NCBI GenBank assembly: GCA_902827205.1
Contig: LR792634.1
Location: 1,054,001-1,118,000, forward strand
Length of the DNA stretch: 64,000 nt
Direction of reading: 5' to 3'
Source: Methanocaldococcus lauensis
GTDB taxonomy: Archaea; AGJL01; Methanococci; Methanococcales; Methanocaldococcaceae
The translations under genes were made by a program, and so were the position numbers. Each line of letters begins with the position of its first letter. Within the stretch, counting starts at the first letter, position 1. The notes under the pieces are model-generated. The model made no database searches and had not been told where the DNA came from. It saw nothing but the letters and a program-made list of their open reading frames with translations. This document shows, one piece after another, positions 1 through 64,000 of this stretch.

Positions 1-1
1 A

Positions 2-271
2 ATTGATAATTCATCATATGGCTCTACTGGTAATCAAAAAACTCAAACAAGTAAAAACACTAACTTAGAGATTGTATCAAAAGGTTGTGGTTTAGAAGCA
101 GTAACAACATATACCTTAGAAGAGTTTGAAAAAGAATTTAAAAAATCTTTAAAAGAAAATAAATGTAGAGTGATTATTGCTAAGGCAATTCCATACAATG
201 AAAAATGTCCTAACATAGAAATTCCACCCGTTGTTTTAAAATATAGGTTTATGGAAGCATTAAAAAAGTGA
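2..271 (+). CDS. comE: Sulfopyruvate decarboxylase beta subunit, C-terminal part (partial, runs off left edge)
   Basis: An open frame enters from the left edge and stops with TGA at 269-271, giving about 89 residues. The start IDNSSYGSTGNQ is the pattern seen near the C-terminus of thiamine-diphosphate decarboxylase beta subunits (D-N-x-x-Y-G-S-T-G-N-Q). ComE pairs with ComD to decarboxylate sulfopyruvate to sulfoacetaldehyde in coenzyme M biosynthesis. The next gene is TYW1, the same order I recall for M. jannaschii (comE then MJ0257), which supports comE over another ThDP enzyme. The gap to the next gene is only 4 bases. The N-terminal part is outside the window. Confidence 0.75.
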   Translation: MDNSSYGSTGNQKTQTSKNTNLEIVSKGCGLEAVTTYTLEEFEKEFKKSLKENKCRVIIAKAIPYNEKCPNIEIPPVVLKYRFMEALKK

Positions 272-275
272 GAAC

Positions 276-1217
276 ATGATTCCAGAAGAAATTTACAAAA
301 TTTTAAGAAAACAGAGATATCAGATATACAATCATATTGGAGTTAAACTATGTGGCTGGGTTAGAAAAAAAATGTTAGAAGATAAAAACTGTTATAAATC
401 ACAATTTTATGGGATAGAGACACATAGATGTATCCAATGCACTCCCTCTGTTATTTGGTGTCAGCAAAATTGTATATTCTGCTGGAGAGTTTTACCAACA
501 GATATAAATATTGACATAAATAAAATTAAAGAGCCAAAATGGGAAGAGCCAGAGGTAGTTTATGAGAAAATCTTAGAGTTGCATAGAAGAATAATTATGG
601 GTTATGGAGGAGTTATTGATAGAGTTGGAGAAAAGAAATTTAAAGAGGCATTAGAGCCAAAGCATGTGGCAATATCTTTATCTGGGGAGCCAACTCTCTA
701 CCCATACTTAGACGAGTTAATAAAAATATTCCACAAAAAAGGATTTACAACATTTGTAGTTTCAAATGGAATATTAACTGAAGTTATTGAAAAAATAGAA
801 CCTACTCAACTATATATTTCATTAGATGCCTATGATTTGGAGAGTTATAAAAGAATATGTAGAGGAAAAGAAGAGTATTGGGGGAGTATTTTAAATACCT
901 TAGACATTTTAAAAGAGAAAAAAAGAACATGTATTAGAACTACATTGGTTAGAGGTTATAACGATGACATTTTAAAATTTGTTGATCTCTATGAGAGAGC
1001 AAATGTCCATTTTATTGAATTAAAGTCATATATGCACGTTGGTTATTCTCAAAAGAGATTAAGTAAGGAGAATATGTTACAACATGAAGAAATTTTGAAA
1101 TTAGCAAAGATTTTAGAGGAGAATAGTTCATATAAATTAATTGATGACAATGAAGATAGTAGAGTTGCCCTTTTACAAAATGAAAATAGAAAAATTAATC
1201 CAAAAATTTTTGAATAA
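276..1217 (+). CDS. taw1: S-adenosylmethionine-dependent tRNA 4-demethylwyosine synthase (TYW1)
   Basis: A 313-residue radical SAM enzyme that condenses pyruvate with N1-methylguanosine-37 of tRNA-Phe to form the tricyclic wyosine core. Cysteines lie at residues 26, 39 and 52, matching the ligands of the second iron-sulfur cluster, and at 62, 66 and 69 (C-x3-C-x2-C) for the radical SAM cluster. These positions agree with what I recall of the M. jannaschii enzyme structure. A SAM-binding SLSGEPTLYP segment follows near residue 130. The length is normal for the family. The gene starts 4 bases after comE with no room for a separate promoter, so co-transcription is likely. Confidence 0.93.
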   Translation: MIPEEIYKILRKQRYQIYNHIGVKLCGWVRKKMLEDKNCYKSQFYGIETHRCIQCTPSVIWCQQNCIFCWRVLPTDINIDINKIKEPKWEEPEVVYEKILELHRRIIMGYGGVIDRVGEKKFKEALEPKHVAISLSGEPTLYPYLDELIKIFHKKGFTTFVVSNGILTEVIEKIEPTQLYISLDAYDLESYKRICRGKEEYWGSILNTLDILKEKKRTCIRTTLVRGYNDDILKFVDLYERANVHFIELKSYMHVGYSQKRLSKENMLQHEEILKLAKILEENSSYKLIDDNEDSRVALLQNENRKINPKIFE

Positions 1218-1231
1218 AGAGGGGTGGAATT

Positions 1232-1888
1232 ATTAACTTAAAATTTAGTAAGAAGGATGTTGCTGAGTGGATAGTATTTTTAATTGTATTGTTTTTAATA
1301 TGGAGCCACGTAAATGTTGTTGTATCTAACAGTATGTATCCTATTATGAAAAGAGGTGACTTGGTAGTTGTAGAAAATGCAGGTTTTGAATTTAATCCAA
1401 AAGATGTTAAAGTTGGGGATATTGTAGTATATAAAGCTCATTGGCCCTACTATCAATCTTTATTGTATAGCTTAGATTATAAATTAGGATTAAATCCTAT
1501 AAAAACCTTACAAATATTCAATGAGACTACCACTAATAAAATAACAGTAAAATACTTAGGTAAATTAAAAACTAATAATGGCTATTATGATATAGTTGAG
1601 TTAGACATTCCAAAAAGCCCAACTAAGCCAGTTATTCACAGAGTAATCGAGAAAGTAAATTTTGATAATAAAACTTACTTTATAATAAAGGGGGATAATA
1701 ATCCAATAAATGACCCTGAACTTGTTAATGTTAATCAAATAAGGCAGAGAGTTGTTGTTATAGATGGACATCCATTAGTAATTCCTTACATTGGCTATCT
1801 ATCAATATGGCTCAAAGAATATTGGTATATAGTAGTTTTATTTATAGTTCTATATTATTTGTATTCATATCTTAGAGGAGGGAGATAA
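1232..1888 (+). CDS. Archaeal type I signal peptidase, probable non-canonical ATT start
   Basis: Membrane-bound signal peptidase that removes Sec signal peptides. The catalytic serine lies in SNSMYP, followed by the archaeal histidine in PVIHRVIEK (in place of the bacterial lysine) and aspartates in GDNNPINDPE. A C-terminal hydrophobic helix ends the protein (LKEYWYIVVLFIVLYYLYSY). The first in-frame conventional start, TTG at 1289, would cut the N-terminal membrane helix, whose hydrophobic run (WIVFLIVLFLIW) begins upstream. The reading frame is open back to 1214. A good GGGGTGG ribosome site at 1221-1227 precedes ATT codons at 1229 and 1232, so I place the start there. If that is wrong, use 1289 (199 residues). 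The next gene overlaps by one base. Confidence 0.75.
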   Translation: MNLKFSKKDVAEWIVFLIVLFLIWSHVNVVVSNSMYPIMKRGDLVVVENAGFEFNPKDVKVGDIVVYKAHWPYYQSLLYSLDYKLGLNPIKTLQIFNETTTNKITVKYLGKLKTNNGYYDIVELDIPKSPTKPVIHRVIEKVNFDNKTYFIIKGDNNPINDPELVNVNQIRQRVVVIDGHPLVIPYIGYLSIWLKEYWYIVVLFIVLYYLYSYLRGGR

Positions 1889-2496
1889 TGAAAAAATTCC
1901 TGTTAATACTTAGTTCAATTATATTAATAACTTCAATGTCCATGTGTATTAATATGAATGATTATAAAAACTATATTTACATTAACGCCTCTGTTAATGG
2001 AAATACATCGACGATGGTAAAAATTCCTTTAAGAGCTACAATTGGAGAAGCAAAGGATGTAAAATTAATAAATACTACAGATAAAGAAATTTATAACTAC
2101 TACCATACTAAAAAACTAATATATATCTGCGGAAACATGAGTTTAAAGATGGATGAGGGCGGAGTAACAATAGTAGATTTAATAACAAAATTAGAGTGGT
2201 TTAATCAATTCTATCCCCACAACATTGCTATTGAGTTAAATAGAACTAACTCTACAGTAACTGTAAAGGCAATATTTGTCAATGGTAAGGAATCAACTGA
2301 TAAATTAAAAATAAATGAAAGTGAATATTTAATGAAAAACAATAAGACAATGATTATAAAACTCTTAAAGACACAAAATAAAGCGACTATAATGAAAGTA
2401 AATAATACTTTTATAATTGAAGGCAACAGTTTAAAAGAATTGGATAAGGCAGAGACAAGATTTATAATTGCTATGCTTAAAGGAAAAGTGTCATAA
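1888..2496 (+). CDS. Predicted secreted or lipid-anchored protein of unknown function
   Basis: A 202-residue protein I do not recognise. It begins with a short positively charged, hydrophobic signal-like segment ([17 protein letters not shown]) followed by a cysteine at residue 20, which could be an anchor although the lipobox is not typical. The rest is a soluble domain with several N-x-S/T sequons and no further membrane segment. The ATG overlaps the signal peptidase stop by one base (TAATG), so the two are co-translated. It converges with speB, overlapping its end by six bases. Signal-peptidase linkage suggests an exported protein but gives no function. Confidence 0.6.
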
Positions 2497-3345
2497 AATC
2501 ATTAACATCAATTCCCTAACTATTTTTGCGGCAGTTATTGCTGTAATGTTTGCTAGATCGTAGATAGGAGAAACTTCAACTATGTCAAATCCAACAATTT
2601 TATCTTTAACCTTTTTTAATAGATATAAAGAGTTTAAAAGTTCTTTTGTCGTAAATCCACATGGCTCAGGAGTTCCCGTCCCCGGAGCATAGGCAGGGTC
2701 TAAGACATCAATGTCAATGGTTAAATATATTGGCTTATCCAATTCAATTATATATTCCAAATCTTCTTTGCTCATTAAATCCATTTTTAAGTAAATGTTA
2801 TTCTTTTTTGCAAATTCCCATTCTTCTCTATCTCCACTTCTAATTCCAAATTGGAAGATATTTTTAGTTAATTCATAAATTCTTCTCATAACACACGCGT
2901 GAGATAGTGTATTTCCTAAATACTCATCTCTTAAATCACAATGGGCATCGAATTGAATGACAATAATATCTTTATAAACATCTTTTACTGCCTTAACTAT
3001 TGGATAGGTTATAGAATGCTCCCCACCAAAGACAATTATTTTTTTACCTTCCTTTAATATTTCTTTTGATACAGAATAAACTGTATTAAATATCTCTTCC
3101 TGATTTCCATATAAATCCAAATCTTTTAAATCGCAGTATTTTAATTCAGATAAATCTCTATCTAACATCGGACTGTAAGTTTCTAATCCCCATGAAGCCA
3201 TTCTTATAGCATTCCCTCCTTCTCTTGTTCCCGGCTTATATGATGTTGTCCCATCATATGGAACTGAAAATATAACTCCATCAGATTCTTCAAAGGAACT
3301 ATTTGACATCATAAATTTAGATAAATCAATAAAATATTCTTTCAT
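2491..3345 (-). CDS. speB: Agmatinase (agmatine ureohydrolase)
   Basis: A 284-residue member of the arginase/agmatinase family, hydrolysing agmatine to putrescine and urea. The binuclear manganese ligands are visible: [14 protein letters not shown] and [12 protein letters not shown]. The start ATG follows a GGGGTGG ribosome site. It is the last gene of a minus-strand polyamine cluster, 39 bases after speE, and takes the product of the PdaD decarboxylase encoded upstream. Agmatinase rather than arginase or formiminoglutamase is chosen because of this context. Confidence 0.9.
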
Positions 3346-3384
3346 TAAACCACCCCTAAAGATTTTAAAATATAAAAATAAAAA

Positions 3385-4269
3385 TTATTCAAGAACTTTT
3401 TTAATAGCATCTTTTAAAAACTTAGGTGTGGCTAAAAAAATACCTTTATGAACTTCTTCATCATAATATTTTGTCTCCATATCTTTTAAACACTCTTTAA
3501 TTTTTTCCTCATCAACATCTAATGGATTGTATTTTTTAGACGCCAATGTAAAGCTCCAAAATCCACTTGGATATGTAGGCATTGAATAAGTGTAAGGCAT
3601 AATTATCTTAAATCCTGCCTCCTTTAAATATCTACATATGTTTTGTATCAAATCTAAGTTATATAATGGGCTTTCAGACTGTTGAACCATAATTCCTTCA
3701 TCATTTAAACATTTAAATACATTTTTATAAAACTCTTTTTCAAATAAACCCTTAGCAGGACCTACAGGATCTGGACAATCTATAATAATAACATCATATT
3801 TTTTGTCTGTTTCAGCAACATATTTAATTCCGTCAGTTATAATAACATTAACCTTTTCGTTGTCCATTTCACAACTTAGTTTAGGCATATATTTCTTACA
3901 AGCTTCAATAACCTTTCTATCCAACTCTACAAAATCAACTGATTCCACTGATTTATGCTTAACAACTTCCCTAACTGTTCCACCATCTCCTCCTCCAATA
4001 ACTAAGACATTTTTAGGATTAGGATGAGTAAAAAGAGGGATATGGGAAATTAATTCGTGATATATAAATTCATCTCTCTCAGTTGTTTGGAATGTATTAT
4101 CCAAGATTAATACTTTTCCAAAATCATAGGTATCAATTATTTCAATTTCTTGAAACTCGGATTTATCCCTATATAAAATGTCTTTTACTCTAACAGAGAG
4201 GGCTACATTGTTGTTGTGATACTCCGTAAACCATATATGACATTTAAAATTGTTGTTATAGTTATTCAC
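3385..4269 (-). CDS. speE: Spermidine synthase (polyamine aminopropyltransferase)
   Basis: A 294-residue enzyme moving the aminopropyl group of decarboxylated SAM onto putrescine (or agmatine). Visible family signatures are [15 protein letters not shown] for the nucleotide loop, FVELDR for SAM binding, the catalytic-loop [11 protein letters not shown] and the downstream MVQQSESP. The GTG start sits inside the speD stop (GTGA overlap), preceded by GAAGGTGAT, so speD and speE are translationally coupled. The N-terminus has a short asparagine-rich extension of about 20 residues before the normal start of the fold. Confidence 0.93.
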
Positions 4270-4637
4270 TTTAAATCACCTTCATTTAGTCTTATGCCTC
4301 TCTTTAAGTCTAAGATTTCAATATGCTTTGGTTTTAAGAATTCTTTAATTATTGGTATAGCCTTTGCTGGCTCTACGTGCTCTCCACATGTAAAAATATC
4401 CATAGCTGCATATCCTAATTCTGGCCATGTGTGTATTGATATGTGACTTTCAGCTAAAACTGCTACACCAGTAGCTCCTTGAGGGGAAAATTTATGTGTT
4501 TTTACGCATATTAATGTAGCTCCACAAGCCTCTACGCTATCAACTAACATCTTTTCTATTCCTTCAATGTCATCTAAAGCCTCTGGATTGCAACCCCACA
4601 ATTCTAATATTAAATGCTTTCCTAAGAACTTTAACAT
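4266..4637 (-). CDS. speD: S-adenosylmethionine decarboxylase proenzyme (prokaryotic class 1B)
   Basis: A 123-residue pyruvoyl-dependent enzyme that makes decarboxylated SAM for spermidine synthesis. The self-processing site is [13 protein letters not shown], cleaving Glu-Ser to leave a pyruvoyl group from the serine at about residue 64; His and Cys of HTWPE and FTCGEH are the other active residues. The ATG at 4637 is chosen because GGAGGTG lies just upstream; an in-frame GTG nine bases earlier is part of that ribosome site. It is coupled to speE by a stop/start overlap. Confidence 0.93.
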
Positions 4638-4762
4638 TGTTTTCACCTCCTATAATACTTGGATCATAGTGATTCTTTAAATTATCTTTTTTAATAAATT
4701 TAATAATTAATTATTAATTTTAGTAAATTTCTTTAAATTTAAAGGACAATTTTAAATTTTAA

Positions 4763-5260
4763 TTATTTATACCATAATGCTGCTGCTGCAAAAGCACATC
4801 CTAATTTTTCAACTGTGTGTTCAACTGCAATAGATTCAATTCTCTCTAATTCCCAGTTTCTCATTTCGAAACCTATTTTTGCCATTTCTTTAACAGTTTT
4901 TTCTGCCTCTTTTTTTGAACATTTCCCTTCGAATTCCATTATTAAACCACATAGGTTTTTATCTTTTGGAATTGCTACACTAACAGCCGCTGAAATAGTT
5001 TCTCCTGGAACATCACTAATAATATAACCATAGGCTGTAGGAACTAACGCTCCCATAGGTAGTTTAGGTAATGGAACTATTTCAGCATTTGGTGGCATTA
5101 TACTACTTATTCTAATTAAATTTACATTCCCAATTCCAGCATTTAATAAGGCTCCATCAAAAGCATTTAATGGTGTTTTTCCTTCGCTACTACCTGCAAC
5201 TAAAGAAACTGTATTTGGAAGTTTAAAATATGCATTTAAAGGATTTATCTCGCCAACCAT
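4763..5260 (-). CDS. pdaD: Pyruvoyl-dependent arginine decarboxylase
   Basis: A 165-residue proenzyme converting arginine to agmatine, the first step of archaeal polyamine synthesis. The self-cleavage serine pair is in IRISSIMPP, at residues 52-53 when translation starts at 5260, matching the numbering I remember for the M. jannaschii enzyme (MJ0316). Other conserved stretches are [16 protein letters not shown] and [11 protein letters not shown]. The start ATG follows GGAGGTGCATCGA. It is separated from speD by 125 AT-rich bases, so speDE may have their own promoter as well. Confidence 0.94.
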
Positions 5261-5305
5261 TCGATGCACCTCCAAGAATAAAAATTTTTCTCAATTTATA
5301 AACGA

Positions 5306-5315
5306 TTATATATAA
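5306..5315 (-). promoter_or_regulatory. Candidate TATA box for pdaD
   Basis: The sequence TTATATATAA lies about 45-55 bases upstream of the pdaD start codon, so transcription would begin around 5285 and leave a leader of about 25 bases. A second candidate, TTATATATGA at 5351-5360, is equally TATA-like. No experimental basis; position and composition only. Confidence 0.4.
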
Positions 5316-5539
5316 TTGACATAAGATTTTTTAGTGTAAATAAGGATTACTCATATATAAACTCTTCGGTGTAAAAATAAACTGAAAATTTTTAATATTT
5401 TGTGTAAAAAAATCGTAAATTATGTCTTATTTTTAATTAAATTTAAAAAATTTGTAAAAAAAAATAATTTTAAGGTTATATTTTAAAGTTACATTAAGTG
5501 TATATATATCAATGTTCAATTACTAAAATATATTTAAAT

Positions 5540-6214
5540 TTAAACTAAAAACTCTTTTTCTCTTAATATATTTTCAACAGTCTTTCCTAAATAATCGTCC
5601 TTAGAAACTACTCCATAAGGATAAACATAAACTTTATCTTCAATGTTTATTCTTGGATACTCTGGCTCAATAGTTACTTCCTCTAATAGGCATCTTTTTA
5701 AATAGTTTGCTGTTTTTGTAAGATTCATTAACTTTGGAGGTTTGTATGGAGGATTATTTTTTAAAAAAGTCCATTTAGTACCATAATAAACAATGTAATC
5801 TGGGTTAAATAATAAAACTACATCTCCATGTATCTCTAAAACTAAAGTCCATGAAAAAACTCCTCTTGTAAATCCTAATAATCTTCCTAAATAAGATGTT
5901 TTTGGAGATTCATAATAAACTTTTACAGTTCTACCAACAATTCTTGATAATGCTTCCTTAATATGTACATTTTTTGGATTTGTAGGGAGGGAGGTTTTAG
6001 GAATAACATTTATTGGAACACAGTTTAATGGCCTTACCATATGCAAAGCTAAAAGAGGATAAAAATAGATATGATCTTTTTTATTTTTCATTACAATTCC
6101 TTCTAATGGCCCACTAAAATCAGCCTTTAAAACCTTCCCTCTATATGTATTAAAAGATTTGTTTAATGTAAATTCACCAATCATTTCTTTTCTTAATGTA
6201 TATTTTGGTCTCAA
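5540..6214 (-). CDS. Conserved hypothetical protein next to ftr
   Basis: A 224-residue soluble protein I cannot assign to a family. It is rich in basic and aromatic residues, has no signal peptide or membrane segment, and shows no cysteine cluster. Motif-like stretches include YLGRLLGFTRGVFSW and a C-terminal VYVYPYGVVSKDDYLGKT. The start is TTG at 6214, with GGAGG eight bases ahead. It lies between pdaD and the methanogenesis gene ftr on the same strand, the position I recall for an uncharacterised gene in M. jannaschii. Role unknown; possibly limited to methanogens. Confidence 0.7.
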   Translation of the reverse strand: MRPKYTLRKEMIGEFTLNKSFNTYRGKVLKADFSGPLEGIVMKNKKDHIYFYPLLALHMVRPLNCVPINVIPKTSLPTNPKNVHIKEALSRIVGRTVKVYYESPKTSYLGRLLGFTRGVFSWTLVLEIHGDVVLLFNPDYIVYYGTKWTFLKNNPPYKPPKLMNLTKTANYLKRCLLEEVTIEPEYPRINIEDKVYVYPYGVVSKDDYLGKTVENILREKEFLV

Positions 6215-6386
6215 ACCAAAAACCTCCTATGGTTTTATTTATTTTTATATATTTTATGGTTATTTTTTATAAATTTAATTATTATTTAATTTTTTCATTT
6301 AAATTAATATCTCATATAATATTTTTAAATTTTTGTTATTTATAAAATATTTATGTCAAAAAAGATATTAAAAAAGAAAAATATAA

Positions 6387-7292
6387 TTACTCAAATAATT
6401 CATGTAATTTTATTTGGTATTTTCCTAATTTACCTCCATAATTCCCAGCAGTAATTTTTTTAACTCCTGGAACTCTTGTAGCTGCTAATATACCTTGTTT
6501 CATAGCCTCTTTTACTGATTCTTCATCAATACCATCAATAACTATTTCATAAACACCATTTACATCTTCAGGAATCTCTGAATCTTCTACAACATTTTTT
6601 AATGTTGGACACATTTTGTGGTTTGTTGTAGCTACCATAAATTTATACTTTGGATTACTTGCACCCACCTTACTTCCTGAAGCTACAACTCCTCCAGGGA
6701 ATGGAGTTATAACTCCCTCAACTGATGAAATAGCATTTACTGCGGCTTCAGCTGCTATTAATGCAGTAGCGTTAGTGTCAGCCATTATAAAGAAGTTCCC
6801 TCCAGCCACTCCTTTTTTAATTCCAAATTTAGCCTCTGTTATAAATTCTCCTCCCATAATTGGTATTCTATATACTTTTCTACCATACAACTCATCTTTC
6901 TTCTCATAACCATCTCCGAAAAACTTTAACTTAAATCCTACTTTTAACTGTTCTTCAGCCATGTCACCCATAGCGTCAAAAATAGCTGTTGTTGGGCATG
7001 TTAAAACACACTGTCCTAATCTTTCTAACATTTGGTGTTCTAATTCTGATTTTTTAGGATGGCAGATTTGTATTATAAATCCAGGTCTTCCATCTGGAGT
7101 TTTTGATGGAGGAACATATTTTTCAATTCCAGCTTCTGCTGGACACATAATAACTGAACAACCAAAACCAGTAGCCTCTGTAGCGGCAATTTTTGCCCAC
7201 TTTTTAGTAGATGCTGTTATTAAAACTCTTGATACCCATATTGGAAAAGCTTCTGCAAATGTATCTTCAATATATACTCCATTTATTTCCAT
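6387..7292 (-). CDS. ftr: Formylmethanofuran--tetrahydromethanopterin N-formyltransferase
   Basis: A 301-residue cytoplasmic enzyme transferring the formyl group from formylmethanofuran to tetrahydromethanopterin, the second step of CO2 reduction to methane. The N-terminus [17 protein letters not shown] is nearly universal in Ftr, and [16 protein letters not shown] and [15 protein letters not shown] are also characteristic. The length is normal. The ATG follows GGAGGGATAGC. A perfect 14-base palindrome, AACATATATATGTT at 7304-7317, lies directly upstream of the ribosome site and may be promoter or operator sequence. Confidence 0.96.
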
Positions 7293-7519
7293 GCTATCCC
7301 TCCAACATATATATGTTATATGTGAAATGTTAATCTATTTTTTATTAATAACAATAAGTAATTTAACTTAGGGATTATTAATACCTTATCATTTATTTTT
7401 TAATAATTTATGTATTAAAAAATATGAACATATTGACAATTTATCAATAATTTTAAATAACCTAATTGTAACTATAGTTAATTTAGAAAAATTAAAAATA
7501 ATATTTTAGAGGGATAGAT

Positions 7520-7813
7520 TTGAACGGAATTAGGAGAATAGTATTAGATATACTAAAGCCACACGAACCAAAAATAACAGAGATGGCTTTACAATTAACA
7601 TCTCTCCCTAATATAGATGGGGTAAATATTACGGTTTATGAAATAGACAAAGAAACTGAAAATGTTAAAGTAACAATTGAAGGAAATAATTTAGATTTTG
7701 ATGAGATTCAGGAAATTATTGAAAGATTAGGAGGAACAATACATAGTATAGATGAAGTTGTTGCTGGTAAAAAAATTATTGAAGAAGTTAAAACTCCTCA
7801 AGATAGATATTAA
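7520..7813 (+). CDS. DUF211 family protein
   Basis: A 97-residue protein resembling the archaeal DUF211 family, small ferredoxin-fold proteins of unknown biochemical role. Characteristic features are the start [16 protein letters not shown], the central [15 protein letters not shown] and the late [14 protein letters not shown]. The start codon is TTG at 7520 with GAGGGATA upstream. It is divergent from ftr and is followed by engB on the same strand after 74 bases. The function is not known to me. Confidence 0.8.
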
Positions 7814-7887
7814 TATTTTTTATTTTTGCTCTCTTTTTGTTTGATATACTTATTTTAAAAATATTATAATTTATGAAAGGGATATCT

Positions 7888-8532
7888 ATGAATGACTTTT
7901 TTGAAAAATACAAAAATTTAAAAGAAAAATATGAAAAAAAGAAAAAACCAAAGGTTATAGTTGTGGGTAGAAGTAATGTAGGAAAATCGACTTTTGTTCG
8001 ATTAATTACTGGTAGAAAAGATGTTAAAGTAGGAAAAAAGCCAGGAGTAACATTAAAAATTAATGAGTATGATATGGGAGATTATATATTGGTTGATATG
8101 CCTGGCTTTGGATATATGGCTGGAGTTCCAAAAAAAGTTCAAGAAGCTATTAAGGATAAGATAGTTCATTACATAGAAAATCATGCTGATGAAATAGCTG
8201 CAGCAGTTCAAATAATAGATACAAAACCATTCATTGAAATAGTGGAAAGATGGGATAAAAGAGGGGAGATTCCAATTGATTTAGAGATGTTTGATTTTAT
8301 AACCGACTTAAAAATAAGTCCTATTCTTGTAGCTAATAAAATGGATAAAATAAAAAAAGATAAGTGGGATGAAGTTTTAGATAGTATTTGTGAGTATTTA
8401 AAATGCCAGCCTCCATGGCATCAGTGGAAATTTATAGTCCCAGCAATATTAAAAAAAGGAATAGGTATTGAGGAGATAAAAAAGAAAATTAATGAAAGAG
8501 TAAGATTGTATAAAAGACTTCATGGAAAATAA
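7888..8532 (+). CDS. engB: GTP-binding protein EngB (YihA family)
   Basis: A 214-residue TRAFAC-class GTPase of the EngB/YsxC group, whose bacterial members assist 50S ribosome assembly. The nucleotide-binding motifs are in order: G1 [10 protein letters not shown]2 KPGVT, G3 DMPGFG, G4 NKMD. I start at the ATG at 7888 because AAAGGGAT lies at the right distance; an ATG at 7873 would add five residues and has no clear ribosome site. The C-terminus is basic. A strong stem-loop follows at 8547-8577. Confidence 0.9.
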
Positions 8533-8546
8533 AAAAATAGAAAAGT

Positions 8547-8577
8547 CGTTGCAATCCTCACTTTTCAGATTGCAACG
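8547..8577. other. Strong stem-loop between convergent engB and rps10
   Basis: CGTTGCAATC at 8547-8556 is perfectly complementary to GATTGCAACG at 8568-8577, with an 11-base loop. It is more GC-rich than its surroundings and sits between two genes transcribed towards each other. A shared 3'-end or termination element is the simplest reading; it also resembles a single CRISPR-type palindromic repeat, but I saw no second copy. Confidence 0.6.
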
Positions 8578-8621
8578 CAAAATAACTTATGAAGATTTTA
8601 CAATTTAAAAAAACCGTTTAA

Positions 8622-8927
8622 TTATCTAAATTGTATCTCTATTTGAACATTATCTGGAATTTTTATTTTCATAATATGTCTTAAGGCTCTTTCATCTGCA
8701 TCAATGTCAATCAATCTCTTATGAATTTTCATTGTCCATCTGTCAAATGTTGATGAACCTTCTCCATCTGGACTCTTTCTTGTAACAACTTTTAATACCT
8801 TTGTAGGTAATGGTATTGGTCCTGAAATATCTACTCCAGTCTTTTCAGCAATTTCTTTTATTTGTCTACAAATTTCATCTAAAATTACATGATCTGTACT
8901 TGATAACTTAATTCTTGCTCTTTGCAT
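8622..8927 (-). CDS. rps10: Small ribosomal subunit protein uS10
   Basis: A 101-residue ribosomal protein S10 of the 30S head. The N-terminus [13 protein letters not shown] and the [20 protein letters not shown] segment are family-typical. The open frame extends 37 codons upstream, but that part reads as hydrophobic non-homologous sequence; the start at 8927 has GAGGGAGG just ahead. It follows the EF-1alpha gene by 85 bases on the same strand, the usual archaeal tuf-rpsJ order, and is the last gene of the minus-strand block. Confidence 0.95.
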
Positions 8928-9012
8928 ACTCCTCCCTCTCAACCTTTTTAAAAATATAAAAAAATATAGAAATGGATTTAAAAAATTAATTAAAAATAAA
9001 ATTAAAGAAGAT

Positions 9013-10299
9013 TTATTTGTTTTTAGCTTTGACATCAATTGCCATACCTGCAGCGATTGTCATACCCATATCTCTAATAGCGAATCTACCTAACTGTGGA
9101 ATTTCTCTGACATTTTCAATAACCATTGGTTTTGTTGGTTTAATTCTAACAACTGCTGCATCACCTGTCTTTAAGAACTGTGGATTTTCTTCAATAACTT
9201 GTCCAGTTCTTGGATCTAATTTCTTCAATAACTCAACGAATGTACATGCAACTTGTGCTGTGTGTGCGTGGAAGACAGGTGTGTAACCAACAGTAATTGC
9301 AGTTGGGTGCTGTAAGACAACGATTTGAGCTGTGAATTCTTCAGCAACTGTTGGTGGATTGTCTGGGTGTCCACAAACGTCTCCTCTCTTAATATCTTTC
9401 TTACTAACTCCTCTAACGTTAAATCCAATGTTGTCTCCAGGTTCTGCTTGTGGAATTTGCTCGTGGTGCATTTCAATGGACTTAACTTCTCCCTGAACAC
9501 CAGCTGGTTCGAATACAACTTTATCTCCTGGTCTTAAGATACCAGTTTCTACTCTTCCAACTGGGACAGTTCCTACTCCAGTAATTGAATAGACATCTTG
9601 AATTGGAATTCTTAATGGTAAGTTGACTGGTTTTTCTGGTGGTTGGAACTTATCTAATGCCTCAACTAATGTAGGTCCTTTATACCATGGCATGTTTTCT
9701 GATCTTTTAACAACGTTGTCTCCTTTTAAGGATGCCGTTGGAATAAAGTCAATTTGATCTGGGTTGTAACCTAAGACTTTTAATAATTGCTCTGATAACA
9801 TTTTTTTCATTTTTTCGTATTCTTCTTGACTGTAATTAACAGTATCCATTTTGTTAATTGCCACTGCAATTTGTTTTATACCTAATGTTCTTGCTAAGAA
9901 CATGTGTTCTCTTGTTTGTGGTTGAATACCAGTCTTAGCATCGTTAACATCAACGACTAAAACTGCTGCATCAGCTTGTGAAGCTCCTGTAATCATATTT
10001 TTAATGAAGTCTCTGTGACCTGGACAATCGACGATTGTAATTTCATATTTTTTAGTTTCGAATTTTTTGTGAGCTACATCAATTGTAACTCCTCTTTCTC
10101 TTTCTTCTTTTAAGTTGTCCATAACATAAGCAAATTCGAATCCTGCCTTACCTCTCTCCTGAGCTTCTCTTTTCAATTTTTCTAATAACTGAGGGTCAAT
10201 TGCACCACTGTCGTATAATAATCTTCCAACAGTTGTTGACTTACCTGCATCAACATGTCCAATAAATGCTACGTTTAATACTGGTTTTTGCTTTGCCAT
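9013..10299 (-). CDS. tuf: Translation elongation factor EF-1 alpha (aEF1A)
   Basis: A 428-residue GTPase delivering aminoacyl-tRNA to the ribosome. G motifs are present: [17 protein letters not shown] and NKMD; the domain 2-3 sequence ([32 protein letters not shown]) is canonical. The base composition is noticeably less AT-biased than in neighbours and synonymous codons look selected, as expected for a very highly expressed gene. The ATG is preceded by GGTGAT. Its upstream region holds a TATA-like box and two perfect palindromes, so it probably has its own promoter in addition to any read-through from EF-2. Confidence 0.98.
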
Positions 10300-10348
10300 A
10301 TTACATCACCAATTTTTCTTTTATTTTTTATTATATTGCCAAAATGGT

Positions 10349-10416
10349 GTTAAGTTTAACTTAACAAAGTTGGAATAAGAATACACAATTTGTGTGATTT
10401 GTGGTGATATAAATAT
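10349..10416 (-). promoter_or_regulatory. EF-1alpha promoter region with two palindromes
   Basis: On the minus strand a TATA-like ATTTATAT lies at about 10407-10416. A 13-base inverted repeat ACACAATTTGTGT at 10383-10395 would span the expected start of transcription. A 17-base inverted repeat GTTAAGTTTAACTTAAC at 10349-10365 lies in the leader. The arrangement suits a repressor site or an mRNA leader structure. No known regulator is implied. Confidence 0.45.
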
Positions 10417-10514
10417 TAGTTAAGGGGTATATATATCTTTTGGTTACTATGATAAAATTTTAAAAATAATAGGGAATGTTAAAATTGAGAAATATTTAAG
10501 AAAACACGTAAGAA

Positions 10515-12695
10515 TTACTCCATTTTAAGCCCTTTTCTTTCTCTAATCTGTCTAATTAATTGTTCTTGCATTTCTCTTGGGACTCTCTCATATCCAGCAA
10601 ACTCTATACTCCAAAGACATCTTCCTTGAGTAGCTCCTCTTATAGCTCCTGCAAATCCAAACATCTCTGCAACTGGACATTTAGCTTTAATTATTGTCAT
10701 ATCTCCTTCCTGCTCCATATCTAATATCTGTCCTCTTCTATTGCTAATTTCTCTCATTGCAGCTCCCATATAGTCCTGTGGAGTGTTAATATATACATAT
10801 TGCATTGGCTCTAACAATACTGGATTTGCTTGCATCATTGCATCTCTAATCCCAAATCTTGCCGCTGGAATCATTTGTGCAGGACCTCTGTGGATTGCAT
10901 CCTCGTGTAATACTGCGTCTATTAACTTAACTTTGACTCCTTGACATTTCTCAGCAGCTAATGGTCCATTTCTCATAGCCTCTTTGAATCCTTGAATAAT
11001 TAATTCCTTAACTTCATCTAAATGAACAATACCTCTTGTCATATTTACTAAGACATTACCTTCGTAGATGCACATTACTCTCTTAGCCTCTTCTGGATCC
11101 ATTCCAGCCTTGATTAACTCTTGGACAATTTTATCATCTAACTTTCTCTTGGTATCTACATCTGGTATTTTACCTTCTTTATATGCTTGTAATACACCCT
11201 CCTCTAATGGCTCAACTACGAAGTATAGTTTGTTATGCTTGTTTGGAGATTTACTCTCAACTATTGGTGATTTTCCTGTTACTGTTTCTCTATAAACAAC
11301 TATTGGTTGTCCTACTTCAACTGGAATTCCTGCATCTCTTTCAATTTTAAGCTTTGTTATAATTTCAATGTGTAACTCTCCCATTCCACTTAATAAGTGT
11401 TCTCCAGTCTCTTCATTAATCTCTACTCTAACGGTTGGATCTTCCCTTGCTACTTGTCTTAAAACTTCAATTAATTTTGGCAAATCTTTTGTGTTCTTTG
11501 CTTCAATTGCTACTGTAATAACTGGCTCACTTATGTGGGTTATTGCTTCAAATGGCTCTATAATTTTATCTGGAGAACAGATTGTTTCTCCTGCTGATGC
11601 CTCCTTTAAACCAACTAATGCACAGATGTTTCCTGCTGATATACTTTCAACTGGAATTCTCTCTGGACCCATGAAGACAGAAACTTGCTGAATCTTTGCT
11701 TTTTGCTGGCTATTTACCATATATACTTCGTCTCCCTGTCTAACTCTACCACTGAATAATCTACAAACAGAAACTGCCCCTGCGTGTTTATCTACGATAA
11801 TTTTGGTAATTACCCCTGCTAATGGACCATTTGGATCACAGTTAAGCATTGCCTTACCAACATCTGAATTTAAGTCTCCTTTCCATAGGTGTGGAATTCT
11901 GTATTTCTGAGCCTCTGGTGGGCTTGGTAAGTGTTTAATAACCATATCTAAAACAACTTCGTGTAATGGAGCTTTTTCAGCCAATTCTTCTTGTTTGTCT
12001 TCTTCACAGTATTTAATTATGTCTTTAAAGGTTATTCCACTCTTTTTCATAAATGGTACTGAAATTGCCCAGTTATTGTAAGCTGAACCAAATGCAACAC
12101 TACCGTCTTCAACTCTTACTAACCACTTATCCTTGAATTCCTCAGGAGCCATCTTCTTAATTAGGTTATTAATGTCATTGATAATCTTAATAAATCTGTT
12201 TTGTAATTCTTCAGGTGTTAATTTTAACTCGTTGATTAATCTATCTACTTTGTTTATGAATAAAACTGGCTTAACTCTCTCTCTTAATGCCTGTCTTAAT
12301 ACTGTCTCTGTTTGTGGCATAACTCCTTCTACTGCACAAACTACGACAATTGCTCCGTCAATAGCTCTCATAGCTCTTGTAACGTCTCCACCGAAATCAA
12401 CGTGTCCAGGAGTATCAATTAAGTTAATTAAATACTCTTTTCCTTCGTAAGTGTGAACCATTGAAACGTTTGCTGCGAATATTGTAATTCCTCTTTGAGC
12501 CTCTTCTTCATCAAAGTCTAATGCCAACTGTTCCCCAGCCAATTCTTTTGAAATCATTCCAGCTCCAGCCAATAAGTTATCTGACAATGTAGTTTTACCG
12601 TGGTCAATGTGGGCACATATCCCAATGTTTCTAATTCTATCATACTTTTCCATCAATTCCTTAATTTTAGCAATCATTTTTGCTCTTTTTCCCAT
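10515..12695 (-). CDS. fusA: Translation elongation factor EF-2 (aEF2)
   Basis: A 726-residue translocase GTPase. G motifs: [25 protein letters not shown]. The C-terminal [16 protein letters not shown] segment contains the histidine modified to diphthamide in archaea and eukaryotes. Length is typical. The ATG is preceded by AAGGTGG. It follows rps7 and precedes tuf, so the classical str gene order S12-S7-EF-2-EF-1alpha-S10 is intact here. Confidence 0.98.
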
Positions 12696-12835
12696 AATTA
12701 TCCACCTTATATTAGTTGTTTATTATTTGTTGGAATTATCTATTAGATTTAAATATTTTTTTAATAATATTATCTAAAAATAGTATAAAAAGGTTATTAG
12801 TGACAAAGAAGTTGTGAATAAATTTATTAAAGGAT

Positions 12836-13411
12836 TTATCTTGCAGATTGAGCAACTCTCTCTGTTTCTTCTTTCTTTCTAACTGCATAACTTTTCTGAA
12901 TATCTCCTCTTGCCGCTGCAATAATTTCTTCAGCTAAAGCTTCTTCAATAGGTTTTTTACTTTTATGAGCAGCCATATATGCCCCTAATGCAATGTTTCT
13001 TAAAGCAACATCAATTCTTCTCAATGAGGAACAATCAACTGACTGTAAATATACAATACCTCCATAGGAAATTCTTGTAGTATCTTCTCTTGGCCCAGCA
13101 TTTTCTATAGCATCAACTAAAACTTGAATTGGATTTTGTTTAGTTCTTTTTTCAATAATTTCAAATGCTTCCTCAACAATTTTTAAGGCTTTTAATTTTT
13201 TACCAGTGTTTTCTTCTCTTCTCATAACTTTATTTACCAATCTTTCAACAATATTCATCTTAGCTTTTTCAAACTGTCTTTTTGTGTATCTTCCAGCAGT
13301 ATGTGGAACATAGATTGGTGTTAAATTTATATAGTTTCTTAAACCAGGATCTCTAACTACTACATCCTTAGTGCTCCACTTTCCAAATATCTTAATTTCA
13401 TCGAGTTCCAA
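12836..13411 (-). CDS. rps7: Small ribosomal subunit protein uS7
   Basis: A 191-residue S7 of the 30S head, in the usual archaeal length range. Recognisable stretches are [27 protein letters not shown] and [15 protein letters not shown]. Translation starts at a TTG at 13411, with GAGGTGAT upstream, so a UUG start is used for a core ribosomal protein. It lies 42 bases after rps12. Confidence 0.96.
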
Positions 13412-13453
13412 GGTATCACCTCATTTAAAATAAAGTTTTTGATTTTATGGAAT

Positions 13454-13900
13454 TTATCTTTTAATTTTCTCCTGTCTTCCTCTAACTAATTCTCTCAATG
13501 AGTTTCTACCAACCATTATAACTTTATACTTAACTCCTGGAATATCCCCCTTAGCTCTTGGTCCTTTAGGACCTCCAATACCCTCAATAATAACTTCATC
13601 GTGCTCATCAATGAAGTTTATTGCATGATTTCCTGGACAGAATGCTGTAACTACTCTTCCATTTTTAATTAATTGAACTCTAACACATTTTCTGATACCA
13701 GAGTTTGGCTGCTTTGCCTCTAATCCTACCTTTTCAATAACAATACCTTTTGCCATTGGTGCTCCTTCTAATGGGTCATATTTTTCTTTTAACCTTAAAA
13801 CTCTTCTAACATAATTGTAATCATGCCATCTGCACCACTTTCTTTTTAACCTCAACTTTCTTCCAGCAAATTCTCCTCTTGGTGATTTACTTCCACTCAT
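13454..13900 (-). CDS. rps12: Small ribosomal subunit protein uS12
   Basis: A 148-residue S12 of the decoding centre. The [17 protein letters not shown] segment and the [13 protein letters not shown] loop are diagnostic; the conserved lysines of the accuracy centre (KQPNSG region) are present. The start is ATG at 13900 behind AAAAGGTGA; a GTG nine bases upstream belongs to the ribosome site. It is in the transcription-translation operon between nusA and rps7. Confidence 0.97.
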
Positions 13901-13933
13901 ACTCGTCACCTTTTAATATTTTTAAATTTTTGT

Positions 13934-14506
13934 TTATTCAGTATTTTCAATAGTTTCAGTTTCAGATACATTTTCATTAGTTGATGATTGTTCATTAGAT
14001 TCTTTTAAATTTTTCTGTGTCTGGGAAAATCTTTTTTTATTAACATTTCTTTTAAATTTTCTATTAATTTTTTGATCTCCAACGATAACTTTTATTTTTG
14101 TAATTTTTGTATGTCTCTTTAAAATATTTAAAGCTCTCTCTAAGTTTTTACCTTTTTCTCCGAAAACTGCTCTTCTAACTTTTGGGTTTATTTTAATGAA
14201 TGCTACTACATCTTTTCCTACTCTTTTAACCCAAACATCCTCTAAAGGTATAGGAGCAAAAATATTTCTTATGAATTTTCTCCAATCTTCAGAGTATTCG
14301 ATTATATCTACTTTCTTTCCAAATTTTTCTTCTGCAGCTTTAACGTGTTCTCCTCCTTTCCCAATTGCCGCTCCTATATCCCCCTCTTTTACAATGAAAG
14401 CAACTCTTTCATCATTTAATATACAATCAAGTATTGGAACATTAGCAATTTTTTCAAAAAATCCAATTTTCATAATTTGTTCTGTAGTTAATCTAACCTT
14501 AGCCAT
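13934..14506 (-). CDS. nusA: NusA-like transcription factor (archaeal KH-domain protein)
   Basis: A 190-residue archaeal NusA consisting only of the two KH RNA-binding domains (KEGDIGAAIGKGGEHVKAAE and AVFGEKGKNLERALN). It lacks the N-terminal and S1 domains of bacterial NusA, as is normal in archaea. After about residue 145 comes a basic tail followed by a Ser/Asn/Glu-rich, low-complexity end (SSTNENVSETETIENTE), longer than I would expect for the family. The start overlaps the L30e stop by one base. Confidence 0.92.
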   Translation of the reverse strand: MAKVRLTTEQIMKIGFFEKIANVPILDCILNDERVAFIVKEGDIGAAIGKGGEHVKAAEEKFGKKVDIIEYSEDWRKFIRNIFAPIPLEDVWVKRVGKDVVAFIKINPKVRRAVFGEKGKNLERALNILKRHTKITKIKVIVGDQKINRKFKRNVNKKRFSQTQKNLKESNEQSSTNENVSETETIENTE

Positions 14507-14820
14507 TATTCACCACCTTCTTTTTTCTCTACGAGCTCCATAATGTTTGATAATCCTTCATCAAGAACTAAAAGAGCAGCAACTGGGAAAGGTTTCCCAC
14601 ATACAGCCCCTAATTCTAATGATGTTATTTTATGCTGATAGACAGGAATGTTTGATAATTTAGCATAATATTTTACATCTTCCTCTAAATCCTTAGGAAT
14701 GTTTCCAGCTATAACAACTAACTTACCTTCACCGTGTTTAATAAATTTTATTGTCCTCTTTGAACCTAAAATTACTTTACCAGTATCTACCGCTGTTCTA
14801 ATTGCTCTATTTACATCCAT
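14506..14820 (-). CDS. rpl30e: Large ribosomal subunit protein eL30
   Basis: A 104-residue member of the L7Ae/L30e kink-turn-binding family; starts [16 protein letters not shown] and contains [18 protein letters not shown] and [17 protein letters not shown]. The ATG at 14820 is chosen because AGGAGGGAAAAT precedes it; an ATG 18 bases upstream would consume the ribosome site as codons. It opens the L30e-NusA-S12-S7 segment, downstream of rpoA''. A long imperfect hairpin (14847-14915) lies just ahead of it. Confidence 0.96.
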
Positions 14821-14846
14821 ATTTTCCCTCCTTCTCATTTTTTACT

Positions 14847-14915
14847 CCGGAGGGATTTCTTAGGACTTTCGCAATTTGAAATAGACATGTATGCGAAAGC
14901 CCTAATCCCTACCGG
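14847..14915 (-). other. Long imperfect leader hairpin before the L30e gene
   Basis: Read on the minus strand, CCGG pairs with CCGG, AGGGATT with AATCCCT (7 bp), and a 12-pair upper stem AGGGCTTTCGCA pairs with TGCGAAAGTCCT (one G-U). There is a four-base AAGA bulge on the 3' side and an 18-base loop. The foot of the hairpin is about 7 bases from an ATG and about 25 from the chosen L30e start, so it could affect translation or RNA processing. Confidence 0.6.
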
Positions 14916-15052
14916 TTATAGCTAATAGAATTAATTTTTTAAAATATATCACTGTATATCTTATAATGTTAGTTTTCGAATAATAGTTCCTCTATATTTA
15001 TATACTTTTTGGAATAACAAATAATAGCAAATTGAAGAGTTAAACTATATAA

Positions 15053-15110
15053 AAGGTCAGAGAAGGGCGTGCTCATCATTTATTCAGCACATCGATGTCT
15101 CATCATCCCC
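15053..15110 (-). ncRNA. Box C/D guide sRNA between rpoA'' and rpl30e
   Basis: On the minus strand the order is C box ATGATGA (15100-15106), 12-base guide, D' box CTGA (15084-15087), C' box ATGATGA (15073-15079), 12-base guide, D box CTGA (15057-15060). All four boxes are perfect and both guides are 12 bases, the archaeal standard. The D' guide GACATCGATGTG pairs at 11 of 12 positions with the peptidyl-transferase segment CACCUCGAUGUC of 23S rRNA as I remember it. The RNA lies about 90 bases after the rpoA'' stop on the same strand and could be processed from that transcript. Confidence 0.9.
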
Positions 15111-15201
15111 AAATTTTATTTAAAAATTTAAAATAAAATAGTTTTAAAATAAGATTGATTTTGGGGCTTATGAATAAAAATATATTTTTAGTATATATAT
15201 T

Positions 15202-17703
15202 TTACTCTTCATTACTTTCATTATTTTTATACTTACCCTCTTCATAATCTCTATCAATCTCTAATTCTACACATCCAGTTCCAATATATATTGGTTTTCC
15301 TACAATAACATTTTCAATAACTCCCTTTAACTTATCAACTTCTCCCTTCTCTGCGGCAGAATATAGATGTTTGACTGTCTCCTCAAATGCCGCCCTTGCG
15401 AGGACAGAACCTTTTTCTCCAGCAACTCCGTGCCTACCTATTGGTTTAACAACACCATCAGCAGTCATAATGTCAGCCACTATCATTAAATGTCTTATAT
15501 CAACTTCTAACCCTTGCTGTTCTAAGGTCTTTTTCATTTCGTTAATTATGGCATTTCTTGCCGCTTCAATACCTAAAACTTCTTGAATTTCGATTATATT
15601 GTTAGTTATAGTTCTACTCGTATCTACTCCTTCGATTTTAAAGACTTCTCTTAAATTTGAACCCTGAGTATATAAAACATATTCATCCCCTTCTTTTTTA
15701 ACTAAAACTCTTTCAATTCCTGGGATTCCTTTTAATTGAATATTTTTAACTTTTGGTAACCTCTTTCTAAGTGCTTTTATTGAAGGAGTCTTTACCTTTA
15801 GATATAGTGTAGATCCTTCAACATCAATCTTTACTTTTAATTTTTTCCTAATTGCCTCAATAACATCATCCAATGTTAGATTTCTCTCTGCTAATTTATT
15901 TTCGTCTAATTCAACTTTTATAGATTGAGTCCATAAATCTATACTTATACTGTCGGCAATTCCTTCTAAGGTTATACTTTCAATATCTTTTGCAATCTCT
16001 TCCGCTTTTTCTCTATTATTCTTATACTCCTCTTTTAGATAGATTGTCATTATTGGAGTTGATGGCTCTTTCCTTGCATCGACAATTTCAATCATTCTTG
16101 GCAAACCTAATGTAACGTTAAGTTCTGCAACCCCTGCGTAGTGGAATGTTCTCATAGTGTTGTGAGTTATTATACAATCAAATGTCGTAAATGTTTCTAA
16201 TCCCTCAACGCTTATGTCATAAACATATTCTTTATCATAATCTACTTCTTCAATTTTAACTATCTCATCCCAAATTACATCACTATCAACAGATTTTTTC
16301 AATAACCAATACTCCTTTAAAGTTGAAATATCCAATCCATTCTTTAATCCTAATTCCTTCATTCTATTTAAGTATCTTTGTAATGTATTTCTTTCAATTT
16401 CTTGCCTCTTTTTATATCTTTTTAATATTATTTTTGGAAATTCAACTTTTTCTCCTAATTTACTTAAAGCATTTCCGAATGATGGAATAATGTCTATTGA
16501 TTTGTATTTCTTAGTTTTAGTTATTATATCTTTTAATTTTGCACTTTTTTGATTAATTGTTCCTATCTTATAAACAAATATTTTTAAATATTCACATGGA
16601 ACTGTTAATACATAATTTTCTTTTATTCTATTTTTTATTGTAAATACTCCAAATCTTGATAACAATATTGCCAATCCATCAGTAAGTTCTTTTGAATTTG
16701 AGAATATCTTTAATTCCTTATTATCGATGATACTATTTACATCAAAGTATCCTCTAAGTAATCCTTTAACAAAATCTTTATTTGCTCCAAGTACAAAGTC
16801 AGGAATTTTTTTGTAGTTATATCCAAAGTTTAATAATAACTTTATTAATGCTTGTGAATATATTTTAATATCTTTATTGTTTATTTCATACTTTAAATCA
16901 ACATTATCTAAGAATAGTTTTATATTTTTTAAAATTTCCTCGTTAATGAAAGATATTTTAATAAATTCATCATATACTGAACCTTTTGCTAAATAAGTTC
17001 CTATAAAGTATCCAAAATCATAAGTTAATGATAATTCTTTTGGAATGTCTAAACTATTATTATTTAAAATGTATTCAGAAACACATATTGTTTCAATACA
17101 GTTAGCGGGGATATATTTAACTACTGGAATTCTATCTCCAATCTTTAAGTCAGATCCTTTAATTGGGACTATTTTATTATCTCTTCTTACTACAAATGAA
17201 TGGTAAGGAGTTGCTGTAATCTCTCTTCCAGATCTTGTTTTTATTTTAATTAATTTTCCATTATTTTTATGTCTAATACAGCTTATAATTCTCTTCCAAT
17301 GCACTTTTTCATCTTGATCTAAACTTAAAGCATAAATCTCAATTGGTAAATCGCAAACCTCACTATTTCCAACTTTCTCAAATCCAAATTTTTCAATCAT
17401 TTCATCTACTAATTTACCAATTTCAACGGCCTTTATAAATTCTCCATCTTTTATTATAATCTTCTCCTCATACGGCAAAGACATCTGAGTACCTGGCTCA
17501 CCAATAGATTGAGCGGCAACAATTCCAACAGCTTCATAAGGTTCTATCAAAGCCTTTTTATATGCCTTAACAACTTCCTCAATGATTTCATCTATAATTT
17601 GATCGTCTAAATCTTCCTTAGATAACTTTTCAAATAACTCATCTTTTACTGACCTTGGTAAGTCTAAATTTTCAATTTTTTGTTTTAAAACTTCCATGTC
17701 CAT
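15202..17703 (-). CDS. rpoA2: DNA-directed RNA polymerase subunit A'' containing an intein
   Basis: A precursor of 833 residues. The exteins (about 392 residues together) form the C-terminal half of the archaeal largest subunit. The N-extein ends AAQSIGEPGTQM and the C-extein begins TMRTFHYAGVAELNVTLG, which read on as the normal A'' sequence including the trigger-helix region. A 441-residue intein (16159-17481) interrupts this universally conserved spot. The ATG at 17703 follows GGTGATACAA; an in-frame GTG upstream belongs to the ribosome site. It is followed by a C/D RNA and the L30e gene on the same strand. Confidence 0.96.
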   Translation of the reverse strand: MDMEVLKQKIENLDLPRSVKDELFEKLSKEDLDDQIIDEIIEEVVKAYKKALIEPYEAVGIVAAQSIGEPGTQMSLPYEEKIIIKDGEFIKAVEIGKLVDEMIEKFGFEKVGNSEVCDLPIEIYALSLDQDEKVHWKRIISCIRHKNNGKLIKIKTRSGREITATPYHSFVVRRDNKIVPIKGSDLKIGDRIPVVKYIPANCIETICVSEYILNNNSLDIPKELSLTYDFGYFIGTYLAKGSVYDEFIKISFINEEILKNIKLFLDNVDLKYEINNKDIKIYSQALIKLLLNFGYNYKKIPDFVLGANKDFVKGLLRGYFDVNSIIDNKELKIFSNSKELTDGLAILLSRFGVFTIKNRIKENYVLTVPCEYLKIFVYKIGTINQKSAKLKDIITKTKKYKSIDIIPSFGNALSKLGEKVEFPKIILKRYKKRQEIERNTLQRYLNRMKELGLKNGLDISTLKEYWLLKKSVDSDVIWDEIVKIEEVDYDKEYVYDISVEGLETFTTFDCIITHNTMRTFHYAGVAELNVTLGLPRMIEIVDARKEPSTPIMTIYLKEEYKNNREKAEEIAKDIESITLEGIADSISIDLWTQSIKVELDENKLAERNLTLDDVIEAIRKKLKVKIDVEGSTLYLKVKTPSIKALRKRLPKVKNIQLKGIPGIERVLVKKEGDEYVLYTQGSNLREVFKIEGVDTSRTITNNIIEIQEVLGIEAARNAIINEMKKTLEQQGLEVDIRHLMIVADIMTADGVVKPIGRHGVAGEKGSVLARAAFEETVKHLYSAAEKGEVDKLKGVIENVIVGKPIYIGTGCVELEIDRDYEEGKYKNNESNEE
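16159..17481 (-). mobile_element. Intein in RNA polymerase A'' with a probably inactive homing endonuclease
   Basis: The 441-residue insertion begins at Ser1 (SLPYEEK), has the block B histidine in TATPYHSF, and ends ITHN followed by Thr as the +1 residue, so the splicing chemistry looks intact. The middle matches a LAGLIDADG endonuclease, but the first motif reads FGYFIGTYLAKGS (Lys where an acidic residue is expected) and the second reads LLRGYFDVNS (Asn in place of the catalytic Asp). Both catalytic acids therefore appear lost. M. jannaschii, as I recall, has an intein at the same gene. Confidence 0.93.
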
Positions 17704-17790
17704 TTGTATCACCTAATCAAAGTAAAATTAATTATAATAATTGATTAATTAAATTGTTGAAAATGTTAGAGAAGCATAGCAAGGAAATAA

Positions 17791-20460
17791 TTATTTATTG
17801 TATCTCATTTTAATTTTGTCTATAATTCTGTCAATATTTACAGCTTTACCTCTATCAGCGAGCATTGGATCTACTCCATCCTCTCCATACTTAAATTGAA
17901 TTATTATTCCTCTTGAATCTCTAACAACACCATCAAATTCAGTTTTTAAATCTTGTAAAGCATTAATTAATCTTCTCTGCATATATCCTGACTGAGCTGT
18001 TCTAACTGCCTGATCGACTAAACCTTCTCTACCTCCCATAGCGTGGAAGAAGAATTCTGTTGGACTTAAACCTTTTTTATAACTACTTCTAACGAATCCG
18101 TGAGATCTTGCATCTAAACTACCTTTTTCAAAGTGAGGCAGAACTCTTCCCCTATATCCTCTAAATATTCTTCTTCCTCTAACAGACTGCTGTCCTAAAC
18201 AAGCCGCCATCTGTGTTATGTTTAATATATTACCTCTTGCTCCTGTAACAGCCATAATAACTGCGTGATTGTCCATCCCTAAATATCTCTCAGCTATTTG
18301 ACCAGCTTTATCTCTAGCCTCTCTTAATACATTGTTTATATATGCCTCTCTTGATTCTTCCAAGTCTAATCCTGGCAATAGGTCAAGTTCTCCTCTTTCA
18401 TATTTTTCAATAATTTCTTTAACTTTTTTCTCTGCTTCATCTAATACTTTCTCAATTTCTTTTAAAGCATCTTCTGGCAGATCTTCATCGTCAATACCTG
18501 TTGAAAAACCTCTTAACATTATTGCTCTTATAGCCATCTTTGTTGTAGAGTCAAGGAACTTCCTTCCAGCCTCTGGACCAAATTCTTTAACTATTGTATG
18601 CAATATCAACCCAGCCTCTGCTCCGTAACCGTTTTTGTCGATAACTCCTTTAACTAACTCACCATCTTTTATAACAACATATGCGTCATATTCACAATTT
18701 TCTTTTTTACAAACATCACATTTTCTACATATTTTTGCTTTGTATCTTAAATTCAAACCCTTTGGTAGTGCTTTACTAAATATCTTTTTACCAGAATATA
18801 GTGGAACACCATTTTCTATTTTGTCTGGCTCCCACAACTCTTCCTTTATTCCCCCACTTCTTAGTATTAAAGTAGCCTCATCTTTCGTAAAGTAATTTGA
18901 AGTTAAGATATAAGCTCCTGAGATAAAATCATGTATTGCTCCAATTATTGGTCCTCCAAATCTTGGAGATAGAATATGTTTTTCTACAAGCATTAAACTC
19001 TCTGCTTCAGCTCTACTTTCTTCAGACTGAGGAACATGTAGGTTCATTTCATCTCCATCAAAGTCAGCGTTATATGGAGGACAGACACATAAATTATGTC
19101 TAAATGTTCTATATGGAAGAACTCTAACTTTATGCCCCATTATAGACATTCTGTGTAATGATGGCTGTCTGTTGTATAATACAATATCTCCATCCATTAA
19201 GTGTCTTTCAACTATATCTCCTTCTCGTATATTTTCTATCCAGAAATCTTTATTACTCTCAGTTATTTTAACTTTAAATTCATGCTCTTTTCCATCCTTA
19301 CCAATCATTTTCCTAATTACATAATTAACTCCTGGATGCTTATTAGGTCCATTTTTCAACAACTTTTTAATTTTTTCAATATTAAACTTAGTAACTTTCT
19401 CTGGAACAGTTAATTCCTTAGCAATAACCTCTGGAACACCAACTTCGTTGATACTTAAACATGGATCTGGAGAAATTACAGTTCTCGCTGAGAAATTAAC
19501 TCTCTTACCTGCTAAATTATATCTAAATCTTCCTTCTTTACCTTTTAATCTCTGAGCTAAAGTTTTTAATGGTCTTCCACTTCTATGCTTAGCAGGAGGA
19601 ATTCCTGGGGCTTCATTATCGAAGTATGTATTAATATGATACTGTAAGAGATTCCATAAATCTTCAATAATTAAATTAGGGGCTCCTCCTTCAATGTTTT
19701 CTTCTAATCTGTTGTTAATTCTAATTATATCAACTAATTTATGTGTTAAGTCATCCTCACTTCTCTCTCCAGTTTCTAATGTTATTGATGGTCTAACAGT
19801 TACAGGTGGTACTGGAAGGACAGTTAAAACCATCCATTCAGGCCTTGTAGTTTCTGGATTTAATCCTAACAATATACAATCTTCATCTGGGATTTTTTCT
19901 AAGATTTCTCTAACATCTGATGGAGTTAAAACTTTTTCTTCTTTATCCTCAATCCTATAGTAAGTAGTAGGTTTTTCATATTTTATCTCATATTTAACTT
20001 CTCCACAGTATGGACAAATTGTAACCTTTGAAGCCTCCTTATAAACTTCATCACAAACTTCCCACTTATTTCCACCATCTCTCTCCAATTTTTCCATTTT
20101 TTCTAAGAATTCTCTTCTTTTATTTTCTGGAATTGCTACTCTACCACAGTGAGGACATACAGCCTTCAATATATTATATATGGTTTTAGCAAATCCTATG
20201 TGGATAACGGGTTTGGCTAACTCTATATGTCCAAAATGTCCAGGACATTCTCCAATTCTTCCTCCACAAGTTTTACAAACTAAACCGGGATCGATAACTC
20301 CTAATCTTGGATCCATTAATCCTCCTTCAATTGGATAACCATCTTCATCGTATGTATCTGGGGTTATTATTTTAGCAACTGACATTTGTCTAATGTAATC
20401 TGGAGACAATAATCCAAACATTATTTCTCCGAGTTCCTTTGGAATTTCGTATTTTTCCAT
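17791..20460 (-). CDS. rpoA1: DNA-directed RNA polymerase subunit A', intein-free
   Basis: An 889-residue N-terminal half of the largest RNA polymerase subunit. The catalytic magnesium loop YNADFDGDEMNLH is uninterrupted, and N-terminal zinc-binding cysteines appear as CKTCGGRIGECPGHFGH and CPHCGR...CPYCG. No intein is present, unlike the M. jannaschii A' gene as I remember it. The ATG at 20460 follows GGTGATTGTC; the in-frame GTG nine bases earlier is part of the ribosome site. A 77-base gap separates its stop from the A'' start. Confidence 0.97.
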   Translation of the reverse strand: MEKYEIPKELGEIMFGLLSPDYIRQMSVAKIITPDTYDEDGYPIEGGLMDPRLGVIDPGLVCKTCGGRIGECPGHFGHIELAKPVIHIGFAKTIYNILKAVCPHCGRVAIPENKRREFLEKMEKLERDGGNKWEVCDEVYKEASKVTICPYCGEVKYEIKYEKPTTYYRIEDKEEKVLTPSDVREILEKIPDEDCILLGLNPETTRPEWMVLTVLPVPPVTVRPSITLETGERSEDDLTHKLVDIIRINNRLEENIEGGAPNLIIEDLWNLLQYHINTYFDNEAPGIPPAKHRSGRPLKTLAQRLKGKEGRFRYNLAGKRVNFSARTVISPDPCLSINEVGVPEVIAKELTVPEKVTKFNIEKIKKLLKNGPNKHPGVNYVIRKMIGKDGKEHEFKVKITESNKDFWIENIREGDIVERHLMDGDIVLYNRQPSLHRMSIMGHKVRVLPYRTFRHNLCVCPPYNADFDGDEMNLHVPQSEESRAEAESLMLVEKHILSPRFGGPIIGAIHDFISGAYILTSNYFTKDEATLILRSGGIKEELWEPDKIENGVPLYSGKKIFSKALPKGLNLRYKAKICRKCDVCKKENCEYDAYVVIKDGELVKGVIDKNGYGAEAGLILHTIVKEFGPEAGRKFLDSTTKMAIRAIMLRGFSTGIDDEDLPEDALKEIEKVLDEAEKKVKEIIEKYERGELDLLPGLDLEESREAYINNVLREARDKAGQIAERYLGMDNHAVIMAVTGARGNILNITQMAACLGQQSVRGRRIFRGYRGRVLPHFEKGSLDARSHGFVRSSYKKGLSPTEFFFHAMGGREGLVDQAVRTAQSGYMQRRLINALQDLKTEFDGVVRDSRGIIIQFKYGEDGVDPMLADRGKAVNIDRIIDKIKMRYNK

Positions 20461-20586
20461 GACAATCACCGAGATAAATGTGATTTTATTTTTAGATTAA
20501 TTTAGACTAATTTTTAAATTATTTTAAATTTTTTATGATTAAAAAGATTAATAAAATGTGTAAATTAGTTAAAAAATCCATATCTT

Positions 20587-22482
20587 TTACTCTTTTTGAT
20601 TTTCTTTTTCTATTCTTTCAATAAATTCTTTAAAATCCTCTAATTCAACTTTATCTTTAATTCTTAACTTTGGAAGGACACACATACTCTTTAATTCATC
20701 TAACAATAACTTGAATGCATAAGGAATTCTAACAAATGGAATTTTCTTAGAGTGATATAGATCCTCAATTTCACCACATATTGGACAGTATTTTATTCCT
20801 CTTCTATAGTCCAATATTGCAAAATCTCCACATTTTGAACATACACAAACATCGTAAGGATCTGATTCATCCATAAGTCTCTCTTTAAGTAACATGGCAG
20901 TTCCATGCCCTATTAAAACATCTCTTTCCATCTCTCCAAATCTTAAACCTCCCTCTCTTGCTCTACCTTCTGTTGGCTGTCTTGTTAATACTTGAACAGG
21001 TCCTCTACTTCTTGCGTGTATTTTTCCAGCTACTAAGTGGTGTAATTTTTGATAGTATGCTATTCCAATGTAAATTTCTACTTCAAATTTTTTTCCAGTT
21101 TTTCCATCATACATTACTTCTCTCCCATGATTTTTAAATCCTAAAGCCTCTAAAGCCTTTCTTAAATCCCACTCTTCCTCTCCACTGAATATTGTCCCAT
21201 CTATCCTTCTTCCCTCTAAAGCCCCTACTTTACCTCCAAGCATCTCTAATAACTGCCCAACAGTCATTCTTGAAGGAATTGCGTGCGGATTAATTATAAT
21301 GTCTGGAACTATCCCACTTTCTGTAAATGGTAAATCCTCCTGTGGAACTGTCAAACCCATAACTCCTTTCTGTCCATGTCTTGAAGCAAACTTATCTCCA
21401 AGTTCAGGAATTCTTAAATCTCTAACCTTAACTTTAACTAATCTATTTCCTTCTTTAGTTTCAGTCAATATTACTTTATCAACATACCCCTCTTCTCCAT
21501 GTCTTACAACTACTGAAGAATCTCTTCTCTGTGGTTTTACTTGAATGGAAATTTCATGCTCTTCTAAGAATCTTGGTGGTGAAGTTTTTCCAACAATTAC
21601 TTCTCCACTTTTTACATGAGACTCTACAGCGGCAATACCATCCTCTTCTAAGTTTTTATAAGCTTCCTCTGATCTGTAACCTCTAACATTTGAGTCTGGA
21701 ATTTCAATTTTATCCATCTGCCCTCCTGGATACCTCCTTTCACATGCATCATAAGTTCTGAAAAACGTACTTCTTCCTAACCCTCTGTCAATCGCTGACT
21801 TATTAAATACTATAGCATCCTCCATGTTGTATCCTTCGTAACTCATAATAGCTACAACAAAATTCTGTCCTGCTGGTCTTTTGTCAAATCCTAAAATCTC
21901 CTGATGCTTAGTTCTAACAATAGGCACCTGTGGATAATGTAAATAATGCCCTCTTGTATCTAATCTCCATTTTATATTACTCATTGGAATACCTAATGAC
22001 TGCTTACCCATTGCTGCAGCCATTGTAATTCTTGGAGCGGCATTATGCTCAGGATATGGAGCAACTCCAGCTCCAATACCCAATATTGTCAGAGGATCGA
22101 TCTCTAAGTGAGTGTGTTTTTCAGTTAATTCATCTTCAGATATTGCTATATATGCATTTTCTTCTTCTTCAGCATCTAAATATTCAATAACTCCTTCTTT
22201 AACCAAATCTGAAAATGTAATTTCTCCTTTTCTTAATTTTTCAATATGTTCCTTTGTTAATTTTGGTTTTCCATTTTCTACAACAATTAGAGGTCTTACA
22301 ATTCTTCCAGCATCCGTGTTTATATAGATATCATTATTTTCTTCATAATAAACAACAGTAGTATATTGTGGAACTAACCCCTTTCTTCGAGCCTCTCTAA
22401 TACTATTAACCAACTCTTCTGGCTTGTCAGTAGTTCCTACCAACTTTCCATTAACATAAATATTAACATCTCTGGAAGCCAA
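20587..22482 (-). CDS. rpoB1: DNA-directed RNA polymerase subunit B' (C-terminal half of split beta)
   Basis: A protein of about 631 residues, the C-terminal half of the second largest subunit, which in methanogens is split into B'' and B'. Diagnostic segments are [30 protein letters not shown] and the zinc site CSKCGDFA...YCPICG. The start is probably TTG at 22482 (AGGTGAAAAAC precedes it); GTG at 22491 is an alternative. It follows rpoB2 by 110 bases. Confidence 0.96.
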
Positions 22483-22592
22483 GTTTTTCACCTAAGTTAT
22501 ATTATTATTTGCTTAAATTCTAAGTTCTAAGTAATAACTCAAATTTAATAAAATATTTGAATGGAAAAATTAATGAGATATAAAGAACTGAT

Positions 22593-24089
22593 TTATTCAC
22601 TGTATTGACACTTAATTCCGAAGGATTTTAACAGTTCTATAATTTTGCTATCATCTTCTTCTCTTGTTACTTTACACATTATAGCAAAGTTTTTAACTAA
22701 ACCACAGTTTGGCCCTTCTGGAGTTTCTGATGGACAAATTTTACCCCAGTGAGTTCCATGTAATTCCCTTGCCTCAAAGTGTGGTTGTGATCTTGACAAT
22801 GGAGAAACAATTCTTCTTAATTGAGAATTTGTTGCTAAGTAACTTGTCCTATCTAAGAGTTGGCTAACCCCAGTTTTTCCTCCAACCCAGGTTCCAGTAG
22901 CCATGGCATGGACAATTCTTTCAGTTAATATATCACTTCTTACAGCAGCTTGAATCGAAGGCTTCTTGTTTCTCAATGTTTGTCTCTCTAATTGATACTT
23001 TATATCCTTAACAAGTTGATTAAAGGCATATCTAAACAGATCTTCCATTAAATCTCCTGCTAACTTTGCTCTTTTATATGCATAATGGTCTTTATCATCC
23101 TCTACTCTATATCCAAAGTATAATTCTAAAGCTGATCTTGCCATAATTCCTAAGAATCTAATTTTCTTTGGAAAATCTTCCTTGGAAACTCCTAAATGAG
23201 GGAGTAAATAATTACATAAAACAGTTTCTGCTCTTTTTAATCTATACTCTTTTAACTGTCCAGGAGCAACCTTTTTTCCAATAAACTCTAAAGCATCTTT
23301 AGAGGTATTTATATTATATTCTTCTCTAATTTCTTGAATATTTAAAACGAGTTCCATGAAAAATCTTTCATCACCAACTGCCTCAATAATATCCTTATCA
23401 GACTCTGCTCCTAATGCTTTCATCAATATAACTAATGGTATCTGCCCTGGCAAACCTGGAAATGTAGCGTATAATAAACCATCTGGATGTCTCTCGACAG
23501 TACATAATGCCCTAAAACCATGTCTTGTTGAAAATACTTTAGCAACATCAATAAGTTTTCCACTTTTCTCTGATTTTTCACATAATATTCTATTTGGAAT
23601 TAAATCTTCCTGAGTAATTAAAACTTTTTCAGTACCGTTAATAATAAAGTATCCAAAAGGGTCCTCTGGATCTTCTCCTAACTCTATAAGCTCCTCTCGA
23701 GATTTTCCATATAAATGACATATTTTAGATCCAAGCATTACTGGAAGTTCTCCAATATAAACCTCAACAGTCTCTTCCTCTCTTTCGTTCTCTCCTTCTC
23801 CAATAATTGGAGTCATTTCTAAGTATAGTGGAACAGAATAGGTTAAATCTCTAATCCTGGCTTCCATTGGGGTTGTAGGTCTTATAGAACCATCTGCCTC
23901 TTTAATTACTGGTTTTCCAATCCTAATTTTACCTAATTTAACCTTATACCCTCCAGGAATTTCAGTTTCTATATAACCAACTTCATTAATAATCTTTTGT
24001 AATCTATTTTCTACAAAATCGTTATAGGATTCTATTTGATGCTCAATTAAACTATGTTCTTTAAAATAGGCATCTACTAATTCTCTCAT
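22593..24089 (-). CDS. rpoB2: DNA-directed RNA polymerase subunit B'' (N-terminal half of split beta)
   Basis: A 498-residue N-terminal half of the split beta subunit. Typical parts are PFGYFIINGTEKVLITQED, the LTERIVHAMATGTWVGG region and a final SETPEGPNCGLVKNFA, where continuous beta subunits carry on. ATG at 24089 follows AGGTGGCAATT. The rpoH stop is about 13 bases upstream, so the two are co-transcribed. Confidence 0.96.
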   Translation of the reverse strand: MRELVDAYFKEHSLIEHQIESYNDFVENRLQKIINEVGYIETEIPGGYKVKLGKIRIGKPVIKEADGSIRPTTPMEARIRDLTYSVPLYLEMTPIIGEGENEREEETVEVYIGELPVMLGSKICHLYGKSREELIELGEDPEDPFGYFIINGTEKVLITQEDLIPNRILCEKSEKSGKLIDVAKVFSTRHGFRALCTVERHPDGLLYATFPGLPGQIPLVILMKALGAESDKDIIEAVGDERFFMELVLNIQEIREEYNINTSKDALEFIGKKVAPGQLKEYRLKRAETVLCNYLLPHLGVSKEDFPKKIRFLGIMARSALELYFGYRVEDDKDHYAYKRAKLAGDLMEDLFRYAFNQLVKDIKYQLERQTLRNKKPSIQAAVRSDILTERIVHAMATGTWVGGKTGVSQLLDRTSYLATNSQLRRIVSPLSRSQPHFEARELHGTHWGKICPSETPEGPNCGLVKNFAIMCKVTREEDDSKIIELLKSFGIKCQYSE

Positions 24090-24102
24090 AATTGCCACCT
24101 AT

Positions 24103-24339
24103 TTAAACAATCCTTTTAATAACCAATCTATATGCTATAGAGACCCCAGCAGTAGGACTTTTTCTAATTATTCTAACTACATCTCCTTCTTTAGCACCAA
24201 TTTCTTGAATAACAGGATCGTCCTCATAAATTTTAGGTAATTGTTGAATTTTAATATTATATCTCTTTAAAATCTCTTCAACTTCTTCTTTTGGAACTAT
24301 TTCATGCTTTGGAACTAATACATGGTCTGTTACTCTCAA
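24103..24339 (-). CDS. rpoH: DNA-directed RNA polymerase subunit H (RPB5-like)
   Basis: A 78-residue subunit equal to the C-terminal domain of eukaryotic RPB5; LVPKHEIVPKEEVEEIL and KEGDVVRIIRKSPTAG are characteristic. A TTG start at 24339 gives 78 residues, the length I remember for the M. jannaschii protein, with GGGAGG at a normal distance; an ATG two codons earlier is too close to that site. It is the first gene of the polymerase operon, after trpA. Confidence 0.95.
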   Translation of the reverse strand: MRVTDHVLVPKHEIVPKEEVEEILKRYNIKIQQLPKIYEDDPVIQEIGAKEGDVVRIIRKSPTAGVSIAYRLVIKRIV

Positions 24340-24494
24340 GGTCATTCCTCCCTTAAAGTTTTATATATGAAATCTATAAAAGTAATTAACAATAGAATAA
24401 AATAGCGACTTAATAAAATAATTCTGATGCATCTTTGAAAATATTCCCTTCTAATATTTATTTTTTACTTTCATTAGAAAATGCAGATATTTTT

Positions 24495-25352
24495 TTACTT
24501 AAATATTTTTAATAACTGTTTTTCCTTTGCTTTAGATTTTATTTTAGTTCCCTTCTTTAAATGTTTAACGAACTCTTCTAACTCTTTTAAAAATTCATTC
24601 TCATCCTTAATTTTTCCATTTTCATCCACATACTTCTCGACAATTTTAACGATAGCACTTCCAACAATTGCCCCGTCAGCAATTTTACAGATCTCTTCAA
24701 CATGCTCTCTCTTTGAAATACCAAATCCTACACAAACTGGAATTTTTGAATACTTTTTAACTCTTTTAATTAACTCTTTAGTTTCTTCAGATATTTTTTC
24801 TCTTGCTCCAGTAGTTCCAGTTACTGAAACAACATATACAAATCCACTGCACTTCTCTAAGATTTTCTTTAATCTATCATCTGGAGTTGTTGGTGCAACC
24901 AAAAATATTAAATCAACCTCATACTTTTTACAGTAATTGTATAAGCTATCTGCTTCCTCAATTGGTAAGTCAGGTACTATAATCCCTGCAATTCCAACCT
25001 CTTTACATTTTTTAACAAAATTTTCCTCACCCATTTTAAATATAATATTATAATAAGTTAAAAACACCTTTGGCGTGTTTGGAAACTTCTCATTCAATTT
25101 TTTAGCTAATTCAAATGCTTTTAAAGGATTCATCCCACTGTTTAAAGCTCTAACATCTGCTTTTTGTATTGTAATTCCATCTGCAACAGGATCAGAAAAT
25201 GGTATTCCTATCTCAACAATATCTGCATGCTTACATATAACACTTAAAGCCTTTTCTGAAATCTCTAAGTTTGGATCTCCTCCAACATAAAACGCTATAA
25301 ATGCTTTCTCTCTTTTATTTTTTAATTCCTCAAATTTCTCTGATATTTTCAT
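24495..25352 (-). CDS. trpA: Tryptophan synthase alpha chain
   Basis: A 285-residue TIM-barrel enzyme cleaving indole-3-glycerol phosphate. The catalytic Glu and Asp are in ADIVEIGIPFSDPVADG, and the phosphate loop GFGISKREHVEE and VGSAIV are present. A lysine-rich tail (LKKGTKIKSKAKEKQLLK) extends beyond the usual end by roughly 15 residues. It lies 21 bases after trpB and before rpoH. The gap to rpoH is 155 bases, so the RNA polymerase genes could have their own promoter. Confidence 0.95.
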   Translation of the reverse strand: MKISEKFEELKNKREKAFIAFYVGGDPNLEISEKALSVICKHADIVEIGIPFSDPVADGITIQKADVRALNSGMNPLKAFELAKKLNEKFPNTPKVFLTYYNIIFKMGEENFVKKCKEVGIAGIIVPDLPIEEADSLYNYCKKYEVDLIFLVAPTTPDDRLKKILEKCSGFVYVVSVTGTTGAREKISEETKELIKRVKKYSKIPVCVGFGISKREHVEEICKIADGAIVGSAIVKIVEKYVDENGKIKDENEFLKELEEFVKHLKKGTKIKSKAKEKQLLKIFK

Positions 25353-25373
25353 AATATTTCCCTCAAAAATTTT

Positions 25374-26579
25374 TTAGATATCTTTACCTAATGCCTTAGC
25401 AACTGTTTGAACATCTTTATCTCCTCTACCAGATAAGTTTATAACCACAATATCATCTTTATCCAATTTATCTGCCAACTTCATAGCATATGCCAATGCA
25501 TGAGAACTCTCTAATGCTGGCAAGATTCCCTCTAATCTACAAAGTATTTGAAATGCCTCCAATGCTTCATCATCTGTTACATACACTGGTTTAATTCTAC
25601 CTTCATCTTTTAAAAATGAAAGTTCTGGACCAACCCCTGGATAATCTAAGCCAGCAGAGATACTATAACTCTCTTCAATCTGACCAAATTCATCTTCCTT
25701 AACATAAATCTTAGAGCCATGCAAAACTCCTACTTCTCCAGCACACAATGAAGCTCCATGCATTCCTGTCTCAATCCCCTTACCTCCAGCCTCAACAGCA
25801 TATAACTCAATATCATCATCTAAAAACTCATAAAATGCTCCAATGGCATTACTTCCTCCTCCAACACAGGCAACAATAACATCTGGCAATCTTCCCTCTT
25901 TCTTTAATATCTGTTCTTTAATCTCTTTTCCAATAACTCTCTGAAACTCTCTAACCATCATTGGATATGGATGAGGACCTAAGGCTGAGCCAAGTAAATA
26001 ATAGGTTGTTCTAACATTTGTAGTCCAATCTCTTAATGCCTCATTTACAGCATCTTTTAATGTCTGAGAACCTCCAAATACAGGAATTACTTTTGCTCCC
26101 ATTAACTCCATTCTAAAAACATTTAACTTTTGCCTTTCAACATCTTTAGCTCCCATATATATAACACATTCTAATCCAAGTTTAGCACATGCCGCCGCTG
26201 TAGCAACTCCATGCTGTCCAGCACCAGTTTCAGCAATAACCCTCTTTTTACCCATTTTTTTAGCCAATAATGCTTGACCTAATGCATTGTTTATTTTATG
26301 TGCTCCTAAATGAGCTAAATCCTCTCTCTTTAAATAAACTTTACAGCCAAGCTCTTCACTAAATCTTTCAGCATAATATAATGGAGTAGGTCTTCCCACA
26401 TAGTCCCTCAATAAAGCATAATACTCCTCTCTAAAGTTTCCTTCATTGTTTATCCAAAATCTTTTAAATGCTTCTTCTAATTCAGTTATAGCTGGAACTA
26501 ATGTTTCTGGAACGAATTTACCACCATAGATTCCAAATTTTCCATTTTCATCTGGATACATGTCTTTATATTTCTTCAA
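25374..26579 (-). CDS. trpB: Tryptophan synthase beta chain
   Basis: A protein of about 401 residues, PLP-dependent, joining indole and serine to give tryptophan. The PLP lysine is in [13 protein letters not shown], the phosphate-binding glycine loop in [12 protein letters not shown], and the catalytic Glu region in [10 protein letters not shown]. It is the TrpB1 type (normal COMM partner of TrpA) as expected from linkage. Start probably TTG at 26579 after CGAGGTGACAATC; the GTG at 26588 lies in the ribosome site. The upstream region is divergent with hmdII. Confidence 0.95.
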
Positions 26580-27084
26580 GATTGTCACCTCGGAAATTAC
26601 ATAAACCTTAATAACTATAAAAATAAAGCGGGTTTAAACTTTAACTTAAATCTTAACATATATTTACTTTTTTATTTAGGTTTGTTTAGTAAAGTGTAAG
26701 AAAATCAATGAGTATATTTCAACAACCAATATATAGCAAAAATGGATTTTTATTGTATTTTTGATACATCTATTTCTTTAAAATTCATTGCTTAATAAAT
26801 TCTATATTTATATTCAATGTAAATAATTAATATTTTTAATACATAATTTTAAAAATTTAATAGGTATTTATTAATTTTTAAAATATAGCTATCAAAATTT
26901 ACAATAAGATTTATATAATATTTTAATAATATACTTTTAGAATTTTGAAAATAAAATTTTTTACCTTATACCTAATATCTATATAATTTTACAAAATATA
27001 GCAAAATTTATATATTAGTTTAGTTTAGTAAAGTTTAAATTAAAAATTATTTAATTTAATTAAGAATGTTGGGAGGGAAATTAA
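26580..27084. other. Divergent intergenic region between trpB and hmdII
   Basis: About 500 very AT-rich bases without a supportable gene. It carries a TATA-like site for each direction (about 26657-26665 for trpB, 27007-27016 for hmdII) and two direct copies of GTTTAGTAAAGT (26684-26695 and 27023-27034). The rest is A/T runs in which I see nothing else. Confidence 0.55.
27007..27016 (+). promoter_or_regulatory. Candidate TATA box for hmdII
   Basis: TTTATATATT lies about 70 bases upstream of the hmdII ATG, which places transcription initiation near 27035 and leaves a leader of about 50 bases ending in GGGAGGGAAATTAA. A copy of GTTTAGTAAAGT lies between this box and the expected start site, where a repressor would act. 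Confidence 0.5.
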
Positions 27085-28101
27085 ATGAAAATATCAATCT
27101 ACGGGGCAGGAAATCAAAAACTCTATTTAGAAATATTAAATGTTTTAGAAAAATTTGGTGGAGAACCTCCCTACGGTGGAGCAAGAATGGCTATAGAGTT
27201 TGCTAAAGCTGGACATGATGTAGTTTTAGCGGAACCACATAAAGATATAATGAACAATGATTTATGGAAGACTGTTGAAGATGCAGGAGTTAGAGTTGTT
27301 AGTGATGATATAGAAGCAGCTAAGCATGGAGAAGTCCATATTTTATTTACACCGTTTGGAAAAATAACAATAAACATTGCAAAGAAGATTATTGAACATG
27401 TCCCTGAAAATGCTGTTATTTGTAATACTTGTACTCTTCCAACACCTGTTTTATATAGAACATTGGAAGGAATTTTAAGATTAAAGAGAAAAGATGTAGG
27501 AATTAGCTCAATGCACCCAACAGGAGTTCCAGGAACTCCAGGACAGAAATATTATACAATTGCTGGAAAAGCTTTGGAAGGTAGAGAGTATGCAACAGAA
27601 GAGCAAATAAATAAATTAGTTGAATTAGTTGAGAGTATAGGAAAAATCCCTTATGTAGCTCCTGCAGATGTAGTTCCAGCAGTCGCAGATATGGGCGCTT
27701 TAGTTACTGCAATTACCTTAGTTGGTGTTTTAGACTATTATAGAGTTGGAAAAACAATAATAAATGCTCCAAAGGATATGATAGAAAAGCAAATATTAGT
27801 TTCTCTTCAAACTATTGCTTCAATTATTGAAACTTCAGGAATCGAAGGTTTGATGAAGGTTTTAGATAAAGATGCTCTAATAACATCTGCAAAAAATATG
27901 CTAATTGATGAAAAGCAGAAAAATTTAAAGTTAGCTTTGAAGATTATCGAAGAGTTTGATAAATCAACTATTGGAGAGAAAGATGTTAATCAAACATATT
28001 TAGTAGCTCCTCAAGCTTTAATAAAAGAAGCCACATCATTAGTTGGAAAGAATGTAGTTGAGGGAATGATTAGAAGAAGCTCAAATAAGTTATTTGAATA
28101 G
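27085..28101 (+). CDS. hmdII: Hmd paralogue (HmdII), H2-forming methylene-H4MPT dehydrogenase-related protein
   Basis: A 338-residue homologue of [Fe]-hydrogenase. It begins MKISIYGAGNQKLYLEILN and carries a Rossmann N-terminus, then CNTCTLPTPVL, where the first TCT cysteine corresponds to the Hmd iron ligand. A helical C-terminal dimer domain follows. HmdII proteins bind the FeGP cofactor but are not known to have hydrogenase activity, and have been reported to interact with tRNA-related proteins; their role is open. True Hmd is less likely because the N-terminal half differs from Hmd. No hcg cofactor genes are nearby. Confidence 0.88.
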   Translation: MKISIYGAGNQKLYLEILNVLEKFGGEPPYGGARMAIEFAKAGHDVVLAEPHKDIMNNDLWKTVEDAGVRVVSDDIEAAKHGEVHILFTPFGKITINIAKKIIEHVPENAVICNTCTLPTPVLYRTLEGILRLKRKDVGISSMHPTGVPGTPGQKYYTIAGKALEGREYATEEQINKLVELVESIGKIPYVAPADVVPAVADMGALVTAITLVGVLDYYRVGKTIINAPKDMIEKQILVSLQTIASIIETSGIEGLMKVLDKDALITSAKNMLIDEKQKNLKLALKIIEEFDKSTIGEKDVNQTYLVAPQALIKEATSLVGKNVVEGMIRRSSNKLFE

Positions 28102-28193
28102 AATTTTAAATATCTATGAATAATGAACAATTTTATTATATTTATTTTTACAAAAACAAAAAATATAATGAATAAATGAATTGGGGGTATATT

Positions 28194-28640
28194 GTGTCCC
28201 TAAAATTTTCAATAGATGTACTTTCAAAATCCAATAGAAATTCCTTAGGTAGAGAGATAAATATTACGGTTTTTAGAATAATGAGGTTTATGGACTTAGA
28301 GAGGTATTTAGGTAGAGGGGCTCATGGAGTAATTTATGAATGTGGTAGAGAACTGGGAGAAAGTTTGAATCCTTCAACTATTGATGATGTAGTAAATTTT
28401 TGTGAAAAACATAAAATTGGAAAAGTTGAAATTATAAATAAAAGTCCTTTACAAATTAGAGTTTATGAGTGTATCTCTTGCTCTGGACTTCCAGAAGTTG
28501 GAGAACCATTATGTTGGTTTGAAGGAGGATTTATTGCAGGATGTTTAGAAAAAATATTAAACAAAAAGGTTAGAGCAAAAGAAACACATTGTGCAGGTTT
28601 AGGCGATGATTTTTGTCAATTTGAGATAAAAGTTTTATAA
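28194..28640 (+). CDS. V4R-domain (4-vinyl reductase-like) protein
   Basis: A 148-residue protein with the V4R small-molecule-binding fold: an N-terminal hydrophobic ligand half and a C-terminal half with CISCSGLPEVGEPLCWFEGG and ETHCAGLGDDFCQFEI, the cysteine-rich end typical of the domain. V4R proteins bind small ligands or metals, often with a regulatory role. I choose GTG at 28194, behind GGGGGTATATT; an ATG at 28176 would place the ribosome site inside the gene. No neighbouring gene indicates its ligand. Confidence 0.75.
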   Translation: MSLKFSIDVLSKSNRNSLGREINITVFRIMRFMDLERYLGRGAHGVIYECGRELGESLNPSTIDDVVNFCEKHKIGKVEIINKSPLQIRVYECISCSGLPEVGEPLCWFEGGFIAGCLEKILNKKVRAKETHCAGLGDDFCQFEIKVL

Positions 28641-28807
28641 AATTATTTTCTAATTAAAGAAAATTTTAATAATTTTATAGTAAATTTTAAATATTGGTTT
28701 TTAAACATAACTTTTTTACATATAGTTAAATTCTCAAAATTTAGTATAGATAGTAGGAATCGAATTATTTAAAAAGTAAAAGAAAAAGAACTAAGCCGAT
28801 ATTTAAA

Positions 28808-29019
28808 AGATCCGTTCCCCATTTCCATAGCATATCATATAACAACTTAATTATACAAACCGATCTAAGGAAATGGGTTATCCTCAGCCCATAGCTTCAT
28901 CGGGAATACCAATCTCTCTGCCATAGGTTCATTGGACTTCGGGCTGAACGGAGACAGCCCCTCAAATGAAATTTATAAGCATTTATAATAACCTCGAAGG
29001 CAGAGCCCTCTCATCGGTT
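28808..29019 (-). ncRNA. Structured GC-rich RNA candidate with kink-turn-like elements
   Basis: GC-rich islands in this AT-rich genome are typically structured RNAs. On the minus strand AACC-GAT-GA-GAGGGC...GCCTTC-GA-GGTT (28990-29019) has the exact layout of a kink-turn: stem, three-base bulge, tandem G-A pairs, stem. A second, CC-GAT-GA-AGC...GCT-GA-GG, is at 28882-28903. CCCATTTCC pairs with GGAAATGGG (28818-28826 / 28869-28877), and AGATC (28808-28812) could pair with GATCT (28862-28866) as a pseudoknot. One G-U pair favours the minus strand. It may be an H/ACA-type or other L7Ae-binding RNA, or one of the GC-rich hgc RNAs of Methanocaldococcus. Exact ends are unknown. Confidence 0.55.
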
Positions 29020-29114
29020 AATTAGTAATATAATTAAATTAAGTATTGTGGTGCGTTACAGAAATTAAGAAACTGTTTCGAACCCTTATTAAATTAATTA
29101 AATTAAAAAATGAT

Positions 29115-29174
29115 AACGCTCAGATGTCCCAGGTGTCATCATCAATCAGTGAAGTCAGCATTCATCATCGCGTT
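29115..29174 (-). ncRNA. Box C/D guide sRNA downstream of cobN
   Basis: Minus strand: C box ATGATGA (29162-29168), guide ATGCTGACTTCA, D' box CTGA (29146-29149), C' box ATGATGA (29136-29142), guide CACCTGGGACAT, D box CTGA (29120-29123). Both guides are 12 bases and a short terminal stem CGC/GCG closes the kink-turn. It begins about 17 bases beyond the cobN stop codon on the same strand, so it may be released from the cobN 3' untranslated region. I could not assign rRNA or tRNA targets. Confidence 0.92.
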
Positions 29175-29190
29175 TAATTTTATTTATATT

Positions 29191-32100
29191 TTATTTCTGT
29201 ATATAAAATATATGGTGTTTCCAAGAAGTATCTATAGTAATAATTCCACCTTGATACTCGCCATAATCGTCATTATAAGATTCTTCAATATTTCCTTCTA
29301 TATCCAAATAAATTTTTTTAAGTTCATCAATATTTTCTCTCTTAGTTTTCCATAAACCTCTTTGATAAGCCTCCAACAATCTTCTTGAAATTTCTTCTAA
29401 TGCATATATATTATGTTTTTCAAAAAACTTTCTATTTTTCTCATCTTTTACAAATGTATTAAATATCTCATCAAATACCCAACTATCTACTTCCTTAGTT
29501 GTAGCACTCCAACCATAAACTCTTCCTATTCTTTTAGCAATATCTCCAGCCCCTTTGTATCCATGCTTTTTCATTCCTTCAATCCACTTTGGATTTAGTA
29601 ACTTTGTTAAAGTAACTCTCTCAAGTTCTTCTTTTAATGTTCTTATAGTAACATTTTTTGAATTTCTTGTATCTCCATAATAAGCTTTAATTTTTTTATT
29701 CCTCAAAACTCTTGCAGCGTTAGTTAATCCTCCATGAGTTCCAAAGTAGCAACAACATCCAAGTAAGTCATATTCATCAGTAACAACTTTATTAAATGTT
29801 AAATCAGCTGTTTTTAATAAACTTTTAAAAATTTCTGTAGATTTTTTACCATACACATTCTTTCCATAGGCATAAGAATTCCAATACACAAATACATCCT
29901 TTAAATCCTCAACATCTTCCCAAGCACTTGCATATACAGCATATTTAACTCCATTTCCATATGTTCCAGGAGGTGAGCAGAAAATTCTAAATGTTGCCTC
30001 TCTAAAAGATAACTTGTTATTTAATCCTTCAATGACATGTTTCTTTACAAAATTCATATTTAGTGGCTCATCTAACTTAGCTACTCTCATTATTGCTTCA
30101 TCAATAAGCTCTATACAATTTGGAAACATATCCCTTATTATTCCACTAACTCTTATAGTGACATCAATCCTTGGTCTTTTTAATTCATCTAATGGGATTA
30201 TTTCTAAATCAACAACTTTTCCTCCTTTATAAATGGGTCTAACTCCTAATAAATGTAATATCATTCCCATACATTCTCCGTCTGCCCACATTATGTCAGA
30301 AGCCATCCAATATAAAGCAATATTTTCAGGATATTTTCCTTCATCCTCTAAATATCTTTCAATTAATTTTTCAGCTAATAAAATCCCAACTCTATAGGCA
30401 GATTTTGTAGGAACTCTATATGGATCCAATGTGTAAAAATTCCTTCCTGTTGGTAGTATGTTATAATTACCTCTTGAAATTAATCCAGAAGCTCCAGGCT
30501 CTATATATCCTATGTCAATTCCTCTTAATAAGGATTTTATTTCGTCAGTTTTCTCAATTCTTTCATTTATTTCTTTAATTATTTCCTCTAATTTTTTATT
30601 TTCAATACTTTTTCCATTTAATACATTTTCAATTTTTTTCTTTAAATCTTTCTCTTTATATTCATATTCCAATATACTTTTTATGAATTCCACTCTTCTA
30701 TCTCCTTCAGGAAGTTCTCCAAAGATGTGCATTCCATCATTGCATTTTGAGTTCTTTATCATTTCTAAGGTATCTCTTATTTCATCAAACAATTCTTTAA
30801 AGTTTTCATGAATTTTTCCTTCTTTTTCCATTTTTTTAATTTTTTCTTTTATTTTTACTAAGTTAGTTTTTTTCACTTCTTCAATAATTAAATGTTCTAA
30901 TTGATGTTTTCTTGAAGTATCCATTCCCTTTAAATATTCTTCTATGTAGCTGTTTAAAGTTTCTAACTCTTCACTAAATGCATCTACCATAACTGTTTGT
31001 AAATGATCTACAATAGTAGCATAACTCCTTCTTTTTGCTATAGCCCCTTCTGGAGGATTATCTGAATTATAAATATAAAGGTGAGGAATATCTCCTATAC
31101 AGATATCTGGGAAACATTCGTTAGATAAACCTACATTTTTTCCGGGGAGGAACTCTAATGTTCCATGAGTTCCTACGTGGATTATAATATCTCCAATGTC
31201 ATTAAAGTATTTGTATGTGGCAATATATTGGTGAGTTGGTGGGCAATATGGGTCGTGCAAAATTTTACAAACTCTACCATCACACCTTGCCCCAGCACAG
31301 CCTCTCTTTGGTTGGACACAAACATAGACATTTCCAAACTTTAAGCCAGTTATAACTATCTTGTTTTTGCCATCCACTTTGTATATCATCCCTGCTGGAA
31401 TATCTTTTCCATTTAAATCTCCCCAAGTCTCTAAAATCTTGTTTTTCACATTTTTAGGGAGTTTATTAAAGTCTTCATAATATTCTTCTTCATCCATTAA
31501 ATATAAGTATCCTCCTTTTGAGATAATTTCCTCAACAGTAGTCCATCTAAACTCTGAAATTGTCTTCTTTTGTAAGATTAATTTAGATAAATCCTCTCCA
31601 CTTTCAGGGATATTTTCTACATTATATCCTTCTTCTTTTAATTTTTTCATTATATTTACAACACTTTGAAGACTGTCCAAATGTGCGGCACTTCCTATTG
31701 TTGCCTCTACGGAGGCACAGGTATTGTTATGTAAAACAAATATAACTTTTCGATCTTTTTTAGGTTTATATTTCAATTTAATCCATCTTTTTATTCTCTT
31801 AACAACTTTTTCTATTCTTTCTTCAATTCCAAATTTTTTTTCAAAACCATTTTCATTTTCTGTAGTTCCAATTATAATTGGTTCTATAACTCCTTCAAAT
31901 TCTGGTAAAGCAATAGTCCAACCAATATCTGCAGATAATCCTTGACTGTCATTTTTCCAATCCTCATAGCTTTTATAGTAACTCATTATTGGATGAAATA
32001 CTGGAATATCTAATTTTTTAAGTATATCAACCCTAGAGATTTTATTTAAATCTCCTCCATCTTTTACAGTTCCCAATGGAAATGATAATAAGTTAATTAA

Positions 32101-32757
32101 CGCATCTATTAAAGGTTTATCATCCTTAAAGAAGTATTTTAAAATGTTCTCTCCCCCATCTAATGCATTTAACTCTTCACACTTAGCTCCATAAGAAAAT
32201 ACTGAAATTACATTAAATTCCTCTTCTAATTTATCTAAAAGTTTGTTAATTACATCCATATCGTCATTAACTAAGTAATGCCTTGAAAATAAAACTCCTA
32301 CTGTATATTTTTTATCAAAATTAACATCATCTAAGAATTCATCTAATTTCTCATAGATTTTTCCTTTATAGTAAATTCCTTGGAAGGGTTTCTTTATGAC
32401 ATCTTTATCTTCGCCCATTAAATACAAAATCATGTTTTTAAAGTTATCTAGACCACCATATGTTGTAAATAGATAACACTTAGCAGATTTTTCAGAATTC
32501 CAAAAACTTGGGTCTTGTGAAACAATTATAATGTTTTCATTTAATTTCTTTATTTTCTCTAAATCAATATCATCTGATGATGTTTTATATATAAAAACTA
32601 AATCAGAGTTTTTAACATCTTCTAAAAAGCTATTATCGATTGGATTTCTATTAGAATATATTTTATATTCAATATTATAACCCTCTTTTTTTAACTCATC
32701 CAATGCCTTTTTTAATATTGAGCAATAGGAGGCCCACATATAGAATGTGATTTTCAT
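29191..32757 (-). CDS. cobN: CobN / magnesium-chelatase H-type large subunit
   Basis: An 1188-residue protein of the CobN/BchH family, the tetrapyrrole-binding subunit that inserts cobalt (CobN) or magnesium (BchH). Family features visible are VFVLHNNTCASVEATIGSAAHLDS, the VCVQPKRGCAGARCDGR cysteine-rich stretch, the GTHGTLEFLPGKNVGLS segment and YATIVDHLQTVMVDA. In a methanogen the natural role is cobalt insertion for corrinoids; some archaea also use the single-subunit CbiX/CfbA. Its AAA+ and VWA partners (CobS/ChlI, CobT/ChlD) are not in this window. Start ATG at 32757 after GGTGGTATT. Confidence 0.88.
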   Translation of the reverse strand: MKITFYMWASYCSILKKALDELKKEGYNIEYKIYSNRNPIDNSFLEDVKNSDLVFIYKTSSDDIDLEKIKKLNENIIIVSQDPSFWNSEKSAKCYLFTTYGGLDNFKNMILYLMGEDKDVIKKPFQGIYYKGKIYEKLDEFLDDVNFDKKYTVGVLFSRHYLVNDDMDVINKLLDKLEEEFNVISVFSYGAKCEELNALDGGENILKYFFKDDKPLIDALINLLSFPLGTVKDGGDLNKISRVDILKKLDIPVFHPIMSYYKSYEDWKNDSQGLSADIGWTIALPEFEGVIEPIIIGTTENENGFEKKFGIEERIEKVVKRIKRWIKLKYKPKKDRKVIFVLHNNTCASVEATIGSAAHLDSLQSVVNIMKKLKEEGYNVENIPESGEDLSKLILQKKTISEFRWTTVEEIISKGGYLYLMDEEEYYEDFNKLPKNVKNKILETWGDLNGKDIPAGMIYKVDGKNKIVITGLKFGNVYVCVQPKRGCAGARCDGRVCKILHDPYCPPTHQYIATYKYFNDIGDIIIHVGTHGTLEFLPGKNVGLSNECFPDICIGDIPHLYIYNSDNPPEGAIAKRRSYATIVDHLQTVMVDAFSEELETLNSYIEEYLKGMDTSRKHQLEHLIIEEVKKTNLVKIKEKIKKMEKEGKIHENFKELFDEIRDTLEMIKNSKCNDGMHIFGELPEGDRRVEFIKSILEYEYKEKDLKKKIENVLNGKSIENKKLEEIIKEINERIEKTDEIKSLLRGIDIGYIEPGASGLISRGNYNILPTGRNFYTLDPYRVPTKSAYRVGILLAEKLIERYLEDEGKYPENIALYWMASDIMWADGECMGMILHLLGVRPIYKGGKVVDLEIIPLDELKRPRIDVTIRVSGIIRDMFPNCIELIDEAIMRVAKLDEPLNMNFVKKHVIEGLNNKLSFREATFRIFCSPPGTYGNGVKYAVYASAWEDVEDLKDVFVYWNSYAYGKNVYGKKSTEIFKSLLKTADLTFNKVVTDEYDLLGCCCYFGTHGGLTNAARVLRNKKIKAYYGDTRNSKNVTIRTLKEELERVTLTKLLNPKWIEGMKKHGYKGAGDIAKRIGRVYGWSATTKEVDSWVFDEIFNTFVKDEKNRKFFEKHNIYALEEISRRLLEAYQRGLWKTKRENIDELKKIYLDIEGNIEESYNDDYGEYQGGIITIDTSWKHHIFYIQK

Positions 32758-32899
32758 AATACCACCATAATAATAAGAGTTTATAATCACTACTATAGTG
32801 TTAATCTTTTATAGATTTTATTACTATTTATAATTTATCATTAAAAATCATGATAGATCTTATTAAAATAAAAATAATTAAAAATAAAAATTTAATAAT

Positions 32900-33748
32900 T
32901 TAAAAAACAGATGCACCATCATTATTTGGTTTTGTTAAAATAACTTTTCCATACTTGTTTAATGTTTCTTTTACTCTATTCAGATTTTCATCTTCAACTA
33001 TAGCTATATAACTCGGCCCAGTTCCTGACAAGCCAGATGTTAATGCCCCTGCTTCTAAGGCGTCTATTGCTATTTTTGTAGGAAAGTTTAACGCTGAAGC
33101 ATATAAAATTCCATTTAAAAACAAAGCTTTGAAATAGTTTCCATTAATAGCTTCATTAAAGGCTATTTCAACATAATCTTTAATTAGTTTCATCCTATTG
33201 ACATCCACATTCTTTTCAAAGTTTGGAACTAAAACTACAACATTTAAATCTTCTGGCATCTTGTCTCTTTTTAATATCTCTCTCTTTAAATTGTCAGTAA
33301 TAGTTATTCCTCCATAGTATGAGGCTGTAGCGTCATCATAAGCCCCAGTAACAGTTAATTTTTCATCAAAACTAGATTTTATTCCTAAGTTTATTATTAA
33401 CTCATCATCAATCTTTTCCCCTAAAGCGTCAAATGTTGCTAAGACAACAGCGTTAGATGTGGCTGAACTACTACTCAAACCTGATTTTATTGGAATTTCT
33501 GTCTTTGTCTCTACATATGCTGAATAATTTAAACCAAAATAGTCCAATGTATTTTTTACACATCTTATTATTAAATTTGGCTTAATCTTGGGATTATCTA
33601 ATACTTTTCCTTCAATTTTATTTTTACCATCGTCTATTAACTTAACTCTTGCATAAACCTTTAAATTTAAACCAAAGGCTGAACCCTTACCAGTGGCTAT
33701 AGCATTTATTATTGTCCCTGATGCTAATGCATAAGCATTTCCTTCCAT
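32900..33748 (-). CDS. aroK: Archaeal shikimate kinase (GHMP family)
   Basis: A 282-residue kinase of the GHMP (homoserine-kinase-like) superfamily that phosphorylates shikimate in archaea, unrelated to bacterial AroK. The ATP loop [16 protein letters not shown] and the C-terminal [13 protein letters not shown] are visible. I start at the ATG at 33748 because GAGGAGAGATTT precedes it, giving 282 residues, the length I recall for MJ1440. The frame continues upstream without homology. aroE lies two genes away on the same strand. Confidence 0.92.
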
Positions 33749-33758
33749 AAATCTCTCC

Positions 33759-34343
33759 TCAGCTGTTGCTCCAATTCCATAAACCAACTCTATTTATCTT
33801 TGCCTCTCTTTCAATATCTATAAATTCTTTTTCTAATTCAAACTTACTTATATAAACTCTCGCATAGCCGTATTTTAAAAGTTCTTCATTAAAGTTAATA
33901 TAATTACTACCATTTTTTATAAAAATATATGCCAAGTATCTTCCATACTTATCCTTTTTTGGAGCCTCATTATCAAAAACTACAATAACAGTTTTATTAT
34001 CTAACATTTTCTTTGCAAAATCTGTTGCTTTATAGCCCCAAATTTTTAAGTATGTTGTATTAGATATAGGAGTTCCATTCAATAAAAAATATTCATATGG
34101 ATTATTCTTTTTATGTGTCTCTGGTGTATCAACTCCCAATAATCTTATTTTATACAATCTTCCATTGGACTCTACATAAACAGTATCTCCATCAACTACT
34201 TTTACAACCTCTCCATAAAAATGTTCATGGCTATTTATAAAAGCCTCATTGCTATTATAACTATTATGATGACTGAAACATCCAGAAACTATAACAAAAA
34301 ATATTAAAAATGGGATTAAAAAAGGGTATAATTTGGATTTCAT
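33759..34343 (-). CDS. Thermonuclease (SNase-family) lipoprotein
   Basis: A 194-residue exported nuclease. The N-terminal hydrophobic signal ends in a lipobox-like IVSGC at residue 22, suggesting a lipid anchor. The mature part matches staphylococcal nuclease: [11 protein letters not shown], then [11 protein letters not shown] (first active Arg), the [15 protein letters not shown] stretch with further catalytic Lys/Arg, and GLWNWS at the end. It lies between the two shikimate genes and overlaps neither, though only 10 bases separate it from aroK. Likely cuts extracellular DNA or RNA at the surface. Confidence 0.88.
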
Positions 34344-34368
34344 AATATTCCACCAATTAATTTATAAT

Positions 34369-35226
34369 TTATTTTTTATTTCCAAAAAGAGTGTTTATTA
34401 TTGCATTTTTCATAACTTCAATATTTGGCTCAACTCCAGTCCATATTTTAAATGCAACAGCTCCTTGATAAATTAACATTCCTAAGCCGTTTATTGTTTT
34501 AGCCCCAACTTTCTTAGCCTCTTTTAATAGAGTAGTTTCTAATGGATTGTAAATTAAATCCATAACTACCATATCTGGCTTTATCTGATCAGCTTTAATT
34601 AGGGGTTCAACATCAACATTTGGATACATCCCCACTGGAGTGGCGTTAATTATAATATCAACATCACTAAAGTCATTATTTAAACTACTAAATTTAACTT
34701 CCTCACCAAATTTTTTATTTAGTTTCTCAGCAATCTCTTTTGCCAATTTTTCTGCCTTTTCTACCGTTCTATTTGCTATTATTATATTATTATCTTTTGC
34801 TAATTCAAATGCCACAGCCCTTGCCGCTCCTCCTGCTCCTAATATTAATATTGTCTTATCTTTAACTTTACCAATTTCTTCCTCTAAAGATAATCTTGCT
34901 CCAATGCCATCAGTATTATATCCAACTGCCTTATTATTCTCTATTTTTATTGTATTAACCGCCCCAATTAACTTAGCACTTTCATCTAATTCATCTAAAT
35001 ATTTAATAATTTCGACCTTATGAGGTATAGTTACATTAAATCCAACAATTCCTAATGCCTTAGCCCCATCTATTACATACTTTAATTTTTCTGGAAGAAC
35101 ATCAAATGCCAAATATACATAGTTCAATCCTTTATCTTTAAATGCTGCGTTATGCATTATTGGAGAAAAAGAATGTTCTACTGGATGTCCTATCAATCCA
35201 ACAACTTTGGTTCTTGCATCTATCAT
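34369..35226 (-). CDS. aroE: Shikimate dehydrogenase (NADP+)
   Basis: A 285-residue enzyme reducing 3-dehydroshikimate to shikimate. The substrate site GHPVEHSFSPIMHNAAF and VTIPHKVEI (catalytic Lys), the GAGGAARAVAFEL nucleotide loop, NRTVEKAE cofactor-specificity segment and NGLGMLIYQGA end are all canonical. ATG at 35226 follows AAGTGATATTT. With the archaeal shikimate kinase two genes downstream it gives two successive steps of chorismate synthesis, interrupted by the nuclease gene. Confidence 0.95.
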   Translation of the reverse strand: MIDARTKVVGLIGHPVEHSFSPIMHNAAFKDKGLNYVYLAFDVLPEKLKYVIDGAKALGIVGFNVTIPHKVEIIKYLDELDESAKLIGAVNTIKIENNKAVGYNTDGIGARLSLEEEIGKVKDKTILILGAGGAARAVAFELAKDNNIIIANRTVEKAEKLAKEIAEKLNKKFGEEVKFSSLNNDFSDVDIIINATPVGMYPNVDVEPLIKADQIKPDMVVMDLIYNPLETTLLKEAKKVGAKTINGLGMLIYQGAVAFKIWTGVEPNIEVMKNAIINTLFGNKK

Positions 35227-35286
35227 AAATATCACTTAATATTTTTGTAAAATAAAAAGAATTAAATTATAAAAATTTTAAAATAT

Positions 35287-35868
35287 CTATTTTTTAATTA
35301 ATTTAATGACCTCTGCTACTTTTTTACCTAAGTTTCTTGCAGTTTCTAAGCCTATTTCATCTTTTTCACAATCTCTTGGGCTTTTTCCTACTCCTGTCCC
35401 TCCATAATGTGCTGTTGGGTCATTATCTCCAACGACAATCATTGAGTGAATTAAGAAGAAATTATGGATTTGTTGAATTGTTGTTTCTTGCCCACCATTT
35501 CTACTTGCTCCAACTGCTATAGCCCCCCCAACCTTATTTCTTAATTGGAAACCAATTCTTAAAGGTCTTGATCTATCCATTAACATTTTTAATTGAGCAG
35601 AAACTCCCCCAAAATAAACTGGTGAGCCGAGAATAATTCCATCAGCCTCTTTCATCTTTTCTAAGATTGGTTCAATGTCATCAATTATTTGACAATATCC
35701 TATCTCCTTACAAATGTTACAACCCAAACATGGATTTAATTCCTTTCCAGCCAATGATATAAACTCTGTTTCAATTCCTTCCTCAGCAATAGCATTTAAA
35801 GATTCTCTAACTAATAAACTTGTATTTCCGTCAGGTCTTGGACTTCCACTAATTCCTATAACTTTCAT
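35287..35868 (-). CDS. Iron-sulfur flavoprotein / NADPH-dependent FMN reductase family
   Basis: A 193-residue flavodoxin-fold protein. The FMN phosphate loop is GISGSPRPDGNTS, and CLGCNICKEIGYC (C-x2-C-x2-C-x5-C) is the compact motif that binds a [4Fe-4S] cluster in Isf proteins of methanogens. The SPVYFGGVSAQLKMLMDR stretch binds flavin. Isf passes electrons between ferredoxin and small acceptors such as oxygen or peroxide. Downstream of the EVE/nuclease operon by orientation, but no functional link is evident. Confidence 0.88.
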   Translation of the reverse strand: MKVIGISGSPRPDGNTSLLVRESLNAIAEEGIETEFISLAGKELNPCLGCNICKEIGYCQIIDDIEPILEKMKEADGIILGSPVYFGGVSAQLKMLMDRSRPLRIGFQLRNKVGGAIAVGASRNGGQETTIQQIHNFFLIHSMIVVGDNDPTAHYGGTGVGKSPRDCEKDEIGLETARNLGKKVAEVIKLIKK

Positions 35869-35885
35869 ATTTTCACCTTATATTG

Positions 35886-36332
35886 TTATTTTTTTAGTTT
35901 TTTATTTAAAATTAAATTATAGTCCTCCTCTGGAATTACCCTCATAGCCTTACCCATTAAATGCCCACTCCATTTCTTTTTATTAGTAATGAACTTTAAC
36001 TTTGGAATTAATTCTTTAAAGTTAATAGGTGGCTCAAAAACCTTAATTTCTTTAAGTTTAACTCTATATGGAAATTTCTCATTAGGATTTCTTGGAGTTG
36101 GTTTAAAAATTTTTGTAGAATCTTTATAAACCTCTGAAACTACTTCATAAATGCCTCTAATGTATGGAGGTTTATAATCTTTACCACTCCTCTGAATTTC
36201 ATAAATAATTAACTTATCCCCAACTTTTACCTTATTTATTGTATTTTTATGTCTCTCTGCTACTCCCCATATCTTTTTCTCTTTTATTACCTTCCAGTTA
36301 TCTTCATTCGTTATACATAGCCAGTATGTCAT
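35886..36332 (-). CDS. EVE-domain protein
   Basis: A 148-residue single-domain protein of the EVE (PUA-like) family, seen in [16 protein letters not shown] at the start, the [12 protein letters not shown] segment and GLGGTYEV-like [12 protein letters not shown] domains bind modified bases and are often found beside restriction or defence genes. It begins 17 bases after the PD-(D/E)XK nuclease gene on the same strand and so is the third gene of a modification/nuclease operon. Ends with a lysine-rich tail. Confidence 0.85.
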
Positions 36333-36349
36333 AATTTCCCCCAGGTATT

Positions 36350-37432
36350 TTAAAGTATTTTTTCAATATTATTATTAAAATCCATCACCCAAATTTCTGG
36401 TTCATAAGATATTTTGTTTAAATCTTTAATTTCAGATAATACATCTTTTGGGAAATTCTCTGGATTAGATAATATATTATTAGTTTTATCTAATATTAAA
36501 AGTATTGGTTTAGTATTATAACTCTTAGCATTTCTTAAATGTCCTCCTATATCGTCTCTTGCCCATTTTATATAATACTCTAATTGCTTTGGTGCTCTTT
36601 TTATGTCATCTAAATTGTTATTCTTAACATATTTTAACTCAATTATTCTATATAAAATATCATCACAATCTGCCTTTTCAATAGTTAAAATATCTATTTT
36701 TTGCATTCCTGCACCCGCAAAAACTTCGTTACCTATCCAAGCTATATTTTTTCCAAATATTTCCGGATAATACTTATTATTCTCTATCTTCAATTCCTGC
36801 ATAATATATGCTTGAAAAGCTGTTTCACTATTAATATCTCTTTTATTAAAGTTTAACCTAAAACTCTCTCCATGATTATAATATTTTTTATCTCCACATA
36901 TTATTCTAAAGTTTTGATTATCAAAATCATATCCATCCTTACAGGTTATTATATTTCCATTATTTTCATCTTTAATCATATTTAACAATCTCTCAACTTC
37001 CCAAGGAAATAACATTGTATTTCCTCTTTTTCCTTTCATTTTTCTGTAAATAAGCATCCATAACAGTTCCCTTGAATATATTGGTAATTTATCTAATGCA
37101 ATAAATTCCAAAACTCCTTCCGAGTAAATTTTATATGGCTCAATATCTTTTCTATATATTAATTTTTTTGGTAAATTTGGTTTTTTCGCATCTTCCCCTT
37201 TTAAATGATAAACCTTATTATCCTTAGATTTAAAGATACCAAAAAATCTCCCTTTTTTATTTTCACTCCCCTCAATATAAAAAAATATATAATCTCCCTC
37301 TTTAACTCTAAGCATGTCTGCTAACAATGAAATATTACTATCTCTATCTCCCGCTCCTGTCCCAACAAATTGATATTTCAAATGAATAGGAAGAGTATTC
37401 TCATTAACCACAAATACATGTCCTCTAATCAT
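36350..37432 (-). CDS. Predicted restriction-type nuclease: PUA/EVE-like N-terminus plus PD-(D/E)XK domain
   Basis: A 360-residue protein I do not recognise as a named enzyme. Residues about 1-75 ([23 protein letters not shown]) resemble the EVE/PUA-like core of the protein encoded next to it. Residues about 205-320 hold a PD-(D/E)XK-type motif: [12 protein letters not shown] followed by [10 protein letters not shown], that is D-x(n)-E-L-K, with a preceding conserved-looking glutamate. Start ATG at 37432 overlaps the methyltransferase stop by four bases (ATGA) with GGTGG upstream. Inferred role: the cleavage partner of the methyltransferase, possibly sensing modified DNA. Confidence 0.65.
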
Positions 37433-38484
37433 TTTTCCACCTTTTGAAAAATAAATATGTATTCATGTTTAAATACATAAAATCCTCCAACTAATGCCCT
37501 ATATCTCCAAAGTTCTTTTTGATTCCTTTTCCCTTTCGTCTCTTCAAAGTTTTTAACGACAATACTCTTTAACTTATATCCTCTTTTTAACACTGCATCC
37601 ATGCAATAAAATCCTAAAGGTATCCACTCTCCATTTGAATATTTATCTCCAATAACCAACACTAAAAATCTACCATCATCTAATATATTGTAAGTATTAT
37701 CAACAACTTCTTCAAACATCTTTAAAAAGTCTTTAACAGTTTTAGCATTTGACAAATCTCTTTCATCATCACTAAACTTAATAATATCATGATATGGAGG
37801 ATGCATAATCAATAATTGGCAGGATTTAAAGCCAAATTTTTTTAATATTTCTTCAAAATCAATTTCTCTACTATCTCCAACAACTACTTCTGTAATTACA
37901 TTGTATGGATTCGCCTCCTTATTTATTAATTCCTTAGCTTTTTCTGCCACTTCTTTATTTAATTCTATCCCAATCCCATGCCTTCCTAATCTTCTACACT
38001 CTATTAGCGTTGTTCCACTCCCTAAAAAAGTATCTACAACTAAATCGTATTTCTTTGTATATCTAAGCATCATTTGTCTTGGAATTTGTGGAATAAAATT
38101 TCCATGATACCATGCTTTATGAACTCCTGAATTGTCCCTTCTATCTATAATCCACAAACTATCCGTTATTATTTCCGTATATTCTTCCCATCTGTTTAAG
38201 TTAATCTCATTTATTCCAGTTGTTTTTATTTCTGTTAGCCCTTTTATTATCTTTTTTAAATAATGTTTTACCCTCTCAACTGATTTTGATTTTTCTGCAT
38301 GTGTAATATTTTTTATAAGCCACTCTCTACTAACTTCATAAACTCCATTTTTAAAAAACTCTTCAGAATTCGTTAATTTGTATTTTATCACCTTAATTCT
38401 ATTTTTTAATATGTTTATATTATCTTCTTTAAGTAAATTATCAATTTCTGAAATAAAATTTTCATTTAGTTTAATAATATTCAT
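37429..38484 (-). CDS. DNA amino-methyltransferase (N4-cytosine or N6-adenine)
   Basis: A 351-residue SAM-dependent DNA methylase. An N-terminal region of about 120 residues precedes a motif X-like HGNFIPQIPRQMMLRYT, motif I DTFLGSGTTLIECRRLG, IGIELN for SAM binding, and motif IV MHPPYHD (a variant of the usual DPPY/SPPY). This X-I-IV order is that of the gamma-like class. The C-terminus carries KHEYIFIFQK. Start ATG at 38484 after GGTGAAATTT. It is the first gene of the operon with the PD-(D/E)XK and EVE proteins. Confidence 0.85.
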   Translation of the reverse strand: MNIIKLNENFISEIDNLLKEDNINILKNRIKVIKYKLTNSEEFFKNGVYEVSREWLIKNITHAEKSKSVERVKHYLKKIIKGLTEIKTTGINEINLNRWEEYTEIITDSLWIIDRRDNSGVHKAWYHGNFIPQIPRQMMLRYTKKYDLVVDTFLGSGTTLIECRRLGRHGIGIELNKEVAEKAKELINKEANPYNVITEVVVGDSREIDFEEILKKFGFKSCQLLIMHPPYHDIIKFSDDERDLSNAKTVKDFLKMFEEVVDNTYNILDDGRFLVLVIGDKYSNGEWIPLGFYCMDAVLKRGYKLKSIVVKNFEETKGKRNQKELWRYRALVGGFYVFKHEYIFIFQKVEK

Positions 38485-38584
38485 AAATTTCACCATATAA
38501 ATTTTAAAAAGATTTTATATCATTTTAAATTTGTAAAATTAAGAAAAATTAAGAAGAATAATTATTTTTTTAGTTTTTTATTTA

Positions 38585-38986
38585 TTATTTATTTTCAATT
38601 ATCTTTACATAAAATTTTCTCAATCTTGGTCCGTCAAATTCAGCAAAAAATATTCCCTGCCAAGTGCCAAGTAAAGGTTTTCCATCTTTAATAATAATAG
38701 TTTGAGAACATCCAATTAAAGAGCTTTTTATATGAGCGTCAGAATTTCCCTCTAAATGGGTAAAGTCCATATCTTTAGGAACTAACTTAGAGAGAAAGTT
38801 TATTATATCATCCTTAACAGATGGGTCGGCATTTTCATTTATCGTTATTCCAGCGGTTGTGTGAGGAACATATATTACAGCAATTCCATTCTTAACCTTT
38901 GATTCAGATATTGCTGAGATTACATAAGAGGTTATATCTACAAACTCTTTTCTTTTGTTAGTTTTTATTTGATACTCAAATAGCAT
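38585..38986 (-). CDS. YjbQ (UPF0047) family protein
   Basis: A 133-residue member of the YjbQ/UPF0047 family, whose members have been linked to a secondary thiamine-phosphate synthase activity. Typical features are HTTAGITINENADPSV, the HLEGNSDAHIKSSLIG histidine-rich stretch and LGTWQGIFFAEFDGPR. The ATG at 38986 follows TTGGTGAATACT; upstream TTG/GTG codons belong to the ribosome site. Divergent from the permease gene. Confidence 0.9.
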   Translation of the reverse strand: MLFEYQIKTNKRKEFVDITSYVISAISESKVKNGIAVIYVPHTTAGITINENADPSVKDDIINFLSKLVPKDMDFTHLEGNSDAHIKSSLIGCSQTIIIKDGKPLLGTWQGIFFAEFDGPRLRKFYVKIIENK

Positions 38987-39056
38987 AGTATTCACCAAAA
39001 ACTCTTATATGATAATTATATGATATAAGAATGTAAGATATTAAAAATTTTTATCT

Positions 39057-40277
39057 ATGGTTAAATTGTTTGGTGATACTATTATAACAATCGTATATTT
39101 AATTTTAGGAGTACTATGTGGAATTATTACAGGATTATTTCCAGGGATTCATCCAAATAACATTGCAATTTTATCATCCTTACTTATTCCATATTTTGGT
39201 GTTAATAACTATATTCCATTTTTAATTGGTTTAGTTATTACACACTATTTCATGAACTTTATACCATCTGCATTTTTAGGAGTTCCTGATGATGAAACAG
39301 CAGTTTCAGTTTTACCAATGCATAGATTAACATTATCAGGCAATGGATATGAAGGAGTTATATTGGCAGGATTTGGTAGTTATTTAGGAATAATATTTTC
39401 AATTATTATATGTTTATTTTTAATTTTATTAAATTTTGATGTTTTATCCTTTTATTCTTCAATAAAATTCTTTATTCCAATTATGTTAATCTTATTTATC
39501 ATTTATCAAATATTAACATCTAAATCAATATGGGAAATCTTAGTTATATTTTTATCAGGCATTTTTGGAATTGCAGTTTTATATTGCAGTCCAGCATATT
39601 ACATAACTCTAAATGCAATATTTACAGGAATGTTTGGGATTCCATTACTTATAAACAATTTAAGATTAAAAAAATGCAACATTAAAAGTCAAATAATAAC
39701 TTTTCCAGAATTTAAACTTAAATATTTGAAATCATCATTTTTTGCATCAACTGTTGGATTTTTTAGAATATTTCTGCCAGGAGTTAGCGGAGCACAGATA
39801 AACTATATTTTAAGTAAAATTTTAAAGGAAGAAAAAGATTTAAAAAACTTTATTGTATCTCAGGGAAGTATTATATTGGCAAATGAGGCTTTTTCCTTAC
39901 TGGCTATAACCTTTATAGGAATAGGAAGGAGTGGTATAGCAAGAGTTATCCAACAGATAAAGCCAGATGTTGATATAAACCTATTATTATTTTCTATTTT
40001 AATTAGTTCTACGATGGCGTTAATTATCTTAGTGATTTTATCAAAATATGTCCTTATTTTTATTAAAAAGGTTAGTTTAAAATATCTGTCCTTATTTTTT
40101 ATTGTATTTTGTTCATTAATTATTGTCGTTGGAAGCTATAACCTTTATTTATTCTATCACATTATTGTATATATAACAGCAATATGCATAGGATTAATAA
40201 CATTTAATAGTAAATCAAAACCCTCGTATATGATGAATGTTTTAATATTCCCCACAGTATTATATTTCCTTCATTAA
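39057..40277 (+). CDS. TctA-like polytopic membrane protein (archaeal permease)
   Basis: A 406-residue membrane protein with about ten hydrophobic segments. The start region GVLCGIITGLFPGIHPNN, PSAFLGVPDDETAVSVLP and the mirrored second half FFRIFLPGVSGAQINYIL with QGSIILANEAFSLLA fit the TctA-like permease family (inverted repeat with GxxPGxxP loops). No partner small-membrane or binding-protein gene is near, so it probably acts alone; substrate unknown. The ATG at 39057 has no ribosome site, which suits a leaderless transcript; a GGTGAT lies inside the gene, upstream of an ATT, as an alternative start near 39075. Confidence 0.75.
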   Translation: MVKLFGDTIITIVYLILGVLCGIITGLFPGIHPNNIAILSSLLIPYFGVNNYIPFLIGLVITHYFMNFIPSAFLGVPDDETAVSVLPMHRLTLSGNGYEGVILAGFGSYLGIIFSIIICLFLILLNFDVLSFYSSIKFFIPIMLILFIIYQILTSKSIWEILVIFLSGIFGIAVLYCSPAYYITLNAIFTGMFGIPLLINNLRLKKCNIKSQIITFPEFKLKYLKSSFFASTVGFFRIFLPGVSGAQINYILSKILKEEKDLKNFIVSQGSIILANEAFSLLAITFIGIGRSGIARVIQQIKPDVDINLLLFSILISSTMALIILVILSKYVLIFIKKVSLKYLSLFFIVFCSLIIVVGSYNLYLFYHIIVYITAICIGLITFNSKSKPSYMMNVLIFPTVLYFLH

Positions 40278-40300
40278 GTAATAAATAGGGTGATTAGATT

Positions 40301-41863
40301 ATGAAACTTACATTTAATTTAAAGGGAAAATTAATTTTTAGTAAAGAGTTGGATGAAGATGCAAAAAAAGCAGTGGAAGAGATTTTAAAAAATGCTGACC
40401 AAATATTTTTAAAAGGAGTTCCTAAGGGAAAAGAGGATGAGGCGTCAAAAATTATAAACTATGAATTTGAGGGGAATACTTTAAAGTTAAATATTGTCTC
40501 TGGAAGATATACAAGGGCACACGAGGGATTAATTAGACTAAAAAAACCTATTGCAGAAAAATTAGGAAGAAACTTTAAAATTGGAGTTAGAAGAATTGAA
40601 ATTGATGATTATATAATAACAATTGAAACAGAAGATGATAAAGCTAAAAAATTAGAGGGCATTAAAGTCCCAGAGTGTGAGACAAAGGTTGAAGGGAATA
40701 AAATTATATTGACATTTAAAAATATTGATGAGAGTGAATTAAAGAGAAATATTATAGATAGAGCTATAAAATTTGTAAAATCTGAGTTGGAAAAGGAGGA
40801 GGATTTAACATTTAAAGTTTGTAAAATACCACCTGGAACTATAGTTAAAGAATACAAAGCAAAGAGAAAAATAACTTTTGATAAAGATCCTACAGAAGTT
40901 GCTGAGAAATTAGGTTGGGTTAAAAAATTCCCCGGAAGAGGTCAGTGGTTTTATACCCCACCAATAACAGCATTGTTTAGGACATTTGAAGATTTAATAG
41001 TTAATGAAATTGTGAAAAAAATTGGCTTTGAAGAATGTCTATTCCCTAAATTAATTCCTTTGGAAATTATGTATAAAATGAGATACTTAGAAGGATTGCC
41101 AGAGGGAATGTATTATGTTTGTCCTCCAAAGAGAGAGCCAGAACTTTTCAACGAATTTGTAAATGAGATGATGATTAAAAAGGAAATTCCAAAAGAAAAA
41201 TTAAAATCACTACTTAGAGACCCAGGCTATGTTTTAGCTCCTGCTCAGTGTGAGCCATTTTATCAATTCTTTGAGGGTGAGATTATAGATGTAGATAAGC
41301 CAATAATGTTCTTTGATAGAAGTGGATGGACATACAGATGGGAAGGAGGAGGAGCAAAGGGATTAGATAGGGTTAATGAATTTTTAAGGATAGAATGTGT
41401 TTGGATTGGAAGTCCTGAATTTGTTGAGGAAATTAGGGACAAAACATTGAGATATGCTGAGGAATTGGCAGAAAAACTTGATTTAGAGTATTGGACTGAG
41501 GTTGGAGATGATCCATTTTACTTAGAAGGTAGAAAAAAGGAAGAGAGAGGAATAGAGTTTCCAGAAGTTCCCAAGTATGAGATGAGAGTACTCCTACCTC
41601 ATATAAAAGATGAGAGAAAAGGAGTTGCTGTTACATCAGCAAATGTTCATGGAACGCACTTCGTTGAAGGATTTAGAATTAAGGATTATAAGGGGAGGAA
41701 GGTTTGGACAGGTTGTACTGGATATGGAATAACAAGGTGGGTTGTTGGTTATATAGCTCAATATGGATTTGATTTTGATGATTGGCATCCAATAATAAAG
41801 AAAAAGATAAAAAAATTGCCTAAAGTTCCAAAATTAATAACATGGCCTAAAAAAGATGAATAA
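40301..41863 (+). CDS. serS: Methanogen-type seryl-tRNA synthetase (SerRS2)
   Basis: A 520-residue synthetase of the rare type found in methanogens, distinct from the common SerRS. It has a unique N-terminal tRNA-binding region of about 165 residues, then a class II catalytic domain with motif 2 around [17 protein letters not shown] and motif 3 [14 protein letters not shown]. The zinc ligands expected in this type are met by cysteines in LAPAQCEPF and WTGCTG with a glutamate in between (RIECVW region). Start ATG after GGGTGATTAGATT. Confidence 0.94.
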
Positions 41864-41955
41864 ACTTTTTTACATTTTTTAACTGTTTGGTGATAAAATG
41901 GAATTCTACTAACCATACAAGTTTGTTTAATATTTCCTACTATATAGGTGAAACT

Positions 41956-42927
41956 ATGAGATTTTTCGATAGAGAAAAAGAACTCAACTATCTAAAAACC
42001 TACTGTCAATTAGAGCCGAATTCCATATTATTCGTTTATGGACCAAAATCATCAGGTAAAACTAGAGTAATGCTCAAAGTTATAGAAGAACTAAACAAAA
42101 AGGATGATATAGTATTTTTCTATTATGACTTAAGAAGGTATGCCACTCCTACAAAGGAAGAGTTTTTAAAAATATTTTTTGAAAAAGGAGATAAGAAATA
42201 TCTTTTAAATAAATTTGACTTTAATAATTTATCTTTAAATGATGTTTTTGACAAAATCTATGAAAGCATTGAAACTGTTATTAAAGAAGGTAAAAAACCT
42301 GTTTTAATAATTGATGAATTGCAGAAGTTGAAAAATATCTATTTTAATGGAGGAAAGTCCCTACTAAATGAGCTATTCAATTTATTTGTTCATTTAACAA
42401 AAGTTAGGCATTTATGTCATGTTATCTGCCTAACTTCTGATACTTTATTTATTGAAGAGATTTATAAGAACTCTACATTAGAAAACGCTGCAAAATATTA
42501 TCTAATCGATTGGCTAAATAAAAAAAATATTAAGAAGATTTTAAAAGAAGAAGGCTTTAGTGAGGATGAAACAAAATATGCATCAAAATTTATATCATTA
42601 CCTTATGAAATAGTTGATTTAATCGAAAACAAAAAATTGGGCTTGTCAGTTGAAGAAACAATAAATCAGTGGATTAATATAGATGTGGATAAGATAAAAT
42701 ATTTAATAGATACTTCCGATTTAAATGAAGAAGAGATTTATAGTGTTCTTTCTAAGTTTAAGGATAAAATAAAAATTAACTATAAAACAGATGTAAAAAA
42801 AGAGGAAACGAAATATATAAAATTTTTAATTGAGAATGAGATTTTGTTTTATGATGTTATTAATGGGATAATTAAGCCGACATCAATAAAAAAATGGTAT
42901 GCCATAAAAGAAATTTTAAAAAAGTAG
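41956..42927 (+). CDS. Archaeal AAA-type ATP-binding protein (MJ1076-like family)
   Basis: A 323-residue P-loop ATPase of a family multiplied in Methanocaldococcus. Walker A is [11 protein letters not shown], Walker B is [11 protein letters not shown], and an [10 protein letters not shown] sensor-like segment follows. The C-terminal third is a helical, charged domain without recognisable motif. Start ATG at 41956 after ATAGGTGAAACT; upstream in-frame sequence (41887-41955) has no support. The stop is 8 bases before trpE. Role unknown; such ATPases are often tied to DNA handling or defence, which is inference. Confidence 0.8.
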
Positions 42928-42935
42928 GTGATTTA

Positions 42936-44363
42936 ATGATAATTAAAAAAATAAAAATGGATATTTCTCCATTAGATGTTTATGAGCATATTAGAGGAGA
43001 GAATACTTTTTTATTAGAATCTGCCGAAGGAGTTCCAAAGGTTGCGAGATATTCAATATTAGGAAAAGCTGAAGGAAAAGTAATATTTAAAAATAATAGG
43101 TTAAAAGTTAAAAGCTTTACAGAATTTGGAGATAAAGCTAAAGATTTAGAAGGGAAATACGATTGCCCATTAGATGCCTTAAGAGATGTTAGAAATCAAT
43201 ATCTCAAATATATAAATATAGGGAACATTGAGCCAATACCAAGATTTAAGGGAGGTTTGGTGGGATATATAAGTTATGATATTATCAGATATTGGATTGA
43301 TTTATCTAATATTAATCCAAAGCCAATTAATGATTTAAAATTCCCAGATGCAGAGTTTTTTATTGTTAAAGACTTTATTTCATTTGATTTAAAAGAGAAA
43401 GTAATTAATTTAATAGCAGAAGATGAAGAAAGAATTAAAGAACTTGAAAAAATTGTGGAGAATGCAAAAATTAATAATGATGAGAAAAAAAAAGAAAAAA
43501 TTATAGAAAATAAAGAATTAAAAATAAAATCTAATATGAGTAAGGAGGAATTTATTGAGGCAGTTAAAAAAGCTAAAGAATATATTTTTGCAGGAGATAT
43601 ATTCCAGGTAGTTTTATCAAGAAGAATTGAAATTGATTTAAATGATTTAAATCACCTAAAAATTTACAAAAAAGTTAGAGAGATTAATCCCTCTCCATAT
43701 ATGTATTATTTGGACTTTGGAGATAGAAAAATTATTGGCTCCTCACCAGAAATTTTAGTAAGAACTGATATGGTAAATGGAAAGAGGTTAGTTGTAACAA
43801 GACCTATAGCGGGAACTATCGGAAGAGGAAAAACTGAAGAAGAAGACAAAAAATTAGAAGAACAATTATTAAATGATGAAAAAGAGAGAGCTGAACACGT
43901 TATGCTTGTAGATTTAGCAAGGAATGATATTGGAAAGATATCAAAATTTGGAACGGTTAAAGTTACTGATTTTATGGTAATAGAAAAATACTCTCATGTT
44001 CAGCATATAGTAAGTAATGTTGTTGGAGAGTTGAAAGATAACTATGACTCTTTCTTAGCTGTAAAAGCTACTTTCCCAGCGGGAACTTTAAGTGGAGCTC
44101 CAAAAGTTAGGGCTATGGAAATCATTGAAGAGTTGGAAAAAACTTATAGAGGCCCTTATGGAGGAGGAGTTGGATACTTTGGTTGGGATGACTTGATGGA
44201 TATGGCGATAACAATAAGAACCTTTGTAATATCAAAAAATAATGGATATATACAAGTAGGTTGTGGAATTGTAGCAGATTCTATTCCAGAAAAAGAATGG
44301 GATGAAACTGAAAAGAAAGGAATGGCCAATGTTAAAACAATTGAGAACTTAATTAAAGGATAA
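42936..44363 (+). CDS. trpE: Anthranilate synthase component I
   Basis: A 475-residue chorismate-using enzyme making anthranilate. The tryptophan feedback pocket motif LLES is near the N-terminus ([12 protein letters not shown]). The catalytic core shows [30 protein letters not shown] and [14 protein letters not shown]. Start ATG at 42936 after GTAGGTGATTTA. Component II (trpG) is not adjacent here; the next gene is thyA. The close spacing to the ATPase gene suggests co-transcription. Confidence 0.93.
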
Positions 44364-44387
44364 AACATATATTGGAGAGGGCTAAAA

Positions 44388-45047
44388 ATGTATATTAAAA
44401 AACCTTCAGTTGCCTTAGCATACGAATATTTAGTTAAAGAAATATTAAAAAATGGGAATGTAATAATAACGGAGGATGGGCAGAGATGTAAGGAGATATT
44501 AAATGTTTTAGTTGAAATAACCAATCCAAAATTAAAAACAATAAGTAGTAAATATCCATTTGGAAAAAAGGCAATCGAAAGTTATACTAAACAGTTATTA
44601 TACGGTTCTGAAAGTGAAGGTGAATTCGTTTATAACTATTACGAGAGGATTAGAGAATATCCAAGTTACGATAAAAAATTAAAAAATGACCAAATTGACT
44701 ATGTTATAAAAAAACTTAATAGTAATCCAACATCAAGAAGATGCGTTATATCATTATGGAATCCATTTATTGACCAAAAAGTTAAAGATGTACCTTGTCT
44801 AAATCATATAACTTTCACTAAAAGAAAAAATAATCTATATATGACCGTGGTTTTTAGAAGTAATGATATATTATTAGCTTTTCACTCAAATGCTTTAGGA
44901 TTAATAAAATTAGGGGAACTTGTTGCTGAAAAAACTAATTCAGAATTAAAAAGATATGCTCATTTTATAGTTAATGCCCACATCTACATAGATAGAGATA
45001 AAACTGAGATTGAAAAATACTTTCCAGAATGTTTGAAATATATTTAA
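44388..45047 (+). CDS. thyA: Archaeal thymidylate synthase (ThyA-type)
   Basis: A 219-residue protein of the short archaeal ThyA group, methylating dUMP to dTMP with a pterin cofactor. The catalytic cysteine is in DVPCLNHI; SRRCVISLWNP and the HSNALGLIKLGELVAEKT stretch are consistent with phosphate and nucleotide binding. About 45 residues shorter than bacterial ThyA, as in M. jannaschii (MJ0511, from memory). It converges with and overlaps the Mrp gene by four bases. Confidence 0.85.
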   Translation: MYIKKPSVALAYEYLVKEILKNGNVIITEDGQRCKEILNVLVEITNPKLKTISSKYPFGKKAIESYTKQLLYGSESEGEFVYNYYERIREYPSYDKKLKNDQIDYVIKKLNSNPTSRRCVISLWNPFIDQKVKDVPCLNHITFTKRKNNLYMTVVFRSNDILLAFHSNALGLIKLGELVAEKTNSELKRYAHFIVNAHIYIDRDKTEIEKYFPECLKYI

Positions 45048-45916
45048 TCTTTTTTACCTTCAACTTTTTCAACAATTCTTTTAACTATTTTTTTAAACTC
45101 CTCACTTGCCTTACAGTCAAGTAGAACCATAGGAATTCCTTTATCACTCGCCTCTCTTGCTTTAATGTCTAAAGGAATTCTACCTAAAAACTCAACTCCA
45201 AATTCTTTAGCCGCTTTTTCTCCTCCTCCCTTACCAAATATATCAACAACTTTATTACAGTAAGGACAAACAAATCCACTCATATTTTCTATAACCCCAA
45301 TAATTGGTATATTTAACATCTTAGCCATAGTTATTGATTTTTTAACATCTAACAAAGCTACATCTTCTGGGGTGGTAACAATTATAGCTCCATCAATATC
45401 TGGAATTGATTGCATAATTGTTAATTGCTCATCTCCAGTCCCTGGAGGAGTATCAATTAATAAGTAATCAAGTTCTCCCCAAACAACATCTGCTAAAAAC
45501 TGTCTAATAGCCCCACTAACTTTTGGACCTCTCCAAATAACTGGAGTTTTATCATCTGGAAGTAGATAACCAATTGACATCGTCTTTATTCCATCTTTGG
45601 TGGTTATTGGAAATATCCCTGCTGGACCCGCCATTGGCTGAACATTTTCAACTCCAAGCATCTTTGGGATATTTGGTCCGTGAATATCAGCATCTAAGAC
45701 TCCAACCTTTTTGCCCATTAAGTTTAATGCCGCCGCCAAATTAACGGTTACAGTAGATTTTCCAACTCCTCCCTTACCACTTAAAATAACTATTTTATGC
45801 TTTATTTTTTTCATATTTTCTCTAATTTTTGCATCTTGTTGAGCAAGGAGTTTTTTTGTATCTGGGCAAGAATCTTTTAACTGGCATGATTCACATTTTC
45901 CTTCACATTCTACCAT
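45044..45916 (-). CDS. Mrp/NBP35-type iron-sulfur cluster carrier ATPase
   Basis: A 290-residue P-loop protein of the Mrp/ApbC/NBP35 group that carries and transfers iron-sulfur clusters. It has an N-terminal four-cysteine motif CEGKCESCQLKDSC, the deviant Walker A SGKGGVGKST, and a C-terminal CPYC that binds the bridging cluster. Start ATG at 45916 after TTGGTGATAAT. Upstream codons (45917-45937) overlap the ribosome site and are excluded. Confidence 0.92.
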   Translation of the reverse strand: MVECEGKCESCQLKDSCPDTKKLLAQQDAKIRENMKKIKHKIVILSGKGGVGKSTVTVNLAAALNLMGKKVGVLDADIHGPNIPKMLGVENVQPMAGPAGIFPITTKDGIKTMSIGYLLPDDKTPVIWRGPKVSGAIRQFLADVVWGELDYLLIDTPPGTGDEQLTIMQSIPDIDGAIIVTTPEDVALLDVKKSITMAKMLNIPIIGVIENMSGFVCPYCNKVVDIFGKGGGEKAAKEFGVEFLGRIPLDIKAREASDKGIPMVLLDCKASEEFKKIVKRIVEKVEGKKD

Positions 45917-46107
45917 ATTATCACCAATTTTTCTCAATTGTGTAAAAATAAATCTGCGGATAATTTAATGGTTAAGTGATTATCTATAGTCCATTTATTT
46001 ATACCTTATGTTATAAATTGAATTACAATATAAAAAGTAATTTAAAGTAAAAATAATCTAAAAATAAAAATCTTAAAAATTAAAAAATTAAAATAAAAAA
46101 TTGAATT

Positions 46108-46521
46108 TTATTCATCCTTTGCTATTAACTTACCAGCATCTGGTCCAGATTTTAAATTATATATTTCAGTTATTTTTATAACTACTGCTCCTTTTGGTTT
46201 TAATTCAGGTTTTAATGCTTTATCTACTTCTTCAGCGATTTTTAAATATTCTCCCTCAGTGTAATACTCAGCCTTTCCCTTATATTGATATGGAACATCT
46301 TTACAGTTTGCAGTTGTTAATGCAACATTAGGATTTTCTAAGATATTTTTCAGAGTTTTGTTCATATAGTTATCTGCGATTAATACAATTCCCTTTTCAG
46401 CATCTAAAACCTTTACAGCCCTAATTGCTGAAACATTAGGAATTCCATCCTTTGAACTTGTGGCTAAAAATACTATCTCATTCTCTAAGGATTTTACCAT
46501 ATCTTCACTTAGTTTTACCAT
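46108..46521 (-). CDS. Pyridoxamine 5'-phosphate oxidase-like FMN-binding protein
   Basis: A 137-residue split-barrel flavoprotein-like protein. The FLATSSKDGIPNVSAIRAV segment and the later VPYQYKGKAEYY are typical of PNPOx-like domains. Its substrate cannot be told from sequence; F420-dependent or haem-binding roles are known within the superfamily. Start ATG at 46521 behind GGGTGATATT. It lies 30 bases downstream of the NAC gene on the same strand. Confidence 0.8.
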   Translation of the reverse strand: MVKLSEDMVKSLENEIVFLATSSKDGIPNVSAIRAVKVLDAEKGIVLIADNYMNKTLKNILENPNVALTTANCKDVPYQYKGKAEYYTEGEYLKIAEEVDKALKPELKPKGAVVIKITEIYNLKSGPDAGKLIAKDE

Positions 46522-46550
46522 AATATCACCCAATTTAATTTTTTTAGTAT

Positions 46551-46928
46551 TTAATTTTTCTCTTCTTCTAACTTTAATATTGCCTCGGCAATGTCTCCAT
46601 TACATTCTTCCAATGCCTTTTTAGCCAATTCTTTTGAAACATTGCATTGATTGGCAACTAATTCTATATCCTCCTCAGTAATTTCTATCTTTACTTCTTC
46701 CTCCTCTATATTTTCTTTCTTAACTTTTTTTGGCTTTCCAGTAATTGAGTATGTTTTAACCCCTAAAATATCCATAACCTGAACCTTTGGCTCATCAAAA
46801 ACCCACTCTTCATCATCAAATACAAATATAACTTTTTTTGGGTTTAAATCTTCTGTCTCCATTCCAAAATCTTTCATCATTTTTTGCATTTTTTTTAACA
46901 TTCTCGGATTTACTCTTCCTGGAAACAT
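46551..46928 (-). CDS. nac: Nascent polypeptide-associated complex protein
   Basis: A 125-residue archaeal NAC, a homodimeric ribosome-bound chaperone. It has a short basic N-terminus (MFPGRVNPRMLKKMQKMM), the NAC beta-barrel (VIFVFDDEEWVF...VQVMDILGVKTYSITG) and a C-terminal UBA domain (VSKELAKKALEECNGDIAEAI). Length and order are typical. Start ATG after TGGTGAAAAA. Confidence 0.93.
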   Translation of the reverse strand: MFPGRVNPRMLKKMQKMMKDFGMETEDLNPKKVIFVFDDEEWVFDEPKVQVMDILGVKTYSITGKPKKVKKENIEEEEVKIEITEEDIELVANQCNVSKELAKKALEECNGDIAEAILKLEEEKN

Positions 46929-46982
46929 TTTTTCACCAGACTTCTTAATCTTACTAATTTACTAATCTTAATCAATAATCAT

Positions 46983-47822
46983 TTATAATCTTATTGCTCC
47001 CACTATAAATGACAGTAGAACTATGTTCATTATAATTTTTAAAAATTTTGAAATCTTTGCAGAGTTATCTTTATTAGGATTTTTTAGTAATAAGAAAATT
47101 GAAAGTATGAATAAAATATCACACATAGTTATTAAAATTAGGTAATATATTCCAAAAATTTTAAATATATAGGGTAGAGGACTTAAAATAACAGATAATA
47201 GTATCAACATAGAGGCAAAGTATAAAGATTTTTTACCATACTTTATTGGTAAAGATATAACTCCCTCTTTTTTATCTCCTTCCATATCTTCAAAATCTTT
47301 AATAATCTCTCTACCCCAAATTGCAAACATAGAGCATAAGAACAAAATAATAACTGGAATTATATTTTTTCCTGCAACTCCACCAAATAGAAATACTGAG
47401 CCAGTTAAATAACCTATAATAAAGTTTCCAATTAACTTATATCTTTTATATTTTTTTGCATACAGATATAAAAAAGTAGCATTAATTAAGGCAATAATTA
47501 ACCCATAGATATTTATAAATACAGATAAGATTAAACCAACAATTAATAAAACGAATGAAAATGTTTTTGCCTCTTTTAATTTAACTCTTCCAGATGGCAA
47601 TGGGCGAGAAGGTTTATTTATCTTATCAATTTCTATGTCAAATATATCGTTTATTACATTTCCATAAGCACAAATAAGAAATACTACTAAGAATACTAAA
47701 ATTGATATTTTTAAATCTATAAAACAATTGGATGAGATTAAATAACCAATAAATCCTCCAATACCAGCAGTTATGCAATTCTTAACTCTCATTAACTCAA
47801 AATAATCTTTTAATTTTTTCAT
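46983..47822 (-). CDS. ubiA: UbiA-family prenyltransferase, probably digeranylgeranylglyceryl phosphate synthase
   Basis: A 279-residue integral membrane prenyltransferase with about eight helices. The two metal-diphosphate motifs are NDIFDIEIDKINKPSRP and, later, EIIKDFEDMEGDKKEG, each with the D-x-x-x-D pattern. In archaea this subgroup attaches the second geranylgeranyl chain in ether-lipid synthesis, and this position in Methanococcales fits that enzyme. Other UbiA substrates cannot be excluded. Start ATG at 47822 with GGGATG ahead. Confidence 0.85.
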   Translation of the reverse strand: MKKLKDYFELMRVKNCITAGIGGFIGYLISSNCFIDLKISILVFLVVFLICAYGNVINDIFDIEIDKINKPSRPLPSGRVKLKEAKTFSFVLLIVGLILSVFINIYGLIIALINATFLYLYAKKYKRYKLIGNFIIGYLTGSVFLFGGVAGKNIIPVIILFLCSMFAIWGREIIKDFEDMEGDKKEGVISLPIKYGKKSLYFASMLILLSVILSPLPYIFKIFGIYYLILITMCDILFILSIFLLLKNPNKDNSAKISKFLKIIMNIVLLSFIVGAIRL

Positions 47823-47925
47823 AAACATCCCTTTTTTATAAATTCTTAAATGTTAAAATATACTTACAAAAACTATTTATATAACCTTTACAAGAAGTTA
47901 TAGAAAGGTTAAGGAGTTGATTATC

Positions 47926-48387
47926 TTGATTAAAAAAGGAGATTATGTAAAAGTTGACTACATTTTAGTCGTAGATGGGAAAGTAATTGATACATCAATT
48001 GAAGACGTAGCAAAAGAAAATGGAATATACTCACCAGAAAGAGAATACGAACCATTAGGTTTTATAGTTGGCGAAGGAAATTTAATTGAAGGTTTTGAAG
48101 AGGCAGTTTTAAATATGGAAGAGGGTGAAGAAAAAACTGTTACAATTCCTCCTGAAAAAGGTTATGGATTTAGAGATGAGAGATTAATCCAAGAAATTCC
48201 TAAGGAGATGTTTGACACTGCTGATTTTGAGCCAGAAGAAGGAATGTTAATTTTAGCAAATGGAGTTCCTGCAAAGATAATAAAAGTTACTGACGATACA
48301 GTTGTCTTGGATTTCAATCATGAACTGGCTGGGAAAGAATTAACATTTACAATAAAAGTGTGTGAAGTAAATCCAAGTGAAGAATAG
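47926..48387 (+). CDS. FKBP-type peptidyl-prolyl isomerase (SlyD-like)
   Basis: A 153-residue SlyD-like prolyl isomerase and chaperone. [20 protein letters not shown] and [19 protein letters not shown] open the FKBP fold; the inserted flap follows [10 protein letters not shown] and the fold closes with [16 protein letters not shown]. The start is TTG at 47926, placed five bases after AAGGAGTTGA; TTG at 47917 is an alternative. TATTTATATAACC near 47875 may be its TATA element. Confidence 0.92.
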
Positions 48388-48512
48388 ATTTTTTATTTTT
48401 AATTAAATCTTATCATTAAAATTTAAAAATTTCTTTTTTATTTCTGTTTATAAATTATTTTTGGTATTTTTTTGTAGTTTAATCTATATAATTTTTTAAA
48501 TTTTGCATCTAT

Positions 48513-48524
48513 AAAATATATATA
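48513..48524 (+). promoter_or_regulatory. Candidate TATA box for ilvB
   Basis: AAAATATATATA lies 55-65 bases upstream of the ilvB start, placing transcription start near 48545 and a leader of about 35 bases that ends with GGTGATTAT. The assignment rests on position and composition. Confidence 0.5.
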
Positions 48525-48579
48525 GGATTTCAATTTTATCATTTTTAATAATTTGATTGACTCAATTTTTGGTGATTAT

Positions 48580-50355
48580 ATGAAAGGTTCAGAAGCAATT
48601 ATAAAAGCATTGGAAGCAGAAGGTGTTAAGATTATATTTGGTTATCCAGGAGGAGCAATGTTACCTTTTTACGATGCACTATATGATAGTGACTTAGTTC
48701 ATATACTCACAAGACATGAACAGGCTGCAGCACATGCAGCAGATGGATTTGCAAGAGCGAGCGGAGAGCCAGGAGTTTGTGTTTCTACATCTGGACCAGG
48801 GGCTACTAACTTAGTTACTGGAATAGCTACAGCTTATGCAGATTCTTCTCCAGTTATTGCTTTAACAGGACAGGTTCCAACCAAATTAATAGGTAATGAT
48901 GCATTTCAAGAAATTGACGCTCTTGGCTTATTTATGCCTATAACAAAACATAATTTCCAAATAAAAAAGACAGAAGAAATTCCTGAAATTTTTAGATCAG
49001 CCTTTGAAATTGCCACAACTGGGAGGCCTGGACCAGTTCATATAGACATTCCTAAGGATATTCAAGATGGAGAAATTGATATTGAAAAATATCCAATTCC
49101 AGCAAAGGTTGATTTACCAGGATATAAACCAAAAACTGTTGGGCATCCCTTACAGATAAAAAAAGCGGCAAAGTTAATAGCAGAGGCAGAAAAACCAGTA
49201 ATATTAGCAGGAGGAGGAGTTATAATTAGTGGGGCATCAGAAGAGTTAATTAAATTATCTGAGTTTGTTAAAATTCCAGTTTGTACAACTTTAATGGGTA
49301 AAGGTAGTTTTCCAGAAGATCATCCTCTATCCTTGGGAATGGTTGGAATGCATGGAACCAAAGCTGCAAATTATGCAGTTACAGAATGTGATGTCTTAAT
49401 AGCAATTGGATGTAGATTTTCCGATAGAGTTACTGGAGATGTCAGACACTTTGCCCCAGAGGCTAAAATAATACATATAGATATAGATCCAGCAGAAATT
49501 GGAAAGAATGTTAGGGCAGATATTCCAATAGTTGGAGATGCCAAAAATATATTAAGAGATTTATTAATAGTATTAACAACTTTAGAGATAAAGAGTAAAG
49601 AGGATTGGTTAGAGAGAATTTTTGAATTAAAAAAGATGTCTATTCCTATGATGGACTTTGATGATAAGCCAATAAAGCCACAAAGATTTGTTAAAGATTT
49701 AATGGAAGTTTTACAGGAGATAGATTCAAAATTAAAAAATACTATTGTTACTACTGATGTAGGACAAAATCAAATGTGGATGGCTCATTTCTTTAAAACA
49801 AAAATGCCAAGAAGTTTCTTAGCCTCTGGTGGTTTGGGAACTATGGGCTTTGGATTTCCTGCGGCAGTAGGGGCTAAGGTTGCTAAGCCATATGCTAATG
49901 TTATCTCTATTACTGGAGATGGCGGCTTCTTAATGAATTCACAAGAGTTGGCAACAATTAAAGAATATAACATTCCAGTAGTTATTTGCATATTTGACAA
50001 TAGAACATTGGGTATGGTCTATCAATGGCAGAATTTATACTATGGACAGAGACAGAGTGAGGTACATTTAGGAGAGAGTCCTGATTTTGTTAAGTTGGCT
50101 GAGAGTTATGGTGTTAAAGCAGATAGAATTACAAGTCCAGATGAAATTAAAGAAAAATTAAAAGAGGCTATATTGAGCAATGAGCCATATCTCTTAGATG
50201 TTGTTATAGATCCTGCTGAGGCTTTACCAATGGTTCCTCCTGGAGGGAAATTGACAAATATAGTCCAACCAATTAGAGTGGAGCCAAAGATTAAAAGAGC
50301 TGCATTTGAAGAGATTAAAAAAATAAGAGAAATCGCTACAATTAGAGAGTATTAA
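48580..50355 (+). CDS. ilvB: Acetolactate synthase large subunit
   Basis: A 591-residue ThDP enzyme condensing pyruvate with pyruvate or 2-ketobutyrate in branched-chain amino acid synthesis. It has the catalytic Glu region LTRHEQAAAHAADG, the central FAD-type domain, and the ThDP motif GDGGFLMNSQELATIKEYN. Start ATG at 48580 after GGTGATTAT gives 591 residues, the length I recall for the M. jannaschii protein. The regulatory ilvN gene is not adjacent. The partner cimA, six genes on, supplies 2-ketobutyrate. Confidence 0.94.
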   Translation: MKGSEAIIKALEAEGVKIIFGYPGGAMLPFYDALYDSDLVHILTRHEQAAAHAADGFARASGEPGVCVSTSGPGATNLVTGIATAYADSSPVIALTGQVPTKLIGNDAFQEIDALGLFMPITKHNFQIKKTEEIPEIFRSAFEIATTGRPGPVHIDIPKDIQDGEIDIEKYPIPAKVDLPGYKPKTVGHPLQIKKAAKLIAEAEKPVILAGGGVIISGASEELIKLSEFVKIPVCTTLMGKGSFPEDHPLSLGMVGMHGTKAANYAVTECDVLIAIGCRFSDRVTGDVRHFAPEAKIIHIDIDPAEIGKNVRADIPIVGDAKNILRDLLIVLTTLEIKSKEDWLERIFELKKMSIPMMDFDDKPIKPQRFVKDLMEVLQEIDSKLKNTIVTTDVGQNQMWMAHFFKTKMPRSFLASGGLGTMGFGFPAAVGAKVAKPYANVISITGDGGFLMNSQELATIKEYNIPVVICIFDNRTLGMVYQWQNLYYGQRQSEVHLGESPDFVKLAESYGVKADRITSPDEIKEKLKEAILSNEPYLLDVVIDPAEALPMVPPGGKLTNIVQPIRVEPKIKRAAFEEIKKIREIATIREY

Positions 50356-50420
50356 GTAGGGTTTTATTATTGAAATTTTTGTATAAAGATGAATAAATAT
50401 AATATTCTGGAGGGATGTTA

Positions 50421-51521
50421 ATGAGAGTAGATTTTATTCAGGGTAATCATGCATGTGCATTAGGTGCTATAAAGGCAGGGTGTAGATTTTTTGCTGGCTA
50501 TCCTATAACACCATCTACTGAGATAGCAGAGATAATGGCAAGAGAGTTGCCAAAAGTTGGGGGCTATTATGTTCAAATGGAGGATGAACTTGGAAGTATT
50601 GCAGCAGTTATCGGAGCAAGTTGGGGTGGTTTAAAGGCAATGACTGCCACTTCTGGACCAGGATTTAGTTTAATGCAGGAAAATATTGGATTTGGATACA
50701 TGACAGAAACGCCTTGTGTTATAGTTAATATTCAAAGAGGAGGGCCTTCTACAGGACAGCCAACAATGGCAAGTCAAGGAGATATGATGCAGTGTAGATG
50801 GGGTAGTCATGGAGATTATGAAGTTATTGCATTAGCCCCAAGCTCAGTTCAAGAAATGTATGATTTTACTATAATTGCCTTTAACTATGCTGAAAAATAT
50901 AGAATTCCTGTATTTGTTATGGCGGATGAAATTGTTGGACACATGAGAGAAAAAGTTATATTACACGATAATTTTGAAATTATTAATAGAGAAAAACCTA
51001 AAGAAAAACCTTTAAAGATAGTATATCCTTTTGATAAATTAATTCCAGAAATGCCAGTATTTGGAGAAGGATATAATATTCATATAACTGGATTAACTCA
51101 CGATGAGAGAGGTTACCCAGATGTTTCTCCAGAAACTCATGATAAATTGGTTAGAAGGTTAGTAAATAAAATAAGAAAAAATAAGGATGATATAATTAAA
51201 TGGGAAGGAAATAATTTAGATGCTGAAATAATGTTTGTTTGTTATGGAACCCCTTCAAGAACTGTAAAACATACTGTAAATAAATTAAGAAATGAAGGAG
51301 TTGATGTAGGATATGTAAGGTTGATAACTGTCTATCCATTCCCAGATGAGTTGTTGAAAAAGTTAAAGGCAAAAAAGGTTATAGTTCCAGAGATGAACTT
51401 AGGGCAGATATATTATGAAGTTGAAAGAGTTTGTAAAAAGGCAGATGAAGTAATTTTAGTTGATAAAATTGGTGGAGAGTTGCATAGACCAGAAGAATTA
51501 GAAAAGGTAGTTTTTGAGTAA
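50421..51521 (+). CDS. korA: 2-oxoglutarate ferredoxin oxidoreductase alpha subunit
   Basis: A 366-residue subunit of a 2-oxoacid:ferredoxin oxidoreductase. The [15 protein letters not shown] and [16 protein letters not shown] stretches are typical of the KorA/VorB type of pyruvate-family alpha subunits; in Methanococcales this gene next to ilvB is annotated korA. It occurs without korB, korC or korD, which in M. jannaschii lie elsewhere. Start ATG at 50421 behind GGAGGGATG. A VorB-type assignment cannot be excluded from sequence alone. Confidence 0.85.
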
Positions 51522-51561
51522 TTTGAGTAACTTTTACTATTTATTATTTTGGGTGAAATTT

Positions 51562-52185
51562 ATGAAAAAAATATTTATATTTTTGTTTTTAGTTTTAATT
51601 TTATTATGTTGCGGATGTTTAAATAATGAGAATAATACTACTATAATTACTAATAATAGTCAGTTTGCGATTAACAATAGTAATGAAGTTAATAGCACAC
51701 ACAATAATATAACAGTTATAAAATTGAAGGAAAATAATATATCTAATATGAAATCAAATATAAGTAAAAATATTACTAATAACATCACCCAAATAAAAAA
51801 ATACAACTTTTCAAAAAATATCGATATTGACAAAATGTTTTTAAATTTAAATTATACTGAAGAATGGAAATATGAGGGATTAATTATTAAAAAATATTGT
51901 AATGATGGTTTAAATGTTACCTTTGAAGTTAGTTTAACTCCAATTGATTTCTCTAATGCATATATTTTCAATGATGTAAAAAAATATTTACAAAAGGATA
52001 TTTATGGATACTATTATTACTATGAATTTATCCCGAAAAATAAAGATTTACCAGTTAGTTACTGCTACTATAGAAAAGTAGGTAATTACTATTTAATAAT
52101 GCAAACAAATAAAGTAAATAACAAAGTTAATGAACTCTGGACTAATTGGAGTAAGTATGTGTTTAGTTTGTTTGAAGTGAATTAA
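51562..52185 (+). CDS. Predicted lipoprotein of unknown function
   Basis: A 207-residue protein. The start [19 protein letters not shown] is a lipoprotein signal with the modified cysteine in CCGC. The mature protein begins with an Asn/Thr/Ile-rich, repeat-poor linker (about residues 20-95) and then a folded region with several tyrosines and a Y-x-W core. Start ATG at 51562 after GGGTGAAATTT; earlier in-frame codons are unsupported. Not a member of a family I recognise. Converges with the small gene at 52182. Confidence 0.65.
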
Positions 52186-52364
52186 ACATCTTTAAATACT
52201 AAATTTAAAACTCCACCATATTTTTTTGCTTCTTTTCCAAATTTTATCATCTCATCACAAAATTCCTCATGGTTCATTTTATTTATTTTATCCTCTACTT
52301 TTTTAATCCATATTGGTAGTTCATTATAATTAACATATTTTGTTTTCTTTTTTCTATATTTCAT
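52182..52364 (-). CDS. Small hypothetical protein A (paralogue of the next gene)
   Basis: A 60-residue basic protein ([19 protein letters not shown]...). It has GGTGAAGTTA ahead of the ATG at 52364. It shares the pattern P-x-W-x-x-K...I...EE/EF...GG-x-L with the small protein encoded immediately upstream (52387-52566), so the two look like a tandem duplicate. No known domain. Confidence rests on ribosome site, coding pattern and the related neighbour. Confidence 0.6.
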
Positions 52365-52386
52365 TAACTTCACCAAAATTAATATA

Positions 52387-52566
52387 TTAAATCCCTAACG
52401 CTTCTCTTAATCCTCCTTTTTCTAATTTTATACATATTTCCTCAAATAATTCATCTAACTCTTCCTCACTTAAGTTTTCTATTCTTCTTTTTGCTTTAAT
52501 AAGCCATGCAGGTTTTTTATATTCATCATCATCTTTTTTAGTTTTTTTTGGTTTTAACTTTGGCAT
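52387..52566 (-). CDS. Small hypothetical protein B (paralogue of the preceding gene)
   Basis: A 59-residue protein with a lysine/aspartate-rich N-terminus and a helical, acidic core (RRIENLSEEELDELFEEI) ending KGGLREALGI. The ATG at 52566 has GGGTGAAAGAT ahead. The alignment with the next gene (PAWLIKAKRRI against [18 protein letters not shown] against YGGVLNL) indicates common origin. No recognised function. Confidence 0.6.
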   Translation of the reverse strand: MPKLKPKKTKKDDDEYKKPAWLIKAKRRIENLSEEELDELFEEICIKLEKGGLREALGI

Positions 52567-52645
52567 ATCTTTCACCCATTTTTTTAGTTTATAGATTATT
52601 ATATTTATATTATTTTATTATTTCAATCTCACTATCTTAGCCTAC

Positions 52646-52668
52646 CTCTATGGTCCATATACATAGAG
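52646..52668. other. Palindromic GC-richer segment in an intergenic gap
   Basis: CTCTATG (52646-52652) is complementary to CATAGAG (52662-52668); an alternative palindrome TATGGTCCATA fills the loop. The surrounding 60 bases are richer in G and C than the flanks. It lies upstream of the two small genes and downstream of the acylphosphatase-like gene. It may be a promoter operator or a small RNA; nothing more can be read. Confidence 0.35.
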
Positions 52669-52801
52669 TATGAAGAGGGGAAATTGTCGAGATTTCGTAT
52701 ATTATCTAAAAGAATTTTGAAGATACTTTTGCTAGTTCCTATATAGCTCTTATGATTTTTTATGAAAAATGTAAAAAATTAATACAAATATTGGACAAGT
52801 A

Positions 52802-53314
52802 TTATTTTTGTGCATTACTATTATTTCTAAGAATTTCCTTTATTTCATATAATATCTCTGTCTGTTTGTCAATTTTTGTATTAATTTTTTCCAATAACTC
52901 AGTTTGCTTATCTAACTTATCAACAATCATCATCAAAATCTTTTTATGCTCTTCTAACTCACTAAAAATTAACTTAATATACTTCACTCCCTCATCCAAC
53001 TTTTTATTTAACTCTATTAAATCATCTGCCGATATTCTATTAATTCCTTCTGGAAATTCAATATAGGTATTTAATGCCTTTTCTTCAATCTTCTCTATCT
53101 TTATAAGTTTATCTACATCTTCAAGTTCCTTAATAAATTCTTTGAATAGTTTTTTCTTCCTTTCTGAATCAAAGTTTGCCAATATCCTAACTGTCCCATC
53201 CTTATAGTTATAAATAATTCCATTGATACCTAAACCTCTGCCTATATTTTCTATCCTATCTCTAAATCCAACATGTTGGACTTTCCCATAAATGATTATC
53301 TCATAAGTTTCCAT
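52802..53314 (-). CDS. Acylphosphatase-domain protein with a C-terminal coiled coil
   Basis: A 170-residue protein. Residues 1-85 match acylphosphatase ([16 protein letters not shown] with the catalytic Arg, then [15 protein letters not shown] with the Asn). Residues about 95-165 are a predicted coiled coil with the repeated DKQTE-L-L pattern ([22 protein letters not shown]). Ordinary acylphosphatases stop at about 90-95 residues, so the coiled coil is an addition that should cause dimer or higher-order assembly. Start ATG at 53314 behind GGGA. Confidence 0.8.
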
Positions 53315-53512
53315 AAAAATCCCAAAACTTTTATTTTTAACATTATATCTATAATATTGTATTAGATATACATCCTAAATGCATGTTTATTTTATTTTGC
53401 ACACAACCTATATTTTATAACAACATTATAATATTATTTAAAAACTTATATATACCTTCATTGTTGTTCCTAAAACTAAGAAAACTTAATTAATAACCTC
53501 AAATAAAATATA

Positions 53513-53570
53513 TCCCTCAGAGCTCATACGGTTCATCACACAATCAGCAAAGCCAATCTTCATCATTGGG
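53513..53570 (-). ncRNA. Box C/D guide sRNA antisense to the radical SAM gene leader
   Basis: Minus strand: C box ATGATGA (53560-53566), guide AGATTGGCTTTG, D' box CTGA (53544-53547), C' box GTGATGA (53533-53539), guide ACCGTATGAGCT, D box CTGA (53517-53520). Both guides are 12 bases. The 5' end lies within ten bases of the ATG (53577) of the plus-strand radical SAM gene and overlaps that gene's leader and ribosome site in antisense. Targets not assigned. Confidence 0.9.
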
Positions 53571-53576
53571 GTTATT

Positions 53577-55121
53577 ATGATAGAGAGAACGTTAATTTTA
53601 GATGGATATACAGATGAGCCAGCAGGTTTGGGAGTTCCCCCATATATTGGAATATATCCAAGGTATGCTTATGGTGTCTTAGATAAATACAATGTTGATG
53701 TAGATTATATAACTATTGATAAATTTAGAGAAATTAGAAATAATTTTGATTTAAATAAATATGACACAATAATATGCATTTGCGGTTTTCACACACCGGG
53801 GAAGTATTTAAATGCTAATCCTGCTACTTTAAAAGAGTTTGTTTCCATATTATATAAATATGACGGAATAAAAATTTTAGGTGGACCAGCGGCAACAAAA
53901 TATGGTTCCTCTATGATTGGTGGAAAGATAGTTGATGAGAAAAAATACAAAGAATTTTTTGATGTAGTTGCAGAGGGTGACTTAGAGGCAGTTTTAAAAG
54001 AATTATTAGAGGATAAAAGTATAGAAAATATTGATTTTAATGTGCATAGAAGTTATGAAGAGTTGAGAGAGTATGCCATTAGAGGAGCAAAAGTTGTTAA
54101 AAAACATCCAAATTATCCTTATATAATTGCAGAGATTGAAACATATAGAGGATGTTCAAGGGCATTAACAGGAGGATGTTCTTTCTGCACAGAGCCAAGA
54201 AGGTTTGGACTTCCAAAATTTAGAGATGAAAAATCTATAATAGAAGAGATTAAGGCATTATACAATGAAGGAATAAGATATTTTAGAATTGGAAGACAGC
54301 CATGTATTTATTCCTATAAAGCAATTGACTCTGAAAAGGAAGAAGTTCCAAAACCTAATATTGAGGCAATTGAAAAGTTGTTTGAAGGAATATGGAATGT
54401 TTCAAATCCTAAAGTTTTACATATTGATAATGCCAGCCCAGCAGTAATAGCAAGACATGAAGAGGAAAGTAGAGAGATTACAAAAATTTTGGTTAAATAT
54501 TGCACTTCTGGAAATGTTGCCGCTTTTGGAGTTGAAAGTTTTGATGAAAAAGTAATTAAAGCAAATAATTTATTAACTACACCAGAAGATGTTTTAAAGG
54601 CCGTAGAAATTTTAAATGAAATTGGAGGAAAAAGAGGAAAGACAGGATTACCTTATTTATTACCGGGAATAAATATACTGTTTGGCTTAAAAGGAGAGAG
54701 TAAAAGAACATTTTCTATAAATTTTGAATACTTAAAAGAGATATATGATAGAGGATTTATGATTAGAAGAATAAACATAAGGCAAGTAGTTCCATTTTTT
54801 GGAACTGATATAACTCTAAAAGATGTAAAAAAGGCAGAAAAAAGAAAAAAACTATTTTTATGGTTTAAAGAAAAAATTAGAGAGGAGATAGATAATAAAA
54901 TGCTTAAAAGAGTTATACCAAAAGGAACAATTTTAAAGGATGTATTTGTAGAATTAAAAGATAAAGAAAATTTATATTTTGGAAGACAGTTTGGAAGTTA
55001 TCCTATTTTAGTAGGAATTAAAGACAAAAATCTTAAAATAGGACAATTTGTTGATATAGAAGTTGTGGATTATGGAAAAAGATCTATTACTGGGAAAGTA
55101 ATTAGAACAAAAACTAATTAA
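53577..55121 (+). CDS. Radical SAM protein with C-terminal TRAM-like domain
   Basis: A 514-residue protein of a radical SAM family common in methanogens. An N-terminal B12-binding-like region (about 1-170) contains IKILGGPAATKYG. The cluster-binding cysteines are in YRGCSRALTGGCSFCTEP, spaced C-x7-C-x2-C instead of the classic C-x3-C-x2-C. A TIM-barrel core with FGVESFDEKVIK and LFGLKGES follows. The last ~60 residues (IKDKNLKIGQFVDIEVVDYG) look like TRAM, an RNA-binding domain. tRNA or rRNA modification is inferred, not shown. Start ATG with GGGGTT ahead. Confidence 0.8.
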   Translation: MIERTLILDGYTDEPAGLGVPPYIGIYPRYAYGVLDKYNVDVDYITIDKFREIRNNFDLNKYDTIICICGFHTPGKYLNANPATLKEFVSILYKYDGIKILGGPAATKYGSSMIGGKIVDEKKYKEFFDVVAEGDLEAVLKELLEDKSIENIDFNVHRSYEELREYAIRGAKVVKKHPNYPYIIAEIETYRGCSRALTGGCSFCTEPRRFGLPKFRDEKSIIEEIKALYNEGIRYFRIGRQPCIYSYKAIDSEKEEVPKPNIEAIEKLFEGIWNVSNPKVLHIDNASPAVIARHEEESREITKILVKYCTSGNVAAFGVESFDEKVIKANNLLTTPEDVLKAVEILNEIGGKRGKTGLPYLLPGINILFGLKGESKRTFSINFEYLKEIYDRGFMIRRINIRQVVPFFGTDITLKDVKKAEKRKKLFLWFKEKIREEIDNKMLKRVIPKGTILKDVFVELKDKENLYFGRQFGSYPILVGIKDKNLKIGQFVDIEVVDYGKRSITGKVIRTKTN

Positions 55122-55209
55122 CATTATTTTATTTTCATCCTAAACTCTTAAATATCCCAATAATTAATATGTGTCTATAATTTGTCTATCATTTTTATGA
55201 GGGATTACT

Positions 55210-56688
55210 ATGAAGAAAGTGAGAATTTTTGATACAACACTTAGAGATGGAGAACAAACTCCAGGAGTTTCTCTAACACCAAATGACAAGTTAGAGATAG
55301 CAAAAAAATTGGATGAACTTAGAGTAGATGTTATAGAGGCAGGTTCCGCAATAACTTCAAAAGGAGAAAGAGAAGCAATAAAATTAATAACAAAAGAGGG
55401 TTTAGACGCTGAAATATGTTCATTTGTTAGAGCTTTGCCAGTAGATATAGACGCCGCCTTAGAGTGTGATGTGGATAGCGTTCATTTAGTAGTTCCTACA
55501 TCTCCAATCCATATGAAATATAAGTTAAGAAAGACAGAAGATGAGGTTTTAGAATCTGCTTTAAAGGCAGTTGAATATGCTAAGGATCACGGATTAATAG
55601 TAGAATTGTCTGCAGAAGATGCTACAAGGAGTGATGTTAATTTTTTAATAAAGTTATTTAATGAGGGGGAAAAGGTAGGGGCGGATAGAGTTTGTGTTTG
55701 CGACACTGTAGGAGTTTTAACTCCTCAAAAAAGCCAAGAATTATTTAAAAAAATAACTGAAAATGTTAATTTGCCAGTATCCGTTCATTGCCACAATGAC
55801 TTTGGAATGGCTACTGCAAATACATGCTCTGCTATCTTAGGAGGAGCAATTCAGTGTCATGTAACGGTTAATGGAATTGGAGAAAGAGCAGGAAATGCCT
55901 CATTGGAAGAGGTTGTAACTGCCTTAAAAGTATTATATGGATATGAGACAAATGTAAGAATGGAAAAGTTGTATGACGTTTCAAGAGTAGTTTCAAGATT
56001 GATGAAAATTCCTGTTCCTCCAAACAAGGCAATTGTTGGAGATAATGCATTTGCTCATGAGGCGGGAATACACGTTGATGGTTTAATAAAAAATACTGAA
56101 ACTTATGAACCTATAAAACCAGAAATGGTTGGAAATAGGAGGAGAATTATATTAGGAAAGCATTCTGGTAGAAAGGCTTTAAAGTATAAACTTGACTTAA
56201 TGGGCATAAAGGTTAATGAAGAGCAGTTAAATCAAATATACAATAAAATCAAAGAATTGGGAGATTTAGGTAAATATATCTCAGATGCAGATTTATTAGC
56301 TATAATTAGGGAAGTTTTAGGTAAGGATATAGAAGAAAAAGTTAAATTAGATGAATTAACAGTTGTTTCTGGTAATAAGATAACTCCAATTGCCTCAGTT
56401 AAACTTCATCATATAGGGGAAGATATATTCTTAATTGAAACTGCCTATGGAGTAGGTCCAGTAGATGCGGCAATAAATGCAATAAAAAAGGCTATAAGTG
56501 GAGTAGCAGATATTAAGTTGGAGGAGTATAGAGTTGAGGCAATTGGTGGAGGAACAGATGCGTTAGTAGAGGTTATAGTTAAGTTAAGAAAAGGTTCTGA
56601 AATTGTAGAAGTTAGAAAATCAGATGTAGATATTATTAGGGCATCTGTAAATGCTGTTATGGAAGGAATTAATATGCTATTAAATTAA
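55210..56688 (+). CDS. cimA: (R)-citramalate synthase
   Basis: A 492-residue enzyme condensing pyruvate and acetyl-CoA to (R)-citramalate, opening the route to 2-ketobutyrate for isoleucine. The N-terminal TIM barrel starts [18 protein letters not shown], with [15 protein letters not shown] and [16 protein letters not shown]; a C-terminal regulatory LeuA-dimer domain follows (about residues 370-492). The sequence agrees closely with what I remember of M. jannaschii CimA (MJ1392), which favours citramalate over isopropylmalate synthase. Start ATG with GAGGGATTACT upstream. Confidence 0.93.
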
Positions 56689-57010
56689 AATTTAATAGGA
56701 GTTTGCAAGATATAGTAATAAGATTTTAAAGCTAAAGGCTCCTAAAAGTTGATTATTTCTTAATGAAGTATAAAATTCATATTTAACCTATATTATTTAT
56801 TATTTTAATTTTAGATATTAATAATTTTAATATCAATAATGTTTATATATTATGGTGTTATTATTTTTGAGCTGTTTATTATAAAGCCTGTAGTTTTTGA
56901 CATTTTTGAAAACTAATAGTGTCTAAAGATCTAATAAAGTATATATCTGCTCATCTATATCTTATACGGGAATATGTTTTAAATTTGTATAGCTATCTGG
57001 AGGGAGAATT
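56689..57010. other. Intergenic region upstream of the surface-protein genes
   Basis: About 320 AT-rich bases. TAGGAG (56696-56701) and CTCCTA (56739-56744) could form a weak 3' stem after cimA. TATATAT (56940-56946) lies about 65 bases before the next start codon and is the likely TATA box; the leader ends TCTGGAGGGAGAATT. I see no gene here. Confidence 0.5.
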
Positions 57011-58867
57011 ATGAAAAGAAGCATATTTTTGCTAATATTGGTAGGGCTAGTTTCTCTAACAGCCGTATTTGGATGGGGAAATAACGGACCTTTATTTGTT
57101 ACATATCATGAAAAATATAATATTACTGCAAATACTACTGGAGAAGGAGTTATAAATATAAAAAATATTACTGTAACTGGATATCTTATAATTAACAATA
57201 CAGGAGATACTGCAAATGATACTCTCTTAGATGTTTGGATTGCAATAAATGTATCAAATAATGAATCTGGCTTAGAACCTATCAACCCATATAATATAAA
57301 CTACTCTATCTATAATAAAGCTCCTTCATATACTGACTTACCCAGTAATTTAACATATATACACATACCAACATTACCAAATAATACCTATTTAGAATTT
57401 AAAATCAACATTAATGAATCTAAAGTTGGAGTTCCATTGATAATTAATGAAAATTATGATGCAATAAAAATCCCTGCAAGAAAATGTGTTAATTGGACTG
57501 TTACTTTAAATATAAGTAGAAATATCTCTGCATTACCAAATACAAATACGATAGTTTATGTTAATATAACAAAGTATTTAAGTAATATTTCAAAGTATTA
57601 TGGAGATAGTTGTTGGAATTTCTTAAATATAACAAACGCTATACCTTCTCAGGGTGTTGTTGTTTTATGGAATGGACCATACTTCACAGGAAATACTAAT
57701 GATTCTTTAAATTGGACAGGAATTATATTAAACTCTACTCAGAATGCAACTATAAATATTACAATACAGGGAAACTATACCTACGCTAATAGAACAGATA
57801 TTCTTGCACAATATGGATTTGCAATTATATTCTTCCAATATAGCGGAACTAAATCTGGAACAGGAGTTTGTAGTGCTTACGCATCTGGATTAATTAGTAT
57901 TAGTGCATTCAAAGAGGGGCCTATTAAAAATATAACTTCTGGAGAATATAATATATGGTATGAACAAGGTAATATAACAAATAAAGCTACAAAATATTAC
58001 TTTAATATTACTAATTTAACAATCTGGGCAGCTAATATAAGTGCTCTTGACTTAGCAAGCTATAACATAAATCCATTCAATATAATCTCAGGATCAGAAC
58101 ATTCTCTTAGTTCAATATTACTTAGTCCAAGAGAAAGTTGGAATACTACTAAATATGAATTCATATTTGATGATGTCCCAGTAGTTTGGGCTAACTGTTC
58201 ATTTAGAGTTGTCAATAGTAATATAACAGTATTAAATGAAAGTGATAATGAATATTCTCCAGAGTTTGGAAGTTCATATATAATAGTTGAAAAAATCTAT
58301 GTCATTGGATCATATTTACTTAAAGTAACTAAACATGTAATTCCTAAAGGAAGCGGAACGTATGAAGTATATATAGTAGTTGAAAACATTGGTTCTCAAA
58401 AAACTCCCGATTATGTCTATGTCTATGACATGATTCCATATAACTTTACTATATCAGATATTTGGGTCAACCAATCAAGTATGTTAGCACAACACTACAA
58501 CAATAATCCATCTATAAATTATACTGGATTTACAGCTGTATCAGCTGGAATATATAATGTAAGTTATTATTGGGCATTACATTCACTCTATCCAAGTGCT
58601 AATGGAGATGGTTATTGGAATGCCTCAGAAATACAAAACAATCAAACAGTAGTAATTCACTATACATTAAATGGAACAGGAAAGTTTTCTCCAAGTGATG
58701 TGTTCATCGTTGGTATTGACCCTAGAAACTCTCTACTACCTACAACATCACCAAAAATAACTGCTGTAAGTGGAGTTATTGAAAACAACTATGAGCCGTT
58801 ATTAGCTTTACTAACAACAATAGTTGGATTAGGAACAATAATAAGATTGAAAAAATATGCTCTCTAA
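57011..58867 (+). CDS. Secreted, membrane-anchored surface protein
   Basis: A 618-residue exported protein. Signal peptide MKRSIFLLILVGLVSLTAVFG; mature N-terminus WGNNGPLF. It is unusually rich in N-x-S/T sequons, as in heavily glycosylated envelope proteins. From about residue 420 there is a DUF11/CARDB-like beta-domain (YLLKVTKHVIPKGSGTYEV, VYVYDMIPYNF). The end is a membrane anchor (LLALLTTIVGLGTIIRLKKY) with a short basic tail. It follows cimA, like the block of surface genes I recall after MJ1392 in M. jannaschii. Exact role unknown. Confidence 0.75.
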   Translation: MKRSIFLLILVGLVSLTAVFGWGNNGPLFVTYHEKYNITANTTGEGVINIKNITVTGYLIINNTGDTANDTLLDVWIAINVSNNESGLEPINPYNINYSIYNKAPSYTDLPSNLTYIHIPTLPNNTYLEFKININESKVGVPLIINENYDAIKIPARKCVNWTVTLNISRNISALPNTNTIVYVNITKYLSNISKYYGDSCWNFLNITNAIPSQGVVVLWNGPYFTGNTNDSLNWTGIILNSTQNATINITIQGNYTYANRTDILAQYGFAIIFFQYSGTKSGTGVCSAYASGLISISAFKEGPIKNITSGEYNIWYEQGNITNKATKYYFNITNLTIWAANISALDLASYNINPFNIISGSEHSLSSILLSPRESWNTTKYEFIFDDVPVVWANCSFRVVNSNITVLNESDNEYSPEFGSSYIIVEKIYVIGSYLLKVTKHVIPKGSGTYEVYIVVENIGSQKTPDYVYVYDMIPYNFTISDIWVNQSSMLAQHYNNNPSINYTGFTAVSAGIYNVSYYWALHSLYPSANGDGYWNASEIQNNQTVVIHYTLNGTGKFSPSDVFIVGIDPRNSLLPTTSPKITAVSGVIENNYEPLLALLTTIVGLGTIIRLKKYAL

Positions 58868-59013
58868 GTATCTCTTTTAAACTTTTAAATTTTAATTAAA
58901 CATGATAATTATGTTTTTAATTTTAAACCTTTAATTTTATTAATTTTATTAACTAAATTTTTATATGTCTAATTTAAATAATAAATATAAAAAATAAAAA
59001 ATAATGGGAGAAA

Positions 59014-59739
59014 ATGAAGAAGGCTATATTATTTTTTATATTTTTAGTTTTAATGTTGCCTGTATTTGCTGATGTGGAAGAAATTACAAACTATAAAATG
59101 ATAGTAGATCTAACTAAAAACCCAACACATATAACAAATGTAATAACAATAAAAAATATTGCTAAATATCCAATAGTTCCTGGTATTGGGGAATTAAGAT
59201 TGCAAAAAGAAGAATCAAAAAAGATATTTATAATTCCCATCCCATCTAAAAATGAAAAAAAACCTGTAGAGATTGAAAATTTAAAAGGATATTATATAAT
59301 TGGAAATCAAAAATATCCAATGGATGTCAATGTAAGTTATAAGGGTACATATACAGTTATAGAATATCAGATATGGAGACCAATAGAAAGTGGAAAAAAT
59401 ATTACCTTAGTTATTGAATATGATGCTAATATAGTTAATAATGGAATTTTATTCAAAACTATTTCAATTCCAGTCGGATGTGATTTAAATATAAAAAAAT
59501 TTAATATAATTTTTAAGTCACCTTATCATTTAACATATTTGGAGCCAAATGGAAAAAATTTTCAAATACCAAAAGATAGATTATTTATAATTAAAGCAGA
59601 GTTTTCCATTCTACCATTGCCAAGATTACCAACTTATGGATATATATTATTCTGGCTTACAATTTTAATGATCTTTGTAATATTGATGGTATATATTGAA
59701 CTACGTTTGAAAAATAAAAAAAGAATGGAAAATAAATAA
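59014..59739 (+). CDS. Exported single-span membrane protein of unknown function
   Basis: A 241-residue protein with signal peptide MKKAILFFIFLVLMLPVFA, an extracellular beta-rich domain (residues about 20-200, with YPIVPGIGELRL and KGTYTVIEYQIWRP), and a C-terminal membrane helix (YILFWLTILMIFVILMVYI) followed by a basic cytoplasmic tail. Start ATG behind GGGAGAAA. It lies between two surface-protein genes with only 44 bases to the next, so an assembly or anchoring role is plausible but inferred. Confidence 0.7.
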   Translation: MKKAILFFIFLVLMLPVFADVEEITNYKMIVDLTKNPTHITNVITIKNIAKYPIVPGIGELRLQKEESKKIFIIPIPSKNEKKPVEIENLKGYYIIGNQKYPMDVNVSYKGTYTVIEYQIWRPIESGKNITLVIEYDANIVNNGILFKTISIPVGCDLNIKKFNIIFKSPYHLTYLEPNGKNFQIPKDRLFIIKAEFSILPLPRLPTYGYILFWLTILMIFVILMVYIELRLKNKKRMENK

Positions 59740-59783
59740 ATTATTTTTAATTATAGAAATTGTTTTATAAATAAGGGATTATT

Positions 59784-62700
59784 ATGAGGAACATCCTAAT
59801 ATTTATATTTATTATTTTATTGTGTTCAAATATTAATGTAGGAGTATCATTAAATAACACTACTACACTTAATATATCAAACTCAACTATTGGAAATTTT
59901 TCAAATATTAGTAAATTATCAACTAATTTTAGTGACTTAAACAATATAACTAAAAATCTTAAAGAAATTGATACAAAGATAAATAATACAATAAATATCT
60001 CAAAAAATATAACAAAAAATGAAAATAAGAAATATATCCATTATTTAATTGTTTTAGTAAAAGGATATAAAGTTATTGTAAAAACCAATGGAATGCCTTA
60101 TGGATTTGCTAATAATATCTCCCTAAAATTTGTTAAAATAAATAATGGAACTTATGTAATTTCACCAATTATTTTAAATGTTCCAATTAAAATCTATGCA
60201 AAATTTAGTAATGAAACTCTAAATAAAACAATTATTTTAAATTATACCAAAATAGTAAATCACTATTTAAATGTCTCGTTTAATAACTTTAAATTAATTG
60301 TTAAAACAAATGGAAAACTATTTGCTAAATATAAGGATTTAGATGTAAATGTTGAATTTAAAAAAATAAATGAAGATGCTTATATCATTTATCCATTATT
60401 ATTAAATACAACACTAATTGTTTATTCAAAATTTGATAATGAAACATTAAATAAGACAATATTTCTAAATTATTCTGAAAATTATAGTTTAAATAATTTA
60501 AATATATCAATAATCTTAAAAAAAGTATATTTCCCATCAGAAAAAATAATTATAAAAACTAATTTTAAACCAAATAAAGCATACATTATAACTCCAAATA
60601 ATAAGACTATAAATTTAAAAATTCATAAAAAAGGAAAATATTACTATCTATCAGCAAAGCTAAATAAAAATGTTATATTAGGAAATTATTCTGTTTTAAT
60701 TAATGGAATTAAAAAAACATTTATCGTAGATTACTACAAAATTAATGCTAAATTTAATAATAGTTGTATATTTGGTAATATAAGTTATCATTACGTTATG
60801 CCAAAGATTGTTGAATATAAGATTATGCCATTTAATATAAGTAAAAATGTTATGGTTGAGAACGGAAGTTTTTGCATACCTATAAATCTTACAGAGGGAA
60901 ATTATACTGTAATTTTGAAATGTGGAAATGCTATAACTAAAATAATGATTAAAATTAAAAACCTATCATTAAAGGTTCCAAAATTTGCATTTGTAGGTAA
61001 TAAAATTAGAATATTTGCAAATTTCAAACCAAAAAATGCTAAACTAATTACACCATATAAAAACTTAACTTTAAACTTTTCAAAATTTAACAAAGAAGAA
61101 TATGTTTCAACTTTTAAAGCCAATAAGACAGGAGTTTATAAAATTATTGTAGATAATATAACGAAAGAAGTTTATGTTGATAATTATAGTATAAATGTAT
61201 CTTTAAATGGTTCTAAAATTGTTGGTAATATATGTTGGAAATATATCCCTCCAAAATACATTAATTATACAATTTTTCCTAAAAATATTACTAAATCTTT
61301 AAAAATAAATAATAGCAATTTTATTATTAAATTTCCAAAAAACACAGAAAAAGTAATAATATATTGTGGAAATGTTAATAAAACTATCCAGATAAAATCT
61401 ATAAAACAGTTGGAGAATATTTCAGATTATAAAACTATTATAATTCCTTATGAAAATAAAACTTATAAAATAAATATTTCAATCAACAAAGGTAAATTTA
61501 AAGAGTTAAAATTTATAGGTGGGAGAATATTATTAATAATAGATAACCTATCAGTTGAAGATTCTGTTAATTTAACAGTTAAATTACCTTTTAAAATTCC
61601 AGAAGGAATGTATATCTATTATTGGAAAAAAATAAACAATAAAACTGTATTAATAAATTACACAATAGGAAAAGATAGAAAAACTATAATATTTAAATTA
61701 AAAGATGGTGGGGAATTAGATGAAGATAGAAGAAAAAATGGAATAATAATTGATCCATTTAAATTTTATATTCCAAAGTATAATGTAAAAACTGAATTTA
61801 AGAATAATAAAACAGGAATTTTATATGTTAAAGATTTAGAAGGAAATGAATTGTATAACATAACAGTAACTACAAATAAAGGAAAATTGGATTATCTAAA
61901 ATTTGTTAATAAAAATAATATACCAGTTGAAATTAATATTAATTTGCCACTTAATTTAATTAAGTTTAAAATATCAAATATTTCCAAGGGAGAAAAAGTT
62001 AATGTTTCTATTGTATATCAATACTCTAATATATCTTCTATAACCAACAGCAATATAAGAAGATCTAATTTTTCCTATTTAGATAATTTTACAATAAATA
62101 CAAGTTTATTAAAATTAGTATATTACAAGTTCAATCCAAATAATCTATTGTGGAAAAAATATCCTGCAATAATAAAAATTTATAGAAATAAAATTGTAGT
62201 TAATTTAACATTAGAAGATGGAAAATTTGGAGATGATGATAATAAAACAAATGGTATTATAGAAGATGATGGGGGTGTTGGATGGGTAGGATATTATAAT
62301 GTATGGGATGTAGCAATAGGTAGTAATGTTCATCAGCAAGTACATACTTATTGGCTTTATGTACCTAAGGGGATTAATAATTTTAGTTTTGGAGTTTATG
62401 ATGGAGACGGTTTTATTGTAAATATTTATTATCCAAATGGGACATTATATACAACATTAAATGAATCTGCAAATAATAATTGGAACTACACTTTAATATA
62501 TACAAATGGCTCTTTTGGGTTTTGGAAAATTGTTATTAATAATACTTTGTCACCAGTTTCTGACTATAATATTTATGGTCTAAATATTAGTGGTAGTAAC
62601 AGTTTAGACCTTAAAGTAAATACAACTTATGTTATAAATGGAACTACATATTATGGTACTCCTAATGCAACATTGTTGAGTTATGGAAGTACAGTAACTT

Positions 62701-64000
62701 CTAGTTATCATGATTTCTATGTTTATGCAACATCTGACTTTAATATAGCAATATTTGATCCGGATAACTTAAACGGATCTATAAATTTATTTGGTCTTAT
62801 TACAATACCAGTAATTCAAAATAGATTAAAAGTTAGTGTTTATTACCCTAATGGTACATTATATTATTCATTTTATCCATATGATAATACTTTATCATCA
62901 TTATTTAATGAAAATGACAATCCAATATGGGTTATTCAAAATATATCTATTCATGGGCAAACTGGATGGTGGAGAATAGAACTAACACAAGAACAAGATT
63001 ATTATGACGATGATCTTGGAAATAATCAAGTAATCCTTGCTACTAATCTATCAGGTGGATTGTGGTTTAAGATACCAATACCTCCATCCTCAGCAGATTC
63101 AGGAACGGCAACAATATGTAGGAATTATCAAACTAATATGGTTCATAGATACTATGTAATAGTACCTTATGGAATATCAAACTTTACTGTTGGTATTTAT
63201 GATGGAGATGGATTAATTGTCAATGTATCTTATCCAAATGGAACATGGTATGGTTCATATATAGCACCAAATAATGCTCAAGCTGGAGAACCTCCAAATT
63301 ACTTTTTGATTAATACAAGTAATGTGTATGGTTGGTGGATTGTAGATATTTTTGAAAATAGTTGGCCTAGTACTAATGGTAACTATTACTCTTTATTAAC
63401 TATAAATTCTCCTGTTTTGAAATTAAACAAAACTTATCTTATAAATGGATCTACTTACTATGGTACTCCTGATGCAATGATTGTTGGTGATGATACAACT
63501 AATTTAGGAAATAAAACATGGTATATCTCAACACCAAAAGGACTTTCTTTATTTAATCTATCGGTATATGATGGAGATGGAGCGATAAATGTTTCTATAT
63601 ACTTACCAAATGGAACAAAATATAAAGAATTTACAGCATATGGAAATGAAAGTTGGTATAGTTATATAGTCAATGTTACTAACCCTAATCAGAATTATGG
63701 TGTTTGGAAAATTTTTGTTCATGAAATAAGAAATTATGATGATTATATAACTGGAGGGAATGTTTATAGAATAGCTACAACAACAAAAACAGGAATTCTC
63801 TCAGGTAATCCACGATATAATTTATCAATAGTTAATGTTTCTACTAAAACTTTGGTTAATATATCAGAAACATTTAATATTACAGTATATGTTAAAAATA
63901 CAGGAACTATGGATTTATCAAATGTATCTGTAAATATAACCCTTCCAATTGGTTGGAGTGGAGAAACATATAAAGTTATTCCATATCTATTACCAAATCA
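59784..64000 (+). CDS. Giant repeat-containing surface protein (partial, runs off right edge)
   Basis: An open frame of at least 1405 codons continues past the window end with no stop. It begins with a signal peptide (MRNILIFIFIILLCSNINVG). The first ~800 residues are Asn/Ile/Lys-rich beta-like domains. Two Ca-binding-type motifs of the pattern DGG-x-LDxDxxxNGIIxDP occur at about 61701-61757 and 62212-62274. Then four units carrying YDGDG-like and YPNGT-x-Y motifs follow (62396, 62754 degenerate, 63198, 63567). It matches the layout I recall for the very large M. jannaschii protein MJ1396. Likely an adhesin or envelope component; role unknown. Confidence 0.85.
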   Translation, partial: MRNILIFIFIILLCSNINVGVSLNNTTTLNISNSTIGNFSNISKLSTNFSDLNNITKNLKEIDTKINNTINISKNITKNENKKYIHYLIVLVKGYKVIVKTNGMPYGFANNISLKFVKINNGTYVISPIILNVPIKIYAKFSNETLNKTIILNYTKIVNHYLNVSFNNFKLIVKTNGKLFAKYKDLDVNVEFKKINEDAYIIYPLLLNTTLIVYSKFDNETLNKTIFLNYSENYSLNNLNISIILKKVYFPSEKIIIKTNFKPNKAYIITPNNKTINLKIHKKGKYYYLSAKLNKNVILGNYSVLINGIKKTFIVDYYKINAKFNNSCIFGNISYHYVMPKIVEYKIMPFNISKNVMVENGSFCIPINLTEGNYTVILKCGNAITKIMIKIKNLSLKVPKFAFVGNKIRIFANFKPKNAKLITPYKNLTLNFSKFNKEEYVSTFKANKTGVYKIIVDNITKEVYVDNYSINVSLNGSKIVGNICWKYIPPKYINYTIFPKNITKSLKINNSNFIIKFPKNTEKVIIYCGNVNKTIQIKSIKQLENISDYKTIIIPYENKTYKINISINKGKFKELKFIGGRILLIIDNLSVEDSVNLTVKLPFKIPEGMYIYYWKKINNKTVLINYTIGKDRKTIIFKLKDGGELDEDRRKNGIIIDPFKFYIPKYNVKTEFKNNKTGILYVKDLEGNELYNITVTTNKGKLDYLKFVNKNNIPVEININLPLNLIKFKISNISKGEKVNVSIVYQYSNISSITNSNIRRSNFSYLDNFTINTSLLKLVYYKFNPNNLLWKKYPAIIKIYRNKIVVNLTLEDGKFGDDDNKTNGIIEDDGGVGWVGYYNVWDVAIGSNVHQQVHTYWLYVPKGINNFSFGVYDGDGFIVNIYYPNGTLYTTLNESANNNWNYTLIYTNGSFGFWKIVINNTLSPVSDYNIYGLNISGSNSLDLKVNTTYVINGTTYYGTPNATLLSYGSTVTSSYHDFYVYATSDFNIAIFDPDNLNGSINLFGLITIPVIQNRLKVSVYYPNGTLYYSFYPYDNTLSSLFNENDNPIWVIQNISIHGQTGWWRIELTQEQDYYDDDLGNNQVILATNLSGGLWFKIPIPPSSADSGTATICRNYQTNMVHRYYVIVPYGISNFTVGIYDGDGLIVNVSYPNGTWYGSYIAPNNAQAGEPPNYFLINTSNVYGWWIVDIFENSWPSTNGNYYSLLTINSPVLKLNKTYLINGSTYYGTPDAMIVGDDTTNLGNKTWYISTPKGLSLFNLSVYDGDGAINVSIYLPNGTKYKEFTAYGNESWYSYIVNVTNPNQNYGVWKIFVHEIRNYDDYITGGNVYRIATTTKTGILSGNPRYNLSIVNVSTKTLVNISETFNITVYVKNTGTMDLSNVSVNITLPIGWSGETYKVIPYLLPN

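What the first reader, a model, noticed from the sequence alone, without database searches (positions are those of the whole stretch)
35886..38484. Methyltransferase - PD-(D/E)XK nuclease - EVE operon as a compact, possibly undescribed modification/defence system
Three minus-strand genes are tightly packed (4-base overlap, then a 17-base gap): a gamma-like DNA amino-methyltransferase with variant motif HPPYH, a nuclease with a PUA/EVE-like N-terminus fused to D...ELK, and a stand-alone EVE protein. Two modified-base-reading-type domains in one operon suggest cleavage that depends on methylation status rather than a plain type II pair. In M. jannaschii I recall neighbouring genes (yjbQ, aroE region) without this triad, so it may be an insertion.
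Basis: partly seen in the sequence, partly recalled or inferred. Interest (0 to 1): 0.75.

Follow-up and report, generated by a model that had tools for sequence, protein, structure and literature searches.

The report
EVE-domain restriction pair in methanogen
A heat-loving methanogen carries a two-gene DNA-cutting and DNA-protecting pair whose cutter has a base-reading EVE domain fused to a NucS-like nuclease; the pair recurs in bacteria and archaea, and gene neighbours suggest, but do not prove, that it acts on the sequence CATG.

Summary
The three genes are real. The nuclease joins an EVE/PUA-fold domain (residues 1-158) to a NucS/EndoMS-like PD-(D/E)XK domain (198-353), by a confident model and family profiles. 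A contig scan found 31 nuclease loci in bacteria and archaea; 27 hold an MTase of the same family (HPPY motif seen in 26). The stand-alone EVE gene adjoins the pair in 1 of 31; other methanogen copies often lie beside other defence genes. So the conserved unit is the pair, not the triad. In this genome the three genes form a cassette between 23-nt direct repeats, and a sister genome has the empty site. MTase relatives lie beside ICEA-family HNH enzymes (IceA1 recognises CATG), and these ICEA proteins are 50-80% identical to ones beside an unrelated, Dam-like MTase. I read a methylation-protected, type II-like system, probably for CATG, whose cutter uses an EVE domain, so far tied to modification-dependent (type IV) enzymes. 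Against: cleavage, methylation and site are untested; CATG avoidance is not specific; close MTases also occur without this nuclease.

The parts
37429..38496 (-). HPPY DNA amino-methyltransferase (long form, 355 aa; alternative start 38484)
   Evidence: in A3 99% identical to L050, 52-61% to the other long-type rows, 39-46% to the short-type rows
38008..38028 (-). MTase motif I, FLGSGTT (residues 157-163)
   Evidence: read from sequence; F157, G159, S160, G161, T162 invariant in 28 rows of A3
37792..37803 (-). MTase motif IV, HPPY (residues 232-235)
   Evidence: H232 P233 P234 Y235 invariant in 28 rows of A3
36350..37432 (-). EVE-NucS nuclease (360 aa), putative restriction endonuclease
36959..37432 (-). 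EVE/PUA-fold domain of the nuclease (residues 1-158)
   Evidence: VIA-align Z 14.5 to PH1033 (130 aligned, 2.1 A), Z 13.9 to MJECL36, Z 10.6 to VcaM4I; hhalign probability 94.7 to a stand-alone EVE alignment
36374..36841 (-). NucS/EndoMS-like PD-(D/E)XK domain (residues 198-353), with invariant E203, D247, E265, K267
   Evidence: Z 10.7 to EndoMS 5gke over 198-353; residues invariant in 28 of 28 rows; D and ELK align with NucS 2vld by profile
35886..36332 (-). Stand-alone EVE protein (PRK00809/UPF0310 family), accessory, not part of the conserved pair
   Evidence: 93.7% identical to the EVE protein of the M. jannaschii plasmid
35886..35908 (.). Right copy of 23-nt direct repeat TTATTTTTTTAGTTTTTTATTTA (holds the EVE stop codon)
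38562..38584 (.). Left copy of the same 23-nt repeat, between MTase and the end of yjbQ
   Evidence: a near-identical single copy at the empty site of G009

Best explanation
The MTase and nuclease form a mobile, methylation-protected restriction-modification pair that works like a type II system. The MTase would methylate a short site in host DNA, most likely CATG (inferred). The nuclease would use its EVE domain to help recognise that site in DNA lacking the mark, perhaps by flipping a base as VcaM4I's EVE domain does, and cut with its NucS-like PD-(D/E)XK domain (inferred); the mark blocks cutting (inferred). Shown by computation: the genes, their families and folds, the invariant catalytic-type residues, the recurring MTase beside the nuclease, and the cassette boundaries. 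Not shown: any activity, the site, or which base is read. The stand-alone EVE protein is read as a travelling accessory that has joined this cassette in Methanocaldococcus.
For: Pairing: 27 of 31 nuclease loci hold an MTase of this family at E<1e-20, HPPY visible in 26 (L077 is split). Of the other 4, L052 and L076 begin at the contig edge, L079 has only a weak MTase-like neighbour (8.4e-6), L080 none. MTase and nuclease distances correlate over 23 loci (Mantel r 0.43, 4 of 5000 permutations as high). E203, D247, E265, K267 are invariant in 28 of 28. Fold. Target lead: an ICEA (PF05315) gene stands between MTase and EVE nuclease in L055, L071, L072 and near the pair in L073/L136 and, weakly, L069/L139. 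Among ICEA loci of Campylobacterota (20 of 200 genomes) an MTase of this family lies beside or near ICEA in 8 (L136, L182, L185, L186, L187, L188, L191, L192), with the EVE nuclease in 4 of them. ICEA rows beside HPPY MTases are 50-80% identical to five rows beside a Dam-like MTase. IceA1 is called CATG-recognising (title in a reference list); H. pylori hp1208, which I recall to be the MTase beside iceA, methylates CATG as m6A (passage of PMC3936762). Around the window ICEA was found in 1 of 394 genomes, G181, near an HPPY MTase with a long N-terminus; a 110-aa fragment after that ICEA begins like the Dam-like MTases and is then 73.5% identical to the window MTase over 102 residues.
Against: No experiment. 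EVE and YTH domains described in the passages seen read modified bases, and m6A-reading YTH domains are among the nearest folds, so a modified base may be what is read. The dependence is one-way: of seven archaeal genomes outside the genus with a close MTase (PDLC03351 E<1e-100), only G285 has the nuclease in the stretch fetched. The contig scan used two peptide patterns, both from the EVE part, so conservation of that part is partly built in and relatives without it would be missed. The genomes of 20 further carriers have no ICEA (0 of 20, where the controls did not ring either), nor has G000, so CATG for the window's own form rests on the MTase family. G181 is a fragmented draft (about 80 contigs, 85% complete) and its MTase reads like the short type near the C-terminus (by eye). 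ICEA and EVE nuclease together would be redundant if they cut the same site. CATG avoidance is not specific: carriers median 0.54 (n=13) against 0.76 (n=26), but TGCA, TTAA, GGCC, ACGT, AGCT and CTAG fall too, and sister G009, with no nuclease match, is as low (0.43).
Confidence: 0.67

Rival explanations
1. The nuclease is a modification-dependent (type IV-like) enzyme: its EVE domain flips and reads a modified base in phage DNA, and the MTase merely marks the host so that the enzyme ignores it, or serves another purpose.
For: EVE-PD(D/E)XK fusions were listed as putative modification-dependent enzymes (PMC7641849 section 9), and this family may be among them; VcaM4I EVE binds 5mC/5hmC; EVE and YTH structures are the best fold matches; close MTases occur without the nuclease.
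Against: A partner MTase in 27 of 31 loci, where modification-dependent enzymes are said to lack one. MTases of this family also stand beside ICEA enzymes.
Confidence: 0.2
2. All three genes form one system in which the stand-alone EVE protein is a required subunit or sensor.
For: Three genes are packed together and lie in one repeat-bracketed cassette; the arrangement is kept in G061 and G005.
Against: EVE adjacent in 1 of 31 loci of the contig scan. The EVE protein occurs in 13 of 36 genomes of the phylum, the nuclease in 3 of 36.
Confidence: 0.08
3. The MTase is a housekeeping or RNA-type methyltransferase and the nuclease a repair enzyme of NucS type; their pairing is not defence.
For: The best fold matches of the MTase are tRNA methyltransferases of the Trm11/TrmN/Trm14 kind (Z 18.5-19.5), and the nuclease domain resembles the mismatch nuclease EndoMS.
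Against: The best sequence matches are to DNA MTases; patchy distribution (3 of 36 in the phylum); an empty site in a sister genome; association with ICEA.
Confidence: 0.04

Closest known systems
IceA/NlaIII-type CATG restriction-modification systems (NlaIII site recalled)
   Same: MTases of the window's family occur beside ICEA enzymes, and in G181 the start of a Dam-like MTase is joined to an HPPY MTase fragment after ICEA
   Different: IceA is an HNH enzyme; no ICEA was found in G000, which has an EVE-NucS nuclease instead; the six ICEA loci without an HPPY MTase that I looked into have a Dam-like MTase
EVE-PD(D/E)XK and EVE-HNH modification-dependent enzymes (VcaM4I; Bell and others 2020)
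   Same: N-terminal EVE-fold domain fused to a nuclease domain
   Different: Here the nuclease is NucS-like and has a partner MTase in 27 of 31 loci
NucS/EndoMS mismatch endonuclease
   Same: PD-(D/E)XK domain, Z 10.5-10.7 to 2vld and 5gke; NucS_C matches in 14 of 28 members
   Different: Residues 1-158 match EVE folds; paired with a DNA MTase
Stand-alone archaeal EVE proteins PRK00809 (MJECL36, PH1033)
   Same: The third gene is 93.7% identical to the M. jannaschii plasmid copy
   Different: Other copies lie without the pair, several beside HsdR-like, HsdM, OLD-like or helicase genes
PADLOC REase_II PDLC03582
   Same: Distant relative L079 matches both this nuclease family (6e-8) and PDLC03582 (5.7e-9)
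   Different: The window nuclease does not match it at E<=1; which enzyme the model stands for was not shown by any search

Membership tests
Type II restriction-modification system | Separate DNA MTase and nuclease genes kept together | tested here: met
   27 of 31 nuclease loci hold the MTase; the reverse does not hold, 1 of 7 close archaeal MTases outside the genus has the nuclease
Type II restriction-modification system | MTase with SAM-binding and catalytic motifs of a DNA amino-MTase | tested here: met
   FLGSGTT and HPPY; Pfam N6_N4_Mtase, PADLOC MTase_II; H in place of D/N/S in motif IV is unusual (recalled)
Type II restriction-modification system | Nuclease with intact catalytic residues | tested here: met
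   E203, D247, E265, K267 in 28 of 28
Type II restriction-modification system | Cuts at a fixed site and is blocked by the partner's methylation | not testable with these tools
   needs purified enzymes or a methylome
IceA/NlaIII CATG system | ICEA-family HNH endonuclease present | tested here: not met
   no PF05315 match in G000 at E<=1e-10; present beside related MTases elsewhere
IceA/NlaIII CATG system | Modifies and cuts CATG | tested here: inconclusive
   genomic CATG deficit seen but not specific
Modification-dependent EVE-nuclease (type IV) | EVE domain fused to a nuclease domain | tested here: met
Modification-dependent EVE-nuclease (type IV) | No accompanying MTase | tested here: not met
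   MTase in 27 of 31 loci; criterion from a passage of PMC7897488
Modification-dependent EVE-nuclease (type IV) | Cleavage needs a modified base | not testable with these tools
   no assay
NucS/EndoMS | NucS-like PD-(D/E)XK domain | tested here: met
NucS/EndoMS | NucS N-terminal domain | tested here: inconclusive
   residues 1-158 align to EVE/YTH structures and the NucS rows listed align only from residue 198 on; unlisted matches are not excluded
PRK00809/UPF0310 stand-alone EVE | Matches the curated model above its cut-off | tested here: met
   229.1 bits against 139

The most novel reading that the evidence does not exclude
One MTase guards the host against two kinds of cutter for the same site. 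ICEA-type HNH enzymes cut plain CATG, while the EVE-NucS nuclease flips a base to cut CATG sites in phage DNA whose cytosines are modified and so escape ICEA; methylation by the HPPY MTase protects host DNA from both. Lineages such as Methanocaldococcus kept only the EVE-NucS arm and added a second, stand-alone EVE reader.
Probability: 0.13. Interest if true: 0.82.

Novelty: new variant of a known kind. Interest (0 to 1): 0.58.

Why it matters
EVE domains in nucleases are taken as sensors of modified phage DNA, so EVE-nuclease fusions are filed as type IV. A widespread clade with a dedicated MTase would show that EVE domains can also serve ordinary, methylation-blocked restriction, and would warn against calling type IV from domain content alone. 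The neighbourhood gives a concrete, cheap test: does the MTase protect CATG sites from NlaIII? A thermostable EVE-NucS enzyme of known site would also be a useful model for how an EVE pocket tells modified from plain bases.

Tried and rejected
Scans of viral contigs, phages and plasmids found no relative of the nuclease. PDB sequence search of the nuclease alone gave two rows with E 0.26-0.3, taken as chance. The viral fold library gave one row below 0.001, with poor superposition. PDLC03582 rang in 0 of 394 genomes, nor in its controls, so this shows nothing. CATG avoidance was tried in Methanocaldococcus and in 13 long-form carriers against 26 non-carriers and rejected as proof, because other palindromes fall as much. 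In one search twenty of the 26 non-carriers are one 11-20 kb stretch each; eight of them (G207, G210, G227 and five Campylobacterota genomes) were never searched for the nuclease; five of the 26 (G010, G039, G207, G210, G227) have a weaker MTase match. Sister G009 was kept out of both groups, G002 was used only, and three short-form ICEA carriers were printed but not tested.

Rows dropped: the nuclease alignment A2 holds 27 of the 31 loci plus the window, without L075, L076, L077, L078 (split or cut off); L079 and L080 are distant and may not be true members. The MTase alignment A3 leaves out L066 (cut off) and L077 (split) and adds L182 and L185. MTase partners were looked into in 6 of the ICEA loci without an HPPY hit; the rest, mostly broken ICEA genes, were not. 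The fold of MTase residues 1-95 was barely tested. The 165-aa ORF between MTase and ICEA in G181 matched nothing at E<=0.001.

Literature: search listings 36, 37, 41, 62, 65, 88, 92, 105 and 106 (36 and 62 empty) showed no title or abstract start on an EVE-NucS nuclease with an MTase; only open-licence PMC papers are held. Seen: PMC7641849 abstract and sections 9 and 18; passages of PMC7897488, PMC12707154, PMC4389544, PMC13340068 and PMC3936762. PMC4389544 describes a type IIG-like nuclease fragment, not this family. PMC10602043 was not read.

The repeats do not settle gain or loss: they are exact only in the window genome; G061 keeps the right copy and a worn left one; G005 has the triad without repeats; G009 has one copy and no triad.
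Full report
WHAT IS THERE. Three minus-strand ORFs lie as described: MTase 37429-38496, nuclease 36350-37432 and EVE 35886-36332, with a 4-base overlap and a 17-base gap. The genome is one contig of 1,479,331 bases. I take it for a Methanocaldococcus: a same-genus genome, G008, holds the EVE gene at the very place it has in the M. jannaschii plasmid NC_001732, and a relative is titled Methanocaldococcaceae (L050).

THE NUCLEASE. The window protein by itself matches Pfam EVE only below the cut-off (19.3 of 23 bits), nothing in NCBIfam or PADLOC at E<=1 and nothing credible among PDB sequences. In a 28-row family alignment 18 members match EVE (best 3.3e-6) and 14 match NucS_C (best 8.8e-5) at E<=1. 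A profile of the family finds PH1033 (0.0011), NucS 2vld (0.0033) and MJECL36 (0.0061). The AlphaFold2 model (pLDDT 88.9, pTM 0.90) aligns over residues 2-154 to PH1033 (Z 14.5, 130 aligned, 2.1 A), over 2-159 to VcaM4I (Z 10.6, 140 aligned, 3.8 A), and over 198-353 to EndoMS 5gke (Z 10.7, 112 aligned, 2.8 A). Foldseek's best PDB hit is PH1033, 3.8e-5. Profile comparison of the N-terminal part with stand-alone EVE proteins gives 94.7% probability; the C-terminal part gives 0.1%. E203, D247, E265 and K267 are invariant in 28 of 28 rows. The architecture is well supported; activity is inferred.

THE PAIR. In the phylum the nuclease is in 3 of 36 genomes: the window's, one of the same species and one congener. 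An archaeal MTase search led to a fourth pair in G285, whose contig is titled Candidatus Altarchaeum in the later scan. A scan of genome contigs with these nucleases found 31 loci in bacteria and archaea, among them WOR-3, Calescibacterium, Desantisbacteria, Bacteroidales, Ignavibacteria, Spirochaetaceae and Campylobacterales. It used two peptide patterns, both in the EVE part, so it is a lower bound and favours proteins that have that part. MTases of the family (E<1e-20) are in 27 of 31 loci; L052 and L076 are cut by the contig edge, L079 has only a weak neighbour and L080 none. In 26 of the 27 the MTase lies upstream on the same strand; in L070 it is convergent and followed by a Dam-like MTase. 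L051, L053 and L054, among the closest relatives, have the pair without an EVE gene, among genes that look like housekeeping ones by eye; L052 is cut before any MTase. MTase and nuclease distances correlate over 23 loci (Mantel r 0.43, 4 of 5000 permutations as high), which is moderate and allows some exchange. The reverse link is weak: of seven archaeal genomes outside the genus with a close MTase (E<1e-100), only G285 has the nuclease in the stretch fetched.

THE MTASE AND THE CATG LEAD. The MTase family has a variant motif IV, HPPY, invariant in 28 rows. Long-type rows are 52-61% identical to the window MTase (99% in the congener), short-type rows 39-46%. In three short-type loci (L055, L071, L072) an ICEA-family HNH gene stands between MTase and EVE nuclease (E 3e-101 to 5e-125). 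Of nine carrier genomes searched, five have ICEA, one of them weakly; of twenty others, none (controls silent too). In Campylobacterota ICEA is in 20 of 200 genomes. In the loci returned an MTase of the window's family lies beside or near ICEA in L136, L182, L185, L186, L187, L188, L191 and L192, with the EVE nuclease too in L136, L186, L187 and L192 (flanks of about 1.5 kb, so lower bounds). Six other ICEA loci that I looked into (L180, L181, L183, L184, L189, L193) carry a Dam-like MTase with DPPY. ICEA proteins of the two settings (10 and 5 rows) are 50-80% identical; a tree with few supported forks does not separate them cleanly. So they most likely share a site, and two unrelated MTases protect it. 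IceA1 is described as CATG-recognising (title in a reference list; the same paper says most H. pylori iceA1 genes are broken), and hp1208, which I recall to be its neighbour MTase, methylates CATG as m6A. Among 394 genomes around the window ICEA is found in one, G181, a fragmented draft. There an HPPY MTase with a long N-terminus (48% identical to the window MTase, short-type-like near its end by eye) is followed by an unmatched 165-aa ORF, ICEA, and a 110-aa fragment that starts like the Dam-like MTases and continues as an HPPY MTase, 73.5% identical to the window MTase over 102 residues. I read this as a trace of exchange between the two MTases at an ICEA locus. For the window's own MTase the CATG site remains an inference by family.

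GENOMIC AVOIDANCE. CATG is at 0.49 of expectation in G000 and 0.55 in G061, against 0.62-0.85 in seven other Methanocaldococcus, but 0.43 in sister G009, which has no nuclease match; ACGT and AGCT are low in the same three. Over 13 long-form carriers and 26 non-carriers CATG is lower in carriers (0.54 against 0.76, one-sided p 0.001; 0.67 against 0.80, p 0.005, without Methanocaldococcus), yet TGCA, TTAA, GGCC, ACGT, AGCT and CTAG are lower too. The groups differ in phylum and sampling. This neither supports nor refutes CATG.

THE STAND-ALONE EVE GENE. It belongs to PRK00809 and is 93.7% identical to the M. jannaschii plasmid copy, near which no pair of this kind is annotated. It occurs in 13 of 36 genomes of the phylum, at 90-92% identity even in another family of the order, which suggests transfer. 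Neighbours include an HsdR-like gene and a YgjP-like peptidase (L127), an OLD-like ATPase (L128), HsdM (L130) and a helicase with a NOV_C protein (L132); L129 and L131 look ordinary by eye. In G000 the HsdR/YgjP locus keeps only a 40-residue EVE remnant with a stop. Bell and others noted stand-alone EVE genes beside an archaeal helicase-nuclease restriction system (PMC7641849 section 9). It looks like a movable helper of several defence systems.

THE CASSETTE. All 14 genomes of the genus searched have the flavodoxin gene; 3 of them have the triad beside it (and the window). Of the 11 others, 9 show yjbQ and flavodoxin as neighbours without the triad, and in 2 (L118, L125) yjbQ was not seen in the stretch. 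The window's three genes are bracketed by exact 23-nt copies of an AT-rich repeat 2,676 bases apart; in 224 kb of stretches of this genome the only other exact repeats of 22 nt or more at 1-4 kb belong to one regularly spaced array. The right copy contains the EVE stop codon. G009 has one near-identical copy at the junction. Gain into an empty site or precise loss from G009 both fit.

VERDICT. A real, recurring MTase plus EVE-NucS pair; a new variant of restriction-modification by sequence and structure evidence, without biochemical proof. The listings of searches showed no paper on it; subscription papers and REBASE were not available, so REBASE may already list these genes as putative enzymes, and the EVE-PD(D/E)XK class of Bell and others may include them.

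Noticed in passing
G000:C1 about 318660-319950 (L142 18660-19950): Regularly spaced 22-nt direct repeats about 70 bases apart, CRISPR-like, a by-product of the repeat control.
   Followed up: no
L134 3973-4092 (G000:C1:1381972-1382091): C-terminal remnant of a second EVE gene with a stop, beside an HsdR-like gene and a YgjP-like peptidase; an intact EVE stands there in sister G009 (L127).
   Followed up: partly
L042 2706-3038: 110-aa ORF that joins the start of a Dam-like MTase to the end of an HPPY MTase, directly after an ICEA gene.
   Followed up: partly
L042 3755-4252: 165-aa protein between an HPPY MTase and ICEA, no match in Pfam or PADLOC at E<=0.001.
   Followed up: partly
L070 5986-8969: EVE nuclease with a convergent HPPY MTase followed by a Dam-like MTase, so two MTases beside one EVE nuclease.
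   Followed up: partly
window 33759-34343: Staphylococcal-nuclease-like protein with a lipoprotein-like start (by eye) near the cassette; also in G061 and G009.
   Followed up: no
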